Shown: positions 1-64,000 of the stretch, in pieces
Position numbering within the stretch: the first letter of the stretch is position 1
Layout of the letters: each line of letters starts with the position of its first letter
Source: Candidatus Saccharimonadota bacterium
Lineage (GTDB): Bacteria > Patescibacteriota > Saccharimonadia > Saccharimonadales > JAGQMS01
Length of the DNA: 64,000 bases
NCBI GenBank assembly: GCA_020428535.1
Contig: JAGQMS010000003.1
Location: 1-64,000 of the forward strand
Direction: 5' to 3'
The notes under the pieces: generated by a model
What the model was told of the DNA's origin: nothing
What the model saw: the letters and a program-made list of their open reading frames with translations, nothing else
Database searches by the model: none
Program-made: the position numbers and the translations under genes

Positions 1-72
1 AAACCGAAAATCTTTGAAACTCCTTTTAATTCGATTACGTCTGACATGAAAATGCTTGCCCTAAACCTTTGA
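1..72 (+). CDS. C-terminal end of an unknown protein (partial)
   Basis: Frame 1 is open from the left edge to a TGA at 70-72, giving 23 residues that end in MKMLALNL. It is followed 7 nt later by a hairpin with a T tract, which is what one expects at the end of a real gene. Too little remains to identify the protein. It could also be a chance open stretch. Confidence 0.45.
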   Translation, partial: KPKIFETPFNSITSDMKMLALNL

Positions 73-79
73 TATTAAG

Positions 80-112
80 AAACGCTCCGGGTTGGCCTGA
101 AGCGTTTTTATT
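80..112 (+). terminator. Rho-independent terminator
   Basis: AAACGCT (80-86) pairs with AGCGTTT (101-107), and the 3' arm runs into TTTTTATTTATT. It lies just downstream of the partial plus-strand reading frame. Confidence 0.7.
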
Positions 113-176
113 TATTCTTATTGTAAAACAGTAGTGAACAAATAACCAGATTAATTCAGTAACGATTTTTTGATGC

Positions 177-266
177 TGGCGGAAGAGGTGGGATTTGAAC
201 CCACGATGGAGTTGCCCCCAAACCGCCTTTCCAAGGCGGCGCCATAGGCCACTAGGCGACTCTTCC
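177..266 (-). tRNA. tRNA-Ser (GGA)
   Basis: Read on the minus strand, the acceptor GGAAGAG pairs with CTCTTCC. The anticodon arm is CCGCC-TTGGAAA-GGCGG with anticodon GGA. A long variable arm typical of class II tRNAs is present, and the T loop is GTTCAAATC. The discriminator G and the 3' CCA (177-179) are encoded. It reads UCC/UCU serine codons. Confidence 0.95.
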
Positions 267-295
267 GTGTATCAGATTAGAGCATACCACAAAAA

Positions 296-844
296 TTAAA
301 AATGGATTTTGTTGAGGAATGAATCGATTGGATCTTTTTTTCTTTCTTCAAATGGCAAATAGCGACTAATAATCTCAAAAACTTTTTCGCTGTCTTCTTG
401 CGACAAATATAAGTTTGAGGCGGGCGACCATCGCTTTTGAGGAACGAGTTCAAAATTTTGGAATGCACCTTCAGCATGAACTGAAAAAGCTTGGAAATCA
501 TCAAAACCAAAAGCCTTGTCGCCTATAAAGATTCCTTGGTCACTGACCGAATAATTTAGTGTCCGGGGTTTTTTCCAGCCACCCATGGCTAGTAGGATAC
601 CCAAGACCGCAATTGACGCCACAGTTATCCAGTCGCCAGTTAGAAAATAGCTAAGACCACAGGTGGCCGCAACTGCAAAAATTATTCCAACATACCAGAG
701 AGTGGATTTTTGGTGATGAACAAATTCAGAGGCTGTCCAGCTCACCTCATCTTCAGAATTGCGCTCAGCAACTCCAATAGGGTTAATAGCATTTTGATCT
801 GCGACGGTATCTACGTTGCTATCGCTTGTGTTTTGCGGACCCAT
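296..844 (-). CDS. Small membrane protein of unknown function, two transmembrane helices
   Basis: The 182-residue protein has a hydrophilic N-terminus of about 45 residues. Two closely spaced hydrophobic helices follow at roughly residues 49-69 and 74-90, then a soluble C-terminal half with alternating beta-type residues (YSVSDQGIFIGDKAFGF). This resembles the pleckstrin-like domains found in small bacterial membrane proteins, but I do not recognise the family. The N-terminus is acidic and lacks a signal peptide, so both ends are probably cytosolic. The start is set by a -10 element (TACAAT, 851-856) that ends exactly 6 nt before the ATG, with no Shine-Dalgarno sequence, implying a leaderless message. 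It lies between tRNA-Ser(GGA) and the nuclease-like gene. Confidence 0.75.
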   Translation of the reverse strand: MGPQNTSDSNVDTVADQNAINPIGVAERNSEDEVSWTASEFVHHQKSTLWYVGIIFAVAATCGLSYFLTGDWITVASIAVLGILLAMGGWKKPRTLNYSVSDQGIFIGDKAFGFDDFQAFSVHAEGAFQNFELVPQKRWSPASNLYLSQEDSEKVFEIISRYLPFEERKKDPIDSFLNKIHF

Positions 845-850
845 ACTTAT

Positions 851-856
851 ATTGTA
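851..856 (-). promoter_or_regulatory. -10 element for the membrane protein at 296-844 (leaderless)
   Basis: TACAAT on the minus strand ends 6 nt before the ATG (842-844). No clear -35 element is seen. The predicted transcription start coincides with the first base of the start codon. Confidence 0.6.
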
Positions 857-884
857 ACGCTTAACCTAAAAATGATCATTAGAA

Positions 885-1259
885 TTAATCATCATTTATA
901 CGGTCACTCTTCATATCAAATAGATTTGTTGGCTGGGGCCTGACAGATCGACGCCCCGAAAGACATTCTTTGATTAGGTATTCTTTGTCGTCAGTGCCCA
1001 ACATATATAACCAGTCGTAGGCATTTGATGCGGTCTTCTTGACGATATAGCCTGTCGAGTTAGAGTGTATCCTCCGTAAGTCTACTTCTTTTCCTGAAAA
1101 ATATCTAACTTGTACTCTGTACAAAATGCCCTGGGCATCTACGACTATGTCGTATGCCGCTGATTCAGTTATTGGTAATGACACATCACATCCAACTCTT
1201 GTGAAAGACGCTATCGCCCTGGTAACAGCATAATCTCCCTTACGTTGCGTAGTTCTCAT
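885..1259 (-). CDS. PD-(D/E)XK endonuclease-like protein (group I intron-associated type)
   Basis: The 124-residue protein starts MRTTQRKGDYAVTRA and contains YDIVVDAQGILYRVQVRY at about residues 38-55. This is the layout of the small PD-(D/E)XK nucleases once described with group I introns (Pfam PDDEXK_5): a helix with KGD/E, then an Asp in the first strand, then a Q-x-K strand. Here the last catalytic position is Arg (QVRY) where Lys is usual, so nuclease activity is uncertain. The ATG at 1257-1259 is chosen over the longer upstream reading frame, which runs through a tRNA gene, because TATAAT ends exactly 6 nt before it. No intron or inserted tRNA is visible nearby. The family is inferred from motifs only. 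Confidence 0.65.
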   Translation of the reverse strand: MRTTQRKGDYAVTRAIASFTRVGCDVSLPITESAAYDIVVDAQGILYRVQVRYFSGKEVDLRRIHSNSTGYIVKKTASNAYDWLYMLGTDDKEYLIKECLSGRRSVRPQPTNLFDMKSDRINDD

Positions 1260-1265
1260 GCTTAA

Positions 1266-1274
1266 ATTATAACA
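1266..1274 (-). promoter_or_regulatory. Extended -10 promoter of the PD-(D/E)XK gene (leaderless)
   Basis: On the minus strand TG-T-TATAAT forms a perfect extended -10. The hexamer (1266-1271) ends 6 nt before the ATG at 1257-1259. There is no room for a Shine-Dalgarno sequence in the transcript. Confidence 0.75.
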
Positions 1275-1339
1275 TGAGCGGTATACTATACCGTTGTACT
1301 TTACATCTGTATTTTGATACAATTGTCCAGGTATTTTTT

Positions 1340-1429
1340 GGAGAGATGCCCGAGCGGTTGAAGGGACTTGTCTTGAAAACAAGCGTGCCGGCAACGGTAC
1401 CGTGGGTTCGAATCCCACTCTCTCCGCCA
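1340..1429 (+). tRNA. tRNA-Ser (TGA)
   Basis: Acceptor GGAGAGA pairs with TCTCTCC. The anticodon arm is CTTGT-CTTGAAA-ACAAG with anticodon TGA. A long variable arm (GTGCCGGCAACGGTAC region) is present, the T arm is GTGGG-TTCGAAT-CCCAC, and GCCA is encoded at the end. Confidence 0.95.
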
Positions 1430-1437
1430 GAAAACAC

Positions 1438-1530
1438 GGAGGGGTACCCAAGAGGCTGAAGGGGACGGTTTGCTAAATCGTTAGGGGGGAGCAATCTCCC
1501 GCGAGGGTTCGAATCCCTCCTCCTCCGCCA
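1438..1530 (+). tRNA. tRNA-Ser (GCT)
   Basis: Acceptor GGAGGGG pairs with CTCCTCC. The anticodon arm is ACGGT-TTGCTAA-ATCGT with anticodon GCT. A long variable arm containing GGGGGGAGCAATCTCCC is present, the T arm is GAGGG-TTCGAAT-CCCTC, and GCCA is encoded. It starts 8 nt after tRNA-Ser(TGA), so the two are probably cotranscribed. Confidence 0.95.
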
Positions 1531-1570
1531 GAACAAAAAAGTCACCACGTAAGTGGTGGCTTTTTTGTTC
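1531..1570 (+). terminator. Long-stem terminator after the tRNA-Ser pair
   Basis: An 18-bp stem (1531-1548 with 1553-1570, one G-T pair, GTAA loop) is flanked by A and T tracts. It begins immediately after the CCA of tRNA-Ser(GCT). The symmetry would also let it act for transcripts arriving on the other strand. Confidence 0.85.
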
Positions 1571-1702
1571 TGATCAGGGGTATTTAAACCCGATCGGCAC
1601 GAACTTTAGTTCGTGTTAGCGAGAAGTTCGCATTTCAGTCAAAGCCCCTTGCTCATTTTATGAGCGGGTGGCTAGATTGAAATTCCTAGTACCCCTTCTT
1701 AC
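1571..1702. other. Highly structured intergenic segment, possible non-coding RNA
   Basis: This 130-nt stretch without a gene contains consecutive hairpins. GATC-GGG (1572-1579) pairs with CCCGATC, with a bulged A. CACGAACT pairs with AGTTCGTG across two bases (about 1599-1616). GCGA pairs with TCGC nearby. ATTTCAGTC pairs with GATTGAAAT, enclosing GCTCAT-TTT-ATGAGC. The ends AGGGGTA and TACCCCT can also pair over the whole segment. It matches no RNA class I know (no SRP GGAAG, no RNase P or tmRNA signature). The strand is undetermined. Confidence 0.35.
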
Positions 1703-1708
1703 TCAAAC

Positions 1709-2383
1709 CTATTCCGTTCTTGCAAAAACACAGGCTATTACACGTTTTGCACCTGAACGCCTTAGGGTTCTGGCAGCAGACTCAAGAGTCGCGCCCGTAG
1801 TTAGAACATCATCCACCAGAAGTACTGTTTTGCCTTTGAATAGAATTGGATTTTTCACCTCAAAAGCTCCATCCATGTGGGCTATTCTCTGTTTATGAGT
1901 AGCGCCAACCTGGTGCGTATTAGTCATACGTACGAGCAAATTTGCTTTCAAAAGATGAAGTTTAATCGCAATATTTTTTGCAATGATGCCAGATTGATCA
2001 AAGCTACGTTCTCTGATCCTAGACGGAGTGGTAGGGGAGTGGGTAATTATTGTTTGCTCAGGATCTAAGTACGGCAGGGCAACGGAGATTTGTTCTGACA
2101 TTATCCTAGCTGCCGACCTAGAAGATTGGTATTTACATGCATGAACCAAATCTTTAGCTAGATTTTTATAACTCGCTGCCACATACACAGCATTTAGCGG
2201 TGAATTTTTAGAACATTTTGCACAAGTAAGTGAGTTGGGGTCTGGCTTCTTGCATCTATAGCATCTTGGCATGGCGTCAAAGCTAACTTGTGCACAATCA
2301 TCACAGATCAATTTACCTTCTTGACCGCAAGAAATACAGCAATCGGGGGCAACAATTTTGAAGAATGATTCTAATAATTTCAT
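1709..2383 (-). CDS. comF: ComF family phosphoribosyltransferase-like protein
   Basis: The 224-residue protein begins with two Cys-rich zinc-binding knuckles (CCISCG...CDDC at residues 15-31 and CYRC...CAKC at about 41-58). A phosphoribosyltransferase fold follows, with the PRPP-binding motif VLLVDDVLTTGAT at about residues 186-198. This is the standard ComF layout and normal length. In transformable bacteria ComFC acts in the cytosol during DNA uptake; in others its role is unclear. It is monocistronic here, and its 3' end faces the structured intergenic segment. The assigned ATG has no obvious Shine-Dalgarno sequence. Confidence 0.9.
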   Translation of the reverse strand: MKLLESFFKIVAPDCCISCGQEGKLICDDCAQVSFDAMPRCYRCKKPDPNSLTCAKCSKNSPLNAVYVAASYKNLAKDLVHACKYQSSRSAARIMSEQISVALPYLDPEQTIITHSPTTPSRIRERSFDQSGIIAKNIAIKLHLLKANLLVRMTNTHQVGATHKQRIAHMDGAFEVKNPILFKGKTVLLVDDVLTTGATLESAARTLRRSGAKRVIACVFARTE

Positions 2384-2425
2384 GTAAATGTTGTGAAACT
2401 TATGTTGTAAATCATTGATTTATGT

Positions 2426-2455
2426 TTGCATTAAACACCTATCGACAGATATACT
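2426..2455 (+). promoter_or_regulatory. Promoter of the Hsp20 gene
   Basis: TTGCAT (2426-2431), an 18-nt spacer and TATACT (2450-2455) precede the hsp20-like gene. The predicted leader of about 50 nt carries the Shine-Dalgarno GGAGG (2498-2502). No CIRCE or HAIR-type inverted repeat is visible. Confidence 0.6.
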
Positions 2456-2513
2456 CAATTATAAGATAAAAATCTCGTCAAAAAACTATAGATAAGTGGA
2501 GGATACTACTTTT

Positions 2514-2987
2514 ATGGCACGTCGCAACTCTGATGATGAGCTACTTATGGAAGATGATTTATCAGCCGCCTTTTTGGGTGATGATTTGGCAACGGAAGGC
2601 ACAGCGCCTGCTGAAGCCGGAATGCAACCACAAGAAGACGAGTGGGATGAAGAAGATAGCGTTCCCGGGCAACTTGCTTTGGACGTATATGAAACTCGTG
2701 AAAAACTAATAGTAAAGGCCAGAACTGCCGGCGTAAACAAAAACGACCTAGACGTTTCAATCGCTGACAATACTTTGACTATTCGTGGAACACTTTCTGC
2801 GGGCGAAGAAGCCGATGTAGAAAACTATTTCCTTCAGGAATGTTACTGGGGAGAATTCAGCCGAAGCATCGCCTTGCCAATTCCAGTCAAAGAAGACGAG
2901 ATCGAAGCAGTGCTTAAGGAAGGCGTTCTAACAATTGCTTTCACAAAAGTTAAGCAAGATACGGTCAAGAAAATTCAGATTCTTTAA
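2514..2987 (+). CDS. Hsp20 / alpha-crystallin family small heat-shock protein
   Basis: The 157-residue chaperone has an acidic, disordered N-terminus (residues 1-50). The alpha-crystallin domain follows, from LALDVYETREKLIVKA to its end, including the typical DLDVSIADNTLTIRG strand pair and the FSRSIALP segment. These cytosolic proteins hold unfolding clients in an ATP-independent way. The short C-terminal tail carries IQIL, an I-x-I/L type motif used for oligomer contacts. The start is ATG 2514 because GGAGG lies 11 nt upstream; the GTG at 2496 is inside that Shine-Dalgarno region. Two hairpin terminators follow. Confidence 0.92.
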   Translation: MARRNSDDELLMEDDLSAAFLGDDLATEGTAPAEAGMQPQEDEWDEEDSVPGQLALDVYETREKLIVKARTAGVNKNDLDVSIADNTLTIRGTLSAGEEADVENYFLQECYWGEFSRSIALPIPVKEDEIEAVLKEGVLTIAFTKVKQDTVKKIQIL

Positions 2988-3006
2988 AAAAGTCTTAGCT
3001 AAATTT

Positions 3007-3035
3007 AAACACCCCACACGCCAGAGGGGTGTTTT
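3007..3035 (+). terminator. Terminator after hsp20
   Basis: AAACACCCC (3007-3015) pairs with GGGGTGTTT (3026-3034), followed by TTT. It lies 20 nt after the hsp20 stop codon. Confidence 0.85.
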
Positions 3036-3044
3036 TGTTCATTA

Positions 3045-3078
3045 AAAAATGCACCAGATTTCAGACCGGTGCATTTTT
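3045..3078 (-). terminator. Terminator of the pilin operon
   Basis: AAAAATGCACC pairs with GGTGCATTTTT. The symmetrical A and T tracts make it usable on both strands. It sits 28 nt beyond the last pilin-like gene on the minus strand. Confidence 0.8.
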
Positions 3079-3105
3079 GTATGTTACTTTTTTGAATATA
3101 ACTTA

Positions 3106-3534
3106 CTAGAGCTGTGTAGTGGTGCTAACTCTGTTTAATACGAAGCTCACGATCACTTGGGCTAGGGCGACAACAACAAGACCGATAACGGCGTAAAGAA
3201 TCATGTTCTTTGCAGCGCTGACTGCTGATGATTCACCACCACCGGTGATGTACTTCAACCCAGCTGAGATCAACATAAAGACTGAGATCAGACCAACAAT
3301 GATTTGAAATAGCTGAATTGCTAACTTGATGGTTTTGTTAACTTTTTCGTCAGCACCCGAAGTTGACTGACAATTTGTACCTGTTAGATCACCGCCAGCA
3401 CCACAGTTAATCGCTCCTGTCGACGTGTCGCTAGTTGTGCCAACAGCCATTGCTGCCATCGGAGCTACAACACCTGTAATAATGCCGGCACTAGCTAGAA
3501 TTCCCGCTAGAAATAGTCTTAGTTTTGCTTTCAT
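3106..3534 (-). CDS. T4SS pilin-like protein 6 (VirB2/TrbC type)
   Basis: The 142-residue protein has a signal peptide ending near AMAVG and a Cys-containing extracytoplasmic stretch. Two transmembrane helices follow (about residues 73-96 and 114-137), separated by a short loop with TGGGESSAVSAAKN. This two-helix layout, with a Gly-rich turn and a small helix of Ala/Lys, is that of VirB2-like T4SS pilins. It is the last of six such genes in a row and faces a terminator. Its last 20 residues are almost identical to those of the neighbouring gene, showing a recent duplication or conversion. A weak AAGGA lies upstream of the ATG. Confidence 0.82.
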   Translation of the reverse strand: MKAKLRLFLAGILASAGIITGVVAPMAAMAVGTTSDTSTGAINCGAGGDLTGTNCQSTSGADEKVNKTIKLAIQLFQIIVGLISVFMLISAGLKYITGGGESSAVSAAKNMILYAVIGLVVVALAQVIVSFVLNRVSTTTQL

Positions 3535-3597
3535 ATGATTTCTTTTTCCTTATTATTTGTTACTTTTTTTATACCAGTTTTAGGGTTAATAATCAAT

Positions 3598-3990
3598 CTA
3601 AAGTCCTGTTGTGGCACTAACTCTGTTTAATACGAAGCTGACTATCACTTGGGCTAGGGCGACAACAACTAACCCGATCGCGCCATAAAGTATGCGGTCT
3701 TTGGCTGTTTTGGTCTTAGCACCATCACCCGCTGAAGTCACGTAATTCAGCCCAGCCGTGATGAACATAAACACGGCAATAATTCCGACGATCATCTGGA
3801 ATATTTGAATTGCAAGCTTGATTACTTTTTGTACGGCATCGGTTCCGGTAGAGCAGTTAGAGGTTGTGCTTGTTGTAGCTACTCCGTCACAAACCGCATC
3901 TGTCGAGCTACCAGCCAAAACAGCAACTGGGGCAAGGCTAATACTAAATATCGCCATCATTGACATTAAAAGATATATTATTTTTTTCAT
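3598..3990 (-). CDS. T4SS pilin-like protein 5 (VirB2/TrbC type)
   Basis: The 130-residue protein has a signal peptide (MKKIIYLLMSMMAIFSISLAP, cleavage probably after VLAG), a short Cys-containing segment and two transmembrane helices joined by a TSAGDGAKTKTAKD loop. It is the closest paralogue of the downstream pilin: both end in VVVALAQVIVSFVLNRVS. A good Shine-Dalgarno (GAAGGAGC) precedes the ATG. It is transcribed with the other pilins on the minus strand. Confidence 0.82.
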   Translation of the reverse strand: MKKIIYLLMSMMAIFSISLAPVAVLAGSSTDAVCDGVATTSTTSNCSTGTDAVQKVIKLAIQIFQMIVGIIAVFMFITAGLNYVTSAGDGAKTKTAKDRILYGAIGLVVVALAQVIVSFVLNRVSATTGL

Positions 3991-4003
3991 GATGCTCCTT
4001 CGT

Positions 4004-4420
4004 TTAAAGCTTACTTAAGATAAATCTTACCAGAGTTCCGGCAACTACCGCTACTGCAACACCAATAGCGGAGTATAGAATTCCATTCCTGGCAGTCGCC
4101 GTCTTAGCTGGGTCTCCGCCAGACATGACGTAGCGCAGACCACTTAGAATTAACATAAATACGGCGATAATACCCGTAATCAGGCCGAAGATACCTGCTA
4201 CTTTAGTTGTGATTCCCGTGGGCCCAAAGATTGGATTTTCCGTTGACTTCAGATCAGTACAAACAGGGGAGTTAGCTGCGGTGCCATCACAACCACCAAC
4301 TTGATTTGCGGGGGTACTACTTGGTTGAAAATCTACTCCGCTACCCGCGAACACACCAATAGCTGGACTTAAAGTCAGGAAAATAATTAACGTAAAGAAA
4401 GTGATCGTTTTTCTGATCAT
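4004..4420 (-). CDS. T4SS pilin-like protein 4 (VirB2/TrbC type)
   Basis: The 138-residue protein has a signal peptide and an extracytoplasmic segment with two Cys residues. Two transmembrane helices are connected by YVMSGGDPAKTATARNGI. The GGDP-x-K-x-x-x-A pattern is the recurrent signature of this pilin set. Its ATG overlaps the stop of the upstream gene by 4 nt (ATGA), so the two are translationally coupled. Confidence 0.82.
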   Translation of the reverse strand: MIRKTITFFTLIIFLTLSPAIGVFAGSGVDFQPSSTPANQVGGCDGTAANSPVCTDLKSTENPIFGPTGITTKVAGIFGLITGIIAVFMLILSGLRYVMSGGDPAKTATARNGILYSAIGVAVAVVAGTLVRFILSKL

Positions 4421-4695
4421 AGCTTCGTACCCGCCACAAAGCCAACGATTGCGCTGGCACTAATCGCCACTACTATCCCGATCGCCGCATATAGAATCTG
4501 ATTCCTTGCCTCAGATGTTTTTTGCGGATCTCCTGAAGAGAGGGTGTACTTCATCCCCGCCCAAACCATGATGATAAGGCTGATCCCACCTAAAGTACCC
4601 ATTACGATATACATTATATTTTCAAAAAGATTCGCGTTGGTTTTTGGCAACGGATTTTGCAATGTAATTGTCGCTATCATATGAAGTAGGCTCAT
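4417..4695 (-). CDS. T4SS pilin-like protein 3 (VirB2/TrbC type, no clear signal peptide)
   Basis: At 92 residues it is the shortest of the six. Two transmembrane helices are joined by YTLSSGDPQKTSEARNQI, the same loop signature as its neighbours. The N-terminus (MSLLHMIATITLQNPLP) is only weakly hydrophobic and lacks the extracytoplasmic domain of the other pilins. It overlaps the genes on both sides by 4 nt, which supports the whole reading frame. Confidence 0.8.
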   Translation of the reverse strand: MSLLHMIATITLQNPLPKTNANLFENIMYIVMGTLGGISLIIMVWAGMKYTLSSGDPQKTSEARNQILYAAIGIVVAISASAIVGFVAGTKL

Positions 4696-5117
4696 CCTGT
4701 CAAACTCCTACCTAAAAACGCAACTAAAATTGTGGAGATTGAAGTAATTCCAACGCCAATTAGAGCATCAATAATACTTTGTCTGGCTTTCGCTGCTTCT
4801 TGTGGATTACCACGACTCAATACATAACTAAATCCTGCTTTTATTACAAATATAACCGCAACTATCCCTGCTACTCTAAGCAAAATGTCAACTGCCGCTA
4901 GAGCAACTTTCCATATGTCTCCGGGGAAATCAAAATTTGATATTTCACAATTATTGTTCGGATCTTTTTGAAGGTATTCATGCCAAGTTGGGATCAATTG
5001 CAAAAAACTTGAACCACCCCCAGCGCCACAACTAGCGGCAGATGCAATTGGTGTTGCAAAAACAGACATTACAATGACACTGCTAAATATCATCAGCATT
5101 TTTTTCATTCTGTTCAT
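4692..5117 (-). CDS. T4SS pilin-like protein 2 (VirB2/TrbC type)
   Basis: The protein has 141 residues from the ATG at 5115-5117. That start overlaps the upstream stop codon (TAATG), and GGGAGGTG lies just before it, so the 16-residue upstream extension is not part of the protein. A signal peptide (ending near ASA) is followed by a segment with two Cys residues and two transmembrane helices around YVLSRGNPQEAAKARQSI. The loop carries Arg and Asn where the sister proteins have Gly and Asp. Confidence 0.82.
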   Translation of the reverse strand: MNRMKKMLMIFSSVIVMSVFATPIASAASCGAGGGSSFLQLIPTWHEYLQKDPNNNCEISNFDFPGDIWKVALAAVDILLRVAGIVAVIFVIKAGFSYVLSRGNPQEAAKARQSIIDALIGVGITSISTILVAFLGRSLTG

Positions 5118-5515
5118 TAGAATACACCTCCCGGGATAAGCCATTGAATAAACGCATATAAACATGCATACATCAGGAATGCTATCAAAGCATCTTGGAT
5201 ACGCTTTTTTGATTTAGATGCCGTAGAAGGATCACCTTGAGCCGTAGAGTACTGGATACCTGCAAATATAATATTACCAACGATAGCGAGTGTCACGCCT
5301 CCGGAGACAAAATTAAATATAGTGTTTAGGAGCGCAACTATCCCACAATTGCCACTATTTAAATCTGACGTAGCGCAATTATAGTCCGTACTCTTTTCTG
5401 CTGTAGGGATACTGTTAGCCCCAAAATTGCTCACCGCCATAGCTGACGCCTTAAATGATACAGGAGCTATAAAAAGCAATAATAGAGTTAATAATGTTTG
5501 TATTATGTATTTCAT
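5117..5515 (-). CDS. T4SS pilin-like protein 1, first gene of the pilin operon
   Basis: The 132-residue protein has a signal peptide, an extracytoplasmic piece with two Cys residues and two transmembrane helices. The loop is YSTAQGDPSTASKSKKRI, again matching the pilin signature. It starts the six-gene minus-strand operon. A -10-like TATTCT ends 6 nt before the ATG, and an alternative TATAGT lies 11 nt before it. In VirB2/TrbC systems such proteins are inserted in the membrane and assembled into the pilus. Which of the six is the major subunit cannot be told from sequence. Confidence 0.82.
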   Translation of the reverse strand: MKYIIQTLLTLLLLFIAPVSFKASAMAVSNFGANSIPTAEKSTDYNCATSDLNSGNCGIVALLNTIFNFVSGGVTLAIVGNIIFAGIQYSTAQGDPSTASKSKKRIQDALIAFLMYACLYAFIQWLIPGGVF

Positions 5516-5620
5516 CTTTTGAGAATACTATATCATTTTTTAGTCATCACCAGAAGTAGGTCAGGGATATTCCAATTAAATTTTAAAAATATTATTAGCC
5601 AGAAGATTTCAACGCAGTCA

Positions 5621-5649
5621 ATGACAGAAGTGACAAACTAATATAAAAT
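5621..5649 (+). promoter_or_regulatory. Promoter of the plus-strand T4SS genes (leaderless)
   Basis: ATGACA (5621-5626), a 17-nt spacer and TAAAAT (5644-5649) are followed 6 nt later by the ATG at 5656. It lies in the 140-nt divergent region between the two T4SS transcription units. Confidence 0.6.
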
Positions 5650-5655
5650 AATGTT

Positions 5656-6120
5656 ATGGATCAAGGATATTACGGTGGGGTAAATGATTACTCTTCTCAA
5701 AAAAGATCAATATGGCAATCTAGGAGGGGAAAATTTATTCTTATCTTTCTGGTAATGATTTTGATAACTGCAGTGCTTGGGATCGTTGTGGGGCTTAAGG
5801 GCGTCGAATCAAAAGGCAAGGGCATGTCGCAGAAATTGGTTAAGTTAATACAAAAAGATGATGTAGATGGATCGTACCAATTGCTTTCTGAAAATGCCAA
5901 GTTAGCTATGGATCAAAATTCATGGAAAACTTTTGTAGAAAACAACACATCATCTCTGGCTGGTAAGAAACTTGAAGTTGTTTATACTCAGGGTGACGGC
6001 AATTACATAGAGGAAGGGCTGAATGTTGGCGAAGCGGGCTCTATCATTAGAGTCACGGTAAGATCGAATAAATCAGACGGAAAGATAGAGACCATAACCA
6101 TTAGTCCGACGACACTATAG
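5656..6120 (+). CDS. Membrane-anchored T4SS-associated protein of unknown function
   Basis: The 154-residue protein has a polar cytosolic N-terminus (residues 1-27), a single transmembrane helix (about 28-48) and an extracytoplasmic domain of about 100 residues. This domain, with repeated short helices and strands (LVKLIQKDDVDGSYQLLSEN), resembles the small alpha+beta DUF4878/DUF3887-type domains that follow a lipobox or a helix. A role such as VirB8 is imaginable but not shown. It is the first plus-strand gene of the T4SS locus and divergent from the pilin operon. Confidence 0.6.
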   Translation: MDQGYYGGVNDYSSQKRSIWQSRRGKFILIFLVMILITAVLGIVVGLKGVESKGKGMSQKLVKLIQKDDVDGSYQLLSENAKLAMDQNSWKTFVENNTSSLAGKKLEVVYTQGDGNYIEEGLNVGEAGSIIRVTVRSNKSDGKIETITISPTTL

Positions 6121-6163
6121 CCTAAATATAAGCTTTTGGACCAGGTTATGTTTGTATATACTT

Positions 6164-9100
6164 ATGAATAAGATGAAAAAAATGATGACGCGTGCAGCGC
6201 TATTCTGCCTCACAGCCATTACTATATCCGGCTTAAGTTTGCCGTTAATAGAAATATTTAGCGGCAAAGCACAGGCCGCCGCACCTGCATCATTGAATAT
6301 CGATGGTACGGAATGTAAATTAAGTATCGTTGAGATTCCTCAGTACGAACTCGCCATTGGAGGCATACATTTCCCCGAAGCACCCTCTACCGATATATTT
6401 GGCGTAGGAAAGGTGTACAGACCCTTAAACTGGTATTTTGATGGCCTGGCCAATGAGATAGGTGACTACAGCTCTGTTAAGAATAACGCCTCAATCGTAA
6501 ATGACTTGAATTCATTATCTAATCTTGCAAACAATACTAGTCAGCAACCAACTTCAAATAACGGAAGTATCGTTACAGTTTCTGAGATAAAGGCGGTAGC
6601 AATTTTATTTGACGCCGTACAGGCCGGAAATGGAGACCCTCAGAAAGCCTGCAGGAATGTTCCAAATGTTCTTTTTTCAAGACCTAGTGCCCCAAATCAG
6701 TTTATAGGCACAATAAAAGGCTATGGCGATCTTATAGTTGGAACACTCGACGCCACGGCCAAAAAAATTACATTTACAAATAGTGTAAGCGGAGGTACCG
6801 TCTACAATGTGGGGGGTGATAATGCGATCTTTTCCAGGCCCGAATTAAATGGAGTTCAACAAGTTGGTTTTTGCTCAGACTCTCCCACCGGTACCGCATA
6901 TTCCGCATGCATGACAGCATATGTAGTTGATTTTAATACAATCACTTACCGTGGTGAGACCTATAAGCTAAAAGAGTGGAAGGGCGACCAGTCCGTTAGG
7001 ATGGACTATGTACTTGACCCAACAACGTCAATTGCAAGGGGCAACTTGATATCATCTTGTTCGGCACTTCCTATGTTTAGAATCGACGGGGATAGTACTG
7101 ATAAATTAAAAGAACTTACCCTTGATGGTCGAACTGTATCTGGCCAACTAAAGGGTTTCGCCGATCAGCTATCGGCATTAAAAAACGAAACTGGTACTAC
7201 AAATATTACTTACTTGGATATCCTGCCGCCCTATTCAAGTTGTTTCCTTCAGCGTGAAAACGATTCGACACCAGTAGAATTACACAGCTTACAAAATTTT
7301 CTTAATATTTCAACTTTTTTCCAAAAAGACGGGGTTGCAATAATTAGACCTAATAATCCAGGAAACAATGAAAAGAATCTTTCGCAACAATTTACAGTAG
7401 ACCCCAATGATCCGCTTTTGTACATTATTGGCGAAGCAGATAAAAAAGCGGGCGATTGTTCTATAAGCAATGGTCCAATGAACATACGTTTTGAATCTGA
7501 CCCGATGCAAGAAACCGTAGAAGGAAAATACGTTCCCGCCTATTGGACTTTCCCTAACTACAGAGGAGACTGTGCTGCCCTTGGGGCGCCGATAATGGTT
7601 AAAATTGCGACCGTTAACTCATCAGATACTCTTGAACAGGCCATTGCTGACGGTGCCGGCTTGGGGGACACCGCCGCAACTGGAGACCAGGCACCTAAGT
7701 GTGAGGACATCGGAGGTCTTGCTTGGATACTCTGTAAGATACTGGATGGTATGGATGCCGTTGCTTCATACGCTGAAGATCAAATCAGCAGCTTTTTATT
7801 CGTTGATCCAAAAATGTTTACAAATGTTGACCCCATAAGCCCAAATGGCAAAAATGGAATTTATAACGCTTGGTCTACGTTCCGCTCTTTGTCGACGGTA
7901 ATCATTGTTATCATCGCCTTAATAATGATTTTTTCTGAAGCAATGGGTCAAGGTGTTTTTGACAATTATTCAGTTAAAAAATTACTGCCCAGACTTTTAA
8001 TTGCAGGGATCGCAATTCAACTTTCGTGGTTTATTATGACCCAGTTAGTTAATATATTTAATATCCTTGGTAACGGAATAGGCAACCTGTTAATAAATCC
8101 GTTCGGCCTAGAGGCGAGCAAGGGGATGAAGGAGCTCATTGCCGACAGGGGATATATTATCTCTGGCGCTCAAGGTACAATTCTTGGGCTTATGGCTGCC
8201 GGGGTAACGATTGCACTACTATTCTCGGCACTTGGGCTTGGAATTATGATTGTGGCTGCACTTGCCGTAGCACTTGCCACTCTAGTAATCAGAAACTTGT
8301 TGATCTACTTGGGCGTCGTATTCGCACCGGTTGCGTTAGCTTTATCTGTTTTGCCCGGAACTCAGAAAGCGTCAAAGTTTTGGTGGGAATCGTTCGAAAA
8401 GGCCTTAATGATGTATCCGCTGGTGATGGCGTTATTCGCTGCAGGCAAGATCATGGCATATCTAATTCTTCAAGCAGGTAATCCTGAAGAGGGCATAAAA
8501 AGTATCTACATTATCGCAGCTATCATAGCGTGGTATGCTCCACTATTTTTGTTCCCTAAGGCCCTACAAAGGGGCGGGCAAATTATGGGCAAAGTTGCTG
8601 GATTTGCAAATGACAAGAGCAAGGGCATATTTGACCGGGCCAATAAATGGAATCAAGGCAGGAGAGATAAAAGGAAAACGTTTAATAAACAACTTCGGCA
8701 AGAACGCAGAGTTGCGGATCTTAACTCAGATAATCCGATAAAAGCTGGCTGGGCAAGGAATAGAATGAAGGCGGCTCAAGGTGCTACAGGTGTTGGAATG
8801 TACGTAGGTAGGCACTCTGGAGCGAAAAGAGATCGAGCGTCAGGAAGCATACAGAGCGTGGCTATAGCTGCGCACAAAAAAGCAGTTGAAGAAGAGTCCG
8901 TTAAGTATGCGAGCTTCTCTTCTGGGGATCAAAAAGATGTACTAGTAAAGATTGCAAATGATGCAAACCAGTCACTGGCTACCCGCCAAGCAGCCACCGA
9001 ACGATTGATTCAACTTAAAGATACGTCGAGATTGCAGAATATAGCATCTGGGGGTGGTTACGATGTTCTTAAAAGGTCGTTGGATGGTGGAAAATATAGT

Positions 9101-9673
9101 GACGTAAAAGAATTTGCACCTCATCTTGTTAACGGTGGACCGCTAAATCCAAGCAACACTTCGTTTACGGGAGATGGTGGGGTAGCTTCAAATATCGCGT
9201 CAGTCGAAGCCACGTCTAAGTGGAGCACTCAAACTTGGCAGCTTGCTTTAAATAGCGGGAATCCATTTGTGAGTCAAAGAGCGGCACAGCTTAGGGGGGA
9301 TGCAAAATTATGGAATACGTTAGGTGGCGAAACACAGCAACTAATTGAGCAACACCTTTCATCATCACCTCCACCTACACCTCCTCCGCCTCCACCTACA
9401 CCATCAGATGTACGCCTGAAGCGATCAATTGAGTATATCGGTGACTTTGAGAATCTCAAGTTATATAAATATCGGTATATCTGGTCAGATACATATTATG
9501 TGGGTGTTATGGCGCAGGATCTTCTAGAAACCCACCCCGAAGCATTAACTATCGATAAATACGGTTACTACCACGTGGACTACTTAAGGCTAGGTATAAA
9601 GCTACAAACCTATGAAGAATGGCTGGAGAATCAAAAGAATGGGGCCGAGGTGGCAGAGGTCGCACAAAGCTAG
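6164..9673 (+). CDS. VirB6/TrbL-like T4SS channel protein with C-terminal Peptidase_S74 domain
   Basis: This very large protein (about 1169 residues from ATG 6164) has a signal peptide ending near AQA. An exported N-terminal region of about 500 residues follows, then a polytopic block at roughly residues 575-810 with six or more helices, as in VirB6/TrbL inner-membrane channel proteins. A basic cytosolic-type region (RRDKRKTFNKQLRQERR) and a helical stretch come next, then a Pro-rich linker (SPPPTPPPPPPTPS). The last 80 residues read SDVRLKRSIEYIG...VGVMAQDLLETHPEAL...VDYLRLG, the pattern of Peptidase_S74, the intramolecular chaperone of phage tail fibres. The Ser and Lys five residues apart match the self-cleavage dyad. 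The start codon is uncertain among four nearby ATGs (6164-6187). Confidence 0.75.
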   Translation: MNKMKKMMTRAALFCLTAITISGLSLPLIEIFSGKAQAAAPASLNIDGTECKLSIVEIPQYELAIGGIHFPEAPSTDIFGVGKVYRPLNWYFDGLANEIGDYSSVKNNASIVNDLNSLSNLANNTSQQPTSNNGSIVTVSEIKAVAILFDAVQAGNGDPQKACRNVPNVLFSRPSAPNQFIGTIKGYGDLIVGTLDATAKKITFTNSVSGGTVYNVGGDNAIFSRPELNGVQQVGFCSDSPTGTAYSACMTAYVVDFNTITYRGETYKLKEWKGDQSVRMDYVLDPTTSIARGNLISSCSALPMFRIDGDSTDKLKELTLDGRTVSGQLKGFADQLSALKNETGTTNITYLDILPPYSSCFLQRENDSTPVELHSLQNFLNISTFFQKDGVAIIRPNNPGNNEKNLSQQFTVDPNDPLLYIIGEADKKAGDCSISNGPMNIRFESDPMQETVEGKYVPAYWTFPNYRGDCAALGAPIMVKIATVNSSDTLEQAIADGAGLGDTAATGDQAPKCEDIGGLAWILCKILDGMDAVASYAEDQISSFLFVDPKMFTNVDPISPNGKNGIYNAWSTFRSLSTVIIVIIALIMIFSEAMGQGVFDNYSVKKLLPRLLIAGIAIQLSWFIMTQLVNIFNILGNGIGNLLINPFGLEASKGMKELIADRGYIISGAQGTILGLMAAGVTIALLFSALGLGIMIVAALAVALATLVIRNLLIYLGVVFAPVALALSVLPGTQKASKFWWESFEKALMMYPLVMALFAAGKIMAYLILQAGNPEEGIKSIYIIAAIIAWYAPLFLFPKALQRGGQIMGKVAGFANDKSKGIFDRANKWNQGRRDKRKTFNKQLRQERRVADLNSDNPIKAGWARNRMKAAQGATGVGMYVGRHSGAKRDRASGSIQSVAIAAHKKAVEEESVKYASFSSGDQKDVLVKIANDANQSLATRQAATERLIQLKDTSRLQNIASGGGYDVLKRSLDGGKYSDVKEFAPHLVNGGPLNPSNTSFTGDGGVASNIASVEATSKWSTQTWQLALNSGNPFVSQRAAQLRGDAKLWNTLGGETQQLIEQHLSSSPPPTPPPPPPTPSDVRLKRSIEYIGDFENLKLYKYRYIWSDTYYVGVMAQDLLETHPEALTIDKYGYYHVDYLRLGIKLQTYEEWLENQKNGAEVAEVAQS

Positions 9674-9725
9674 ACTGTTGAAGTTCGCTCATATAAACTA
9701 GACATAGCGTTAGAGGTTTATATAA

Positions 9726-10865
9726 ATGTCAGAATATAAAGTATTACAAGATATCGAGGGCGAAGACCATATTATTGGTTGGCTGACCCCCAGGCAAACT
9801 ATCTACGCTGCGATTGTGGTTGTTTCGTTGATACTGGCATATGTTATGGGTAGGTTAAATTTTCTATTGGCTGTACCATGGATCATCCCAATTGGTTTCT
9901 TCGGCTTTTTGGCGGCACCGCTTGGCAAGGATCAACCGAATGATGTGTGGGCGGCGGCACAGATTCGCTTTTACTTCAAAAGCCGGAAACGCCTATGGGA
10001 TCAGTCGGGTATGGAGGATTTAGTAAAGATCACAGCACCCAAAAAAGTTGAAAAAATATATACCGATGGTCTTGATCAAACACAAGTTCGGAGCAGGTTG
10101 CAAGCACTTTCAAGCACCATAGATAGTCGTGGATGGGCGATTAAAGGTGCGGCTTTGAGTATGCCTGTTATGAACAACCCGTACGGCGACAATGCCGATG
10201 ACAGGCTACTAGAATCCAACGCACTCCCTCAGGAGGTGCCGACATCAGACATCACTGAAGCGGATGATATTCTCGACACCGACAATGCCATGGCTCAGCG
10301 TCTTGAAGAGCAAATAAAGATCCAGGAGCAAAAGCGCATGGATCAAGTTAAGCAACGTATCGCTAGCACCCAAACTCAGCCAGCTAGCCAGCCACAAGCT
10401 CAGAACACTCCTCAAGATTTCTATTTTATGCAACAGCCTGCACAGACCGGACCAGTTCAGAGCCAAGAACCACCTGTTCAGTTAGCGACGTTTAGCTCGC
10501 AAATAGTTGCCCCAGGCGCTCAACCCAGTGAAGCCTCTACAAATATCCCCGCCGAACAAAGTTCAACAGTTTCTCAAGTTGATGAACAGGCACTGCTAGA
10601 AAAGATCCGAAAAGAGAGAGAGGCTACTTCACAGATGAGCCAAAGCCACATGAGAGTCATTAAAACACCACAGCAACTAGCCGAAGAGCAGGCTATGCAA
10701 GAGAAACAAAGAAAAGAAGCCGAACAAAAGACTGCCCAAGCTACCGCACCAGATGCTATACTTAAGCAGTTATCTCAGTCAGACTTAAAGGTGTCCACCA
10801 TCAGTTCAGTCGCAAAGAATGCTGAAAAGAAAGATGATGGAGAAGTGGTAATATCGCTGCACTGA
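9726..10865 (+). CDS. PrgI family T4SS protein
   Basis: The 379-residue protein has the PrgI arrangement. A short N-terminus (residues 1-22, ending WLTPRQ) precedes two transmembrane helices (about 25-42 and 46-65), then a basic segment with FYFKSRKRLWDQSG. The rest (residues 90-379) is a long, Gln/Pro-rich cytosolic tail probably disordered. PrgI is the small inner-membrane partner of VirB4 in Gram-positive and CPR T4SSs; classical members have only about 120 residues, so the tail is an extension. A Shine-Dalgarno AGAGG lies upstream. Confidence 0.85.
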   Translation: MSEYKVLQDIEGEDHIIGWLTPRQTIYAAIVVVSLILAYVMGRLNFLLAVPWIIPIGFFGFLAAPLGKDQPNDVWAAAQIRFYFKSRKRLWDQSGMEDLVKITAPKKVEKIYTDGLDQTQVRSRLQALSSTIDSRGWAIKGAALSMPVMNNPYGDNADDRLLESNALPQEVPTSDITEADDILDTDNAMAQRLEEQIKIQEQKRMDQVKQRIASTQTQPASQPQAQNTPQDFYFMQQPAQTGPVQSQEPPVQLATFSSQIVAPGAQPSEASTNIPAEQSSTVSQVDEQALLEKIRKEREATSQMSQSHMRVIKTPQQLAEEQAMQEKQRKEAEQKTAQATAPDAILKQLSQSDLKVSTISSVAKNAEKKDDGEVVISLH

Positions 10866-10924
10866 GTGAGAGTGGTGGGCTAGCCTCGGCATCTACCCTC
10901 AGAAATCAAACGAGGTGAATTGTT

Positions 10925-11767
10925 ATGAACCCAAACATCCAACAACCATCCATGAATCAAGTACCGGGAGCAACCGTAGGACCTGGAATACCCGGTATGC
11001 CGATGCAACCTGGTCAACAGGGGCCTGTTGTACAACCGATAAAATCTAACCCAAATAGTACCCAAAACACCCTGCTAATTAGCGAGATCAGGGATGGAAT
11101 AGTCATAATGAATGATGGTAGTTTCCGAGCAGTGGTTATGTGCCGTAGCATTAACTTTGACCTCATGAGCAATCAAGAGAGAGAAGGTGTGGAATACTCA
11201 TTTCAGGGCTTTTTGAACTCTTTGTACTTTCCGATTCAAATATTCATCCGGTCTCAAAAGATTGATATCAGGCCCTATATTGATAAATTAGACAAGATTC
11301 GATCTGAACATGACAACATGTTGCTAGCGTACCTAATGGAAGATTACATCGACTTTATTTCAAATGTCGCCCAACAAACAAATATTATGGATAAGAAATT
11401 CTACGTAGTTGTACCGTATTTTCCGGTTGTTGGTGCCGACAACATTAAGGAAGTTTCTAAGGGGCTTCTTTCGAGTTTCTTCGAGAAAAAGCAAAAAACC
11501 GTTGTCATTAATGAAGACGATCTTGAAAAAGCCAAGACCGAGCTCCGAAATCGGGTCCAAACAATCATGGCTGGCCTGCAACAGTGCGGAGTGCAAAGCT
11601 TGCCTCTTGATACCCAGGAACTTATTGAACTTTATTATGATGCCTATAACCCTGACACTGCTACACGTCAACAACTCAAGAATTTTAACGATCTTACCGC
11701 GCCTGTGGTAACCAAGGGTCAAGGATTTGCCCAAAACAGCAATCTAGACAGGGAGACGCCAGCATGA
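10925..11767 (+). CDS. VirB4 N-terminal-domain-like T4SS protein
   Basis: The 280-residue protein has no transmembrane helix. After a Gly/Pro/Gln-rich lead (residues 1-45) comes LLISEIRDGIVIMNDGSFRAVV. The following domain resembles the N-terminal substrate or membrane-docking domain of VirB4/TraC ATPases, including FFVVVPYFP-like (KFYVVVPYFP) and Q-x-GVQ-type strands, but there is no Walker motif. It probably pairs with the ATPase encoded 37 nt downstream, so the VirB4 function may be split over two genes. GAGGTG precedes the ATG. Confidence 0.65.
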   Translation: MNPNIQQPSMNQVPGATVGPGIPGMPMQPGQQGPVVQPIKSNPNSTQNTLLISEIRDGIVIMNDGSFRAVVMCRSINFDLMSNQEREGVEYSFQGFLNSLYFPIQIFIRSQKIDIRPYIDKLDKIRSEHDNMLLAYLMEDYIDFISNVAQQTNIMDKKFYVVVPYFPVVGADNIKEVSKGLLSSFFEKKQKTVVINEDDLEKAKTELRNRVQTIMAGLQQCGVQSLPLDTQELIELYYDAYNPDTATRQQLKNFNDLTAPVVTKGQGFAQNSNLDRETPA

Positions 11768-11804
11768 GGCAAAAAGTGATTCACGAATCTATGGAGGTGT
11801 TTTA

Positions 11805-13712
11805 ATGGCATTTGGCAAAAAAAAGGAACAGCCGATAACTGACCCTGTTTTGCTTGCTCAGATGCAACAGCAACAGGAGCAAATGCAGGTTGAAGAAGCC
11901 TTCAGAAAAAGCATTACTGCACTTCGAGATTTCATAGCACCTAGCTCTCTTGAACTACAGAGCACTCACTTTCAGCTCGGTACGCGTTATGCACGAAGCT
12001 ACTACGTATTTGGGTACCCACGCCAGATCTATACAGGTTGGCTGAGTGGCATGATTAACCTTGATGAGATAATCGATATTTCTATGTTTGTGTACCCAAT
12101 CGAAAGCCAGGTGGTTCTCGAAAACCTAAAGAAAAAGGTAACTCAGCTCGAGGCAGACCTCATGACGAATGCCGAAAAAGGACGTGTTCGCGATCCTCAA
12201 AAACAGGCTCAAATCATAGACGCCGAAGAAATGCGAGACAAGCTACAGGTGGGCGAAGAACGCTTCTTCAGATTCTGCTTCTATTTCACAGTCTATGCCC
12301 ATTCAATGGATGAGCTTGAGTTTGTAGCACATAAAGTCGAATCGATGCTTGGCCAACAGCTTGTTTACAGCAAGCCAGCTAGCGCTCAACAAGAACAGGG
12401 CCTCAACAGCACAATCCCACAATGCGTTGACCAGCTCCAGATCCGTCGAAACATGAATACTGGAGCGCTCTCAACAGCCTTCCCATTCACCAGCGCCGAT
12501 CTCACAGATGACAAGGGTATTCTTTACGGTATTAATATGCATAACTCTGGGTTGGTTATTTTTGATCGCTTTAGCCTAGAGAATGCAAACTCTGTGGTGT
12601 TCGCTAAGTCCGGTGCTGGAAAAAGCTTTACGGTGAAGCTTGAGGCACTCAGAAGCATGATGATGGGTATTGAGGTGTTTATTATCGACCCCGAGAACGA
12701 ATATCAGAGGATGTGCGAAGCAGTCGGCGGGGCATACGTGAAACTGTCTTTAAATTCGCCAACTAGACTGAATCCCTTCGACATCCCAACCGTAGTTGAT
12801 GCAGACGAAGCTGACAATGCCCTGAGAAGCAACTTGATAACCCTTCATGGTTTATTGCGCCTGATGATGGGGGGAGCCTCAGCTTCAGCTCAAGGTGCGC
12901 AAAATATCCTAGCCCTAACACCTGTCGAGGAAGGTGATCTTGATGCCGCATTGATCGAAACCTACGCTCGAGCTGGGATTACCAACGACCCCTTAACTCA
13001 TAAGTCCCCGCCACCAACTATATCTGATCTTTATGACACGCTTTTGCATATGGGCGGCACCGGTCCACAACTTGCTCAACGTCTCCGCAAATATACTAGC
13101 GGAACTTTTGCAGGGATATTCTCTCAGCAAAGCAACATTGATATCAACAATCAGATGGTGGTCTTCAATGTGCGCGATCTTGAAGACGAACTCCGACCAG
13201 TCGCTATGTATATCGTTTTGAACTACATCTGGAACAAGACTAAAGCAGACCAACGAAAAAGAATATTGCTAGTAGATGAAGCATGGCAATTAATGAAGTA
13301 TGAGGATAGCGCCAACTTTATGTTCTCTCTAGCAAAACGTGCCAGAAAGTACAGCCTGGGCATTACCACTATCACTCAGGATGTCGAAGATATGATGAGC
13401 TCTAGAATGGGTCGAGCGATTGTGTCGAACGCCTCAATGCAAGTTCTCTTGAAACAATCTACATCAGCGGTTGATGTACTTTCTGACGTGTTCAAGCTCA
13501 CTGGCGAAGAGAAAAAGCGTCTCAGCCAATTCCCGGTTGGTCAAGGATTATTTTTTGCAGGTCAAAATCATGTTCACATTCAGATTTTGGCTAGCCCAAC
13601 GGAGACCGAGCTGATAACCACCAACCCCGCGCAAGTAGCACAGATTGCCCAAGGCGAGCTCGAGGGTCAAGGCACAATTGACCTAAACAATCGCATCTCT
13701 CCGGGGATGTAA
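11805..13712 (+). CDS. virB4: VirB4-family T4SS ATPase
   Basis: The 635-residue cytosolic ATPase powers T4SS assembly and transport. The N-terminal domain (residues 1-230) is followed by the RecA-like domain. Walker A lies at about residues 265-275 (AKSGAGKSFTVK), an IDPENEY motif shortly after, and Walker B at about 485-495 (ILLVDEAWQLM). Downstream GITTITQDVEDMM and a Q-rich switch match VirB4/TraE ATPases. GGAGG lies 9 nt before the ATG. It sits between the VirB4-N-like and M15-type genes in one operon. No VirD4-type coupling ATPase is seen in the window. Confidence 0.93.
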   Translation: MAFGKKKEQPITDPVLLAQMQQQQEQMQVEEAFRKSITALRDFIAPSSLELQSTHFQLGTRYARSYYVFGYPRQIYTGWLSGMINLDEIIDISMFVYPIESQVVLENLKKKVTQLEADLMTNAEKGRVRDPQKQAQIIDAEEMRDKLQVGEERFFRFCFYFTVYAHSMDELEFVAHKVESMLGQQLVYSKPASAQQEQGLNSTIPQCVDQLQIRRNMNTGALSTAFPFTSADLTDDKGILYGINMHNSGLVIFDRFSLENANSVVFAKSGAGKSFTVKLEALRSMMMGIEVFIIDPENEYQRMCEAVGGAYVKLSLNSPTRLNPFDIPTVVDADEADNALRSNLITLHGLLRLMMGGASASAQGAQNILALTPVEEGDLDAALIETYARAGITNDPLTHKSPPPTISDLYDTLLHMGGTGPQLAQRLRKYTSGTFAGIFSQQSNIDINNQMVVFNVRDLEDELRPVAMYIVLNYIWNKTKADQRKRILLVDEAWQLMKYEDSANFMFSLAKRARKYSLGITTITQDVEDMMSSRMGRAIVSNASMQVLLKQSTSAVDVLSDVFKLTGEEKKRLSQFPVGQGLFFAGQNHVHIQILASPTETELITTNPAQVAQIAQGELEGQGTIDLNNRISPGM

Positions 13713-13746
13713 GGTATAATTCAAGTATAAGAGTTCTTGAGGGATC

Positions 13747-16700
13747 ATGCCTGAAAAAATTGAAATTGATGACCAAAAAAGTGAATTCCCCGATGAGAGG
13801 GATGACTTTTATAATGATCAAGATTCAGGCGAACACCTAGTCGACGGACTGGACGAGAAGTATGGAGATAAAGAACTTAAGAATAGACCACTGGACAAAG
13901 ACGGTAATTTGGGCGGTGGACTTAGTGATGCAGAAGCCAATGAAGTTGACGATGACGATGAGGATGAAGATTATTTCACGGGTAATGAGAGAGTAGATAA
14001 GGCTATAGGCTTTGTCAGCGGCGTTCAAAAAGAGAGAAACTCGAGAAGAGGAAGAAGATTATTTATATTCGCTGGACTTTCTGGATTTGTGATGGCTATT
14101 TTGATTGGTTTTCTGATGTTTATGACGATCTACCGTAGCGAACACATTAGAAATCTTTTGTGGGATTATCGTTTTGCTCGTTTTCACTATCAGATAGCAA
14201 AAAGGATACAGTCTAACCTGAGGTCTTTCGAAACAATGAGTCCAGACTCTACCGGAACATTGGATTTTGAGAAGACTACGCTTGGCCAAAAAATAAGAGG
14301 TTACTCCCCCGAAGAAGCGCTAAAATCACTTTCAGACGGAAAGATGAATCTTACAGTTGAGAATGGGGGGGTCTTTGGTGATTCACATATTACCGGATAC
14401 ACCGACCCAGTTACAGGTGAGAAGTATATTAGCGAAAACGCAAAAGTTCGTCCAGATGGGGCAAAAGTTCTACCTGCAGAGGAATTTAGAACACGACTCA
14501 CTGAAACAGCAGGAAGGGTGCTAGAAGGGGCCAAGCACAACAAGTACTTCCAAGGAGAGACAAGAGCGTTACTGGAAAGTAAAGTTAAGGTAACGTTCGG
14601 TGACCGATATCAAAGGATTAAAGATCGGCTAAAAGCAACTGCAACAGAAAAAGGAGTCACCGAAGATAAGCTAACGGACGCTGAACGAAAGTCGTCGGAG
14701 ATAAAGGCACAAAATGAAGTCGCAAACGGCGGTGAGAGTCCGGCGAAGCCTAAGGGGGCCCTTGAAGAAGCGGCCAAAAATGTTGAGGCAGATTTAGCAG
14801 ATGGGATCGGTGACGTATCGCCTGCAACCGTAGCAACTGATGCGGCAACTGCAGCAAGAGTGGCACCGCTGATCGACCCAAGCTCTAGGGTAGGTAGAGT
14901 TGTAACGTCCCTAAAGGGCCCCGTTGAAACATATTCCAATATTAGTACGGGGGTGTTCTTGGTTACAATGGGGTGCATAATAAGGGATGTCGGTCAAAGT
15001 GTTAACGACATGCTGACTACAAGGATTGATTCCGCAATTAGACTTGCAGCCAATGAAGCTGGCTTTGCCGAACAGACAACAAGTGGCGACAATACGGATA
15101 TGTCAATAGTGGCCGATCATGATGCATTTTACGAAAACAGCGAGAAATCAGCTACAATGCAACGCCTCAATGGCACACCCGAGGACGAAATATCCGATAC
15201 TAGTAAGCTAGCTGTTATGGATTTGCCTTTTAAATTCTTTGGAATAGACTTACCTACGATATCAACAATAGCTAGCGTAACTACACAGCTACTCAATACA
15301 GCGGCGGCAACTGCAGCTGGAACTTTAGCGTTTGGCCCAATTGGAGGTATATTTGGAGCCGGATTTTCTTTTATACCCGGCACTGATTCTGTTACTGAAG
15401 ATATGGTCAATTCACTCTGTAAATACATTCTTAAACCCGGAGTTCAGTTTTCTATAATGGCAATAGATTTTGTAGCGCTAGCTGCATCATTTGGTACTTT
15501 GGCTACTGCAGAGGGGGGTGTAAGGGTCGGTATAGAAGCTATAAAAGCAGCAGTAAAGATAGCGGGAGCGGTTGGTATCGGTAAAATTTTATTTGAATAT
15601 GCTTTACCAAAAATGCTATTTGCGATGGCTGGCTCACTTGGTACCATGCTCCCTGGAAGTACACAGAATATGAATAAGCTCGACGTGGGGATGATGGGGT
15701 TGTCGTCTGAATACGGTAAAAATGCAGGGGGCACAGACGTTACCTTGGCCCAAGCTTATAGGGACCAGGAAATTGCTATGAATCTCGTTAAGAAGCAAAC
15801 TTATGAGCAGTATGGAAGGTTCGCTTCGCTCAGCCCCAAGAATCCATATTCGCTAGTCAGTCAACTATCTCTAAGTCTGCCTGGGGACCCCGCATCTATA
15901 CCAGGCGCTATATTTTCAAAATCGTTAGGTTTTATATTTTCAAAATCAGGACTTAGTTCATTGGGGAATTTGATTTCCCCAAAAGCTAAGGCGCTAGGTA
16001 ATGGTTATCTCGAGACTTACGGATACTCCCTAAAGGGCATCCCCGATTCTGTGATGCAAATTGACTCCGTACAAAATGCAATCTACATTGACGGTACGCC
16101 GGGACGCCTTGAAGAAATAAAGTCAAAATACCAGAAGTGTTTTACAGACTCGATATCAACTCAAGCCCTTAACCCTGGCGACTATTCGATGTGTGGTGAT
16201 GAGGACGCCCAACGACTCGGGCTTTACAATATAGACAACTGCGCAGGTGCTGGTTTCCTTGCAAAAGATATTACTTACAACAACTGCTCTATCTTTGAGG
16301 GTGCAGGGGACGCAAAATCAATTAGTTCGGGAACATCATCAGCCTCTGGTAGTGGTTCTGCCAGCACTTCAGGCAATGCAAATATTAGTGGCATCTCGCA
16401 CATAGGAATCGTACCACCTAGTGCCGCTCAGTTAGGTGACTACAAAAAGCCAGGCCTTAAATATGATTGGCAACACATATACATGACTTGGAATGAAAGC
16501 ACCAACCCAAAGTGTCAATGGACTGACAAAGTACCTGCAGGTGCTGAAACTCGACCCGGCAATAACCAGCCTGGCATCAATGCTCTAAATGTGTTCATAG
16601 ACCAGAGGTGGGGTGGCAGATCGGGTACGCACGCTACTTGCAAGGGTGGCCCAGAACCAAAGGGTGTAAGCAAGCACGGCGAAGGAAGAGCGTGGGATTC

Positions 16701-16998
16701 TTATGCTAACGCTGGTACGGCAGATGGTCTAAAAAATGGTAATGAGATGATGGGTTGGCTAATTGCTAATGCCGATGCTTTGGGGCTTCAATATGTAAAA
16801 TTTTGGCGAGTGGAATGGGACCACCAGCAGGGTATTAATTGCGTTGAGGATGCAGCCGATCAAAGTAGTCACTACGGGCATGTCCACTGGGAATTAAACT
16901 GGGATGGCTCCTTAATGAAGACACCATTTTTCAATGGTGCCTCGTATCAAAGCAATCCGATTAACATAAGCCAGGAGATATGCCCAATCGTAAGTTAA
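13747..16998 (+). CDS. Giant T4SS-associated membrane protein with M15-like peptidase domain
   Basis: The 1083-residue protein begins with an Asp/Glu-rich cytosolic segment (residues 1-85). A strong transmembrane helix lies at about 103-123, then a long helical region with further hydrophobic helices around residues 395-420 and 510-640. After a Ser/Gly-rich linker (about 860-880), the C-terminal 180 residues carry S975-K-H977-G-E-G-R-A-W-D984 and H1042-Y-G-H-V-H1047-W. These are the zinc-ligand signatures of VanY/M15-type peptidoglycan carboxypeptidases and their relatives. The protein may span the membrane and place a wall peptidase at the T4SS. Most of its middle part is unassigned. Confidence 0.7.
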   Translation: MPEKIEIDDQKSEFPDERDDFYNDQDSGEHLVDGLDEKYGDKELKNRPLDKDGNLGGGLSDAEANEVDDDDEDEDYFTGNERVDKAIGFVSGVQKERNSRRGRRLFIFAGLSGFVMAILIGFLMFMTIYRSEHIRNLLWDYRFARFHYQIAKRIQSNLRSFETMSPDSTGTLDFEKTTLGQKIRGYSPEEALKSLSDGKMNLTVENGGVFGDSHITGYTDPVTGEKYISENAKVRPDGAKVLPAEEFRTRLTETAGRVLEGAKHNKYFQGETRALLESKVKVTFGDRYQRIKDRLKATATEKGVTEDKLTDAERKSSEIKAQNEVANGGESPAKPKGALEEAAKNVEADLADGIGDVSPATVATDAATAARVAPLIDPSSRVGRVVTSLKGPVETYSNISTGVFLVTMGCIIRDVGQSVNDMLTTRIDSAIRLAANEAGFAEQTTSGDNTDMSIVADHDAFYENSEKSATMQRLNGTPEDEISDTSKLAVMDLPFKFFGIDLPTISTIASVTTQLLNTAAATAAGTLAFGPIGGIFGAGFSFIPGTDSVTEDMVNSLCKYILKPGVQFSIMAIDFVALAASFGTLATAEGGVRVGIEAIKAAVKIAGAVGIGKILFEYALPKMLFAMAGSLGTMLPGSTQNMNKLDVGMMGLSSEYGKNAGGTDVTLAQAYRDQEIAMNLVKKQTYEQYGRFASLSPKNPYSLVSQLSLSLPGDPASIPGAIFSKSLGFIFSKSGLSSLGNLISPKAKALGNGYLETYGYSLKGIPDSVMQIDSVQNAIYIDGTPGRLEEIKSKYQKCFTDSISTQALNPGDYSMCGDEDAQRLGLYNIDNCAGAGFLAKDITYNNCSIFEGAGDAKSISSGTSSASGSGSASTSGNANISGISHIGIVPPSAAQLGDYKKPGLKYDWQHIYMTWNESTNPKCQWTDKVPAGAETRPGNNQPGINALNVFIDQRWGGRSGTHATCKGGPEPKGVSKHGEGRAWDSYANAGTADGLKNGNEMMGWLIANADALGLQYVKFWRVEWDHQQGINCVEDAADQSSHYGHVHWELNWDGSLMKTPFFNGASYQSNPINISQEICPIVS

Positions 16999-17002
16999 AT
17001 AT

Positions 17003-18985
17003 ATGAAAAAGAATTATTCGAAAATTATAACTAAATACCTATTTACATTTACTCTATTAATCTCCCAATTAATAGGTAGTGGTAGGGCGCTAGCGTACAT
17101 TGGAAGCGGACAGAACTATACCTTTTATATCCCCGGCTTAAGTAATTGCAGTACAACAACCACCTCCCAAGTGGTTGGTGGCAATAAACTCTTCTATATA
17201 GGCGACTCACTTACATACCACATGGTAAAAGGCAGTTCGAAACCGGAGAATTATGAAACTGCAAGTGGATTCTTGTTAGAGAAATCTAAGGCCGCAGGCT
17301 ATGATGTAGACACGACTATCCCGGCAGTTGGGGGTACCGACAGTACATCAGTTGCGCCTCGCATAATTGGTCCGTCAGTTGAGGCTCAAGGAGGAGTAAA
17401 TGTTGCCAATAGCATCAAGCATATCGCAGAACACACTCAAGACTATGCAAATGCAAATATTATTGTGATCGGGTTAGGTACAAACCTAGAGCAGCTTGAT
17501 TTTCGGACAGAGATAAACGAGCTTATTTCGACCATTCGTTCAAACAATCCAACCGCTGCGATTTATTGGGTAGATACGTACTTCACAGGTGGGCGAAGTA
17601 AAACATATCAAGACGTTAATGCGGTAATTGAATCTGCCGCCTCGGCAAATAATTTCACGGTAATACATTACTCAACCGCTGCGATTGCCGACCCCGGAAT
17701 TGCACCAACCGCCGGTGGTGATGGAGTCCATGTAGACAACGGTCCAGCGAGACAGAAAAAAGCCGATTGGCTGATATCCCAGCTCCCAAAACCAGGAGAA
17801 TTTTCGGGAAATATTAGCGCCGCACCTTCTGGGGCCTACGACCCAACATCACTAAATTATCCACCGTTCCCCGACGAGGCGGCCATGGCAAAAAGCATTG
17901 AGGACTATATACGAAATAGTGTTTCGGACTCGCCATGGTTTGGAATTCCAAATCTCGGCTCTTGGCTTCTTGCTGAGACAAAAGCTCGAAACGTCAACCC
18001 CATGATTGTGATGGTCTCTGGAAAGCAAGAGAACAATTTTGGAACGGCAGGTAATAACCCGAGAGCGAACAATAATTATTTTGGCATGAAGGGTGATGGA
18101 GGATATATACACTTCGATAGCCCTATCGAAGGAATGACAGCCTTCCTAGATCAACTAAAGCGAAATATCGTCGATAAATCACATGCAAACTACGTAGACG
18201 TAACTACGATGTACGAATATTTCTCTGTGCACCAAACAGGCGGTATACACTACCCCGGGGATGGTCTAAACTTGGGAGACCCTCAGATGCCTGACGTGAG
18301 AGTGTCGTGGGATACACAGTACAACCCAGGCACCTACTGGAAGACCGCAGCAAGTGTAATATCGGCAATTACAGGGATTAATGTTTCGCCTGACGTTCCA
18401 CCGAGGGGCAGTGGGGCATATTATTCAGGATTTGGTAACTGTGCTGGCTCCAACGCAAGTACTGGAGATGCTTCGAAATATATACCTGATTGTGGAGCAA
18501 ATAATGGCAACGCGGCCATAGCCTGTACAGCGATTAATCAACTTAGTGGTATTGAATATAGTCTTCCTCAAAGAGCACTACCGACAGAACCTAACCCCAA
18601 GTTCTTAGACTGTAGCGCTCTGGTCGGTATGGCCATATACCGCACCTTTGGTCTGGACCTCAACGGTTTGTGTTCAGTCGGTTACCTTTCAAATAGTAAT
18701 TTTGAAAGGATTGAAGACATGCACACCATTCAGCCTGGGGATCTTATCGGAAAAGGTAGTGCCTGTACCGGAGCAGGTGGTGATGGCCACATTGCAATAG
18801 TTGTTAGCTATGACCCAACAACTCAGAAATTGATAACCGTGGAGACTTCGAGCACTAGATATCTCTCGGGTGTTAGGGGTGTACCAGGAAGTTACAATGT
18901 CGGCTTAGAGATTGACGGTAAGGGTAGTTACCAATGGGCCGTCAGATATGTTGGACAAAAAACTTTACAGCCAGGAGCACTCTAA
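17003..18985 (+). CDS. Three-domain secreted wall hydrolase: SGNH + glucosaminidase + NlpC/P60
   Basis: The 660-residue exported protein has a signal peptide ending around residue 30 (GRALA). First comes an SGNH/GDSL hydrolase domain: GDSL near residue 68, GLGTN near 155, and DGVH with the catalytic His near 238. Next is a domain with VSGKQENNFG near 340, like the LysM-associated Flg/Auto-type glucosaminidases whose Glu is catalytic. Last comes an NlpC/P60-like papain fold with LDCSALVG (Cys near 533) and GHIAIV (His near 595). Together they would deacetylate or esterify, cut glycan strands and cut peptides. It is a likely VirB1/LtrG-type functional equivalent of the T4SS. Confidence 0.78.
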   Translation: MKKNYSKIITKYLFTFTLLISQLIGSGRALAYIGSGQNYTFYIPGLSNCSTTTTSQVVGGNKLFYIGDSLTYHMVKGSSKPENYETASGFLLEKSKAAGYDVDTTIPAVGGTDSTSVAPRIIGPSVEAQGGVNVANSIKHIAEHTQDYANANIIVIGLGTNLEQLDFRTEINELISTIRSNNPTAAIYWVDTYFTGGRSKTYQDVNAVIESAASANNFTVIHYSTAAIADPGIAPTAGGDGVHVDNGPARQKKADWLISQLPKPGEFSGNISAAPSGAYDPTSLNYPPFPDEAAMAKSIEDYIRNSVSDSPWFGIPNLGSWLLAETKARNVNPMIVMVSGKQENNFGTAGNNPRANNNYFGMKGDGGYIHFDSPIEGMTAFLDQLKRNIVDKSHANYVDVTTMYEYFSVHQTGGIHYPGDGLNLGDPQMPDVRVSWDTQYNPGTYWKTAASVISAITGINVSPDVPPRGSGAYYSGFGNCAGSNASTGDASKYIPDCGANNGNAAIACTAINQLSGIEYSLPQRALPTEPNPKFLDCSALVGMAIYRTFGLDLNGLCSVGYLSNSNFERIEDMHTIQPGDLIGKGSACTGAGGDGHIAIVVSYDPTTQKLITVETSSTRYLSGVRGVPGSYNVGLEIDGKGSYQWAVRYVGQKTLQPGAL

Positions 18986-19750
18986 ATGAATCCACAAACA
19001 CAGCCAAAAAAAGAACCAAATCGATTATTACAATTATTCAAAGAGCAGCCCTTGATGATCTTGCCGCTTATTGCGGCCGTTGCATTAATACTGATAATTA
19101 TATTCTCTTCACGAGGATCAAAGGGTCCAAAAACCGACGGCGACTTGCCACAACCAGGCTATGCAGCTTTTTTGGTGTACAAAGACCAGGCGTACTTTCC
19201 GTTTAACAATCTAAACTCCGACAATCTTTTGAGAGATGACGTTGCTTACTTTGCCCGGAAAACCATGAAAGATAAATATGATAACGGAAAAAATGTCGCC
19301 GTGGTATTCAATGTTAGTTCGGAATCCTCAAATGATTCAACTGGAGAAATAACGTTAGCCGGAAAGTTCGATAAATCGAAAGACAAAATAACAATCATCG
19401 CGAGCCGCACAAGCAATGACCGAATTAAAAACCACATAAATAACGACTCTAAAAATACTAGTATCGATTCTGAGTTACCTTCCGCGAGTAAGCTAAATGC
19501 TTTCATTGCAACCCTGCCATATCAGGCTAGCAACTACTATATTGAATACATTGCAAAGGACAGTACCATCAACTTACTAATGGGCGAGAAGGACCCTGTT
19601 GCATTCCAAGAAGCTCAAAATTTAATAAAAGACAAAACCGGTGTTGACGATCTATCTACGATTTCGTATTCATACAGCTACCCAACTGGTGTGGAATATG
19701 GTGATCAGTTAACAGATGAGTCCGTACCGCCGAAAAATACCGAATATTAA
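18986..19750 (+). CDS. Single-pass membrane protein, last gene of the T4SS operon
   Basis: The 254-residue protein has a basic cytosolic N-terminus (residues 1-25), one transmembrane helix (about 26-44), and a soluble extracytoplasmic domain of about 200 residues rich in Asp, Lys and Ser. It starts 1 nt after the wall-hydrolase stop codon, so it belongs to the same operon. I do not recognise the family. Topology and operon position would suit a VirB8- or VirB10-like scaffold, but no signature supports that. Its stop overlaps the convergent recF stop. Confidence 0.65.
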   Translation: MNPQTQPKKEPNRLLQLFKEQPLMILPLIAAVALILIIIFSSRGSKGPKTDGDLPQPGYAAFLVYKDQAYFPFNNLNSDNLLRDDVAYFARKTMKDKYDNGKNVAVVFNVSSESSNDSTGEITLAGKFDKSKDKITIIASRTSNDRIKNHINNDSKNTSIDSELPSASKLNAFIATLPYQASNYYIEYIAKDSTINLLMGEKDPVAFQEAQNLIKDKTGVDDLSTISYSYSYPTGVEYGDQLTDESVPPKNTEY

Positions 19751-20796
19751 CCTAAAGAAACGATCTGAGCTGTTTGGATAAAATTCTTTCCAACGACATC
19801 TGCATCGGTTGTAGTGATAATTGCTTGGTGGCCAGAAAGAAAGCTGGTTAATTTTTTTCGTCTTGTGCCGTCTAGTTCACTAAAAACATCATCCAGAAGC
19901 AGAATTGGCTGAATACCCCTGGATGCCTCGATCATCTTCATTTCAATTACTTTCAGCGCAAGAGTAATGGTTCTGGTCTCACCGCGTGAAGCTGTGAGAT
20001 TGGCGAGCCTATCATCTATCTCAATTAAAAGATCATCCCTGTGTGGACCAAAACCAGTATAGCCTCGCGCTTTATCAAGTTCTGTATTTATCTCAAGTTT
20101 TTTTAACATGTAAGACATATAATCGCCCTCAACGATACCGCTGTAGGTGACACGAATGTGATGTTTTTTGCCGGCTATATCACAATATACCTTTGTAATA
20201 TTTTTATTGATTTCTTCGATAGCTTGAAGGCGCCATTTCACAATCTCGCTAGCAGAGCGGGCCATGATCACATTCCATGCGAAAAGCGTATTTTTTGTAG
20301 CACCTTTTTTTAGGAGAGTGTTTCTTTGTTTTAAAGCCCTGTTGTATGAGAGTAGTGTCTTTTTGTATAGAGGCACGGTTTGCGTAAGAAGATCGTTGAG
20401 ATAGCTCCGCCGCCTCTCTGGTGAGCCACTAACCAAACGTATATCGTCAGGTTCAAACAACACTACAGGCAAAATATCATCAAAGCCTAGACGCGCTTTA
20501 TTATTGCCGTTGATAACAAATGTCTTTTTGGTTTTTGGTATGCCAGACTCGAGCTTCAGAACGCGCTCATTACCACTAAAAACCGACTCGATCCGTGACC
20601 ATTGCATGGAATGCTTTACGACATCTTTGTCACTAACGCGGAATGACGAGCCTTGAGCTAACATATATACCGCTTCGAGTAGATTTGTTTTGCCGCAGGC
20701 ATTCGGGCCAATGATGATCGTAATTCCTAAGTCAAATTCAAAACTAGCCTCTTTATAAGATCGATAATTCTTCAGTGTTATCGATTGGATTGGCAT
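19747..20796 (-). CDS. recF: DNA replication and repair protein RecF
   Basis: The 349-residue SMC-like ATPase helps load RecA at gaps. Visible motifs are Walker A (GPNACGKTNLLEA, about residues 30-42), the ABC-type signature (TASRGETRTITLAL, about 270) and Walker B (ILLLDDVFSELD, about 300). It follows dnaN in the same orientation with a 30-nt gap. TATACT lies 10 nt before the ATG, so it may have its own promoter with a leader of only a few nucleotides. The order dnaA-dnaN-recF is the canonical origin arrangement. Confidence 0.96.
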   Translation of the reverse strand: MPIQSITLKNYRSYKEASFEFDLGITIIIGPNACGKTNLLEAVYMLAQGSSFRVSDKDVVKHSMQWSRIESVFSGNERVLKLESGIPKTKKTFVINGNNKARLGFDDILPVVLFEPDDIRLVSGSPERRRSYLNDLLTQTVPLYKKTLLSYNRALKQRNTLLKKGATKNTLFAWNVIMARSASEIVKWRLQAIEEINKNITKVYCDIAGKKHHIRVTYSGIVEGDYMSYMLKKLEINTELDKARGYTGFGPHRDDLLIEIDDRLANLTASRGETRTITLALKVIEMKMIEASRGIQPILLLDDVFSELDGTRRKKLTSFLSGHQAIITTTDADVVGKNFIQTAQIVSLG

Positions 20797-20826
20797 AGCA
20801 CTCTTAAGTATACTCGACTTATCTGT

Positions 20827-21921
20827 TTAGCTCTTGAGGGGCATGATGACATGTAGGTAGTCTGAAAGTTCATCGCTTTTTAGCAGGCATGGCTCTAGCT
20901 TCCCATTAAAGGAGAAGCTAACGCTTTTTACGCTCATTACGTTCAAAGCATCTAGTAGATATCTGGAATTAATTGTTACGTCGCCTTCTCCTGATACCTC
21001 TCCAACAACTGAAGCTGTGTTTTCGCCAAGTTGGGAGGCAACTGATTTAATCACCATTTGTTTATTTACTTCGTCGATATTGAGTGTAATGCTGCCAGCG
21101 CTTTCACGAGCAAACAAGCTCGAAACCTTAGTGACATTTACAAACTCATCCTTCGGTAGTTGGGCACTATTGATAAATTTGCTTGGTATTAGCTTACGAT
21201 AGTCTGGGTAGTTACCATCCACCAACCTAGACACAAGTTCGCTTTCGCCAATCCTAAAAACTACTTGTTGGTTGTCGGTAGAGATAACCACATCTTCATC
21301 TTGGTCACTCACAATTCTTAGAACATCATTAAGTGCATTAGATGGCACCAGAATGGATATGTCCTCTTTGCAAGGCATGACTTTCTTCTCCGCTAGACGA
21401 TAGCTGTCTGTCGCTACCATGTAAAGATCGCCTTCGTGTACGTGAACATACACCCCAGTCAGTACGGGTCTTGTATCATCATTTGATGCGGCGATTATCA
21501 CTTGCTGTAAGGCTTTTTTTAGATCCTTACCGCCAATACTAATAGACACACCTTTTTCTATCTTTGGAACAATCGGAAATTCATCGGCCAGCATACCGTT
21601 GACGACTGAATTGTAGTTTCCGCTCGATATTGTGCATTTATGATCTTTTGTCTCAAGTGTTATGGTTCCGCTAGGGAGGGAAGAGATGAATTCTTGAAGA
21701 AGTTTTGCTGGCAGGGTGATAGCTCCTTCAGTTTCGATCTTTGCACCGACGTGTTCGGTGATAGCTATTTCAAGATTAGTAGCTGAGATTGTAAGTCGGT
21801 TCTTGTCTGTTCTGAGTAAGATGTTATTCAGTATTGGAAGCGGATTGCGGGAAGATACGGCCACTCTTGCTACAGCTGAAATTGCTTTATTTAGATTTTC
21901 TTGGGTTACTTGAACTTTCAT
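20827..21921 (-). CDS. dnaN: DNA polymerase III beta subunit (sliding clamp)
   Basis: The 364-residue protein has the normal clamp length and three repeats of the clamp fold, from MKVQVTQENLNKAISAVARV to the C-terminal LHVIMPLKS. Conserved features such as LPILNNILL, DSYRLAEK and the DGNYPDYRKLIP segment are present. The ring tethers the replicative polymerase to DNA. A clear Shine-Dalgarno GGAGAGG precedes the ATG. It is separated from dnaA by a 258-nt spacer, unusually long, holding repeats described separately. Confidence 0.97.
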   Translation of the reverse strand: MKVQVTQENLNKAISAVARVAVSSRNPLPILNNILLRTDKNRLTISATNLEIAITEHVGAKIETEGAITLPAKLLQEFISSLPSGTITLETKDHKCTISSGNYNSVVNGMLADEFPIVPKIEKGVSISIGGKDLKKALQQVIIAASNDDTRPVLTGVYVHVHEGDLYMVATDSYRLAEKKVMPCKEDISILVPSNALNDVLRIVSDQDEDVVISTDNQQVVFRIGESELVSRLVDGNYPDYRKLIPSKFINSAQLPKDEFVNVTKVSSLFARESAGSITLNIDEVNKQMVIKSVASQLGENTASVVGEVSGEGDVTINSRYLLDALNVMSVKSVSFSFNGKLEPCLLKSDELSDYLHVIMPLKS

Positions 21922-22179
21922 AATGCGGCCTCTCCGAATCCTTTATTTATATATATGTAGTTATAGTAATAGGCTAGGTGGAAAGTGTGTAAAAAGGATA
22001 TTCCTGAACTGTTAATTTGTGCAATTTGGTTGTGGATTTTGTGGTAGAAAAACCTGAGTTTATTTGTGGTTAGGCGACTAAGACTCAACCAGGATGAACA
22101 CAAAATTGTGGATTTTGTGGACTCGTTGTGGGTAAAATCCACTAGTTTTACTAAGCCCAACACACATCTTGTCCACAGA
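21922..22179. other. dnaA-dnaN intergenic region with DnaA-box-like repeats
   Basis: This 258-nt spacer holds an exact 14-nt direct repeat TGTGGATTTTGTGG (22031-22044 and 22107-22120). An inverted copy of the core (AAAATCCAC) lies near 22134, and TTGTCCACA (22169-22177) is one base off the DnaA-box consensus TTWTNCACA. The clustering suggests a second DnaA-binding region, as at bipartite origins. A nominal reading frame across it lacks any protein-like character. Confidence 0.5.
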
Positions 22180-23568
22180 CTACGCATATAGCCTCTCCTT
22201 TATTTCGCTAACACATTGTTTCAGGTCCGGGTCATAGTTAATCTCATGCTCTATCTTTTCGACAGAATGCATAGCAGTAGTATGGTCTTTTCGGCCTAAT
22301 TCTCTAGTGATCTTGGGAAAACTGAGGTGTAACTCGCTTCTAAGTAAATACATGGCAATTTGGCGCGGTACGACGATGTCTTTGTCTCTTTTTGCGCTAG
22401 TTATCTCATCAATTGATAATGAAAAATACCTGGCGGTTTTTTCGATGACGCTCTTTGCGGTGATGTGTTTTGGTCTAGTTCTCGCACCGAGTAGCCCTTG
22501 GGCAACTGCAAGGCTTGGGGTAATATTGCGCATCTCACAAAAAGCTATTAATTGGTTTAATAGTCCCTCAAGTTCTCGAACATTGGTCTGAGGGAAGTTG
22601 GCGATGTATTCAGCTACATCATGATCCAGTTCGAGGCCGTGTTGTTGGGACTTATTTTTCAATATGGCGCATCTTGTCTCAAAGTCTGGCGCCTGCATAT
22701 CTACAGTCATGCCCATTGAAAGTCTACTTTTGAGGCGATCTTCAAGCGTCGCGATTGTGTGGGGTGGTTGATCACTGCTAAGGATTATCTGTTTGTTCGC
22801 CTGTTGTAGAGCATTAAATGTATGGAAGAACTCTTCTTGGGTTTTCTCTTTGGTTGAGATGAACTGAATGTCGTCAATGATCAAGACGTCAGCAGTTCGA
22901 TAGTGATTCGCAAACTCACTAGCTTTTCTGTAGCGCACAGCATCGATAAACTCCTGAACAAACTGCTCGCTTGTAATGTAGACTACTTTTTTTGTAGCAT
23001 CTCGGCGCAAGATTTCGTTGCCCACAGCCTGAATGATATGAGTCTTTCCTATACCAACACCGCCATAAACAAATAGGGGATTATATTTGGTACCGGGGTG
23101 GTCGGCAACTGCTTGGCAAGCCGCAAAGGCTAATTCGTTACCTCCACCGACTACAAATGTTTCGAAAATGTATTTTTCATTTAGGCCCTGGCGATAAGTG
23201 TGCGCAACTGATGGGGCGGTGGTCCCATTCTTTGGCTGTTCGATCTGATCGAGGATCACCGGCTCATCAGATTCTTTGGCGGAAGTCTTTTTTGGAGAAA
23301 CTGTAGAGTGAATCTTATATTCAAGCTTTTTTGGAACAATGTTGTTCTTTTCAAGCGTATCGCGGATTAACTTGTCGTATTTCAGCTCAAGCTGCTGTTT
23401 GCTAAATATATTATTAACGCCAATTACAATTGTTTCGTCACCATTTCGGAGCAGGCGAGTATTTTTAAACCAAGTGATAAAGCTACCTGGCGAGACAGAC
23501 AGCTCAATCTCACCTAAAACGGCCTGCCATATTTCATCGTCTCGAGCACGACTTTCGTCAAAGACCAT
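22180..23568 (-). CDS. dnaA: Chromosomal replication initiator DnaA
   Basis: The 462-residue protein shows all four domains. The N-terminal interaction domain covers residues 1-85 (EIWQAVLGEIELSVSPGSF), followed by a linker and the AAA+ core: Walker A GGVGIGKTH near residue 168, Walker B VLIIDDIQF near 230, and the sensor region. The C-terminal helix-turn-helix ends with the DnaA signature GRKDHTTAMHSVEKI. It binds DnaA boxes and opens the origin. The probable oriC lies just upstream of its start and further boxes downstream. Confidence 0.97.
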   Translation of the reverse strand: MVFDESRARDDEIWQAVLGEIELSVSPGSFITWFKNTRLLRNGDETIVIGVNNIFSKQQLELKYDKLIRDTLEKNNIVPKKLEYKIHSTVSPKKTSAKESDEPVILDQIEQPKNGTTAPSVAHTYRQGLNEKYIFETFVVGGGNELAFAACQAVADHPGTKYNPLFVYGGVGIGKTHIIQAVGNEILRRDATKKVVYITSEQFVQEFIDAVRYRKASEFANHYRTADVLIIDDIQFISTKEKTQEEFFHTFNALQQANKQIILSSDQPPHTIATLEDRLKSRLSMGMTVDMQAPDFETRCAILKNKSQQHGLELDHDVAEYIANFPQTNVRELEGLLNQLIAFCEMRNITPSLAVAQGLLGARTRPKHITAKSVIEKTARYFSLSIDEITSAKRDKDIVVPRQIAMYLLRSELHLSFPKITRELGRKDHTTAMHSVEKIEHEINYDPDLKQCVSEIKERLYA

Positions 23569-23901
23569 CTTAGAGTACCCCCATGGCGCCAGGCTTGGCT
23601 TATTTAATTTCTATAGCTAAATATACCAGTCATGCGACTAGTTTTCCACATGCTATGCAAAAAACACTACGTTCCAAGAGCTCAATTTTGGCAAACGGGG
23701 GTTAATTTATGCACAGCCGGTAACCTAATCTGTAAAAATGTGGAAAAACAGGATAATTATGTGCATAAACAACCATAAATTTGCCGAAAAACCCCGTTTT
23801 TATTACAATAATAGCCGGTCTAAAGCGTGGCAAACAAAGATATGTCAAGAAACAAATGACTTCATACTCTTGCTGACGCCATCAACAACTAAGGAGAATA
23901 A
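23569..23901. other. oriC: Probable chromosomal replication origin (oriC) between dnaA and rpmH
   Basis: This 333-nt non-coding region separates divergent dnaA and rpmH. Exact TTWTNCACA boxes are TTTTCCACA (23642-23650, +), TTATGCACA (23707-23715, +), TTTTCCACA (23739-23747, -) and TTATGCACA (23760-23768, -). The last three sit within 62 nt. An AT-rich stretch follows at about 23765-23815 and could be the unwinding element. Promoters for dnaA and rpmH must also lie here. The assignment rests on box density and canonical gene order; GC skew was not computed. Confidence 0.85.
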
Positions 23902-24039
23902 ATGCCAAAAAGAACATTTCAACCAAAAAAGAGACAAGCCAAGAAAGAACATGGCTTCTTGAAGCGAATGGCCTCAAAGGCTGGCCAAAAGGTGCTAAAG
24001 CGCCGAATGACCAAGGGTCGAGCTAAGCTAAGCAAATAA
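23902..24039 (+). CDS. rpmH: 50S ribosomal protein L34
   Basis: The 45-residue, highly basic protein begins [19 protein letters not shown] and ends KGRAKLSK, with the conserved GF-x-KRM core. That is the standard L34 size and pattern. The Shine-Dalgarno AAGGAGAA (23891-23898) is well placed. It opens the rpmH-rnpA-yidC-jag segment to the right of oriC. The hairpin downstream may reduce readthrough into rnpA. Confidence 0.95.
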
Positions 24040-24060
24040 ACCCACATAAACGCATTTGAT

Positions 24061-24092
24061 ATTAGACCTGCGCCGAAAAGGCGGGGTCTAAT
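24061..24092 (+). terminator. Terminator or attenuator between rpmH and rnpA
   Basis: ATTAGACC pairs with GGTCTAAT, with an inner CGCC/GGCG stem and GAAAA-type loop, followed by TTCTTT. rnpA has its own promoter just downstream, which fits separate transcription. Confidence 0.65.
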
Positions 24093-24095
24093 TTC

Positions 24096-24124
24096 TTTAC
24101 CATTTACCATTAAGTACTTACTAT
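24096..24124 (+). promoter_or_regulatory. Promoter of rnpA (leaderless)
   Basis: TTTACC (24096-24101), a 17-nt spacer and TACTAT (24119-24124); the ATG at 24131 begins 6 nt later. No Shine-Dalgarno sequence is present. Confidence 0.55.
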
Positions 24125-24130
24125 ATTTAT

Positions 24131-24490
24131 ATGATCACTTCAGAAAATAGGTTTCATGGCCAGAATGGCTTACTTTATGTGTATCGCAAAGGCAGAACGA
24201 TTCGCACCAAGCACTGTTCGGTAAAGTTTGTCACAAATATGCGACGTGAAGAATATAGGGCCAGTGTAGTAATCAGCAAAAAGAGTGCTAAGGCAGCGCC
24301 AATCCGAAATCGAATTCGCCGTAGGATTTATGAACAAATCCGTATTCAGGCGCCAAAGTACCTAACTAATCAAGATGTAGTCTTTACGGTTTACGACCAA
24401 GACTTAGCGATTTGCCCAGCCAAAGATGTTGAGCAACTCGTAAAACGAATTTTGAAGGACATTCGCACTCAGTCGTCTAACCAAAGGTAA
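24131..24490 (+). CDS. rnpA: Ribonuclease P protein component
   Basis: The 119-residue basic protein is the cofactor of the RNase P ribozyme in tRNA 5' maturation. The family motif is visible as KKSAKAAPIRNRIRRRIYE (about residues 54-72), preceded by the conserved RF-x(n)-G region at the N-terminus (ENRFHGQNG). Length is normal. Its message appears leaderless. The RNase P RNA itself was not found in this window. Confidence 0.94.
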   Translation: MITSENRFHGQNGLLYVYRKGRTIRTKHCSVKFVTNMRREEYRASVVISKKSAKAAPIRNRIRRRIYEQIRIQAPKYLTNQDVVFTVYDQDLAICPAKDVEQLVKRILKDIRTQSSNQR

Positions 24491-24493
24491 ACG

Positions 24494-24502
24494 TGCTAGA
24501 AT
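24494..24502 (+). promoter_or_regulatory. Extended -10 of yidC (leaderless)
   Basis: TG-C-TAGAAT ends 6 nt before the yidC ATG (24509). It overlaps the 3' end region of rnpA. Confidence 0.6.
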
Positions 24503-24508
24503 ACAGAT

Positions 24509-25450
24509 ATGTTTGACACACTTGTGAGTAAGCCACTCTTTAATTTGCTTACTTTAATCTACACCTACTTGCCTGGCCACAACCTTGGGCTAGCAATTAT
24601 TATCTTTACGATAGTGCTGAGATTACTTCTTTGGCCACTACTCAAAAAACAACTTCATAGCTCGAAAGCTATGCGCGAGCTTCAACCTGAAATCAAGCGC
24701 ATCAAGCTAGAGACCAAGGGTGACCGCGTCAAAGAATCTGAGCTAACCATGCAGCTCTACAAAGAGCGCGGGATTAGCCCATTTAGCTCGCTTGGAACTG
24801 CAATTTTGCAGTTGCCAATCTTGATAGCTCTGTTCAATGGGATCAAAAAGATTGTTGCCGACCCAAATGAGATAGTGAAATATTCGTATGGTTTCATCCA
24901 AAACACTCCCTGGATGATAGCTTTATCAGCCAATATCGATAAACTCGATATGACGCTTTTTGGCATTATTGATTTGACCAGAAAACCACTCGAAGGAAGT
25001 ATATTTAGCCCTTCAACAGCTAAGATTTACTGGCCTGGAATTGCTATCGCTATCTTGAGTGCCATCGTTCAATATTACTCCAGCAAGATGCTGATGGTGA
25101 CGGACAAGCAGGCTAGAGGCCTACGGCAAATTCTAAAAGATGCGAGCACTGGGCAAGAAGCTGATCAGGCCGAAGTCAACGCCGCAACTATGCGTATGAT
25201 GAGATTCTTCATCCCCGTTTTGATACTAATGACTACCGTTAACTTTGCTTGTGCACTTGGTCTTTACTGGTTTGTCAGCGGGCTAATCCAATATGTTCAG
25301 CAGTGGTACATCCTCGGTCGAGACGAAGAAGAATTAGAATCAACCATTGCTCAGGTAGATGGCCGAAAAACAATTGAAGCTGAAATAATTCCTCCCAAGA
25401 AAAACAAAACCCCTTCAAAGAAATCCAAGAAAAAGAAGAGGAGGAAATGA
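24509..25450 (+). CDS. yidC: Membrane protein insertase YidC/Oxa1
   Basis: The 313-residue polytopic protein is of the short YidC type without a large periplasmic domain. The first core helix carries the conserved Arg (IIFTIVLRLLLWPLL, about residues 32-46) needed for substrate insertion. The cytosolic hairpin KQLHSSKAMRELQPEIKRIK follows, then LGTAILQLPILIALFNGI. A long Lys-rich tail (KKNKTPSKKSKKKKRRK) probably contacts the ribosome. The jag start codon lies 1 nt beyond its stop codon. Confidence 0.95.
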   Translation: MFDTLVSKPLFNLLTLIYTYLPGHNLGLAIIIFTIVLRLLLWPLLKKQLHSSKAMRELQPEIKRIKLETKGDRVKESELTMQLYKERGISPFSSLGTAILQLPILIALFNGIKKIVADPNEIVKYSYGFIQNTPWMIALSANIDKLDMTLFGIIDLTRKPLEGSIFSPSTAKIYWPGIAIAILSAIVQYYSSKMLMVTDKQARGLRQILKDASTGQEADQAEVNAATMRMMRFFIPVLILMTTVNFACALGLYWFVSGLIQYVQQWYILGRDEEELESTIAQVDGRKTIEAEIIPPKKNKTPSKKSKKKKRRK

Positions 25451-25451
25451 A

Positions 25452-25952
25452 ATGGATGACTCAATTACCTACGCAAAGAAGTATCTGGAAGACCTTCTTT
25501 CGTTTTTTGGATTAAACACGGATGTCCATGCGTCTCACGATGAAGACGTGATCGAACTTTCGATACCGTCAACTCATATGAATGGCTTTTTGATAGGCCA
25601 AAGAGGCGACACCATGCGGGCGCTACAATATATGGTCAGCAATGCCCTAAAGTGCCAAGGCCACAAATATACCAGAGTGAATGTTGATGTTGCCGACTAC
25701 AAAAAGCACCGAGCCGATCGACTGGCTTCACAAGTCAAGGTTTGGGCGGAGGAAGTCAAAAAATCTGGCGAGCCAAAAGAACTCCAGCCTATGAATTCTG
25801 CCGACAGGCGCGTTGTGCACCAAGTGGCCTCAGAGTATAGCCTAGACACCGAAAGCATCGGCGAAGGCCGAGACCGCCGAGTAGTGATCATGCCGTCTGA
25901 GGGTGTTGAGGTGGATGAATCAAGTGAAGCGACTGAAAAGGCTACTAAGTAG
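25452..25952 (+). CDS. jag: Jag/KhpB RNA-binding protein (KH and R3H domains)
   Basis: The 166-residue protein has a KH-type domain with GFLIGQRGDTMRALQYMVSN (about residues 40-59). An R3H domain follows around RLASQVKVWAEEV...MNSADRRVVHQVASEY. It lacks the longer Jag N-domain, giving a compact form. In Firmicutes it binds RNA and influences cell division and elongation. It is coupled to yidC, the usual neighbour, and has GAGGAAAT as Shine-Dalgarno inside the yidC end. Confidence 0.93.
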   Translation: MDDSITYAKKYLEDLLSFFGLNTDVHASHDEDVIELSIPSTHMNGFLIGQRGDTMRALQYMVSNALKCQGHKYTRVNVDVADYKKHRADRLASQVKVWAEEVKKSGEPKELQPMNSADRRVVHQVASEYSLDTESIGEGRDRRVVIMPSEGVEVDESSEATEKATK

Positions 25953-26046
25953 CTGGTTTAGCAGAATCTATCGCTTTAGCTGAAATATTGTTGAAAACGT
26001 GAACTCTTTGGCCCATACTATTTCCTAGTATTTGACGGAGGCGGGC

Positions 26047-26523
26047 ATGTCGACAGTATATAAGCAAACACTACTTATTATGGGTTTAGTGATTGGAATT
26101 CCGGGGCTATTTCTTGGAGTATTAATTATTAACTGGTTTGTTTACCCGTTTACTTCTGCCCACCCAAATTTTGCAGAGGTTGAGAGTGTGTTCAATAAGC
26201 TTCAGATTCCTGCGGATTGGCAGATTAATAAAACTGATGAAAATAGTGGAATAGCAGGGCGTCAATGCCCGATCGAAAGTGAAAGCATGTGTTTCCATAA
26301 ATCGATCGAATATAAACTGCCCGAAAATCTTACAAAAGAGCAGGCAGAGAATATTGTTAAATCTTCTGGTTGCGTGAGCCCTGCGTATAAGGATGAGTCA
26401 TCATTGGGTCAGCCAGAGGGTTTTAGTTATAGCTACGAATGTTTTACTGGCGCTGGTGTTAACGTAAGCATATCCGTTAATGGCAAAGATAAATATGTTT
26501 ATATTTCGACGGCAAGTAGGTAA
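26047..26523 (+). CDS. Membrane-anchored exported protein of unknown function
   Basis: The 158-residue protein starts MSTVYKQTLLIMGLVIG, with one N-terminal transmembrane helix. An extracytoplasmic domain follows with four Cys residues that could form two disulfides (CPIES, CFHKS, GCVSP, YECFT). GGAGG is 6 nt before the chosen ATG. Its 3' end overlaps the esterase gene by about 44 nt, implying coupled translation. I do not recognise the family. The pairing with a cutinase-like enzyme suggests an accessory surface role. Confidence 0.7.
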   Translation: MSTVYKQTLLIMGLVIGIPGLFLGVLIINWFVYPFTSAHPNFAEVESVFNKLQIPADWQINKTDENSGIAGRQCPIESESMCFHKSIEYKLPENLTKEQAENIVKSSGCVSPAYKDESSLGQPEGFSYSYECFTGAGVNVSISVNGKDKYVYISTASR

Positions 26524-29353
26524 TTTATTCCTGGCCATAACAATACTCGCGGGCGTTTTTGTAGTCATTAATGCGGACGCGAAACAGATTGAGAATACAG
26601 ATAGTTCTTGCGCCGATTTAATTGTACTTTTTGCCAGGGGATCGTCATCTAATCCTGATGATGAGTATATTAATTTTCCCTTCACAAAAGAGTTTGCGAA
26701 ACAAGAAGAAGTTCCGGGTGCATTCTTTCAGTGGATGGAAAAGCACATCAAAGCCGACCTCCCACACATAAACTACAAGGCTATTTCAATACATAATTCA
26801 GGTCATGGTTGGAGCGTCAACGGTTATCCGGCCGTTGGTGTCTTTGACTTCAACCCTTTGAGCGGGAACTTTCAAAATATGATGAACGCCGCTTTTTCTT
26901 GGTGGCCGGCCGGAGATTACCGCAATAGTGTTGACAGTGGTGCCCACGAGCTGGCAGGGCAAGTAAATTTTGAAACCTCAAACTGTCCAAACCAAAGGAT
27001 TGTAGTTGGCGGATACTCGCAAGGAGCGCACGTAGTTCACGAAGCTCTAAAGATAATTCCCGAAGAACAAAGAAGCGTCATAGACAACGTAGTGCTATTC
27101 GGCGATCCAAAATACATCGCAGCGAAGTTCAATAAATTCGATTTGTTAGACACACCCGTTTCATATCCTTGGGCACGCGGTACTGCGGGTTTGCGAGAAA
27201 CGGGCTTGGCAGGGCCCGAGTTTCCCTACGTTCCGGAAGATATGAAATACAAGACCATTAGTTGGTGCCATGAAGATGACTTTGTGTGCACTAATTTCTC
27301 CGGTGTTTCTTGGGCGATAAAAAAACATGCTCTACCTGGCAATGACTACTCTTTATGGAAAGACCCTAAAGCTGCGATGGGGGATGGTCACATGAGATAT
27401 CCGAACTTTGGAGTGCCTGAAGCCGCTGAAGAGGTCTTCAACAATATTCGCAACGAACTAGCGCCAATTGAAATCGCCAGGGGCGGGCTTGATTCTGATG
27501 CAGACCCCTCAAAAAAAATATACGACGGTTCTCAGGTAAATGATCGGCACATTGACATTATGTTTGCCTTCAACCGAACTTCGGGCAATGACGATGCTTT
27601 GTTCCAGTATCTCAACAAACTTCCTAACATTCTGGTAGAAGACAAGAACATATTCCCAAATCTGAACACAGGAAGCATTATGTACACCGATATGGCTGGC
27701 GGTAGTGGCTATGGTAAGAGCTATATCGCTGCATATTCACAGGTGCCAAATCAGCTTACGGGCAATATAGCGAATACATTCAAATGGTCACCCTATCTCT
27801 ATGGCCCACCGGGAGGTGGAGGTGACTACCCAGAAAACCACGGCATGGCAATTGAGCGCGCTGGGACATTTGCTGGCTGGCGGAAGGAGGCGGTCAGGCA
27901 TGTGGTTGTCTTTGCGGAGCGCCCGGCATCAGAGAGCTACACATTTGATGCATGCAGTACTTCAGTTTTGAGCGCTTTCCCTATACCAGGTGTGAGCCAC
28001 TGTAATAATGGTGCAACCTTCAGTACATATAATCAGTCTTTCTTGTGCGAGAATATCCTTGATGTATTGGCGAGCGATACATGCAAATACGCTGGCCCGG
28101 ACACTAATTCCAGGTACGTTAGTCGAAGTCTTGTTGATGCCGTCACCTTAGCAAGAGCGAGGGGATTTGTGGTGGACATAGTTCAGCCACACAAAGCCAG
28201 AGACGGAATTCAAGCATTCCCGCCTGCATCGGTTGAGGCTCAGTTGAAGAACTTGGCCGAGAGTACCGGAGGCCTATATTTGAAATATGACACCTTCGGT
28301 GAGCCTCAGATGCGAGATGCTATGTGGAGGATCCTTAACCATATTCCGAGCCTTATGAATCTCAAACAATATTTACCGGGGACTAATCTAAATCCACTAG
28401 TTGCGCCAACTGAACTAATTCCAAACTTGCAAATTGTTAATTTAGAAATTACACCAAACCAACAACTTTTAACCTCGCCGATCTCAGGGGCACGAAGCTA
28501 TTCTTGGGACCTTGATGGAGATGGTGTGATTGATCAAACTAGCGAAGGTCCGGCAGTCCAGATTTCATCACCAGTCACGGAAAGTGGCTTTATGCGTGTT
28601 TATGCAATGGAGGGTGATCAGGGCGGAGGGAACGTACTCTCTGAGCTAGTCATGCCGTATGTGCCGACATCTTCAAACAGCGAGGAGACATATCTCCCCA
28701 CAACTATCGATTCGATCAACGATATTAGCGCATCAAGGGCCGAAGGCTCCACGAATTTAGAATTTGTTTGGGGTGCTGATGTTTTTTCAGAAAATGATCT
28801 TCTTCTTTTCAGAGATCCCGTTAGCGGAATTATTTTGGCCTCAGTCCCGGCAACTGAAGGTGCATTCGAGATTGATCTAGGCTCTGATTTTGGGAATACT
28901 ATCATCGTGCAAGCGGTAGCTGGTGGCGGGGAGTCTGAGCCATTAGAAGTAACCATTGATACTCTGACAACAGCGGTTGTGGGCGAGAACAACTTTAAAG
29001 AAGTCCTCAAAGAACCAAATAGCTTCTTTGAGTTACCTAGCTCAAATACATCAGCTCAAGCACCATTCGCATATGACAGTCCCGTACAAACTGCCAGCGA
29101 ATCAACGAATTCTCCGCAAGCAATTTTGGCTGTTGCTGGAGCACAAGACACTAAGACTAACCCACAATCTGCAGTTGGTGGAGTCGATGAAGTCCAGAAG
29201 CTCTTCCCTGAAGAAAATATTTCACCACCAGTACAGGAAAAGGGCAGTGGAAAAACCTGGTGGATATATCTAGCCTTGAGTCTTGCGGCTACTACATCAA
29301 TAGTTAGCGGAATATATATTTTCGAAATCAAAAAGAATCCCCACGTTAGTTAA
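26480..29353 (+). CDS. Large surface-anchored cutinase-like serine esterase with extra domains
   Basis: The 957-residue protein has an N-terminal signal or anchor helix (about residues 13-32). A cutinase-type alpha/beta hydrolase domain follows: VLFARGSSSNPDD near 49, the nucleophile GGYSQGAH near 177-184 (Ser about 180), and FGDPKY near 209 with a candidate Asp. A region starting RHIDIMFAFNRTSGNDDAL looks like a von Willebrand A-type fold, followed by a PKD-like strand (SWDLDGDGVIDQTSEG). A C-terminal transmembrane helix (WWIYLALSLAATTSIVSG) and a basic tail anchor it. Substrate could be lipid or polyester of host envelopes; this is inference. The start may be M1 or M6. Confidence 0.75.
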   Translation: MAKINMFIFRRQVGNLFLAITILAGVFVVINADAKQIENTDSSCADLIVLFARGSSSNPDDEYINFPFTKEFAKQEEVPGAFFQWMEKHIKADLPHINYKAISIHNSGHGWSVNGYPAVGVFDFNPLSGNFQNMMNAAFSWWPAGDYRNSVDSGAHELAGQVNFETSNCPNQRIVVGGYSQGAHVVHEALKIIPEEQRSVIDNVVLFGDPKYIAAKFNKFDLLDTPVSYPWARGTAGLRETGLAGPEFPYVPEDMKYKTISWCHEDDFVCTNFSGVSWAIKKHALPGNDYSLWKDPKAAMGDGHMRYPNFGVPEAAEEVFNNIRNELAPIEIARGGLDSDADPSKKIYDGSQVNDRHIDIMFAFNRTSGNDDALFQYLNKLPNILVEDKNIFPNLNTGSIMYTDMAGGSGYGKSYIAAYSQVPNQLTGNIANTFKWSPYLYGPPGGGGDYPENHGMAIERAGTFAGWRKEAVRHVVVFAERPASESYTFDACSTSVLSAFPIPGVSHCNNGATFSTYNQSFLCENILDVLASDTCKYAGPDTNSRYVSRSLVDAVTLARARGFVVDIVQPHKARDGIQAFPPASVEAQLKNLAESTGGLYLKYDTFGEPQMRDAMWRILNHIPSLMNLKQYLPGTNLNPLVAPTELIPNLQIVNLEITPNQQLLTSPISGARSYSWDLDGDGVIDQTSEGPAVQISSPVTESGFMRVYAMEGDQGGGNVLSELVMPYVPTSSNSEETYLPTTIDSINDISASRAEGSTNLEFVWGADVFSENDLLLFRDPVSGIILASVPATEGAFEIDLGSDFGNTIIVQAVAGGGESEPLEVTIDTLTTAVVGENNFKEVLKEPNSFFELPSSNTSAQAPFAYDSPVQTASESTNSPQAILAVAGAQDTKTNPQSAVGGVDEVQKLFPEENISPPVQEKGSGKTWWIYLALSLAATTSIVSGIYIFEIKKNPHVS

Positions 29354-29371
29354 CCTGTTAAGTAAAGGATA

Positions 29372-30253
29372 CTAAATAACGGATTTTAGGTATTTGCGGA
29401 ATTCGTCGCTGATCTCTGGGTTTTCAAGGGCGAAGTCTACGACGGTTTTGAGGTAGCCAAGTTTTGAGCCAGCGTCGTAATATTTTCCACCCTTAATCTC
29501 GGCAACATATACCTTTTTATCATCTTTGAGCATCCGTTTTAGGCCGTCGTTGTAGAATAGCTCGCTTTTTTCGTCTTTTTCTTCAAGCGCTTGTTTAAGG
29601 TAGCCGAAAATATCTGGCGTCAAAAGAAAGGCGCTATTTGTTGCTAGGTCTGAAGGGGCATTGTCTTTACCTGGTTTTTCGATGATAGCATCGGCATCTA
29701 TCAGCCCATGTCGAACCTCTGTACCACCGGCAAAGCCGTATTTTTTGTAGTCTTCATCGTCGTTAGCGCGGACACCCGCCAAAACAGAAGAGTGAAATTC
29801 TTTATAGATATCAATCAATTGTTTGAAGCGGTTTGGTGAAGCTTTAATAAAGTCGTCAGCCCACGTGTAGATAAAAGGCTCATTGCCGATAAGGTGTTCG
29901 GTGCAAAGAAGTGGAGTGCCATTGCCGTAGGGGCCCTTTTGGCGTACATAAACAAAATTGGCAAGCTCAGAAACTCTTCTTGTCTTTTCAAGCAAATCGG
30001 TTTTATTGCCATCGAGTAAATTCTTCACTAGATCGGCGCTGAGATCATCAAAGTGGTCTTCAATGCTGCGTTTATGGTAGCCGGTGACGATGATGACATC
30101 TTCAATGCCGGCTTCAACCAGCTCTTCAACTACGAATTGAATTACTGGTTTATCGACAAGTGGCAACATCTCCTTCGGCATTGCCTTAGTTTGTGGTAAA
30201 AATCTTGTCCCAAAACCAGCTGCCGCAATCACGGCTTTTCTAACCTTTGTCAT
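29372..30253 (-). CDS. galU: UTP-glucose-1-phosphate uridylyltransferase
   Basis: The 293-residue nucleotidyltransferase makes UDP-glucose for surface glycans. The GalU signature is clear: KAVIAAAGFGTRFLPQTKAMPKEMLP at the start (given here in part: AAGFGTRFLP), then EKP and the Asp-containing YTWADDF segment. The ATG at 30251-30253 is preferred over one 30 nt upstream because AAAGGG precedes it and TATAAT (30272-30277) gives an 18-nt leader. It lies at the border of the glycan island. Confidence 0.94.
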   Translation of the reverse strand: MTKVRKAVIAAAGFGTRFLPQTKAMPKEMLPLVDKPVIQFVVEELVEAGIEDVIIVTGYHKRSIEDHFDDLSADLVKNLLDGNKTDLLEKTRRVSELANFVYVRQKGPYGNGTPLLCTEHLIGNEPFIYTWADDFIKASPNRFKQLIDIYKEFHSSVLAGVRANDDEDYKKYGFAGGTEVRHGLIDADAIIEKPGKDNAPSDLATNSAFLLTPDIFGYLKQALEEKDEKSELFYNDGLKRMLKDDKKVYVAEIKGGKYYDAGSKLGYLKTVVDFALENPEISDEFRKYLKSVI

Positions 30254-30295
30254 ATGTACCCTTTCAGATTTATTATAGATCATTTGTGATTATGC

Positions 30296-30324
30296 TTGCA
30301 TGAATAACTCTCGGGGTGTAACTT
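30296..30324 (+). promoter_or_regulatory. Promoter of the small gene at 30331 (leaderless)
   Basis: TTGCAT (30296-30301), 17-nt spacer, TAACTT (30319-30324), then the ATG 6 nt later. The -10 is weak, but the spacing equals that of other leaderless genes here. Confidence 0.4.
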
Positions 30325-30330
30325 TTTTGT

Positions 30331-30621
30331 ATGGCAAATATAATTTATCCAAAACCAGGTTCATACAATGATTTTTGCGAACGTAACCCACACATTACAG
30401 AAATGTATGAGCGATTGCACTGGATGGCTCAGGAACTATCCCTATGGAAGTGCACCGGTGATGACGTAGATACTCGTACCGCATCGCTCAATCATATAGA
30501 AGCTAAATATCGCGAAGATTTTGTTAAATTAGGTAAAGCAGCTACCCGCAGGCTGGCTGAGTGGCCTCCAGTAGGGGAATACGAAATACCCGAAGATCTA
30601 GTTCTACCAAGAGCGGCTTAG
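30331..30621 (+). CDS. Small protein of unknown function
   Basis: The 96-residue soluble protein is mostly helical, rich in aromatic and charged residues (MYERLHWMAQELSLWK). It has no signal peptide or transmembrane helix. It overlaps the convergent glycosyltransferase stop by 4 nt and has its own candidate promoter, which supports a real gene. No family is recognised. Confidence 0.6.
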   Translation: MANIIYPKPGSYNDFCERNPHITEMYERLHWMAQELSLWKCTGDDVDTRTASLNHIEAKYREDFVKLGKAATRRLAEWPPVGEYEIPEDLVLPRAA

Positions 30622-31703
30622 GCGCATTTTTCATAGACTTCAAGAGTTTGTTCGGCCATTCGTCGCCAGCTAAACTCTGAAGCCTGCTTTTTGCCTTTGG
30701 TGAATAGTTCCTGTCGAAGGCTTTTATTGTCTATGATTTCTGAAATCTTTTGAGCAATGTCGTTGTCATCAAGAGGGTCAAAGTAATGCGCAGCATCACC
30801 ATATACCTCTGGTAGACTTGTTGCATTTGAGCTTGCGACAGGTGCGCCATGCACCATTGCCTCAAGCCCGGGAAGACCAAAACCCTCACTCAGTGATGGA
30901 AATACATAGCAAGCCGTATGTTCGTATAGCCAACGTAGTTGTGCGTCACTCACAAAATCAGTAAATACTACATTTTTGTAGTTTGCACTCTCCACATTTT
31001 CTTGCAATATTGCTGTAGTTTTGTCTTTTTTGCCAACTATTGCGAGTATTAGCTTTGGGTGTACTTTCAACAGTTTGTGGTGCGCTTCTATGAGCCGATC
31101 TAGATTTTTATGCGGTTGGTGCCTGCCGACGTACATGATGAATTGCTTGTCGATAAGGGGTTCGTAGGCGATAGGCTTGTCAGCTATAAAATCTGCGGAA
31201 TTATGCGTTACGACAATCTTAGATGGATCAATCTTAAAGTGCTCAACAATATCGTTCTTAACAAACTCACTTATGGTTATTATCTTTGCTGCTTTTTTTG
31301 TGGCTACGTAGTTAACAAACCAGTATATTTTTTGCTTGAGCCAAAATATGATGGGGTTTTTAGAGGGGTTTCTGAAGCGTAGGGTGGTCAAGTCGAGCAT
31401 TCCTATTACGCATTTGCCAAAATAAAGTACGGGATGTTGCACGAGTGGAAAATGTACTAAATCAGGCTTTAATTTACGGATTACTCTTAGAAGTCTTGTC
31501 TGCTCTGCAAACGTAAATTCTTTTACATTGCACTCCACAACTTGAAAGTTTGGCTCTATATTTTGGTAAGCGGATAGTCGATTTTTTTTAAGTAATAGGA
31601 CGTATGTATTATAGGTATCTATTCTTTGTAAATACTCGATAAGCTTGTCTACATACCTACCTGTACTGGTACCGCTTTCGCGTGCATCAATTACAATTTT
31701 CAT
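30618..31703 (-). CDS. GT4-family glycosyltransferase
   Basis: The 361-residue GT-B enzyme starts MKIVIDARESGTSTGRYVDKL, the usual N-terminal Rossmann lead for mannosyl/glucosyl transferases. The C-terminal domain has YVGRHQPHKNLDRLIEA (about residues 188-204) and the donor-site motif SLSEGFGLPGLEAMVHG (about 268-284) with the E-x7-E pattern. It probably adds a sugar to a lipid-linked glycan in the cytosol. TATACT lies 8 nt before the ATG, back to back with the promoter of the FkbM gene. Confidence 0.9.
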   Translation of the reverse strand: MKIVIDARESGTSTGRYVDKLIEYLQRIDTYNTYVLLLKKNRLSAYQNIEPNFQVVECNVKEFTFAEQTRLLRVIRKLKPDLVHFPLVQHPVLYFGKCVIGMLDLTTLRFRNPSKNPIIFWLKQKIYWFVNYVATKKAAKIITISEFVKNDIVEHFKIDPSKIVVTHNSADFIADKPIAYEPLIDKQFIMYVGRHQPHKNLDRLIEAHHKLLKVHPKLILAIVGKKDKTTAILQENVESANYKNVVFTDFVSDAQLRWLYEHTACYVFPSLSEGFGLPGLEAMVHGAPVASSNATSLPEVYGDAAHYFDPLDDNDIAQKISEIIDNKSLRQELFTKGKKQASEFSWRRMAEQTLEVYEKCA

Positions 31704-31720
31704 CTGTTGTTAGTATAGCT

Positions 31721-31726
31721 TAGAAT
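31721..31726 (+). promoter_or_regulatory. -10 element of the FkbM methyltransferase gene (leaderless)
   Basis: TAGAAT ends 6 nt before the ATG at 31733. The divergent glycosyltransferase has its own TATACT (31712-31717, minus strand) only 3 nt away, so the two promoters overlap. Confidence 0.5.
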
Positions 31727-31732
31727 GAAAGA

Positions 31733-32488
31733 ATGGATAAAATGTTTCGCGGACGCCTGATTACATATTCGCAGAACAAAGAAGATTTAATTTTATGGGG
31801 ATACTTCCACGCGCTAGAGGGGCCGGGATTTTATATTGATATAGGCGCAAATGAACCAATAGAGGATTCAGTAACAAAATTCTACAATGTGCGCGGTTGG
31901 CGAGGAATAAACGTAGAGCCTCAAGTATCATGCTATGAGAAACTGAAGAAAGATCGTCCAAGGGATATTAATATCCGAAAAGGAATCTCAGACAAAGAGG
32001 GTGTCGCAGAAATCACGAGTTTCGCGAATACGGGGATATCAACTTTCAATAAAGTTGTGGCAGCTGGCTATGGAGAAACGGCAAAGGGAGCGATTGGTAG
32101 GATAAAGACCACAACCCTGGACAGCCTGTTCAAGAAATACGTGAAAAAACAACCTGTGCACTTTTTGAAGATTGATGTTGAAGGCTTTGAGGAAAAAGTT
32201 ATTAAGGGTAACCCTTGGAAGATAAATCGGCCGTGGGTGATATGTATCGAACAAACATGTGAGCCCGAAGCTTGGAGCAAAATATTGCCGAAGAACGATT
32301 ATATTTTGCATATTTTTGATGGGCTAAATGGTTACTATGTCGCCAAGGAGCATGCAGACCTTATCGCAAACTACATGGTATTTTCTAACTCAGAGTCGAT
32401 ACGATTTAATGATGCACTAACAATTAGGCGGGTTCTGCCCATCGCAAGAGCAATGAACGGGCTATCTCGTTTAACTAAGCACTTTTAG
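31733..32488 (+). CDS. FkbM-family methyltransferase
   Basis: The 251-residue protein has the FkbM layout: SQNKEDLILWGYF, then the SAM-binding GFYIDIGANEP (about residues 31-41) with WRGINVEPQ after it. LKIDVEGFEEKVIKG (about 143-157) is the second hallmark. These enzymes O-methylate sugars or related groups, and the gene lies among glycosyltransferases. Methyl capping of a surface glycan is a reasonable guess. It overlaps the convergent glycosyltransferase by 14 nt. Confidence 0.88.
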   Translation: MDKMFRGRLITYSQNKEDLILWGYFHALEGPGFYIDIGANEPIEDSVTKFYNVRGWRGINVEPQVSCYEKLKKDRPRDINIRKGISDKEGVAEITSFANTGISTFNKVVAAGYGETAKGAIGRIKTTTLDSLFKKYVKKQPVHFLKIDVEGFEEKVIKGNPWKINRPWVICIEQTCEPEAWSKILPKNDYILHIFDGLNGYYVAKEHADLIANYMVFSNSESIRFNDALTIRRVLPIARAMNGLSRLTKHF

Positions 32489-33575
32489 CAACTTTCTCTA
32501 GAAATTCTTTTACTTGTTTTGCTGTTGACTCCCAGGAATAGTTCTTTAGTACGGTTGATTGTTTTTTGAAAGCTGCTGTTCGGTATGAGCTACTTATAAA
32601 GCTATTCATAATTTTTGTAAGAGCTTTTACATCGAGTGGCGAAAAATATTCTCCTACATTTCCAAGGATTTCTCGTTGTGGTGGTATATCGCTTGTAATC
32701 GTAGGAGCGCCAGCATCTAAAGATTCAAGAGTCATCATTCCAAAGCCTTCGTAGTGGCTAGGTATTATTGTTGCGACTGTGTTGGCATACAGCCAGTTGC
32801 GCTCGGCCTCTGTGACGTAGTCTAGGTAGTAAATATTTTTGTTATTTCGGCTTCTTAAACGCTCAAGTGTTTCTGGGTCCCACCCAGGTTTACCGGCCAG
32901 AATCAGTGGATACTTCGCTTGAGTTTCTTTGGGTAGTAGCTCAAAGGCATCTAACATAGTTTTGATATTCTTGCGAGGCTCTATGGTGCTCACAAAAAGG
33001 AAGTAACTGCCAGGAGATACCTTTTCGATGCCCTTAGGTCTAACCCTGCCTTCGGCAGATTTTTTTGGAGGGATCGAAACTACGAGTATTGGTTTTTTGT
33101 AGTCGTAGACCTCCCTTATTCGCTCGGCGCTAAATTCGGATATTGTTATTAGCCCCGATGATCTTGCTAGAGTTTTGCCAAGCATTGTTCGCAATATTCG
33201 TGCGTTCCTGCTTTGCACCCAAGCTGGATGGTCTACAAAGCAAAGATCGTGGACAGTCGCAACATTTGGGATTTTCCCGGTGGGCGGAAGAATATAGTTT
33301 GTACCCAGTACTACATCAAAGCCCTTCAGCGTAAAAAACGCACTTAGGGGAACATCAACCCTTGCATATCTTGGGTATGAAAGCAGTTTCCCGGGTAGTA
33401 CTTTTTGCTCTTGTACTGGGTATGGCGTATGAATAGTTTTCTTCCCGCGGTGATTAAAAGCGAACCCCTCAACAGTGGTGATTTTGTTCAGATGGCTTAA
33501 TAACTCATCAGTAAAGTAACCAATACCAGTTAACTGGCCTGAGTATACGGGGTTAGTATCTGCGAGAATCTTCAT
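32475..33575 (-). CDS. GT4-family glycosyltransferase (mannosyltransferase-like)
   Basis: The 366-residue GT-B enzyme has N-terminal GIGYFTDELL, middle TVHDLCFVDHP and C-terminal FVSTIEPRKNIKTMLDAF. The donor motif is PSHYEGFGMMTLESLDAG (about residues 271-288). It resembles WbaZ/MtfB-type mannosyltransferases. It follows the upstream glycosyltransferase after 1 nt, yet TATAAT (33583-33588, minus) lies 7 nt before its ATG inside the end of that gene, so it may also be transcribed separately. Confidence 0.9.
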   Translation of the reverse strand: MKILADTNPVYSGQLTGIGYFTDELLSHLNKITTVEGFAFNHRGKKTIHTPYPVQEQKVLPGKLLSYPRYARVDVPLSAFFTLKGFDVVLGTNYILPPTGKIPNVATVHDLCFVDHPAWVQSRNARILRTMLGKTLARSSGLITISEFSAERIREVYDYKKPILVVSIPPKKSAEGRVRPKGIEKVSPGSYFLFVSTIEPRKNIKTMLDAFELLPKETQAKYPLILAGKPGWDPETLERLRSRNNKNIYYLDYVTEAERNWLYANTVATIIPSHYEGFGMMTLESLDAGAPTITSDIPPQREILGNVGEYFSPLDVKALTKIMNSFISSSYRTAAFKKQSTVLKNYSWESTAKQVKEFLEKVAKSA

Positions 33576-33576
33576 T

Positions 33577-34698
33577 CTACTTATTATATAGGGGTATGAT
33601 TTTATCTCTCACAATTCTGTCAAACTGGAAGTTGTCTAGGAATATTTGTCTGCCCGCCATTCCCATTCTTGCCCTTAGCTTGGGGTTATTTGCTAGAGCA
33701 TCGATAGCATCTGCCAGATCTCTGGCGCTTTTTGGTGGCACTAGAATACCACTGACACTATCTTTGACAATTTCGGGGATGCTACCAACATCACTCGCAA
33801 TAATTGGCAACCCACACATCTCCGCTTCGACTAATGAGAGCCCAAAGCCTTCGTGGTAGCTTGGATGAACTAACACGTCGGCACTACGCAAAACCTGCAG
33901 GACATTGTCGATGTGCCCAAGAAATTCTATATTGTTCATACCCTGAGCCAGAGATTTAAAATGATCTGCCTCAGGCCCGCCACCGCATATTTTTAATGTG
34001 ACATCAGTGCTAGCTATTAGTTTCATGGCTTCAATCAACTCTCCAATTCCCTTGGCAGTCACAAGCCTTGAGGTCGAAACAAGAGTCAGCTTATTCTCCT
34101 TTCGTTTGGCTGGCCTGTAGTTGTCCACTACGCCTATGTATATAACCGAATAGTTAGCTGGGAGCGGCCCGCCTAAGGCCTCTTTTATTAGGCTTTGTTC
34201 GCTGAAACTTTCTATGGTTACTTGGTCGGCCAACTTGCTAGCAATAAACACTAACTTGCCAATTGGATTTTTGTACCAGACCTTATAATTTGCGTATATG
34301 TATTTCAGGTCTGCATGGTCTGTCCATATCACTTTTTTGTTAAGGAGCTTAGCTGCAAAAGTGGCAGATATAAAGTCATCACGACTTTGAGGATGAATAA
34401 CGTCTACGTGATTTTTTATAAAGCAAAAAAGGTACCAACCGGTCATAAAGAGCATCCATATAAGATAGATGGGGAAAAGCAGTACTCTTAGGCCACTGAA
34501 GTTCTGCAAAGGCCACCACGGAGAATGCATAGTTCTTAACTTCGAATTCTTTGCCATGGCCAAGGTTTTAGAATTCGCAGATAGGATTATTGGTTCATAG
34601 TCACTCTTGGCTAAGATGCCTGCCAAGTTAATAGGAAATATTTCAGCTCCACCAACATCAAACGAGTACGAGTTTCTTATTAGGGCAATTTTTTTCAC
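33577..34698 (-). CDS. GT4-family glycosyltransferase
   Basis: The 373-residue GT-B enzyme begins with the Gly-rich acceptor loop DVGGAEIFPINLAGIL. It continues with LVSTSRLVTAKGIGELIEAM and the donor-site motif PSYHEGFGLSLVEAEMCG (about residues 282-299). It starts with GTG; TAAAAT ends 6 nt before it, giving a leaderless transcript. It forms a tail-to-head pair with the next glycosyltransferase. Confidence 0.9.
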   Translation of the reverse strand: MKKIALIRNSYSFDVGGAEIFPINLAGILAKSDYEPIILSANSKTLAMAKNSKLRTMHSPWWPLQNFSGLRVLLFPIYLIWMLFMTGWYLFCFIKNHVDVIHPQSRDDFISATFAAKLLNKKVIWTDHADLKYIYANYKVWYKNPIGKLVFIASKLADQVTIESFSEQSLIKEALGGPLPANYSVIYIGVVDNYRPAKRKENKLTLVSTSRLVTAKGIGELIEAMKLIASTDVTLKICGGGPEADHFKSLAQGMNNIEFLGHIDNVLQVLRSADVLVHPSYHEGFGLSLVEAEMCGLPIIASDVGSIPEIVKDSVSGILVPPKSARDLADAIDALANNPKLRARMGMAGRQIFLDNFQFDRIVRDKIIPLYNK

Positions 34699-34704
34699 TA
34701 GTAC

Positions 34705-34710
34705 ATTTTA
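34705..34710 (-). promoter_or_regulatory. -10 element of the glycosyltransferase at 33577-34698 (leaderless, GTG start)
   Basis: TAAAAT on the minus strand ends 6 nt before the GTG start (34696-34698). No -35 consensus is evident. Confidence 0.5.
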
Positions 34711-34832
34711 TGATCTATCAGTTGCCAATAGCAAATTATCATTTATACAGCCTAAGTCTTTCTTTATGCCATCTTGGTCTTATCCGAACTGTAGTAACTC
34801 ACCAACTTTAACCATACTTATGGCCCTAACAG

Positions 34833-34841
34833 TGTTATAAT
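34833..34841 (+). promoter_or_regulatory. Extended -10 of the ABC exporter genes
   Basis: TG-T-TATAAT (hexamer 34836-34841) lies 11 nt before the ATG at 34853, leaving a leader of about 5 nt without a Shine-Dalgarno sequence. Confidence 0.6.
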
Positions 34842-34852
34842 TGAACGAAAAT

Positions 34853-35644
34853 ATGAGATATCTTTCTATTAAGAACCGCTCAATTTTGCGAGAAATGGTG
34901 AGTGCCGACTTTAAGGTTCGCTACCAAAGCTCTGTCCTCGGCTATCTGTGGTCATTGCTTAGACCTCTGTTCCTTTTTGCGATACTGTATGTAGTATTTA
35001 CATATGTATTTAAGGTTGGTAAGGGGGTGCCACATTATCCTGTATATTTACTTCTCGGAATTGTAATTTGGAACTTTTTTACAGAGACAACAATTATTGG
35101 TATGGGTTCTGTGGTTGGTAAGGGGGACCTTATTCGTAAAATCAGCATCCCAAGATATCTCGCAGTCGTTAGTTCTTCCATCTCCGCACTAATTAATCTA
35201 GTCATCAATCTGTCAGTGGTATTGCTCTTTGGGATATTTAACGGTGTAGAACTATCTTGGACATGGCTGCTTTTGCCGGTAATCTTTATTGAGTTGTTTG
35301 TTTTTTCGACTTCTCTCGCATTCCTATTATCTGCTTTATATGTAAAGTTTCGTGATGTCACATATATATGGGAAGTCGGTTTACAGGCTGCATTCTATGC
35401 TTCGCCAGTGCTGTACCCGCTCACGATAGTACCAGAGAAGTACTGGTCGTGGTTCTTTGTTAATCCAATGGCTCAAATCTTACAAGACGCTCGGTATGTG
35501 TTTGTGACAAAGGACACGGTAACTGCGTGGAATGCTGGATCAGTATGGTGGGCGGCCGTCCCCTTGGGTATAGTTATGTTGACAGTAGTTGTATCCAGGA
35601 AGTATTTTAAGAAACAGGCTAGCTCATTTGCGGAGAACATCTAG
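34853..35644 (+). CDS. wzm: Polysaccharide ABC transporter, permease (Wzm/TagG type)
   Basis: The 263-residue membrane protein has about six helices and the ABC-2 polysaccharide exporter pattern. The cytosolic lead ILREMVSADFKVRYQSSVLGYLW is followed by helices containing FAILYVVFTYVFKVG and IWNFFTETTIIG. It would move an undecaprenyl-linked glycan across the membrane with the ATPase encoded 1 nt downstream. ATG 34853 is preferred to the TTG at 34841 because the TTG lies at the end of the -10. Confidence 0.9.
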   Translation: MRYLSIKNRSILREMVSADFKVRYQSSVLGYLWSLLRPLFLFAILYVVFTYVFKVGKGVPHYPVYLLLGIVIWNFFTETTIIGMGSVVGKGDLIRKISIPRYLAVVSSSISALINLVINLSVVLLFGIFNGVELSWTWLLLPVIFIELFVFSTSLAFLLSALYVKFRDVTYIWEVGLQAAFYASPVLYPLTIVPEKYWSWFFVNPMAQILQDARYVFVTKDTVTAWNAGSVWWAAVPLGIVMLTVVVSRKYFKKQASSFAENI

Positions 35645-35645
35645 G

Positions 35646-36815
35646 ATGAAAGAGGACATTGCGATTAAAGTCCATGATCTGCACAAGTCATTTGACTTGC
35701 CAGAGAATAAGACTACCTCACTAAAACAGCTGTTCGTCGGGTTCGGAAAAAAACAGAGAAAGCACCGTCAAAAGGTTCTTGAAGGAGTAGATTTTGAGGT
35801 AAAAAAGGGGGAATTCTTCGGTATCGTTGGTCGGAACGGAAGCGGAAAAAGCACATTGCTGAAGATTCTTGCTGGGGTATATGCTCCGGATAAGGGAGGC
35901 GTGGTAATAAACGGCAACGTAACACCTTTTATCGAGCTCGGAGTCGGATTCAATCCAGAACTCTCAGGAAAAGATAATGTGTATCTGAGTGCTTCTTTGC
36001 TTGGATACAGTCGGAAACAAGTTGATGCAATGTATGACGAGATAGTAGATTTCGCTGAGCTGCACGACCACATGGACAAAAAGCTCAAGAACTATTCGTC
36101 GGGTATGCAAGTAAGGCTAGCTTTCTCTATTGCCATAAAAGCCAAGAACGACATACTCATATTTGATGAGGTGTTGGCAGTAGGCGATGAGGCATTTCAA
36201 AAAAAATGCATGAGGATATTTGAAGAATATAGACTAAATAAGCAGACAGTAATTCTTGTAACACATAGTATGGATAATGTCCGTCGGCTATGCACCAGGG
36301 CACTTATGTTGTCTGACGGAAAGATAGAGCTGATAGGAAGCGTAAAGAGAGTAGCGAACGCATACTCGAAGAGCAACCTAGAGCCAGTTAGTGCTGATAC
36401 TCAAACCATTCAACCCCAAGAAGATTTAGATAAGATCCAGCTGTCTGGGTGCGATACTACCTATAATCCTGGTGATGTACTGAATGTAAAGATTGCTTGG
36501 CCAAAAATAAAGGGTGTAAAAATGGCTGGGGTTGCTATTGTGCGAAGCAACGGAGAATATGTTTTTGGTACAAATACTGGAGATATTGTCCTAAAAAATA
36601 ATCAGATCTACTATTCAGTTGATCTAGATCTGGGTCCAGGCGCATACTTTTTACGTGTTGCAGTTTACGATAAGACTGGCAAATGCATCGCTTTTAATGA
36701 AAGTAAATGTAGATTTCTAATCCATGATGATCTAAGGAAAGACGTAGGCGGTCAAGTTAGACTTAGGCATAATTATTCTAACAGTGAAATCGAAACCGTT
36801 ACTGATGAACACTAA
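35646..36815 (+). CDS. wzt: Polysaccharide ABC transporter, ATPase with Wzt C-terminal domain
   Basis: The 389-residue protein has an ABC domain with Walker A GRNGSGKSTLLK (about residues 62-73), signature YSSGMQVRLAFS, and Walker B DILIFDEVLAVGD. Residues 250-385 form a beta-sandwich like the Wzt carbohydrate-binding domain (TYNPGDVLNVKIAW, GVAIVRSNGEYVFGTNT). That domain recognises the capped end of the exported glycan in E. coli O8/O9 systems, which fits the methyltransferases nearby. The upstream 19-residue extension in frame overlaps the permease and is not part of it. Confidence 0.92.
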   Translation: MKEDIAIKVHDLHKSFDLPENKTTSLKQLFVGFGKKQRKHRQKVLEGVDFEVKKGEFFGIVGRNGSGKSTLLKILAGVYAPDKGGVVINGNVTPFIELGVGFNPELSGKDNVYLSASLLGYSRKQVDAMYDEIVDFAELHDHMDKKLKNYSSGMQVRLAFSIAIKAKNDILIFDEVLAVGDEAFQKKCMRIFEEYRLNKQTVILVTHSMDNVRRLCTRALMLSDGKIELIGSVKRVANAYSKSNLEPVSADTQTIQPQEDLDKIQLSGCDTTYNPGDVLNVKIAWPKIKGVKMAGVAIVRSNGEYVFGTNTGDIVLKNNQIYYSVDLDLGPGAYFLRVAVYDKTGKCIAFNESKCRFLIHDDLRKDVGGQVRLRHNYSNSEIETVTDEH

Positions 36816-36955
36816 ACAAAATGAATGCGAAATATGTGACTGATAGTGACTGTATTATCCCTTATATTACTACAGTTATTCGAGCAAAATATGTATAATG
36901 GTACGGTTAATAATATTCAAATATTATACGTTGGATCATAATTAGGAGGAGGAGT

Positions 36956-37957
36956 ATGTTCAAAGATAAAGTATTGCTTATTACCGGTGGAACAGGCTCT
37001 TTTGGCAACGAAGTATTAAAAGGGTTCTTGTATACGGATATTAGAGAAATTCGCATATTTTCCAGAGACGAGAAAAAACAAGATGATATGCGTAAAAAAT
37101 ACAATAACCCCAAGTTGAAATTTTATATTGGAGATGTGCGAGATCTGAGTAGTGTGGATACGGTAATGAGTGGGGTAGATTATATCTTTCACGCTGCGGC
37201 ACTTAAGCAAGTTCCGTCTTGTGAATTCTTCCCGCTTGAGGCAGTCAAGACAAATGTCATTGGTACGGACAATGTTCTTACCTCAGCCATTAAACATGGA
37301 GTGGAAAAGGTAATTTGTCTCAGTACAGATAAAGCGGCTTACCCAATCAATGCAATGGGTACAAGCAAGGCCATGATGGAGAAGATTATTGTTGCCAAAG
37401 CAAGACAGCTTGGCGCAGATGCAAAGACCACAATTTGTCTAACGAGGTATGGTAACGTCATGGGGTCTCGTGGATCGGTGATCCCTCTTTTCTACAAATT
37501 AATTAGCGAAAAGAAACCCCTTACAATCACAAATCCAAAGATGACACGTTTCATGATGACTCTCGCTGATGCGGTAGACTTGGTTGTGTTTGCTTTTACT
37601 CACGGCAATCAAGGGGATTTGTTTATCCAAAAGGCGCCAGCTGCAACTATAGAAACACTTGCGACAGCCGTAAAGAAGTATAAAAAGGCTGATGTACCAA
37701 CTGAAATTATTGGCACCAGGCACGGTGAAAAAGCGCATGAAGTTCTTGTTACTAGTGAGGAAATGTCAAAGGGTGAAGATATGGGGAATTTCTTTAGGGT
37801 ACCAATGGACAACAGAGATATGAATTATGGAAAGTTCTACCCAGAAGGTAGCGGTAAGGTTGAGGAGTTTACACCGTACAGCTCAGACGTAACAGAACGC
37901 CTTGATGTCGAAGGGACCATTGCACTTCTCAAAAAAATGGGTGAGGTGGAAGCATGA
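36956..37957 (+). CDS. capE: UDP-GlcNAc 4,6-dehydratase/epimerase (FnlA/CapE type)
   Basis: The 333-residue SDR enzyme has NAD-binding TGGTGSFG (residues 10-17), HAAALKQVPSCE and STDKAAYPINAMGTSKAMME, typical of the FnlA/CapE/WbjB group. These take UDP-GlcNAc through 4,6-dehydration and C5 (and C3) epimerisation, the first step to UDP-L-FucNAc. AGGAGGAGG precedes the ATG. It is followed, with 4-nt overlaps, by a reductase and a 2-epimerase, which completes the pathway order. A TATAAT at 36894-36899 is a possible promoter. Confidence 0.9.
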   Translation: MFKDKVLLITGGTGSFGNEVLKGFLYTDIREIRIFSRDEKKQDDMRKKYNNPKLKFYIGDVRDLSSVDTVMSGVDYIFHAAALKQVPSCEFFPLEAVKTNVIGTDNVLTSAIKHGVEKVICLSTDKAAYPINAMGTSKAMMEKIIVAKARQLGADAKTTICLTRYGNVMGSRGSVIPLFYKLISEKKPLTITNPKMTRFMMTLADAVDLVVFAFTHGNQGDLFIQKAPAATIETLATAVKKYKKADVPTEIIGTRHGEKAHEVLVTSEEMSKGEDMGNFFRVPMDNRDMNYGKFYPEGSGKVEEFTPYSSDVTERLDVEGTIALLKKMGEVEA

Positions 37958-38808
37958 AAGCATTAATCGTTGGTGGCGACGGTATGCTTGGCCATGTGGT
38001 CAAGCTGTACTTGGGTGAGCGGGGGCATGAGGTAAGAGCTACATCCCGCAGTGGCAAGGCCGATTATCAATTTGACGCAACTACAGACCTAAATGATGTG
38101 GAACAGTTTGTTGATGACTTTCGCCCTGATGCGGTCATTAACTGCATTGGCATACTCAACAAGGTAGCAGAAGAAAACCAAGCATTAGCTGTGCTCGTAA
38201 ATAGCTACCTACCACATTTTCTAGATGAACTCTGTGTGAGAAAAGGTGTTAAATTTGTGCACGTATCCACTGACTGTGTATTTGAGGGTGACGGAATTGG
38301 AAATTACACGGAAGCAAGCCCGAGGGATGCAACAAGCTTCTATGGCCGCTCTAAGGCACTGGGAGAAGTAGAAAATGATTCAAATCTTACACTTAGAACT
38401 TCAATAGTTGGGCCAGACACAAATGATAATGGTGTTGGACTGTTCCAGTGGTTCATGAACCAAGCAGGCGAGGCCAATGGGTTTGACCATGTGTACTGGT
38501 CTGGAGTCACAACTATTCAGCTCGCTAAGGCCATAGAAGCAGCAATTGAAAACAACCTTACCGGCCTACGCCATGTCGTGAATGGCAAGAAGATCGATAA
38601 GTATAGTCTTCTGGAACTTTTCAAAAAGCATTTCAATAAACAGATTGAAATTCACCGAAAAAGCGATGTAGTAAGCGACAAGAGTATTGTTTGTACCACC
38701 GACTTTGACTTTGAAGTACCCAGTTATGACCAAATGGTCAAAGAGATGGGAGAGTGGGTCATGAGTCATGAGGGTCTTTACACACCAAGTCAAAGGGTTT
38801 CGCAATGA
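37954..38808 (+). CDS. RmlD-like NAD(P)-dependent sugar-nucleotide reductase (FnlB/CapF position)
   Basis: The 284-residue SDR protein has VGGDGMLGHVVKLYL as the nucleotide site, VINCIGILNK and STDCVFEGDGIG, then YGRSKALGE carrying the catalytic Tyr and Lys. Its shape is RmlD-like. Classical CapF is longer because of a C-terminal cupin domain, absent here. Genomic position between capE and capG implies it reduces the 4-keto intermediate to UDP-6-deoxy-talNAc. It overlaps both neighbours by 4 nt. Confidence 0.82.
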   Translation: MKALIVGGDGMLGHVVKLYLGERGHEVRATSRSGKADYQFDATTDLNDVEQFVDDFRPDAVINCIGILNKVAEENQALAVLVNSYLPHFLDELCVRKGVKFVHVSTDCVFEGDGIGNYTEASPRDATSFYGRSKALGEVENDSNLTLRTSIVGPDTNDNGVGLFQWFMNQAGEANGFDHVYWSGVTTIQLAKAIEAAIENNLTGLRHVVNGKKIDKYSLLELFKKHFNKQIEIHRKSDVVSDKSIVCTTDFDFEVPSYDQMVKEMGEWVMSHEGLYTPSQRVSQ

Positions 38809-39908
38809 AAGTAATGACAATAGTTGGCACTCGGCCAGAGATTATAAAGCTATCTGCTGTTATAGCCGAGTTAGATAAGTTTACTGAGCATATACTGGTG
38901 CATACCGGGCAAAATTATGATTACGAATTAAATGAGATATTTTTCGATGGGATGGGCATTAGAAAGCCAGATATATTTATGGAGGCAGCTGGTAAAGATG
39001 CAGCTGAAACCATTGGCAATGTGATCATTAAGTCAGATCAGCTTTTCAAAGAGCATAAGCCGGATGCACTCCTATTATACGGAGACACAAATTCCTGTAT
39101 GGCGGTGATTTCGGCAAAGAGGAACAAAATACCTGTGTTCCATATGGAAGCCGGAAACCGATGCTTTGATCAGAGAGTTCCAGAAGAACTGAATCGTAAG
39201 GTAGTTGATCACCTAAGTGACATAAATATGACAATCACTGAGCATGCTAGGCGATATCTGGTAGCCGAAGGAATACGCCCGGAGACGGTAATAAAAGTCG
39301 GCTCAAGTATGAAGGAAGTGCTTGCCAATAACAAGCAATCTATAGCTAGCAGTAGTGTACTTGCTGATTTAGGGCTAAAAGAAAAAGGATACTTTCTCTT
39401 AAGCGCCCATCGAGAAGAGAACGTAGACAGTGAGAAGAATTTTGCTGACCTGATTGAGTCTATCAATGCAATCTGTGAAACGTATAAGTTTCCTGTAATT
39501 TTTTCTGTACACCCACGCACTCAGAAGAAAATTGACGCCAGTGGAGTTAAGTTACATAAGCTTGTTCAGACAATGAAGCCTCTTGGTTTCGCAGACTACA
39601 TCAAGCTACAACAAAATGCTTACTGCGTGATATCAGATAGCGGCACCATTACCGAGGAATCATCATTACTCGGGTTCCCGGCCATTACAGTACGTCAGGC
39701 GCACGAGAGGCCTGAGGGAATGGACGAGGGTACACTCATCATGACAGGTCTAGACAAGGACACGGTCCTAGATTCCATTAAAGTTGTAACCTCTAAGCGT
39801 ATGCCGATTGTTGGAGACTACGATGCGGATAATGTTGCCCAGAAGGTAGTAAGAATTATTATGAGTTACACCGGCTATGTTAATCGGACTGTTTGGCGGT
39901 TTCAGTGA
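38805..39908 (+). CDS. UDP-N-acetylglucosamine 2-epimerase family enzyme (FnlC/CapG type)
   Basis: The 367-residue non-hydrolysing epimerase has MTIVGTRPEIIKLSAVI at the start. It continues with LVHTGQNYDYELNEIFF, GDTNSCMAVISAKR, HMEAGNRCFDQRVPEE and a C-terminal SDSGTITEESSLLGFPAIT. These are family hallmarks shared by WecB and FnlC. In this operon it most likely makes UDP-L-FucNAc from the talose derivative. A WecB-type ManNAc role is the alternative. Confidence 0.88.
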   Translation: MKVMTIVGTRPEIIKLSAVIAELDKFTEHILVHTGQNYDYELNEIFFDGMGIRKPDIFMEAAGKDAAETIGNVIIKSDQLFKEHKPDALLLYGDTNSCMAVISAKRNKIPVFHMEAGNRCFDQRVPEELNRKVVDHLSDINMTITEHARRYLVAEGIRPETVIKVGSSMKEVLANNKQSIASSSVLADLGLKEKGYFLLSAHREENVDSEKNFADLIESINAICETYKFPVIFSVHPRTQKKIDASGVKLHKLVQTMKPLGFADYIKLQQNAYCVISDSGTITEESSLLGFPAITVRQAHERPEGMDEGTLIMTGLDKDTVLDSIKVVTSKRMPIVGDYDADNVAQKVVRIIMSYTGYVNRTVWRFQ

Positions 39909-39974
39909 TAGAGAATATCTGCTTCGTACAATCACATTTTTATGAATATAATAGAACGAGGACAAGGAGCTAAT

Positions 39975-40730
39975 ATGAAGGTAGCAGTAATAGGGTATGG
40001 ATTTGTAGGCAAACAAGTACATGGGCTATTCGGAAAGCACACTGTAGTTATTTACGACCCACCAGCAGGGTATGATGACAAGGATGCTGTCAATGAGTGT
40101 GACCTAGCGGTTGTTTGCGTTCCTACTCAATCAAAAAGTGATGGCAGCTGTGATACCTCAATAGTCGAAGAAGTTGTGTCCTGGATCACGTGCCCCATTT
40201 TAATCAAGTCGGCTGTAATACCAGGAACAACGGAAATGCTCGTGAAGAAGTATAAAAAATTAATAGCTGTCTCTCCAGAATACGCTGGAGAATCAGAATA
40301 TGATAATACCTATGAATATTTTCATAAAAGTATGATTCATACACCATGGATAGTACTAGGCGGTACCGACGAAGTGGTTGATTACATCTACAATATTTTA
40401 TTACCAATTGTTGGGCCCGAAAAGAAATGGTATTTCCTTACTTCTAGAGAAGCTGAAACAGTAAAATATTTCGAGAATACATTTTTTGCCTTTAAGGTAT
40501 CAATCGTGAATGAGTTTTATGACATATGCCAGACCTTGGATGTTGATTGGAAAAAGGTAAGAGAAGCATGGCTAGCCGATCCGCGTTTGAGCCCGATGCA
40601 TACGGCGGTATTTACTAGTAAGCGTGGTTATGGTGGTAAGTGCTTTCCAAAAGACACTAAAGCTCTGCTCGCAAAGTGTAAAGAACTAGGTTTCAGCCCG
40701 CCACTGCTCAATACTATGGTGGGGGAGTAG
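39975..40730 (+). CDS. Short UDP-sugar/GDP-mannose dehydrogenase-like protein
   Basis: The 251-residue protein has the NAD-binding start VAVIGYGFVGKQVHGLFG, the middle segment CVPTQS and VIPGTTE, and the catalytic loop GYGGKCFPKDTKAL (about residues 219-232) with the active Cys. It ends shortly after, so the C-terminal UDP-binding domain of full-length UDP-glucose dehydrogenases (about 400-450 residues) is missing. The stop is clean and no remnant follows. It could be a natural short form or a truncated one. AAGGAG precedes the ATG, which sits in the same direction as the FucNAc operon. Confidence 0.75.
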   Translation: MKVAVIGYGFVGKQVHGLFGKHTVVIYDPPAGYDDKDAVNECDLAVVCVPTQSKSDGSCDTSIVEEVVSWITCPILIKSAVIPGTTEMLVKKYKKLIAVSPEYAGESEYDNTYEYFHKSMIHTPWIVLGGTDEVVDYIYNILLPIVGPEKKWYFLTSREAETVKYFENTFFAFKVSIVNEFYDICQTLDVDWKKVREAWLADPRLSPMHTAVFTSKRGYGGKCFPKDTKALLAKCKELGFSPPLLNTMVGE

Positions 40731-40752
40731 TCTGCTAAACAGAGGAATTGAT

Positions 40753-42213
40753 GTGTACATCTCAAAAAAAGAAGAGTTGAGTATTAAGAAGACCAGAGTC
40801 ATGTTCTGCACTACCCACTGGCGTACTGGGGGAATGGAAAGAAAAATGTCCAATCTCTTCGGGGAACTTGTAAAATATCACGATGTATATTTACTTACTG
40901 TTGGTAGAAGCGGTGGCAAGATCAAGGTTCCAAGCGAGGTAACCAATGTTGTTGTTTCGGAGAAAGAGTATAAGCTGGCTTATTCTCGGGCTGCGATAAG
41001 AGAGGCTCTCAAGCATAAGGTAGATGTCGTGGTAGGCGTCATGAATCTCTTCAGTGGTCAGCTCGACCTCTATGAAGAATGCAAAAAGAATCATATAAAA
41101 ACTATTGCAGCCAACAGCGAGTATTTCTTCTATCCATATTTGAACGCTAATAATTTTGGCATCGTTGGTCGTCGTCAAAAAGTATTCGCTGATGTAGACG
41201 CGGTATTATGGCAAACGAATTTTAGTGCTTCAGTCTACGCGCACATAAATTCCAACGGATATGTAGTACCTAATCCTAATACTTTCCCGGTTCAAGATAA
41301 GCTTGCCGCTAAGGACGAAAAAATAGTTCTATGCGTTGGTCGGTTCAATGACTACGTAAAGCGTATAGACAGAGCATTGTTGTGTTTCAGTAAAGTTTTA
41401 ATTAGTGAGCCCAATGCAAGGTTATTGATCGTCGGGCCATGCGACATAGACTTGCAGATGGAAGAGTTGGGGAATAAGAGTATCAGGGATTTAATGATGG
41501 ACCTGAACATCAGTTACTCTCAGGTTAGTTTTATTGGAGAAGTTGGTATGGTGGAAAAATACTACCAGAGAGCGAGCGTCTTACTACTAACTTCCAACAA
41601 CGAAGGATTCAGCAATGTAATTAGTGAAGCAGCATGTTTCGGATTGCCTGTAGTTTACAATGAAATCCCCGGACACGACGATCTGGTCGTAGACGGACTT
41701 ACTGGCTTTGCGGTCAAGCAAGATGATATGGATAGCTTGGCTGATAAGGTTGTTGAGGTATTGCGTAACGATGAGCTAAGGGAGAGAATGGGTCGTGAGG
41801 CATCTAGGCACGTAAGTCAATTCGATATTAAAAACATTGCAAGCAAGTGGAACTTGGTGATAGACCGTGTGACGTCGAAAGCCACAGATATCGAAAATAA
41901 AAGGCTCATTAAAGAACTTGGCTTTAAAATAAACGATTATTTTAAATTTAGTACGTTACTGACAAGCGAGCTCAACAGGATATTTCAGGTTTCATTGGGG
42001 CGTAATGTTGTTCTAGCCAACCAACTCTTACACATGGAGGATAAGCTTAATAGTACGACTATCAGATTAACTAGTGAACTAGACGAGCTAAAAAGCCAAT
42101 ATCAAGCAATTGTCAATTCGAAAGCATGGAGGCTGGCTAGTCTGACCAGACATGTTGTAAATATACCCAGATTAATTCTTAAGTACTTAACTAACCGAAA
42201 TAAAAGCGTATGA
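40753..42213 (+). CDS. GT4-family glycosyltransferase with C-terminal helical tail
   Basis: The 486-residue protein starts at GTG; GAGGA lies 6 nt before it and the overlapping ATG two bases earlier is in another frame. N-terminal FCTTHWRTGGMERKMSNLF is the acceptor-side loop. C-terminal LCVGRFNDYVKRIDRALLCF and SNNEGFSNVISEAACFG form the donor site. Residues 390-486 are a coiled-coil-like extension with NSKAWRLASLTRHV near the end, a motif often found at the tails of surface-glycan transferases. It is a paralogue of the transferase at 45159. Confidence 0.88.
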   Translation: MYISKKEELSIKKTRVMFCTTHWRTGGMERKMSNLFGELVKYHDVYLLTVGRSGGKIKVPSEVTNVVVSEKEYKLAYSRAAIREALKHKVDVVVGVMNLFSGQLDLYEECKKNHIKTIAANSEYFFYPYLNANNFGIVGRRQKVFADVDAVLWQTNFSASVYAHINSNGYVVPNPNTFPVQDKLAAKDEKIVLCVGRFNDYVKRIDRALLCFSKVLISEPNARLLIVGPCDIDLQMEELGNKSIRDLMMDLNISYSQVSFIGEVGMVEKYYQRASVLLLTSNNEGFSNVISEAACFGLPVVYNEIPGHDDLVVDGLTGFAVKQDDMDSLADKVVEVLRNDELRERMGREASRHVSQFDIKNIASKWNLVIDRVTSKATDIENKRLIKELGFKINDYFKFSTLLTSELNRIFQVSLGRNVVLANQLLHMEDKLNSTTIRLTSELDELKSQYQAIVNSKAWRLASLTRHVVNIPRLILKYLTNRNKSV

Positions 42214-42292
42214 TTCTATTTCTGACTGGCATTGCTGAAGGAGCTTCACATACAACATCTAATAGCGCATACGAGAATAATAGGAGACATCA

Positions 42293-43396
42293 ATGAACGT
42301 CGTTGTCTATGTCCCGAATCTAGGTGGAAAAACCGGTTCTCCAATCAGAGCGCTCAACATCATATATGGCCTACGCAAATTTGGCGTAGGCTACAATCTC
42401 AATCTTGTTTCTTCGGGCTTTGATGACGAGTTGATGAACTCGTTTACATGCTACAGCACTCAGACTTATGGTGGTATTAAACAGGCTGTATCATTTGCAG
42501 TGCAGGAAAGTAGGGCAGATTTTATACTCTGCATAACGCATGCACACGTAAATATTATAAATAAAGTAGCACGCAAATGTAATGTACCATTATTCGTAGA
42601 TATACATGGTATAAGGTCATTGGAAATCTTGGAAGAACCGATTAGACTCTTGCGCAAGATAAAAAATATTTACGAATGTTTGCCTTGGTTTCTTGGACTG
42701 TTCGGTGCGAGAAAAATATTTTGTGCTAATCCTAAACTCTATGACCTAATGAGAATAATATTTTGGGGTAGAGCAATTAAGGTATGTGGCATAACAGATG
42801 TTTCTAGTTTTAAGTATGCTGAAAATGAAAGCAGAAGTAAGCACGTAAAGATACTATACGCAGGTAATTTAAACGCATACCAGGGTGTTGATCTATTGCT
42901 CGACGCAATTGAGTTAATCGGCGACGATAGAGGTCTAAAATTTTATTTAGCTTCTAATAGCGATATATCCAACGTCAAATTAAGAGACAGAATCATCGAT
43001 TTAAAAAAATCATCAAATTTATATGTAATTGACCCTATAGCCTATAAGCTATATCCTAAATTCTTAGCTACAATGGATGTCTTTGTCATACCTAGAAAGT
43101 TTAGTTTGACAGCATATTTGGCATTTCCACAAAAAATAGTTGAATCAATGAGCTCAGGAAAATGTGTAATTGCGACAGACATTGCGCCACATAGATTCGC
43201 ACTGAAGGATCCTTTGTGTGGAATTCTATGCAAACCTGATCCGAAAAATTTAGCGAATGCTATAATTAGGTCCAAGAATAGAAAACTTAGAATGGTTCTT
43301 GGTAAGTTGGCTAGAAAAAAAGCTACTGAGAGCTATGATATATCCGTACAAATTCCAAAGATTATTCGTGGCATCGAGGAGGGAATTGCATCATGA
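42293..43396 (+). CDS. GT4-like glycosyltransferase
   Basis: The 367-residue GT-B protein begins VVYVPNLGGKTGSPIRALNI. It continues with LYAGNLNAYQGVDLLLDAI and FPQKIVESMSSGKCVIATDI, in place of the usual EGFG donor motif. ATAGGAG precedes the ATG. Its stop overlaps the next gene by 4 nt (ATGA). It is somewhat more AT-rich by eye than its neighbours, which may point to separate origin. Confidence 0.82.
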   Translation: MNVVVYVPNLGGKTGSPIRALNIIYGLRKFGVGYNLNLVSSGFDDELMNSFTCYSTQTYGGIKQAVSFAVQESRADFILCITHAHVNIINKVARKCNVPLFVDIHGIRSLEILEEPIRLLRKIKNIYECLPWFLGLFGARKIFCANPKLYDLMRIIFWGRAIKVCGITDVSSFKYAENESRSKHVKILYAGNLNAYQGVDLLLDAIELIGDDRGLKFYLASNSDISNVKLRDRIIDLKKSSNLYVIDPIAYKLYPKFLATMDVFVIPRKFSLTAYLAFPQKIVESMSSGKCVIATDIAPHRFALKDPLCGILCKPDPKNLANAIIRSKNRKLRMVLGKLARKKATESYDISVQIPKIIRGIEEGIAS

Positions 43397-45162
43397 AACA
43401 CTTTAGTCCGCTAGTATCCATAATTATCCCAGTATATAACGGGTCAAACTACCTTAAAGAAGCAATTGATAGTGCGCTCGCGCAAACATACAAAAATATT
43501 GAGATCATTGTTGTTAACGATGGATCGAAAGACCGAGGTGCGACAGAAAGGATAACAAAGTCGTATGGGGATAAGATTCGATATTTCTCTAAAAAGAATG
43601 GTGGCGTAGCTACGGCGCTCAACCTTGGAATAGCAAAGATGAAAGGCGAGTACTTTTCATGGCTCAGCCACGACGACCTTTACTATGAAGATAAAATTCA
43701 AAAACAGATTGAATTCTTGTCAAAACTGGATGACAAACGAGTATTTTTGTATTCAAACTATTCTATCTTAACGGGCAAGAAAGTTACGCCGGTTGTACAT
43801 AATCACGAACTGCTCCGTCGCAAAAGTAAGTATTCATTACTTAGAGGTTGTGTGAATGGTATAACCGTGCTGATTCCGAGATTTATGTTTGACGAGTTCG
43901 GAGAGTTTGATACTCAGCTTAGATGTACGCAGGACTATGACTACTGGACGAGAATACAAAAGAAATATGACTTTATACATATGGAAGATATCCTTTCGGT
44001 AACTAGGCTTCACCCAAAGCAGGATAGCAATGTGTCTCCGAACGTTTTACTTGAAGGGAATAAACTTTGGATAAGTATGATCGAATCCATGCCTGATAGC
44101 GAGAAGGAAATATATGAAAGTACAAAATACAATTTCTACCATGAAATGGTTAAGTTCCTAGAGACTACCCCATACACAGAGGCTCTTGATTATTGTAAGT
44201 CCGTACGTTCTAGACTTGAAGGCGAAATCAATAACTTGCCGATTACATATAAAGTATCAGTAGTGATGCCGTTCTATAATCGTATAGACGTCACAATCAG
44301 AGCGCTACAATCAATCATTTCTCAAAGCTACAAAAACATTGAGATAATACTTGTAAACGATGGTTCAACGGACAATTTAAGCAAGCTCAAGAAACTCGTT
44401 AGTACTGATAAGCGCGCGAGAATAGTCGACCTCAAGGATAATTCGGGCCCAGCCAAAGCAAGAAATGTAGGTATTGATCAATCTACCGGTGAATATATAG
44501 CCTTCCTGGACTCTGATGATGAATTCTTAGACATAAAAATAGAGACTCAGCTCAAAGAGATGGTCAAGCACAACAAGAACATTAGCTATACATCATATAC
44601 TCGGCACGGTGGAGGCGAGGATAAGGTTATGCGAGATACTCAGCTCACGGGACTTGTAGTGCCAAAGATTATTCGTGGTGCGTCAATTGCGACACCAACA
44701 GTAATCGTCAGTAGAAATCTACTGAATTTGCATAACATACGATTTAACGAAAAGATTCGGATTGGGGAAGATTCCTGTTTTTGGATGGACATCGCGAAGT
44801 ATACAGATGTCCTGCTGGTCGATAAACCCCTCACTATTGTCAATGTAGACGGCGTTAGTGCTGCTTATAATGAAGAAAAAACTATCACTGGTGTTAAGAA
44901 CATCCTTGTGTATCTTTTAACTGATGATTATTACTCCACGTTTAATACAGATATTTCCTGGGTCTGCGAGAACTTCTATAAAATTAATCAAAACCTACAA
45001 CTTCGGAATAAGCGTGCAGATGAAATTGATACGCGGACTGCTGGTTTTGCTGTACCAAAATTTCTGACCAAAACTTTGCCCTACCGAGCTATACGGAGAA
45101 TGCGTACAGATGGCCCAAAAGGACTTGCAAGGTCTGTCTCGAATAGGCTAAAGAGACTATGA
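43393..45162 (+). CDS. Tandem double GT2 glycosyltransferase
   Basis: The 589-residue protein carries two complete GT-A domains of family 2. The first has VSIIIPVYNGSNYLKEAID, VNDGSKD and LSHDDLYYED. The second starts near residue 290 with VSVVMPFYNRIDVTIRAL, then VNDGSTDNLSK and FLDSDDEFLDIK. Each keeps the DxD-like metal site (HDD, DSDD). Such bifunctional enzymes add two sugars in sequence, as in capsule and hyaluronan-like synthesis. 4-nt overlaps on both sides show tight coupling. Confidence 0.9.
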   Translation: MKHFSPLVSIIIPVYNGSNYLKEAIDSALAQTYKNIEIIVVNDGSKDRGATERITKSYGDKIRYFSKKNGGVATALNLGIAKMKGEYFSWLSHDDLYYEDKIQKQIEFLSKLDDKRVFLYSNYSILTGKKVTPVVHNHELLRRKSKYSLLRGCVNGITVLIPRFMFDEFGEFDTQLRCTQDYDYWTRIQKKYDFIHMEDILSVTRLHPKQDSNVSPNVLLEGNKLWISMIESMPDSEKEIYESTKYNFYHEMVKFLETTPYTEALDYCKSVRSRLEGEINNLPITYKVSVVMPFYNRIDVTIRALQSIISQSYKNIEIILVNDGSTDNLSKLKKLVSTDKRARIVDLKDNSGPAKARNVGIDQSTGEYIAFLDSDDEFLDIKIETQLKEMVKHNKNISYTSYTRHGGGEDKVMRDTQLTGLVVPKIIRGASIATPTVIVSRNLLNLHNIRFNEKIRIGEDSCFWMDIAKYTDVLLVDKPLTIVNVDGVSAAYNEEKTITGVKNILVYLLTDDYYSTFNTDISWVCENFYKINQNLQLRNKRADEIDTRTAGFAVPKFLTKTLPYRAIRRMRTDGPKGLARSVSNRLKRL

Positions 45163-46883
45163 ATAAAGCGATACCTGGCATTATCCCGGCTGATGACGGG
45201 ATGAAAAAAGAAGAATATGATTTTGCTTATTCTAATGCCATCAGAGATCTAGGCTATGAGAAGGTACTGAATCATTTTGGGAGTATAGATCATGTGATAG
45301 ATCATTACGAGGAGTTACTAGCGAACAATATGCCAAGAAGCTCTGCGTTCTTTATTTCAACTGTTATAAAAAAGCTTGTTTTAGGGCATCCTCATGACGT
45401 TTTAATGAATGTTTTTTCGGCGAATTTATCACTACAGATAGAGCACGATATTGATATTCTAGAAAAGCTTATCTTGAAGACTAAAAAGCCGTCAAAAAGA
45501 ACAAGGATTATGTTTTGTTCAGGGCACTGGCTAACCGGAGGAATGGAGAGGGTCCTGTCGTTGTTATTCGATCAGCTCAAAGACGACTACGATATCTTTT
45601 TGCTCACCCCCTATACCGACACACAGAGCCGTATTACCGTACCGGACTATGTCACATCCATAAGAATTAGCAGCGAGATGTTCGTTAAGCATTTTGATTC
45701 ACTGATTCTAGCATACGCTTTGCTCCTAGACATCAATGTTGTAATCGGATTCATGAATATGTTTGCCAAACAGTTAAATTTCTATAATATTTCTGTCGGT
45801 ACAGATATAAAGACAGTTGCTTCAAATCACGAATATTACTTTTATCCATATAAGAGCGCCGGTCATTACGAAGTCGTCAAAAAAAGACTAGAAGCTTTCT
45901 CGAACTGTACTGCTATAGTTTGGCCATTGAACTTTAATGCTGCACTATGCGGTCTATATGTTAAAAATAATTATGTTATAGGGAATCCGAATAACCCACA
46001 TTTTATACAAGATGGATTAAAAACGCCTAAAGATGAAATCGTTCTGTGTGTAGGTCGGTTTGATGATTATGTAAAGCGTATTGATAGAATTCTCGAATGC
46101 TTTGCTTTAGTGATAAAAAAAGTACCATCTGCTAAATTAGTCATCGTAGGGAAGTACAACAGGACGGCGGCAATTAGTCCACACAGTCCCGATACGATAA
46201 ATGATTTGATTATAAACCTCGCAATTCCTGAAGAATCTATAAAGTTCGTTGGAGAAGTTAATAATGTTGATGAATACTACTCTAGAGCTAAGGTTTTACT
46301 TTTGACGTCAAACAGTGAAGGGTTTGGCATGGTGGTGAACGAAGCGGCTCAGTTCGGCGTACCTACAGTATGTAACTATATACCAGGAATTGAAGATCTT
46401 GTAGTTAATGGTACGAACGGCTATGTTGTGGAGCAGGGTGATATGGAAACAATGTCCGAAAAGGTTTGTGATTTACTTAAAAATGAGAAACTACGCGCAA
46501 AGCTTGGTCGGGGAGCTACCAAGTTGGTGCATACGTATGAGCCCAGTATTATAGGTGATAAGTGGCGTTTTCTTATCGACTCAATAACCAAGACGGGTGA
46601 CGTTAGCTCTTTAGGAAAAAGATTGAATTCTAGGCTAGGATATAAAGTATCCGACCAACAACTGTTTATGAAGATACTTTCAACTGAGCTCAATGAAATA
46701 TTCTATATGGCGACACAAAATGCTTATCAAAGAAATCATGGCTACACGCATACTTTGCTATTAAAGATAAAAAGACTACCCAGGAGACTTTCGGAGAATA
46801 TTAAGTTTGAGGGTATTATTAGGACTTGCATAAAGATTGTGTCAAGGTCATATAAAATTGTACGCAAAAAAGTTACCAAATAA
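45159..46883 (+). CDS. GT4-family glycosyltransferase with N-terminal helical extension
   Basis: The 574-residue protein has about 110 residues of helical lead. The GT-B domain then starts FCSGHWLTGGMERVLSLLF. Donor-site motifs are LCVGRFDDYVKRIDRILECF and SNSEGFGMVVNEAAQFG. The GT core matches the one at 40753 closely (same HW-x-TGGMER and RF-DDYVKRIDR words), so the two arose by duplication and then gained different extensions. It ends the operon that began at 40753. Confidence 0.88.
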   Translation: MNKAIPGIIPADDGMKKEEYDFAYSNAIRDLGYEKVLNHFGSIDHVIDHYEELLANNMPRSSAFFISTVIKKLVLGHPHDVLMNVFSANLSLQIEHDIDILEKLILKTKKPSKRTRIMFCSGHWLTGGMERVLSLLFDQLKDDYDIFLLTPYTDTQSRITVPDYVTSIRISSEMFVKHFDSLILAYALLLDINVVIGFMNMFAKQLNFYNISVGTDIKTVASNHEYYFYPYKSAGHYEVVKKRLEAFSNCTAIVWPLNFNAALCGLYVKNNYVIGNPNNPHFIQDGLKTPKDEIVLCVGRFDDYVKRIDRILECFALVIKKVPSAKLVIVGKYNRTAAISPHSPDTINDLIINLAIPEESIKFVGEVNNVDEYYSRAKVLLLTSNSEGFGMVVNEAAQFGVPTVCNYIPGIEDLVVNGTNGYVVEQGDMETMSEKVCDLLKNEKLRAKLGRGATKLVHTYEPSIIGDKWRFLIDSITKTGDVSSLGKRLNSRLGYKVSDQQLFMKILSTELNEIFYMATQNAYQRNHGYTHTLLLKIKRLPRRLSENIKFEGIIRTCIKIVSRSYKIVRKKVTK

Positions 46884-46944
46884 CTACATATATTTTTTCG
46901 TTGAGTAGCGATAGGCTATTCCTGGAACGCTTGACTTTGGGTAA

Positions 46945-48531
46945 CTATATATTCGCTGGCATTGGTACACCGTCAGGTATGAGCTGCATCTCAGCGGGGC
47001 TAATATTAACAACATCGGCCCAGTTGTATGAATAGCTTAAGAAAATTGCTTCATTTGGAAATGGACGCTTCGTGCCGTTCTCTATAAAGAAGATCCCTAA
47101 ATTAATAACAGATACTAGTTTTCCATTTCTGAAATTGACATTATATGGCATAGGTGTACCAGCTGGGATTAGGGAAAGTTCTGAATTACTTATAACAAGC
47201 GCATCAGAAAACTTGTATCCAAAGCTCATGAATGTCACTTCATTTGGGAATGGACGCTTCTGACCGTTTGATACCACATACATGCCCTTACCGGTCGAGG
47301 TCACGAGTAATCCATCCCTCTTGTGGGTGTCGTATGCCATTGGAGTACCGTCTGGTATAAGTGATATCTCGGCGTCGCTAATCTTTAGTGCATCTGTATA
47401 TTTATATCCATAACTTAAGAAAATTGCTTCACTTGGGAATGCGCGCTTGGTGCCATTAGCAACAATGAACATGCCACCTGTTTTACTCGTAACGAGTAGT
47501 CCGTTTCTGAAATTAACATTATATGCCATTGGGGGACCGTCTGGTATAAGTGATAGCTCTGCGCTGGTCACGGGAAGCACATTTGCCCAACTGTATGAGT
47601 AACTAAAAAAAGTTTCTTCATTGGGGAAGGCTCTCTTAGTATCGTTTTGTATAAGGTATGTACCGCCGTTACTGCTTACTAGGTTACGGATTGAATCACC
47701 GAACCAGTCATTAAACATTCGCCAAAAGTTTCGGTTGCCGTATGCGCTGCACCCATCGCCGGTACCATACATATTATTTAAAGCAGCTTGGTTGGGGACA
47801 TATGGGGTATAGATATAAAGCGCAGCTGTGTACTTGTTTTCGATAAATACGCTCTGACGCCCGCATGCAGTATTGGGGTTATACAGAATATTGTTCCAGC
47901 CAGGTGCATAGTTATATTGATCAAAATGATTAACATAATAATTAAATTGGGCACCAGCATTATTAACTTGAGTCCAAAGCCATGCATATGCGGGGTTGCA
48001 TGGTGCAGTGTCGGGGCAGTTGTTGCCGGTGGCTTTTTCAAATTGTGAGGCGTAGGGCCAGTCGTCTGTAACTAGGCTCTGTTCTTTTTGTAACAATACA
48101 AGAAATACTTGAGGGTTTATGTTTTGGGCTTGTGCAGCGTTATAAATTAACTGAGCTGCTGAGAGGCCACCAGGGACTACAATCGAGGGGTCTGTGGCAT
48201 TATTAGCTTTGGTGGTCGGATTCTCGACATAGTCTTTAAGGCAGGTGTAGGGTGCAGGGTCCTTACCGTTGTCTAAAGACCACTGAGCTCGTGTTGGGCC
48301 GCCTGCCCACATTAGCTTTGTGCCGTATGTATCACAGGTCGGAACCTTGCTATCCAGGAATTGCTGAATCTGATCAACCGTCATGGATGCTTTATTTTGG
48401 AAAACTACATCATCGATTATGCGACCCGGCTTCCAGTCTCCGGCAGAGACTGCATAAGATCTCGGAGTACGTAAATATAGCATCGCGCAAAGAGCAGAAA
48501 GAAAAAGTAAAGTTGGGCCGTACTTTCTCAT
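46945..48531 (-). CDS. Secreted repeat protein with a possible lysozyme-like domain
   Basis: The 528-residue protein has an N-terminal signal or anchor segment. Residues about 35-275 form a Trp/Cys-rich region with SAAQLIYNAAQAQNINPQVF and LVLLQKEQSLVTDDW, where the Glu could be catalytic as in lytic transglycosylases. Residues 285-528 hold four tandem units of about 56 residues, each with NGTKRAFPNEAIFLSY-like words followed by LIPDGTPM. The unit count and spacing suggest beta-type repeats binding wall or glycan. A TATAAT ends 6 nt before the ATG, inside the previous gene. The function is not established. Confidence 0.7.
   Translation of the reverse strand: MRKYGPTLLFLSALCAMLYLRTPRSYAVSAGDWKPGRIIDDVVFQNKASMTVDQIQQFLDSKVPTCDTYGTKLMWAGGPTRAQWSLDNGKDPAPYTCLKDYVENPTTKANNATDPSIVVPGGLSAAQLIYNAAQAQNINPQVFLVLLQKEQSLVTDDWPYASQFEKATGNNCPDTAPCNPAYAWLWTQVNNAGAQFNYYVNHFDQYNYAPGWNNILYNPNTACGRQSVFIENKYTAALYIYTPYVPNQAALNNMYGTGDGCSAYGNRNFWRMFNDWFGDSIRNLVSSNGGTYLIQNDTKRAFPNEETFFSYSYSWANVLPVTSAELSLIPDGPPMAYNVNFRNGLLVTSKTGGMFIVANGTKRAFPSEAIFLSYGYKYTDALKISDAEISLIPDGTPMAYDTHKRDGLLVTSTGKGMYVVSNGQKRPFPNEVTFMSFGYKFSDALVISNSELSLIPAGTPMPYNVNFRNGKLVSVINLGIFFIENGTKRPFPNEAIFLSYSYNWADVVNISPAEMQLIPDGVPMPANI
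46950..47680 (-). repeat. Four tandem repeat units in the secreted protein
   Basis: Four in-frame copies of a roughly 165-170-nt unit occur. Each encodes G-x-N/D-G-x-K-R-x-F-P-N/S-E and, about 30 residues later, SLIPDG/AG-x-PM. The copies differ at many positions, so the array is old or under selection. Confidence 0.75.
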
Positions 48532-48533
48532 GA

Positions 48534-49082
48534 CTATATTATAATCTCCTGGCTATCGCTAGCTGTAGAGCCGCTTTTGTCCGTGGCTGTTACATCAAGT
48601 TTCCATGTGCCTGTACTCAGCTGTGACATAGGAATATACAAATTTTCGCAACTATATTGGCCCTCAATCATTGTGGCTCCAGAGCTGGCGGTTGCTGATT
48701 GCGAATCTTTTGTCATAATTGCCGAACAGCTCGCATCTGTAGTGCCGGAAATGACTGCCTTGATTAGATAACGATCGCCAGATTCTCGAGCTGAAGTAAT
48801 CAGAATTGAAATGTTTTCATTGCTGACAGTAGGAGTTGAAGAAGTATTAGATTTACTTGGGGAAACAGTTGAATCTTCGGCTTTGGCTGGCCCGTAGTCA
48901 ATCTTATTCGAAGGCGTGCTTTGTGAAGCAGACGGGGAAGTCGTAGCGACTGTCGAGGTGGACTTACTGTGAAAATGAATTAGATTTGTGACATGAGCGA
49001 GTTCCAGTATGGCAAACACCATCAAGCATGCACAAAATGCAACCGCAGGTATAATTATTTTAATTTTTTTTGATTTTTTCAT
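48534..49082 (-). CDS. Single-pass exported protein with Ser/Thr linker
   Basis: The 182-residue protein has a basic N-terminus, one transmembrane helix (about residues 8-28), a Ser/Thr/Pro-rich linker (residues 35-90) and a C-terminal domain with two Cys that reads like an Ig-type beta sandwich (ILITSARESGDRYLIKAVIS, WKLDVTATDKSGSTASD). It is probably a surface protein with the helix as anchor. The gene ends 3 nt before the start of the repeat protein, whose promoter lies in its last codons. The function is unknown. Confidence 0.65.
   Translation of the reverse strand: MKKSKKIKIIIPAVAFCACLMVFAILELAHVTNLIHFHSKSTSTVATTSPSASQSTPSNKIDYGPAKAEDSTVSPSKSNTSSTPTVSNENISILITSARESGDRYLIKAVISGTTDASCSAIMTKDSQSATASSGATMIEGQYSCENLYIPMSQLSTGTWKLDVTATDKSGSTASDSQEIII
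48538..48543 (-). promoter_or_regulatory. -10 element of the repeat-protein gene (leaderless)
   Basis: TATAAT on the minus strand ends 6 nt before the ATG at 48529-48531 and overlaps the last codons of the upstream gene. Confidence 0.6.
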
Positions 49083-49353
49083 TTTTAATTGGCCATATTA
49101 GTCAATTAACATTAGCATAATTCAACCAGTTTTGTCAAGTATACAAGAGAAGTAATATGCATCAATATAATATTAAAACACTATGATCCATCTATTGTGG
49201 ATAGCAATAAAATTTAACCATTCTATTTTTGTTGTCATGAAAATATGAAATTTGTCTGAGAATAATACAAATATAAGTTGATTGACCGGTTAAAGATTTC
49301 CGAAAATATTTTAAATTGTGTAAACTATTCATTAATAAACGTAAGAGGTAATA
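49083..49353. other. AT-rich divergent intergenic region
   Basis: This 271-nt region lies between divergent genes for exported proteins. On the minus strand TTGACA (49133-49138), an 18-nt spacer and TGC-TAATGT (49109-49114) make a plausible promoter for the gene at 48534-49082. On the plus strand TTGACC (49282-49287) is a weak -35, and AGAGG precedes the ATG at 49354. No other gene or strong structure is seen. Confidence 0.5.
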
Positions 49354-50604
49354 ATGGATCAGCAGCAACAGAACCAGCAACAATTTGATCGGCCACAGAC
49401 TGATGCGAATCAAATTAAACAACCACAAATAATAAATCAAAATTTGAATCAACCTCAAAGTTTTCAACCACAGGCAATACAGCCAAATATGAACCAGTTC
49501 AGTCCGCAAGTAAAATCAACAAGTGGGCTGGCTATTGCAAGCATCATCCTTGCTTTTTTAGTACCGGTAGTTGGCATGATCCTTGGCTTTATTGCTTCAT
49601 CAAAAGCTAAGAAAAATGGCCAATCCGTGACGCTACCTACAATTTCATGGATAATTGGTTTGGTAGGAACGCTAGCTTCAATTGTAGTAGGATTGATAAT
49701 TATTCTGTCAATTTTTAACCTTGGTGCTACTAATAAGAAGTTCTTGAAGGCGGTTTTTAATAAAGACTATGACACTGCGTGTTCACTTTATGGTGCTGAG
49801 TCGGTAACCGATTTGGCTGATTGCAGATCATTATTGGAAGATGTAAACTCTAAGTACTCCGGCTACAGGGTAGTTAAAATTAGTAAATCATCCGATGGGT
49901 CCGTTAAACTTCAGGCTAACCTTGTATCTACAAAAGGTGAAACATCAAGTCTTGGGGCTGCAGTTGTTGTAGATAAGGTAAACGGCAAGAACCAAGTTAC
50001 CAATTTTATATATGGAGCTTCTACGTTTGAAAACGATACTGTTTCTAAAGGCCAAACTGGAAGTAATACAAAAGCAAGCACACTGAACCCACTATATGAC
50101 AGCACTCCTGCATCAGATGATACGTATAAAACTCCTTGCTTCAGATACGATATTCCTAAACCACATGGTCCAGTTCCGGTTGGAACTATTTGTACGGGGG
50201 ATAATATTTTCTCAAGCCCAGATAATAAATTGCAGTACCGCACGAGCGTACAGGGTTACGGGCCATTTGACGACTACAATACACTGGATAAGTGCTATGC
50301 CTATGAGAAGAAATTAATTGAAGGCACAGACAGCACTATAGTAAATGTATCTGATGCAACTTGGGGCGGACAAAAAGCTAAAAAATTTGTAGAACGTTTT
50401 AGCTCGTCATTTAGCACGGGTGTTACGATTAACGGTAACTATATCGTAACGGTATTACCATCACCTCTTGATGATACAGGATTTGCGTCGGCATCAGGTG
50501 GATACATACAATATCAGTGCTTTGTGTTCAGCCTTTACTCTGATAATGGCGAGGATACATCAGCGGTATTTAATGATATCATATCAAGCTGGATCTGGCG
50601 CTAG
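49354..50604 (+). CDS. Membrane protein with DUF4190-like helices and exported domain
   Basis: The 416-residue protein has a Gln/Asn/Pro-rich cytosolic lead (residues 1-48). Two transmembrane helices follow (about 50-73 and 85-115) in a DUF4190-like hairpin (SGLAIASIILAFLVPVVGMI). An extracytoplasmic region of about 280 residues contains a small alpha+beta piece (FNKDYDTACSLYG) and a Cys-containing C-terminal domain. Several such Q-rich membrane proteins occur in this window. I do not know the function. AGAGG is a good Shine-Dalgarno. Confidence 0.7.
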   Translation: MDQQQQNQQQFDRPQTDANQIKQPQIINQNLNQPQSFQPQAIQPNMNQFSPQVKSTSGLAIASIILAFLVPVVGMILGFIASSKAKKNGQSVTLPTISWIIGLVGTLASIVVGLIIILSIFNLGATNKKFLKAVFNKDYDTACSLYGAESVTDLADCRSLLEDVNSKYSGYRVVKISKSSDGSVKLQANLVSTKGETSSLGAAVVVDKVNGKNQVTNFIYGASTFENDTVSKGQTGSNTKASTLNPLYDSTPASDDTYKTPCFRYDIPKPHGPVPVGTICTGDNIFSSPDNKLQYRTSVQGYGPFDDYNTLDKCYAYEKKLIEGTDSTIVNVSDATWGGQKAKKFVERFSSSFSTGVTINGNYIVTVLPSPLDDTGFASASGGYIQYQCFVFSLYSDNGEDTSAVFNDIISSWIWR

Positions 50605-50848
50605 CTAAGCTGACTTGCTGACAATAATCGTTCTTTCTCTAAACAATATTTGCCTTTAACGTAAAGGTGTAATGTGTGTAAATTAAACCTAGAGTGCTAC
50701 GTTATACATTTTGTTGTTACTAGCGTTTATCTGGCAGAACAAATTTTTTTTGAAATTGAAATTTGGTATTTTGTATTGCAGAAAATAAAACTAAATATCC
50801 TAAAAATACTGGGCGAGTTTTTCGCGGAATTTATAGAAAATTGATTGT
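50605..50848. other. Convergent intergenic region without a gene
   Basis: This 244-nt AT-rich region has only a short palindrome, CCTTTA-ACG-TAAAGG (about 50652-50666), and scattered T tracts. No terminator with a convincing stem and U run and no reading frame of note is visible. Confidence 0.4.
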
Positions 50849-52921
50849 TTATCTATTAAGAAAATCTAGTCCATTTGTTGCTAGACCACCCCATTCGGTG
50901 ACGGTGAAGCCGTTGCGGGTAGGGGCGGTGAAGTGCTGTGGCATCAGTGAGGCCGGCGAATCCATACCATCCATTTCTAGGAAGGTGCGAATTAGGGTGT
51001 CTGGTTGTTGGCTGAGGTAGAGTGGAGCCAGCTGGTTCATCTGTTGGGTGTTTAGCCAAGTCATTCTCACAAACTTACCTGAAGGAATATTCTTTGACCA
51101 GAATTCAACGAAATCATTGGACTCTTTTTGGTTGAAGCCTTGCTCAGCAAGCTGTTGATACATAGTAGCCACAACCGCGCTTTGGGGTACGACAGCTCCG
51201 ATTCCTGAAGTATCGGGATAAAGGCCCTGACCTTTGCCTTCCCAGAAGAGTGAGTCGTATTGTTTGCCGTCAAATGTTAGAGAACCATTTGGCAGTGCAA
51301 ACACGTTTTGCCAACCGTTTGTACCATATGTTGGTTCTGAGACTGTAACATCAGCTCCGACTCGAACATTTAGAAGCGTTGGTGAGCTAGGATATAAGTA
51401 AACCACTGGTTTAGCACATCCTCCTTCTAGGAAGTTGCCGGTATTTTTGAATACAACCATTCTGCCCATACCGTCTTCAACAATGATCACGGCTCGATCT
51501 TTCAAAAATTCTTCAGCAGTGTAGGGAGGTGAACTTTCGCTAATGTAGTTGTCGTAGCTTCCCCTGGCATTAACTTCAGACAGAATTTGAGCTGCTACGG
51601 GTAGTGTCATGTCTTTGAATATATATATTGGCTGCTTGCCGTCTGAGGTGCCTATTTGGGTGAGCTGATCTTTAGTGACATCGGCTATGAGGCTATAGTA
51701 GCCACCACCACATCCGTAGCCAAAGCTTTTGTATGAAGCAGTATTGCGAGTGCCGTCTGTCCATGTAATCGGAGGAATATCTGAGCGAGAGATTTCGCCA
51801 TCTAATTGATACGAAACACGAAAATGATTTGGTAACTCTAGTTCGAACAAACTCAACTTGTAGCCATTCTTGGTACTGCCGAGCTCATAAACCGTACCTT
51901 CGTTAACATTTGAAAAGACTGTGCCTTTGCCGATATTTTCTAATACCATTGAGCCTGTATTATTTGAATAGCTTTCACCTGTTGGGCCATCGTTGTTATA
52001 GATTTCGTAGGTTGGCAATTTGAACTTTTGTCCGTTCAGAGTGAGTTTTTCTGGAGCCCATGTCCCCGTAAGGACTGTGCTGTAATCTATTTCTACATTG
52101 TCGGAGTTGTATTGAGCATTCTCGCCATTCAGAAGATTATCGTTGTTTGTGTAGCTGTCGCTGTAGGATCTTAGGTATCTGTATAGTAACGTAGCTTTTT
52201 GATCGGAATCGTTCTTTATAAAAAGTTCGGCTGTGGAACTGCCTGGTCCATCAAAATAAGGAATCGCATAAATAACTTTTCCTCCCGAAAAAGTTCCTGC
52301 TAGATAATATTGAACTATCTGTTGACCTTCTGGCACTGTCTCACCCTCAGCTAGAGGACCCTTGATCTCGTTTTTGTAGTAGCCTTGCAAATCAATTTCT
52401 GAAGGGGTTTGCCAAGTTACATTCTTGTCGCTGAAGACCGGTTCTATATAGGTAAAAACTCCTGTAACCTGTGTTGGAGCTTCTGTTGGATTCCCCAAAA
52501 CTTTATCGCCCACTGGTATGTCATATGTTGAATATGTTTGGGTTTCGCTTGGCTTGTTTTTCTTTTTATATACTAAAAAGTAGTATGCCGTAGCTCCACC
52601 AACAGCTATCACAAAGGCAAGAACAGCTAGCAAGATTATCAGCCATACTTTCTTTTTCTTTGGATTGGGGTTTGGTTGTTCCGGGGTGTTGGTTTGTTCA
52701 ACCGGGACAACTTGATTTCTTTCTGGTTCAGCACTTGGTTGTGGTGTTGGTACAGCGGTAGATTCTGGGGTGCTGATTTCGGTCTCTGCGGAGCTTGTGG
52801 TGTCGGCACTTTCAACTGGTGGATCTTCTGAAATAGTTGCGTCAAGTAACGAATTGTCTTCTTTCGGCGGTGTCTCTTCAACCTGTGGTTTATTTTCTGC
52901 AGAACCAGATTGCTCCTCCAT
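50849..52921 (-). CDS. Large membrane-anchored exported protein of unknown function
   Basis: The protein has 690 residues from the ATG at 52919-52921, which has AAGGGGGG just upstream; the in-frame GTG at 52945 is not needed. A cytosolic Glu/Pro/Thr-rich segment (residues 1-85) precedes one transmembrane helix (about 90-112) and a 570-residue extracytoplasmic region with beta-rich character. Near residue 525 comes CAKPVVYLYPSSPTLLNVRV, a motif I have seen as the core of conserved bacterial surface proteins of undefined function. The last 150 residues (LFWEGKGQGLYP) look like a separate domain. No catalytic motif is evident. Confidence 0.7.
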   Translation of the reverse strand: MEEQSGSAENKPQVEETPPKEDNSLLDATISEDPPVESADTTSSAETEISTPESTAVPTPQPSAEPERNQVVPVEQTNTPEQPNPNPKKKKVWLIILLAVLAFVIAVGGATAYYFLVYKKKNKPSETQTYSTYDIPVGDKVLGNPTEAPTQVTGVFTYIEPVFSDKNVTWQTPSEIDLQGYYKNEIKGPLAEGETVPEGQQIVQYYLAGTFSGGKVIYAIPYFDGPGSSTAELFIKNDSDQKATLLYRYLRSYSDSYTNNDNLLNGENAQYNSDNVEIDYSTVLTGTWAPEKLTLNGQKFKLPTYEIYNNDGPTGESYSNNTGSMVLENIGKGTVFSNVNEGTVYELGSTKNGYKLSLFELELPNHFRVSYQLDGEISRSDIPPITWTDGTRNTASYKSFGYGCGGGYYSLIADVTKDQLTQIGTSDGKQPIYIFKDMTLPVAAQILSEVNARGSYDNYISESSPPYTAEEFLKDRAVIIVEDGMGRMVVFKNTGNFLEGGCAKPVVYLYPSSPTLLNVRVGADVTVSEPTYGTNGWQNVFALPNGSLTFDGKQYDSLFWEGKGQGLYPDTSGIGAVVPQSAVVATMYQQLAEQGFNQKESNDFVEFWSKNIPSGKFVRMTWLNTQQMNQLAPLYLSQQPDTLIRTFLEMDGMDSPASLMPQHFTAPTRNGFTVTEWGGLATNGLDFLNR

Positions 52922-52968
52922 AGTAACCCCCCTTATTATTGACACTATATCAGCTTCTTTTCAGAAGG

Positions 52969-52974
52969 TATACT
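52969..52974 (+). promoter_or_regulatory. -10 element of the glycosyltransferase at 52981 (leaderless)
   Basis: TATACT ends 6 nt before the ATG at 52981. A TTGACA at 52939-52944 is too far (24 nt) to be its normal -35. Confidence 0.5.
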
Positions 52975-52980
52975 AGCTAT

Positions 52981-54108
52981 ATGAAAATCGCAATTGTGCA
53001 TGACTGGTTATATGGTGGCGGCGCGGAGAAGGTTGTTGAAGAGATCCACCGAATATATCCTGACGCCCCTGTGTATGCCACATTCGCGACTGATGAATGG
53101 CGGAAGAAGTTGGACGGCCAAGTTAGAACAGGCTATTTGGGGAAGTGGCCGTTCAGGTATCTATATAAATTCACTCCACTTCTGCAACAAAGATGGTTTT
53201 CGAGCCTGGATCTGAGTGGATATGATCTGGTGATTTCTAGTTGCGGAAATGGCGCTGCGAGATTTGCACTTTCAAAAAATAAACGACCAGGGCAGGTTCA
53301 CATCAGCTACACCCACACTCCAACTCATTATTACTGGCGAAAATATGAAGAGTACCTTAAAAACCCTAGTTTTAAGCCAAAATGGTTGGCGCGACTGGGG
53401 CTGAAAATACTAGTTGGGCATCTAAAGAAAAAAGACTATGAAGCGGCTCAGAAAATTGATTATTTGATTGCTAACTCCGAACACATTAAGCAAGATATCA
53501 AGAATTATTATGGTCGTGATTCAGTTGTCGTTCATCCTCCGGTAGATACATTACGTTTCGCAAAAAATATGAAGCCTAACGGCGGAGATCGAACTGGCTC
53601 TCATAAGAAACACAGTTTTGTGATGTGGGGAAGGCTGGTTCCATACAAACGTTTTGATATCGCCGTTTTAGCCTGCAATCAACTGCAAATTCCACTGACA
53701 ATAATCGGCAATGGCCCTGACAAAGAGAGGCTAATGAAATTAGCAGGGGACACTGTGAGCTTCAAGGGTTGGGTGACTGAAGATGAAATGCTTGGAATTG
53801 CCTCAGAAGCATCGGCATTTATTGCCCCCCAAGAAGAAGATTTTGGTATTGCTCCAGTTGAAGCATTGGCGGCGGGTTTACCGGTGATTGCGTACAAATC
53901 TGGAGGAGCCTTGGACTATGTAACTTCGGGTGAAAACGGACTGTTCTTTGAGGAACAAACAGTAGAAAGTTTAGTTAACGCGTTAAGTAAGTTTGTTGAA
54001 ATGAACTTCGCTAAGGAATTGATTTCCAAAAAAGCCCATGAAAAGTTCTCAACCAAGAGGTTCCACGAGCAAATTGCTAAATTTGTAGAATCAAAGATTT
54101 CTGACTAG
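52981..54108 (+). CDS. GT4-family glycosyltransferase
   Basis: The 375-residue GT-B enzyme starts MKIAIVHDWLYGGGAEKVV, with HISYTHTPTHYYWRKYEEY and VVHPPVDTLRF. The donor domain has MWGRLVPYKRFDIAVLA and APQEEDFGIAPVEALAAG. This resembles WbaZ-like mannosyl/rhamnosyl transferases of exopolysaccharide clusters. It is convergent with the initiating transferase, overlapping it by 4 nt. The start is fixed by the -10 spacing. Confidence 0.9.
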   Translation: MKIAIVHDWLYGGGAEKVVEEIHRIYPDAPVYATFATDEWRKKLDGQVRTGYLGKWPFRYLYKFTPLLQQRWFSSLDLSGYDLVISSCGNGAARFALSKNKRPGQVHISYTHTPTHYYWRKYEEYLKNPSFKPKWLARLGLKILVGHLKKKDYEAAQKIDYLIANSEHIKQDIKNYYGRDSVVVHPPVDTLRFAKNMKPNGGDRTGSHKKHSFVMWGRLVPYKRFDIAVLACNQLQIPLTIIGNGPDKERLMKLAGDTVSFKGWVTEDEMLGIASEASAFIAPQEEDFGIAPVEALAAGLPVIAYKSGGALDYVTSGENGLFFEEQTVESLVNALSKFVEMNFAKELISKKAHEKFSTKRFHEQIAKFVESKISD

Positions 54109-55538
54109 TCTTGCTGACCACTAAAGACTCTTTGCAAGATAGAAACGAAGGTTCGAAGTAAGATTTTGATGTCCATCCAAAATGACCAGTTCTGAACATA
54201 GTAGAGGTCTAGTTGCCTTCGCTCTTCGAAGGGAATATCTTTTCGACCGGAGATCGCTGCCAGACCAGTTAGCCCAGATTTAATACTCAAAATTAAACTC
54301 TTTTTTTGGTATTTGTTCAGCTCTTCGGCAATCAAAGCCCTAGGGCCAACAAGGCTAATATCACCACGCAAGATGTTAAAAAGTTGGGGCAGTTCATCAA
54401 GACTTGAATTGCGTATAAATCGACCAAGGCGACTAATTCGCGGATCGTTTTCTAGTTTGTCGCCGTTAGCACGAAACTTTTTTGCGAGTTCTGGCTTACC
54501 CATTTTGGCAAAACCTTCTTCTGGGTCAAGGCCGTTGTATTCAATTTTTAGACTGCGGAATTTATAGATATTGAAATATTTGCCGTAGCGCGTAAGTCGT
54601 TTTCGTCGATAGATTGGCGAGCCGCCACTGATCATGAGGGCCAAGTAGATAAGGAACATTATTGGCGAGGTTATGATTATCCCGATCAGTGACACAACAA
54701 CATCAAAGGCACGTTTTAGGATGCGTTTCCAGCCTATCAGTGGCGTGGTGTGTACATAGACTAGTGGCATGCCCTGAAATAGTTCGACCTCCATAGAGCC
54801 GGCAAAAATCCCTTGTTGAGATGGTACGAAACGAAAGCCGCAGTGATTTTCTTGTGCTGCCGCCAAAACTTTTTCGTTAACTAGCGGATCGTCAGCCACG
54901 TCTGCGAGGATGATCGAATGTACGTCAAGATTTTCTAAGGCAGAAAGAGCATGATCTAGTGATGTAAAGTGTTTTCCCTTGAACCAAGACGGAGCATTTT
55001 TCATAACTACTGCAATTGGGTTATAGCCACTACTCCTTGGATTGCGTAGTGAGTCGAGGATATCCCTTGCGTGCTGAGAGTCGCCGATGATCATTGTGTT
55101 TACTATGCCAACACCGCGGTGGCGCGCCAATAGACGAATGGCGCGGAGCAAAGTTCTTTCCAGGATTAATAACGCATAACCAATCAATAGGGCGTAGACA
55201 GCCATGATTCTGGCTGGGAAAATAGGTCGGTCAACAATGAATTCGTAAGTAATCATGGCCATAATACCCATCGAACAACCGACTAGCAGTTTGCCAAACT
55301 CCTTGAGGCGCCATTCATACACATCGCGTCTATAAAGGCCAAGGAGAGCAAAAATACCTAACCAAATCGGAGAAAGATACAAAAATAATCGTATGTAATC
55401 GCCCGAAGTAATAGGGATAAAGGGGCCAGCTTCAAGCGTTACTCTCAAGATGTAAGCTGCCGTAAAGGCAAGCATGACGGCCAAAAAATCACCCACAAGT
55501 AGCGCCAAGCCGTAAATTGTACTGATATTGCTATTCAC
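54105..55538 (-). CDS. Polyprenyl-phosphate sugar phosphotransferase (WcaJ/WbaP type)
   Basis: The 477-residue protein has four or five N-terminal transmembrane helices (residues 10-125) and a nucleotide-binding-like middle (TMIIGDSQHARDIL). A further hydrophobic hairpin and the catalytic sugar-transferase domain follow, with IYKFRSLK, NDPRISRLGRFIRNSSLDEL, PQLFNIL-x-GDISLVGPR and ELNKYQ. Such enzymes load the first sugar phosphate onto undecaprenyl phosphate, starting a repeat unit. The start is GTG. It probably starts the glycan that the ligase and exporter handle. Confidence 0.93.
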   Translation of the reverse strand: MNSNISTIYGLALLVGDFLAVMLAFTAAYILRVTLEAGPFIPITSGDYIRLFLYLSPIWLGIFALLGLYRRDVYEWRLKEFGKLLVGCSMGIMAMITYEFIVDRPIFPARIMAVYALLIGYALLILERTLLRAIRLLARHRGVGIVNTMIIGDSQHARDILDSLRNPRSSGYNPIAVVMKNAPSWFKGKHFTSLDHALSALENLDVHSIILADVADDPLVNEKVLAAAQENHCGFRFVPSQQGIFAGSMEVELFQGMPLVYVHTTPLIGWKRILKRAFDVVVSLIGIIITSPIMFLIYLALMISGGSPIYRRKRLTRYGKYFNIYKFRSLKIEYNGLDPEEGFAKMGKPELAKKFRANGDKLENDPRISRLGRFIRNSSLDELPQLFNILRGDISLVGPRALIAEELNKYQKKSLILSIKSGLTGLAAISGRKDIPFEERRQLDLYYVQNWSFWMDIKILLRTFVSILQRVFSGQQD

Positions 55539-55596
55539 TTACTCTAAATTTCCTCGCAGCGATTCATGCTGGCTATTATAACCCTCTTGAGCGCGC

Positions 55597-55602
55597 TATA
55601 CT
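55597..55602 (+). promoter_or_regulatory. -10 element of the O-antigen-ligase-like gene (leaderless, GTG)
   Basis: TATACT ends 6 nt before the GTG at 55609. Confidence 0.5.
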
Positions 55603-55608
55603 ACAGTA

Positions 55609-57033
55609 GTGAAATTGATTCAAAAAATATCACATCTTAGTTTTGTATTTTTGATTTTGTTTGCGCCATTTTCAAAGTTCCCATCGGTCGGTTTCTCGGC
55701 TCAAAATTATAGTTCACTGCGATTTGGGTTATATCAGTTTGTTGCAGTTGTATTTGTGTTGTGCATGGTTGCGCAGATAAAAAATCTGAAAACATTAGTG
55801 AAGCAAAACAAGGTTATCTTAGCTTTAATTGTGCTAGTTTTGCTGAACCTGTTCTTTGCAACGAACAAATCCAGGGGGTTGTTGATGACTCTGTCGTTCT
55901 TACTACTTTTAGCTGTAGTGGTTGGCGCTAAAGAGTTCATATCAGAGAAGAAAAACTCATTTTCATTTTCAAAGTTGTTTACCAATGTCAGTATTTTTGG
56001 GATTGTGTATTCACTGATGGCATTGGTGCAGTTGGCGATAGGGACGATATCCTCTTCTCAAAACATAGCACTGCTATGCAAAGGTTGTAGCAGTGAAGTA
56101 TTTGGCTTTCCGAGAATCAACCTTTTTGCTGCGGAACCATTGTTTTTTGCCAATGCTTTAATACCTTTTCTTGTTATCTCAACGTATCAATATATGCACA
56201 CGAAGAAGCGACTTCATTTACTGTCAATGATGCTGACAAGTCTTGCGATTGGGTTAACATTTGCACGCGGTGCGTACGTAGCTATTGGAGCATCTTTGAT
56301 AGTCTTGGCCTTAATTCTTCACAGAGTTAGAACAATAGACCTTAAGACTGTATTTAAGGGGTTTGCTTTAATTGGGGTTAGCTTTTTCATTTCTTGGTGT
56401 CTGCTTATCGGCTCGGCTGTTATCAAGCACCGAGGCGCTCCATATATTGCATACAACACCGCTAGGGGGATGGTTGATCATTTGACGTTAGGTGTTGTTT
56501 CTTTGCCCGAAAAGACTCTTGCTACACAACCTGAAGCGTCCACACCAGGTACTTCTGCCGTGGCTAATACCAATGAAGATACATTCGTCAGCCAAGGTTT
56601 GGTTGAGGCATCGCAAAACGAGCGACTTGGTTCGGCTGGGTTAGCGTTTAAGGCTTGGAAATATAATTTCAAAAATATTATATTTGGTGTTGGTCTAGGA
56701 AATTTGGGGCCTTTTGTGGTTGCTAATGTTGACCCTTCTGCACCAAAGGATCTGACGGTTTATATTTACTACGTTTTACTCGTTGCCGAAATAGGATTAA
56801 TCGGGTTGGTTTTGGTTTTGAAACTTTACTGGAAAGCATTCAAGGGACTAATAAAGAAGTTAGATGAACAATCAATTATTTGTGCGACAATCTTAGTTGG
56901 TTTTTTGACTCAGTATTTCTTTTTTGGAAGCTCAATCAATGTGATTTATATTTGGCTATGGCTTGGTATCGCACTTGGTTTAGGGGTAAACTACAAGAGT
57001 GTTAAGCAGAAGCAACATAATTCAGTTTCTTAA
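55609..57033 (+). CDS. O-antigen ligase / polymerase-like membrane protein (Wzy_C)
   Basis: The 474-residue polytopic protein has about 10-12 helices. A large extracytoplasmic loop near residues 285-350 (GVVSLPEKTLATQPEASTPG to SQNERLGSAGLAFKAWKYNF) matches the ligase-type loop: R-x-x-x-W-x-x-A-W is approached by RLGSAGLAFKAWKYN, followed by GVGLGNLGP. It could join a lipid-linked glycan to an acceptor or polymerise it. The message appears leaderless with a GTG start. It overlaps the GtrA gene by 35 nt. Confidence 0.85.
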   Translation: MKLIQKISHLSFVFLILFAPFSKFPSVGFSAQNYSSLRFGLYQFVAVVFVLCMVAQIKNLKTLVKQNKVILALIVLVLLNLFFATNKSRGLLMTLSFLLLLAVVVGAKEFISEKKNSFSFSKLFTNVSIFGIVYSLMALVQLAIGTISSSQNIALLCKGCSSEVFGFPRINLFAAEPLFFANALIPFLVISTYQYMHTKKRLHLLSMMLTSLAIGLTFARGAYVAIGASLIVLALILHRVRTIDLKTVFKGFALIGVSFFISWCLLIGSAVIKHRGAPYIAYNTARGMVDHLTLGVVSLPEKTLATQPEASTPGTSAVANTNEDTFVSQGLVEASQNERLGSAGLAFKAWKYNFKNIIFGVGLGNLGPFVVANVDPSAPKDLTVYIYYVLLVAEIGLIGLVLVLKLYWKAFKGLIKKLDEQSIICATILVGFLTQYFFFGSSINVIYIWLWLGIALGLGVNYKSVKQKQHNSVS

Positions 57034-57388
57034 ATATAATGTCGGCGGCACTTTGTACTTTGTCTCCGCCTGGCTAATTATTACTTTTGGGACAAAATAC
57101 CTAGGGCTATGGTGGGCAAATTTGCTCGGTAATGGTGTCGGGATTTTGTTAAATTATTTGACGCAGAGATTTTGGGCATTTAGCGATAGAAAACGAAGTA
57201 CTCTATCGACAAGTTGGCGATACGGTGTGATTACTGTTGTTAACTTATTTCTGAGTTACTTTATACTAAAATTCCTAACAAATCTCGGTGTTCCGTTGTG
57301 GCTGGCTCAATTTTTCAGCGCAGGGTTTTTCACTTTTTGGAACTGGATTTGGTACAGATATTGGGTTTTTAAGAAGAGGCAAAAATGA
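56999..57388 (+). CDS. GtrA family membrane protein
   Basis: The 129-residue protein has four transmembrane helices and the GtrA pattern (FLKYNVGGTLYFV at the start, NFLTQRFWAF-like NYLTQRFWAFSDR, and a final NWIWYRYWVFKKR). GtrA proteins are thought to flip or help transfer lipid-linked sugars. It is coupled to the ligase gene by overlap and to the LexA-like gene by 4 nt. The start within the previous gene could also be one of the downstream codons. Confidence 0.85.
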   Translation: MLSRSNIIQFLKYNVGGTLYFVSAWLIITFGTKYLGLWWANLLGNGVGILLNYLTQRFWAFSDRKRSTLSTSWRYGVITVVNLFLSYFILKFLTNLGVPLWLAQFFSAGFFTFWNWIWYRYWVFKKRQK

Positions 57389-57867
57389 GCAATTCTAGTT
57401 CCATCCGTCCTACGATGAAGCAATACAACCTAATGAACTATATTGCTGAATTTATCTCTATTCATGGCTATGGGCCAAGTTATAGAGAGATAATGTCAGG
57501 CTGTGGCTATTCTTCTGTCGCTACGGTAGCTGAACATATCAACAACTTGATCGCGCGCGGCCATCTGCGCAAACGAGACAGATCGGCTCGTTCATTGGAA
57601 GTAATTTCAATTCCCGAACCTGACAAAATTGTTACCAAACAACTCAATGAGTCTGAAGAAAAGTGGCTGGTAGAAAAGCTTGAGCTGTTTTTTAAAGAAC
57701 AAGAAGCGGCGACGGTTCTTGAGTCGTCGAAGATTGATGAGCTGTATGTCTTAGTTGGTGCACTTAAGGTTTTGGGTCTTGATGGTCCGGCGTATATGTT
57801 TATTCGAAGATTAACTGAACTAAAGGAAAAATATGAAGATCGAAAAAGTAAACGGTTTGTATCGTAA
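57385..57867 (+). CDS. LexA-type winged-helix protein without the peptidase domain
   Basis: The 160-residue protein has a LexA N-terminal DNA-binding domain: MKQYNLMNYIAEFISIHGYGPSYREIMSGCG (given here in part: GYGPSYREI), then the recognition helix region SSVATVAEHINNLIARGHL and RKRDRSARSLEV. After residue 75 comes a helical part (SEEKWLVEKLELFFKEQEAA), with none of the S24 cleavage-site, Ser or Lys signatures. It may be a local regulator of the envelope genes. It overlaps genes on both sides (4 and 35 nt). Confidence 0.8.
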   Translation: MSNSSSIRPTMKQYNLMNYIAEFISIHGYGPSYREIMSGCGYSSVATVAEHINNLIARGHLRKRDRSARSLEVISIPEPDKIVTKQLNESEEKWLVEKLELFFKEQEAATVLESSKIDELYVLVGALKVLGLDGPAYMFIRRLTELKEKYEDRKSKRFVS

Positions 57868-58873
57868 GAAAAGAATTACCCCAAACTCAAAGGTGCCGTT
57901 TTGGTTGTGGATTAGCGTTGTTTTAGCGCTGAGTGCAGGAATTTTTGTTGTCGCATATGAAACAAGTATTTTGCAAAGTAGCCAGATTCCAGAACTTAAT
58001 CTAGCAAGAAAACACAGTTACAAAATAGTTGCTGTAGGTGATATTGCCTGCCCACCGGATGATGTAAATTTCAATGATGGTCAGGGGGTCTCGGGTGCTT
58101 GTCAGCAAAAGCAGATAGCGCGGAGTATTGTCGCCGAGAAGCCCGACGGGGTTTTATTGCTAGGTGATGTCCAATATGAACGAGGTGTTTTTGAAGATTT
58201 TGAAAGATCGTTCATACCTGATTGGAGAAACATTACAGCACCGATTTTTAGCGCGGCCGGCAATCATGATTATGGCCAAGGAAATTTGAGTGGATATAAA
58301 AAGGCATTCGATCAATATATGCCAAACGTAACTTACCAAAAAGAAGGCAAGACATACTATGACTTTAATTTTGGGCAATGGCAGTTTTATGCGCTCGACA
58401 GCAATTGTCAATATGTTGGCGGATGCGAAGAAAATTCAGAGCAGACTAATTGGTTAACAAGTAAAGTAATATCACAAGATAACCAATGTTCGATAGCTTT
58501 TTGGCACCACCCTGTTTTCACTTCTGGTCAACATAATACGCAACCAGACACCTCCTACGGCCAAGCTTTTTGGGATATTCTTGCTAAAAATAATGTCGAT
58601 ATCGTTTTAAATGGGCATGATCATGATTATGAACGATTTGCGCCAAAGGGTGTCTCGGGCGAATCTGCTGAATCTGGTACAAGAGAATTCGTTATTGGAA
58701 CAGGGGGCAGAAATTTGAGAGATTTCGGTGCAAATATTCTTTCTGGTTCTGAATTTAGGGATAATAAACATTTCGGATATCTTGTAATGACATTGTATCC
58801 AGGAAGATATGACTGGGAGTTTAAGGGCATTGATTCGGTTGTCTACGACAACGGTACTTCATTGTGTCAATAG
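57833..58873 (+). CDS. Exported metallophosphoesterase
   Basis: The 346-residue protein has an N-terminal transmembrane anchor (about residues 20-42) and a calcineurin-like phosphoesterase domain. Metal-ligand motifs are VGDIACPPDD, LLLGDVQYERG, AAGNHDYG, AFWHHPVF and NGHDHDYER. This order matches purple-acid-phosphatase-like enzymes outside the membrane. It could clip phosphates from extracellular nucleotides or glycans. The start has AAAGGAAAA upstream, inside the end of the LexA-like gene. Confidence 0.9.
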   Translation: MKIEKVNGLYRKKRITPNSKVPFWLWISVVLALSAGIFVVAYETSILQSSQIPELNLARKHSYKIVAVGDIACPPDDVNFNDGQGVSGACQQKQIARSIVAEKPDGVLLLGDVQYERGVFEDFERSFIPDWRNITAPIFSAAGNHDYGQGNLSGYKKAFDQYMPNVTYQKEGKTYYDFNFGQWQFYALDSNCQYVGGCEENSEQTNWLTSKVISQDNQCSIAFWHHPVFTSGQHNTQPDTSYGQAFWDILAKNNVDIVLNGHDHDYERFAPKGVSGESAESGTREFVIGTGGRNLRDFGANILSGSEFRDNKHFGYLVMTLYPGRYDWEFKGIDSVVYDNGTSLCQ

Positions 58874-58874
58874 A

Positions 58875-58902
58875 TTGAAAAAGTCCGTTTATATGCTATA
58901 AT
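58875..58902 (+). promoter_or_regulatory. Strong promoter of the gene at 58909 (leaderless)
   Basis: TTGAAA (58875-58880), a 16-nt spacer and an extended -10 TGC-TATAAT (hexamer 58897-58902) are followed 6 nt later by the ATG at 58909. Confidence 0.75.
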
Positions 58903-58908
58903 ATATTA

Positions 58909-59889
58909 ATGAATAACGGTCGAATTGATTGTCGATTTGAGGCACTAATGCCAGGTTTGTTTGAGGCGCTAACTACCACTCATGAAACGTTCAGGCATCC
59001 ATTTTTCTCATACTCGCCAAATGAAGACAGAGTTGTTGTATTAGCAAGTATGCCTCCTGGAATCTCTCAAGAAGAACGTAGTGAGCGCTGCGCAGAAGCG
59101 CTGAGGAGATTATTTTCACATGGTGAATTCAAGGCAACGATACTAGGTCTTGAGGGAATTAATGATCTTGCCGAATATCAATTTTGGTCCTTGTCAGATT
59201 GGGTAACTGGGGGCACCGGTGAGCCACAAAGCGCTCTTCACTTCCATCTAAAAAGCTGGGAAGAATATATTGAGGCGCAAGATGAGATAAGTGACGGAAC
59301 GGACGGAATGCTCCCGGAGTTAGCCGACGTGCTATTTTGTAGCACTGCACTAGCCTCGAACGAAAGTTTACCAATTCATGATCTACAAGCTAGTTTAGAA
59401 AGAGCTGGCTACCATGCAGATAGTTCAGCGAAAAGTGGAAATATTACATTCGATATGATAGATGAATTGGTTAAAAATGAACCGGATATTGTACTTAAGG
59501 TTACAAGTTCATGGCCTGATCCAGAATTTTATCAGGGCATCCCAGAACAATATTTTGTGGTGGGTGACGGAATGGAACAACAAACAGATGCAAAAACCAT
59601 AAGGCTCTACAGAACCATTCTTTCAAGTGCGAAAGCTCGCGTTGAGTCAGCAAATCTTATTCTTGAGGATGATGAATATGATTATGGACGTTTGGAGGGC
59701 TTAGATCGTGCACAAGAGCTATTGTCGCACTCAGTTTTGATTACTCTTTTGCTTATGTCGTATATAGCACAGAAAAGCGGATCGACGCTAAAATCGGCAG
59801 TAGATGCTCATGTCCAAAAAATTACAGGACGTGTACGTGCAGGTATGCCCGCAACTAAGTTACCCGGTAAATACCGAGCGACTGTTTAA
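58909..59889 (+). CDS. Unknown cytosolic protein with MazG-like helical segments
   Basis: The 326-residue soluble protein has no signal peptide. Residues about 125-165 read ELADVLFCSTALASNESLPIHD, similar to the E-x-x-D helix of MazG/NTP-pyrophosphohydrolases. The C-terminal 50 residues (ELLSHSVLITLLLMSYIAQKSG, KITGRVRAG) repeat the same general form. The usual E-x-x-E partner helix is not obvious, so the link is weak and catalysis unproven. It has the best promoter in the window yet is a single gene, and its end overlaps the convergent methyltransferase by 35 nt. Confidence 0.6.
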   Translation: MNNGRIDCRFEALMPGLFEALTTTHETFRHPFFSYSPNEDRVVVLASMPPGISQEERSERCAEALRRLFSHGEFKATILGLEGINDLAEYQFWSLSDWVTGGTGEPQSALHFHLKSWEEYIEAQDEISDGTDGMLPELADVLFCSTALASNESLPIHDLQASLERAGYHADSSAKSGNITFDMIDELVKNEPDIVLKVTSSWPDPEFYQGIPEQYFVVGDGMEQQTDAKTIRLYRTILSSAKARVESANLILEDDEYDYGRLEGLDRAQELLSHSVLITLLLMSYIAQKSGSTLKSAVDAHVQKITGRVRAGMPATKLPGKYRATV

Positions 59890-60466
59890 CCGCACCTATT
59901 TCTATACCAGCATCTTGCACAGCTTTTTGCGGGCCGGGCAGTTTGGGGTTGTCGTAGTCATCGATGATAATTATTCCGCCCTTGACCATTCGTGGCATCA
60001 CCAAGCTTAGACTTGAGCGGATAGATATGTAGTAATCGCCATCAAGAAATGCAAAGCAGATTTTATCTGGCAATTCACTTTCTTCAACTTCGTGAAACCA
60101 CTTTTTTGTTATGCTTGGAAGAGTAAGGTGAGCTTTGCGAAAATTTTGGATAAATTGACTCTTTGTTGCTCTTAGCTGACCACGTACAAATAGCTCTCCG
60201 ATTGGGCTTTGATCTTCCTTCGTTTTTTCTGGCAAACCATCGAAAGAATCGTAAACCCAAAGTTTTTTGTTGGGTACCAACTCTTGAATCATCCTTTGCA
60301 AGAACAAAGATGTAGTTCCGCAGTAACAACCAAACTCGACGATATCCCCGGCAAGACCTTGGGCAATGATTTTTTCGAGCTCGCATAAGATAACCTCGAG
60401 TTCATCTGACTCTATTTGTTCGCTAATGATCGGATAAGTTTTTAATAGTTTTTCAGACGTAGTCAT
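59855..60466 (-). CDS. TylF-like class I SAM methyltransferase
   Basis: The 203-residue protein has the SAM loop GDIVEFGCYCGTTSLFL (about residues 39-55), WVYDSFDGLPEKT and the metal-site pattern AFLDGDYYISIRSSL. IIIDDYDNPKLPG is close behind. This is the macrocin O-methyltransferase (TylF) layout used on sugars. It is coupled to the flippase-like gene by a 14-nt overlap. A role in methylating the surface glycan is an inference from context. Confidence 0.88.
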   Translation of the reverse strand: MTTSEKLLKTYPIISEQIESDELEVILCELEKIIAQGLAGDIVEFGCYCGTTSLFLQRMIQELVPNKKLWVYDSFDGLPEKTKEDQSPIGELFVRGQLRATKSQFIQNFRKAHLTLPSITKKWFHEVEESELPDKICFAFLDGDYYISIRSSLSLVMPRMVKGGIIIIDDYDNPKLPGPQKAVQDAGIEIGAVKQSLGIYRVT

Positions 60467-61403
60467 TCTTCGTTGCCCAGCGGAAAGAAATATAACCAGG
60501 AATTATCGGTGCCCAGTAGCTAATTAGACGAAACAAAACAACTGCAGCCAAAGCTTGGGCTGGGTCAATATTTGTCGCTACAAGAACCCCAACTATAGCC
60601 GCCTCGACGGCGCCTAAACCACCCGGCGTTGGACTGATTGTTAGCGCCGTATTACCCACCAAAAAAGCGATAAATAAATCCAGAACGGAGAGATTTATAC
60701 CTACGCTTTTCGAGCAAAGCCAGAGCGTAGCGGCGTAGCTGATTGTGATACCTATACTACTGAATATTGCCGCAACAAGACGTTTTGGGTGGCGGATAAT
60801 ATTGATGACTACAGCAACTAAGTGTCCTAAGAAATCTATTATTTTTTTCTGCACTGACTTTATGAATACAGATACGACTGCGAGTATTAGCGCAACTGAG
60901 CCAATTGTTATTAAGATTATCTTTATTGGGATATGTGGTGATAGATCAGTACTTGAAAATAGGGCAGCTGACCACATGCAGATCATAAAAGCGACAAAGC
61001 CTATCAGGTTGTTTGCTGTCGCATAGACAGATGATTCAGTTCTTGATAACTTTGCTTGTTTGACTAGATAAAGTGCGTTAAAGCCTATCCCGCCCAAACC
61101 ACTCGGCAATAGACGGTTAGTAAAATATGTTGCCAACTGAATGGCCGCAGTTCGTCTGAATGGAAGTTTCTCTGGTACCAAGAATAGATAGACTAAAGTT
61201 GCGAAAAGAATACTAACGCTCATCGCAAATACAGCCAAAATAACCCAGCCGATATCTAGCTGGCCTAGTAATCTCCAGCTACCTGCAAACTGCTTGAATT
61301 GAGGAGCTATTATTAAAATAGCTACAGCAAGGATTATCAGCTGGAGCAAAGAACTTTTCTTTAAACGAAACCCTTCGTGATGCTCTGGGGTTTTGCGCGA
61401 CAT
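60453..61403 (-). CDS. Flippase-like integral membrane protein (lysylphosphatidylglycerol synthase TM / UPF0104)
   Basis: The 316-residue protein has about eight transmembrane helices. It carries the family words LLPSGLGGIGFNALYLVK and TPGGLGAVEAAIVGVLVAT (near residue 255-275), characteristic of the UPF0104 and MprF flippase domain. No synthase domain is attached. It may move a lipid-linked substrate across the membrane. It precedes the TylF-like gene in a two-gene unit. Confidence 0.87.
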   Translation of the reverse strand: MSRKTPEHHEGFRLKKSSLLQLIILAVAILIIAPQFKQFAGSWRLLGQLDIGWVILAVFAMSVSILFATLVYLFLVPEKLPFRRTAAIQLATYFTNRLLPSGLGGIGFNALYLVKQAKLSRTESSVYATANNLIGFVAFMICMWSAALFSSTDLSPHIPIKIILITIGSVALILAVVSVFIKSVQKKIIDFLGHLVAVVINIIRHPKRLVAAIFSSIGITISYAATLWLCSKSVGINLSVLDLFIAFLVGNTALTISPTPGGLGAVEAAIVGVLVATNIDPAQALAAVVLFRLISYWAPIIPGYISFRWATKNDYV

Positions 61404-61481
61404 GTTTATAGCGTATACGGCTTATCGATATGTTGCAAGAAAGGCTCGATGTATCATTTATGAATTGTTAGCCCAGGGTAG

Positions 61482-61487
61482 TACAAT
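61482..61487 (+). promoter_or_regulatory. -10 element of sppA (leaderless)
   Basis: TACAAT ends 6 nt before the ATG at 61494; no Shine-Dalgarno sequence is present. Confidence 0.55.
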
Positions 61488-61493
61488 AAGCAT

Positions 61494-62627
61494 ATGCATA
61501 ATCATCATTCAAACGAACAAAATTATCCGAAACCTTTGAGCGCAGCAAAACATTTTTGGCTAAGTTTTCTTGCAGTTGTTACAGGTTTGCCAGTTGCAGT
61601 CATGATAGCTGGAATGCTGTCTACGATATTCACTGTTTTTATAATTGTGATTTTAGCTATTAGTGCAGGCTCGGGAGCTAAAACATCATCCGTAAATGGG
61701 TCTTTGGTTTACGGAAACGCCAACGCAAGGAATGTGCTGGTTTCAGTGCCGATAAATGGAGTTATCCTTTCAGGCTCCTCTGCAGACCCTCTGCTTTCAA
61801 TATTTGGGCAAGGTTATACAGATGGTGAGCAAGTAAAAGAAAAGTTGATGAAGTTAGCTCAAGACAATGTTGCGAGCGGGGTTATCTTGGAAATTGATAG
61901 CCCAGGCGGGATGGTAACTGCCTCAAAAGCGATCGCGGATGGGGTTGGGTACTACAAAACCCATACCGGAAAGCCAGTGTTTGCGCACATTAATGGTACA
62001 GGCGCGTCTGGAGCATATTGGGTAGCTTCGACTACAGACAAGATACTCGCTGAGCAAGGAAGTGAGGCGGGTAGTATAGGAGTGATCATGGGACCACTAG
62101 TTACTCTCAAGGGCATTGTTGGGTACAGTGGTGTAACAACAACTCAGCCAATGACGTTTAAATATTTCACAGCAGGGAAATCTAAAGACCTAGGGAACCC
62201 ATATAGAGACATCACGCCCGAAGAAGAAGCATTCTTGAACGATCAAGTACAGGCTGAATACGGGAAATTTGTCGAAGTAGTCTCGTCTCACAGGAATATA
62301 TCTGCAGACAAAATCAGAAACGAAATCGGTGCCCTGCCATACGGTGTAGACAGCGCCCTAAAGAATCAGCTTATCGACGGAGTATCGAGCAAGGAAGAAG
62401 CATATGATGCACTTGCTACTGCTGCGGGGGTTGCGGGTAGTTATCGTGTAGAAAAGATATCTATGGTTCCAAGTTTTTGGAGTGGTTTATTTAGTGCCAA
62501 GAGTACATTTACGTCTTACTTCATGAGCGAAAGTGACAAATCCGCCGCGCGTGCTCGTTTTTGCGAAACTAGCCTAGTTGGCAAGCCTCTGGTTTTCGAA
62601 GGCGATATTAGCTCTGTTTGCAAGTAA
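61494..62627 (+). CDS. sppA: Signal peptide peptidase SppA-type serine protease (S49)
   Basis: The 377-residue protein has a cytosolic N-terminus (residues 1-25), two adjoining hydrophobic stretches (about 26-60) and the S49 domain. It shows VILEIDSPGGMVTASKAI (about residues 129-146) and NGTGASGAYWVAST with the catalytic Ser. A Lys further on (FKYFTAGKSKDLG) is typical. It degrades cleaved signal peptides or other membrane proteins outside the membrane. Its promoter gives a leaderless message. Confidence 0.92.
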   Translation: MHNHHSNEQNYPKPLSAAKHFWLSFLAVVTGLPVAVMIAGMLSTIFTVFIIVILAISAGSGAKTSSVNGSLVYGNANARNVLVSVPINGVILSGSSADPLLSIFGQGYTDGEQVKEKLMKLAQDNVASGVILEIDSPGGMVTASKAIADGVGYYKTHTGKPVFAHINGTGASGAYWVASTTDKILAEQGSEAGSIGVIMGPLVTLKGIVGYSGVTTTQPMTFKYFTAGKSKDLGNPYRDITPEEEAFLNDQVQAEYGKFVEVVSSHRNISADKIRNEIGALPYGVDSALKNQLIDGVSSKEEAYDALATAAGVAGSYRVEKISMVPSFWSGLFSAKSTFTSYFMSESDKSAARARFCETSLVGKPLVFEGDISSVCK

Positions 62628-62712
62628 GCATAGCAATCAGCTATATTTCAGCTAGCCGAGTGATACTAGCGGTTGTAAAGATATAGAAAATTTTGTAGTA
62701 ACAGGAACATAT

Positions 62713-64000
62713 ATCAAAGAGCAAAACAGAAAAATCATACTCATTGCGCTGATAGTGTTTACTATCCTCCCTTTTATTTGGATCGTAAAACACCCGAGCA
62801 GTTGGTCATTAGCATCTGAAAATATACCAGCAATTGTCTCGTATATCTCATCCGTGATCGGATTTAGCGGTATTATGTCCTTGCTTTGGATGTATATTTT
62901 GGGCACGCGAACAGTTGCTGGCTTATATTTCCGTGATCTAGTTTGGACCCTAAAAGTTCATCGTTGGCTGGGGACATATGGAATTGTAGCGGTATTCTTG
63001 CATCCATTTCTTATGGCATATGTCTATGCCGAAAACGTTTTTACATATTGGCTTACCCCAAGACTAGGATCGCAGTTTGAACAGCACATTACTTATGGTA
63101 GGCTAGCTTTTATTCTGTTAGTTACGATATGGGTTACTTCAGCAATTGTTCGAAGTAAGATAAAATATCGACCCTGGAAGTATATCCACTATCTGACTTA
63201 TATAATCTTGCCGTTAAGCATCTTGCACATTCATGAAACCGGAGTGTCGATGCAACTGCCATTTGTACAGTTTTATTTTTACGTCACGATTTTCATCTAT
63301 ATTGTAATCACGGTTTTGAGATTTAGATATTTTCTGGGATTTGGCAAGACAATATTTGATATTGCAGAGAATTCCCAAGTGGCATCGAATATATTTATGC
63401 TGACTCTTCATCAGCCTTCAAAAAGGCTCAGTATACGACCAGGTCAATATGTCTACGTGCAGAGACATTTGTTGAGTGAAGAGCATCCATTCTCGGTTGC
63501 TGATTATGACCCAGATACGGGAAATATCAGGCTGGTGTATAAAGTTTTCGGTTCTTTTACTGAAAAGCTTTCAGCTCTCAAAAAAGGTGAAGTAATACTC
63601 GTAGATGGGCCGTATGGAACCTTTACGGAACAGATAGTTATGGATCAAAACAAACCTACGATCTTTGTTGCTGGCGGGATTGGAATTACGCCGTTTATCA
63701 AACATATCGAGCGCCGAACTAGTTTTAAAAATACTTGGCTGTTTTATTCAGTCCCCGACAGAAACTCCTCAATTTACAACGATGTATTTGTCAGGCTTTT
63801 AGGAGATAAATACGTAAGAATTTTAAGTAGAGAAACGCAACCTCATCAGCAAAATGATCGCATAGGTCATCTGGACGCGAAAACAATACACGAATACGCA
63901 AAAAGCTTTGATGAATATCTATATTTCATTTGCGGTCCTAAAGCCATGATCAACGATTTGAGGTCACAATTATTAGAGTCTGGCGTCAGCTTTGTACAAA
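62713..64000 (+). CDS. Ferric-reductase-like flavocytochrome, cut by the window end
   Basis: The frame is open from 62656 to the right edge. It carries two to six transmembrane helices with heme-type His (KVHRWLGTYGIVAVFLHPF and YIHYLTYIILPLSILHIHE). A ferredoxin-reductase-type flavin/NAD domain follows: RPGQYVYVQRHL, HPFSVADY, DGPYGTFTEQ, FVAGGIGITPFIKHI and YFICGPKAMI. It would pass electrons from NAD(P)H across the membrane. No ATG, GTG or TTG occurs in frame before the first helix. The best candidate start is an ATC at 62713, with AGGA 6 nt before it; GTG 62755 would cut the first helix. The start is therefore uncertain. Confidence 0.8.
   Translation, partial: MKEQNRKIILIALIVFTILPFIWIVKHPSSWSLASENIPAIVSYISSVIGFSGIMSLLWMYILGTRTVAGLYFRDLVWTLKVHRWLGTYGIVAVFLHPFLMAYVYAENVFTYWLTPRLGSQFEQHITYGRLAFILLVTIWVTSAIVRSKIKYRPWKYIHYLTYIILPLSILHIHETGVSMQLPFVQFYFYVTIFIYIVITVLRFRYFLGFGKTIFDIAENSQVASNIFMLTLHQPSKRLSIRPGQYVYVQRHLLSEEHPFSVADYDPDTGNIRLVYKVFGSFTEKLSALKKGEVILVDGPYGTFTEQIVMDQNKPTIFVAGGIGITPFIKHIERRTSFKNTWLFYSVPDRNSSIYNDVFVRLLGDKYVRILSRETQPHQQNDRIGHLDAKTIHEYAKSFDEYLYFICGPKAMINDLRSQLLESGVSFVQ

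Follow-up and report, generated by a model that had tools for sequence, protein, structure and literature searches.

A compact Peptidase_S74 domain at the C-terminus of a VirB6/TrbL-like type IV secretion protein in Saccharimonadia

Peptidase_S74 (S74/ICA) domains stand at the C-termini of phage spike and fibre proteins such as endosialidase endoNF, the GA-1 neck appendage (3gud) and the S16 long tail fibre (6f45), where the core contains a Ser and a Lys five residues apart. The domain is also found on a cellular membrane protein, MyRF/MrfA (7dc3; PMC8326128, PMC3742443), which retains the coiled coil and is cut to free a transcription factor. MyRF is cleaved between Pro and Ser, and its S587A and K592A variants stay uncleaved; the S587A protein was crystallised, indicating that the Ser is unnecessary for folding. 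Trimerisation of MyRF is driven mainly by its coiled coil, and coiled-coil mutants are not cleaved (PMC8326128). A compact form of S74, starting with SDxRLK and ending 16-49 residues after the AQ motif, is carried by phage virion structural and DNA-ejection proteins (phrog_6121, phrog_4287 with phrog_598) and by DUF4815 proteins. Among type IV secretion systems (T4SSs), VirB6 is pentameric in the solved or modelled cases, and the function of extended VirB6 domains has been stated as unknown (PMC12857230). In A. tumefaciens and B. suis, VirB6 has its C-terminus in the cytosol (PMC6536674). VirB2 arrays have been described for the class Saccharimonadia, and a cultured Saccharibacterium cannot grow as an epibiont without its T4SS (PMC12102498). 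The open-access papers that we searched contained no description of S74 on an extended VirB6 or a Patescibacteria T4SS, and no relevant paper connecting S74 or an intramolecular chaperone with VirB6 or a T4SS; the main text of the Patescibacteria T4SS paper (PMC12102498) makes no mention of S74.

We analysed a 64,000-nucleotide stretch of a Candidatus Saccharimonadota genome, hereafter the window, in which an initial annotation had proposed that an S74 domain is fused to a VirB6/TrbL-like T4SS protein behind a Pro-rich linker. The features of the locus are as follows.

3106-5515, minus strand: array of small membrane pilin-like (VirB2-like) genes, divergent from virB6; a homologous array lies at the equivalent place in S74-bearing loci
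6152-9673, plus strand: VirB6/TrbL-like T4SS protein with a C-terminal compact S74 domain; 1173 aa from a TTG start, with an inner ATG at 6164
6152-7867, plus strand: signal peptide and large N-terminal extracellular region, residues 1-572; hydrophobic stretch 15-37, then a long hydrophilic region; predicted topology
7868-8560, plus strand: membrane block of about seven transmembrane (TM) segments, residues 573-803; from a hydropathy scan, the exact TM number being estimated from charge distribution
8561-9367, plus strand: predicted cytoplasmic tail, residues 804-1072; basic stretch after the last TM segment
9368-9403, plus strand: Pro-rich linker PPPTPPPPPPTP, residues 1073-1084; read directly from the sequence
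9404-9670, plus strand: compact Peptidase_S74 domain, residues 1085-1173; profile, PHROG and Foldseek matches and an AF2 model
9404-9406, plus strand: codon of Ser1085, predicted nucleophile; aligns with MyRF S587 and endoNF S911 (PMC8326128)
9419-9421, plus strand: codon of Lys1090, predicted general base of the dyad; aligns with MyRF K592 and endoNF K916
9726-10865, plus strand: PrgI/VirB3-like gene adjoining virB6 (PF12666, 5.2e-8)
10925-11767, plus strand: T4SS gene with weak TraC_F_IV similarity; kept in those S74-bearing T4SS loci for which flanking sequence was available
11805-13712, plus strand: VirB4 ATPase (PF19044, 6.2e-30; NF045971 above its cut-off)

The window protein itself gave no Pfam TrbL match, and two of its BLASTP homologues gave weak PF04610 TrbL matches just under the cut-off. 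Its identity as VirB6 comes from BLASTP similarity to S74-bearing VirB6 proteins of other Saccharimonadia, from HMM comparison and from its position in the locus; homology, a polytopic membrane block and PrgI/VirB3 and VirB4 neighbours were all found. The gene order around the S74-bearing gene matches that of the window in several other genomes of the class. A large hydrophilic extension of VirB6 together with PrgI and VirB4 neighbours is shared with the described extended VirB6 proteins (PMC12857230) and Patescibacteria T4SSs (PMC12102498). Farther along the window, a T4SS-linked protein (17003-18985) showed a GDSL-lipase-like match that fell slightly short of the cut-off, as well as weak similarity to glucosaminidase and NlpC/P60.

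PF13884 (Peptidase_S74) matched residues 1085-1131 with 25.1 bits when the last 110 aa were scanned alone (cut-off 22), and the whole 1173-aa protein scored 20.3 bits, just under the cut-off. The same profile gave 26 bits at 9404-9544 in a search of the genome to which the window belongs. The closest PHROG match was phrog_6121, a virion structural protein (8e-13). With a compact-S74 profile of 29 members, from which the VirB6 rows and the FNR-like row had been left out, the window domain scored 97.7 bits and the next window ORF 2.1; the rows of this profile had been collected in a scan that started from VirB6-type domains, and fully independent support comes from the PHROG and Pfam matches. 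The best of 5000 shuffles reached 7.0 bits, which rules out chance similarity. A profile of 38 relatives retrieved exactly four PDB chains at E<10, all of them S74/ICA (3gud, 6f45, 8jov and 7dc3); single-protein phmmer against the PDB returned chance matches only. Assembly artefact and contamination were also ruled out, because several independent genomes carry the fusion in the same kind of locus. Judged by these similarities, the VirB6/TrbL-like protein truly carries an S74 domain, at residues 1085-1173. The domain, its linker and its attachment to a VirB6 protein were thus placed correctly in the initial annotation, as was the Ser-Lys pair at residues 1085 and 1090. Another contig of the same genome encodes a second S74, of the ordinary kind, which scored 40 bits in a repetitive fibre- or adhesin-like protein (L001; G000:C2:727-3885).

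Ser1085 and Lys1090 lie five residues apart at the very start of the domain. Ser, Asp and Lys are invariant in 38 diverse compact S74 domains. Among 124 complete S74 domains, short and long, Lys was present in all 124 and Ser in 123, with more variation at Asp, Arg and Leu; the seed pattern of this collection was built on the GVMAQD motif and left the dyad out, and its confirmation by tblastn favours conserved ends. All inspected compact domains in correct register contained the dyad motif, and two rows failed solely from a shifted start. Similarity to S74 and conservation of the dyad, on which the initial annotation had staked its proposal, were both found. The conservation of Ser and Lys argues for retained cleavage in VirB6 S74, and by analogy with MyRF the cut would be expected between Pro1084 and Ser1085, although conservation of SDxRLK could be partly structural. 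The VirB6 gene of G210 (L053:8700-9000, minus strand; identical to L062) has a TGA exactly between the SD and RLK codons of S74, with the remaining domain open; this is either a recent nonsense change or a sequencing error, the coverage being 3.7.

The window S74 extends 51 residues beyond the AQ motif; the range for compact S74 is 26-66 in cells and 16-49 in viruses. Profile-profile comparison aligned 70 core columns of compact and long-type S74 (E 2e-21), and the alignment stops where the long-type helix begins. The AF2 monomer of the window S74 ends in a helix of 9 residues and reached a pLDDT of 90.7 and a pTM of 0.80, a confidence that does not make the monomer the working state. For a long-type S74 used as control, a 45-residue C-terminal helix was predicted and the core was poorly predicted. 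Foldseek matched the window model to phage proteins annotated as intramolecular chaperone auto-processing domain, with an rmsd of about 0.9 A for the best of them, the matched structures being themselves predicted; against the PDB nothing significant was found (best E 0.47). On the evidence of profiles and model, the window S74 is a compact subtype without the C-terminal trimerising coiled coil. Upstream of the domain there is no beta-helical or trimeric fibre, only the Pro-rich linker on a tail with a low-complexity end. This tail is predicted to be cytoplasmic because a basic stretch follows the last TM segment (positive-inside rule), and S74 would therefore not be displayed. Unlike S74 in phage spikes and fibres, the VirB6 domain thus lacks both a coiled coil and a preceding trimeric beta fold to be chaperoned, and is carried by a membrane secretion protein. 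MyRF shares with it the cellular membrane protein, the Pro-Ser site and the dyad; in contrast to the transcription factor that is freed from MyRF, VirB6 would shed a small C-terminal piece.

The nearest phage homologues of the window S74 are virion structural, DNA-ejection and DUF4815 proteins, which carry compact S74 at their ends, more than tail fibres. The initial annotation had regarded the domain as of tail-fibre type; its phage homology is borne out, but the link to tail fibres is weaker than to these other virion proteins. Compact phage carriers differ from VirB6 in being virion proteins rather than T4SS components. Bacterial carriers of compact S74 are mutually unrelated, including FNR-like flavoproteins, caspase-domain, peptidoglycan-binding and small exported proteins. 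In two Saccharibacteria (L072:741-2147 and L071), compact S74 ends an FNR/ferric-reductase-type flavoprotein, in which a long linker of Pro-rich repeats precedes it; the neighbouring genes encode ApbE and a ferric-reductase-like membrane protein. A ferric-reductase/FNR-like gene akin to the FNR part of L072 lies in the window at 62755-64000 (continuing in L059:2756-4027), has no S74 and is followed by ApbE-like and FMN-binding-like genes, as recognised by eye. In a Xanthobacteraceae/Hyphomicrobiales locus (L093:7955-10243), a bacterial caspase-domain protein (PF00656) has an Ala/Ser-rich stretch and a C-terminal compact S74, and similar ends were seen in L086, L089 and L097. A 133-residue protein (L068:9890-10285) consists of a RiPP-precursor-like N-terminus (TYQKPTLDKRSKL, by eye) with compact S74 directly after it. 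Long coiled-coil S74 occurs in Gastranaerophilales/Melainabacteria (L104, L108, L110, L111 and similar loci) on pseudopilin-like proteins with an N-terminal FSLIEALVIL-type motif, again recognised by eye.

We sampled 393 genomes of the class, 353 of them with VirB4 at E <= 1e-100. Compact S74 on VirB6 was found in six of the 353: the window's own genome (G000), G132, G146, G173 (two copies), G210 and G035. A GTDB scan added two fusions, L074 and L084, which are counted here irrespective of T4SS neighbours. The search of other Saccharibacteria VirB6 proteins that the initial annotation had suggested thus recovered the same fusion in seven genomes besides the window's, in the same T4SS locus where checked. 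Since more than 98% of VirB4-bearing class genomes are without the fusion, a general role of S74 as a T4SS part is ruled out. From 60 loci fetched upstream of VirB4 we obtained 56 VirB6 proteins, none with S74, and many of these end in similar Pro/Gly-rich tails. The VirB6 of G101, from the genus of G146, matches that of G146 through RNRRRDWGSNAL; the former stops after its Gly/Pro tail and the latter goes on with SDSRLK. No S74 relic was found downstream of the stop codon in S74-less virB6 loci. Elsewhere in the phylum (380 genomes), the best 30 of 42 matches contained no VirB6-S74 besides the window's; the others among these 30 were fibre-like proteins, mostly with long coiled-coil S74, two of them without the motif in the scan. 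Taken with the literature, VirB6-S74 is a new architecture made from known parts.

On a VirB6 tree of 64 rows, the presence of S74 changes eight times, at least six of these changes being forced by well-supported branches, and it clusters no more than shuffled labels do. The simpler reading of this tree would be repeated gain of S74 by VirB6 in several independent captures, change counts being unable to separate gain from loss. The tree of the S74 domain itself is too short to decide between a single and multiple origins of the domain. For the two copies of G173, the one gene pair from which selection was estimated, dN/dS was 0.10 in S74, 0.04 in the membrane block and 0.08 in the tail. The S74 and linker of this pair have a lower dS than the rest of the gene, which suggests a possible recent exchange by recombination between the copies.

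The reading that we favour, at about even odds, is that S74 is a self-removing C-terminal cap, which cuts between Pro1084 and Ser1085 and leaves a VirB6 tail like that of S74-less relatives. Its basis is the homology, placement and dyad conservation of the domain, its scattered occurrence with several switches across the VirB6 tree and the confident monomer model; from these we infer the cutting, its timing and the purpose of the cap. After synthesis, the compact phage-type domain would fold, largely alone, on the tip of the disordered, flexible cytoplasmic tail. Ser1085, activated by Lys1090, would then attack the Pro1084-Ser1085 bond and the 89-residue domain would be released, so that mature VirB6 would have a Pro-rich C-terminus, like the VirB6s of related species that lack S74. 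As a cap or timer, the domain could occupy the tail while VirB6 folds or its subunits come together; cleavage might take place in the monomer or be favoured by close packing in the VirB6 ring. S74 could come and go because, under this proposal, the cleaved product has a C-terminus of the S74-less kind. Against it stands the need of MyRF for a coiled coil that is missing here, by which analogy compact S74 might be inactive. A wider form of the proposal, which we put forward only tentatively, is that compact S74 is in general a monomeric self-excising cap, with a mechanism unlike that of the trimeric phage chaperone, and was captured several times independently from a phage-like pool by Saccharibacteria VirB6 genes to time T4SS maturation.

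The initial annotation had suggested instead that S74 trimerises the channel or a displayed fibre and then cuts itself off, as an assembly chaperone. Such is the function of the family in phages and MyRF, the dyad is conserved, and the oligomeric VirB6 ring could itself bring S74 domains together. We nevertheless consider this unlikely and found the suggestion unsupported, given that the compact members have no coiled coil, that neither a beta-helical stalk nor another fibre precedes the domain, that the linker is flexible (up to (SP)n in relatives), that the tail is predicted to be cytoplasmic, that VirB6 rings are pentameric (PMC12857230) and that nearly all genomes of the class do without S74 on VirB6. 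Equally doubtful is a domain that no longer cleaves itself and remains on the tail tip as a cytoplasmic module to which a coupling factor or substrate would dock. The confidently predicted stand-alone fold, its location on the cytoplasmic VirB4 side and the missing coiled coil, which MyRF cleavage needs (PMC8326128), would suit such a module, yet Ser and Lys are invariant in compact S74 even though Ser is unnecessary for MyRF folding (PMC8326128), and the same module occurs on proteins with nothing in common. Least probable of all, in our estimate, is a near-neutral hitchhiker repeatedly copied onto disordered C-termini and tolerated through self-removal, with no role specific to VirB6: the eight state changes with clustering as in shuffled labels, the unrelated partner proteins and the absence of relics in S74-less loci agree with it, but the single pair tested shows purifying selection on S74, no mobility gene or mechanism was found, and recurrence at one site would require an unknown advantage.

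Our data indicate that many cellular proteins other than fibres carry S74 in a compact modular form, which raises the question of whether S74 can cut without trimerising. If the self-removing cap that we favour is true, a self-cleaving domain on VirB6 would offer a clean biochemical handle on T4SS maturation.
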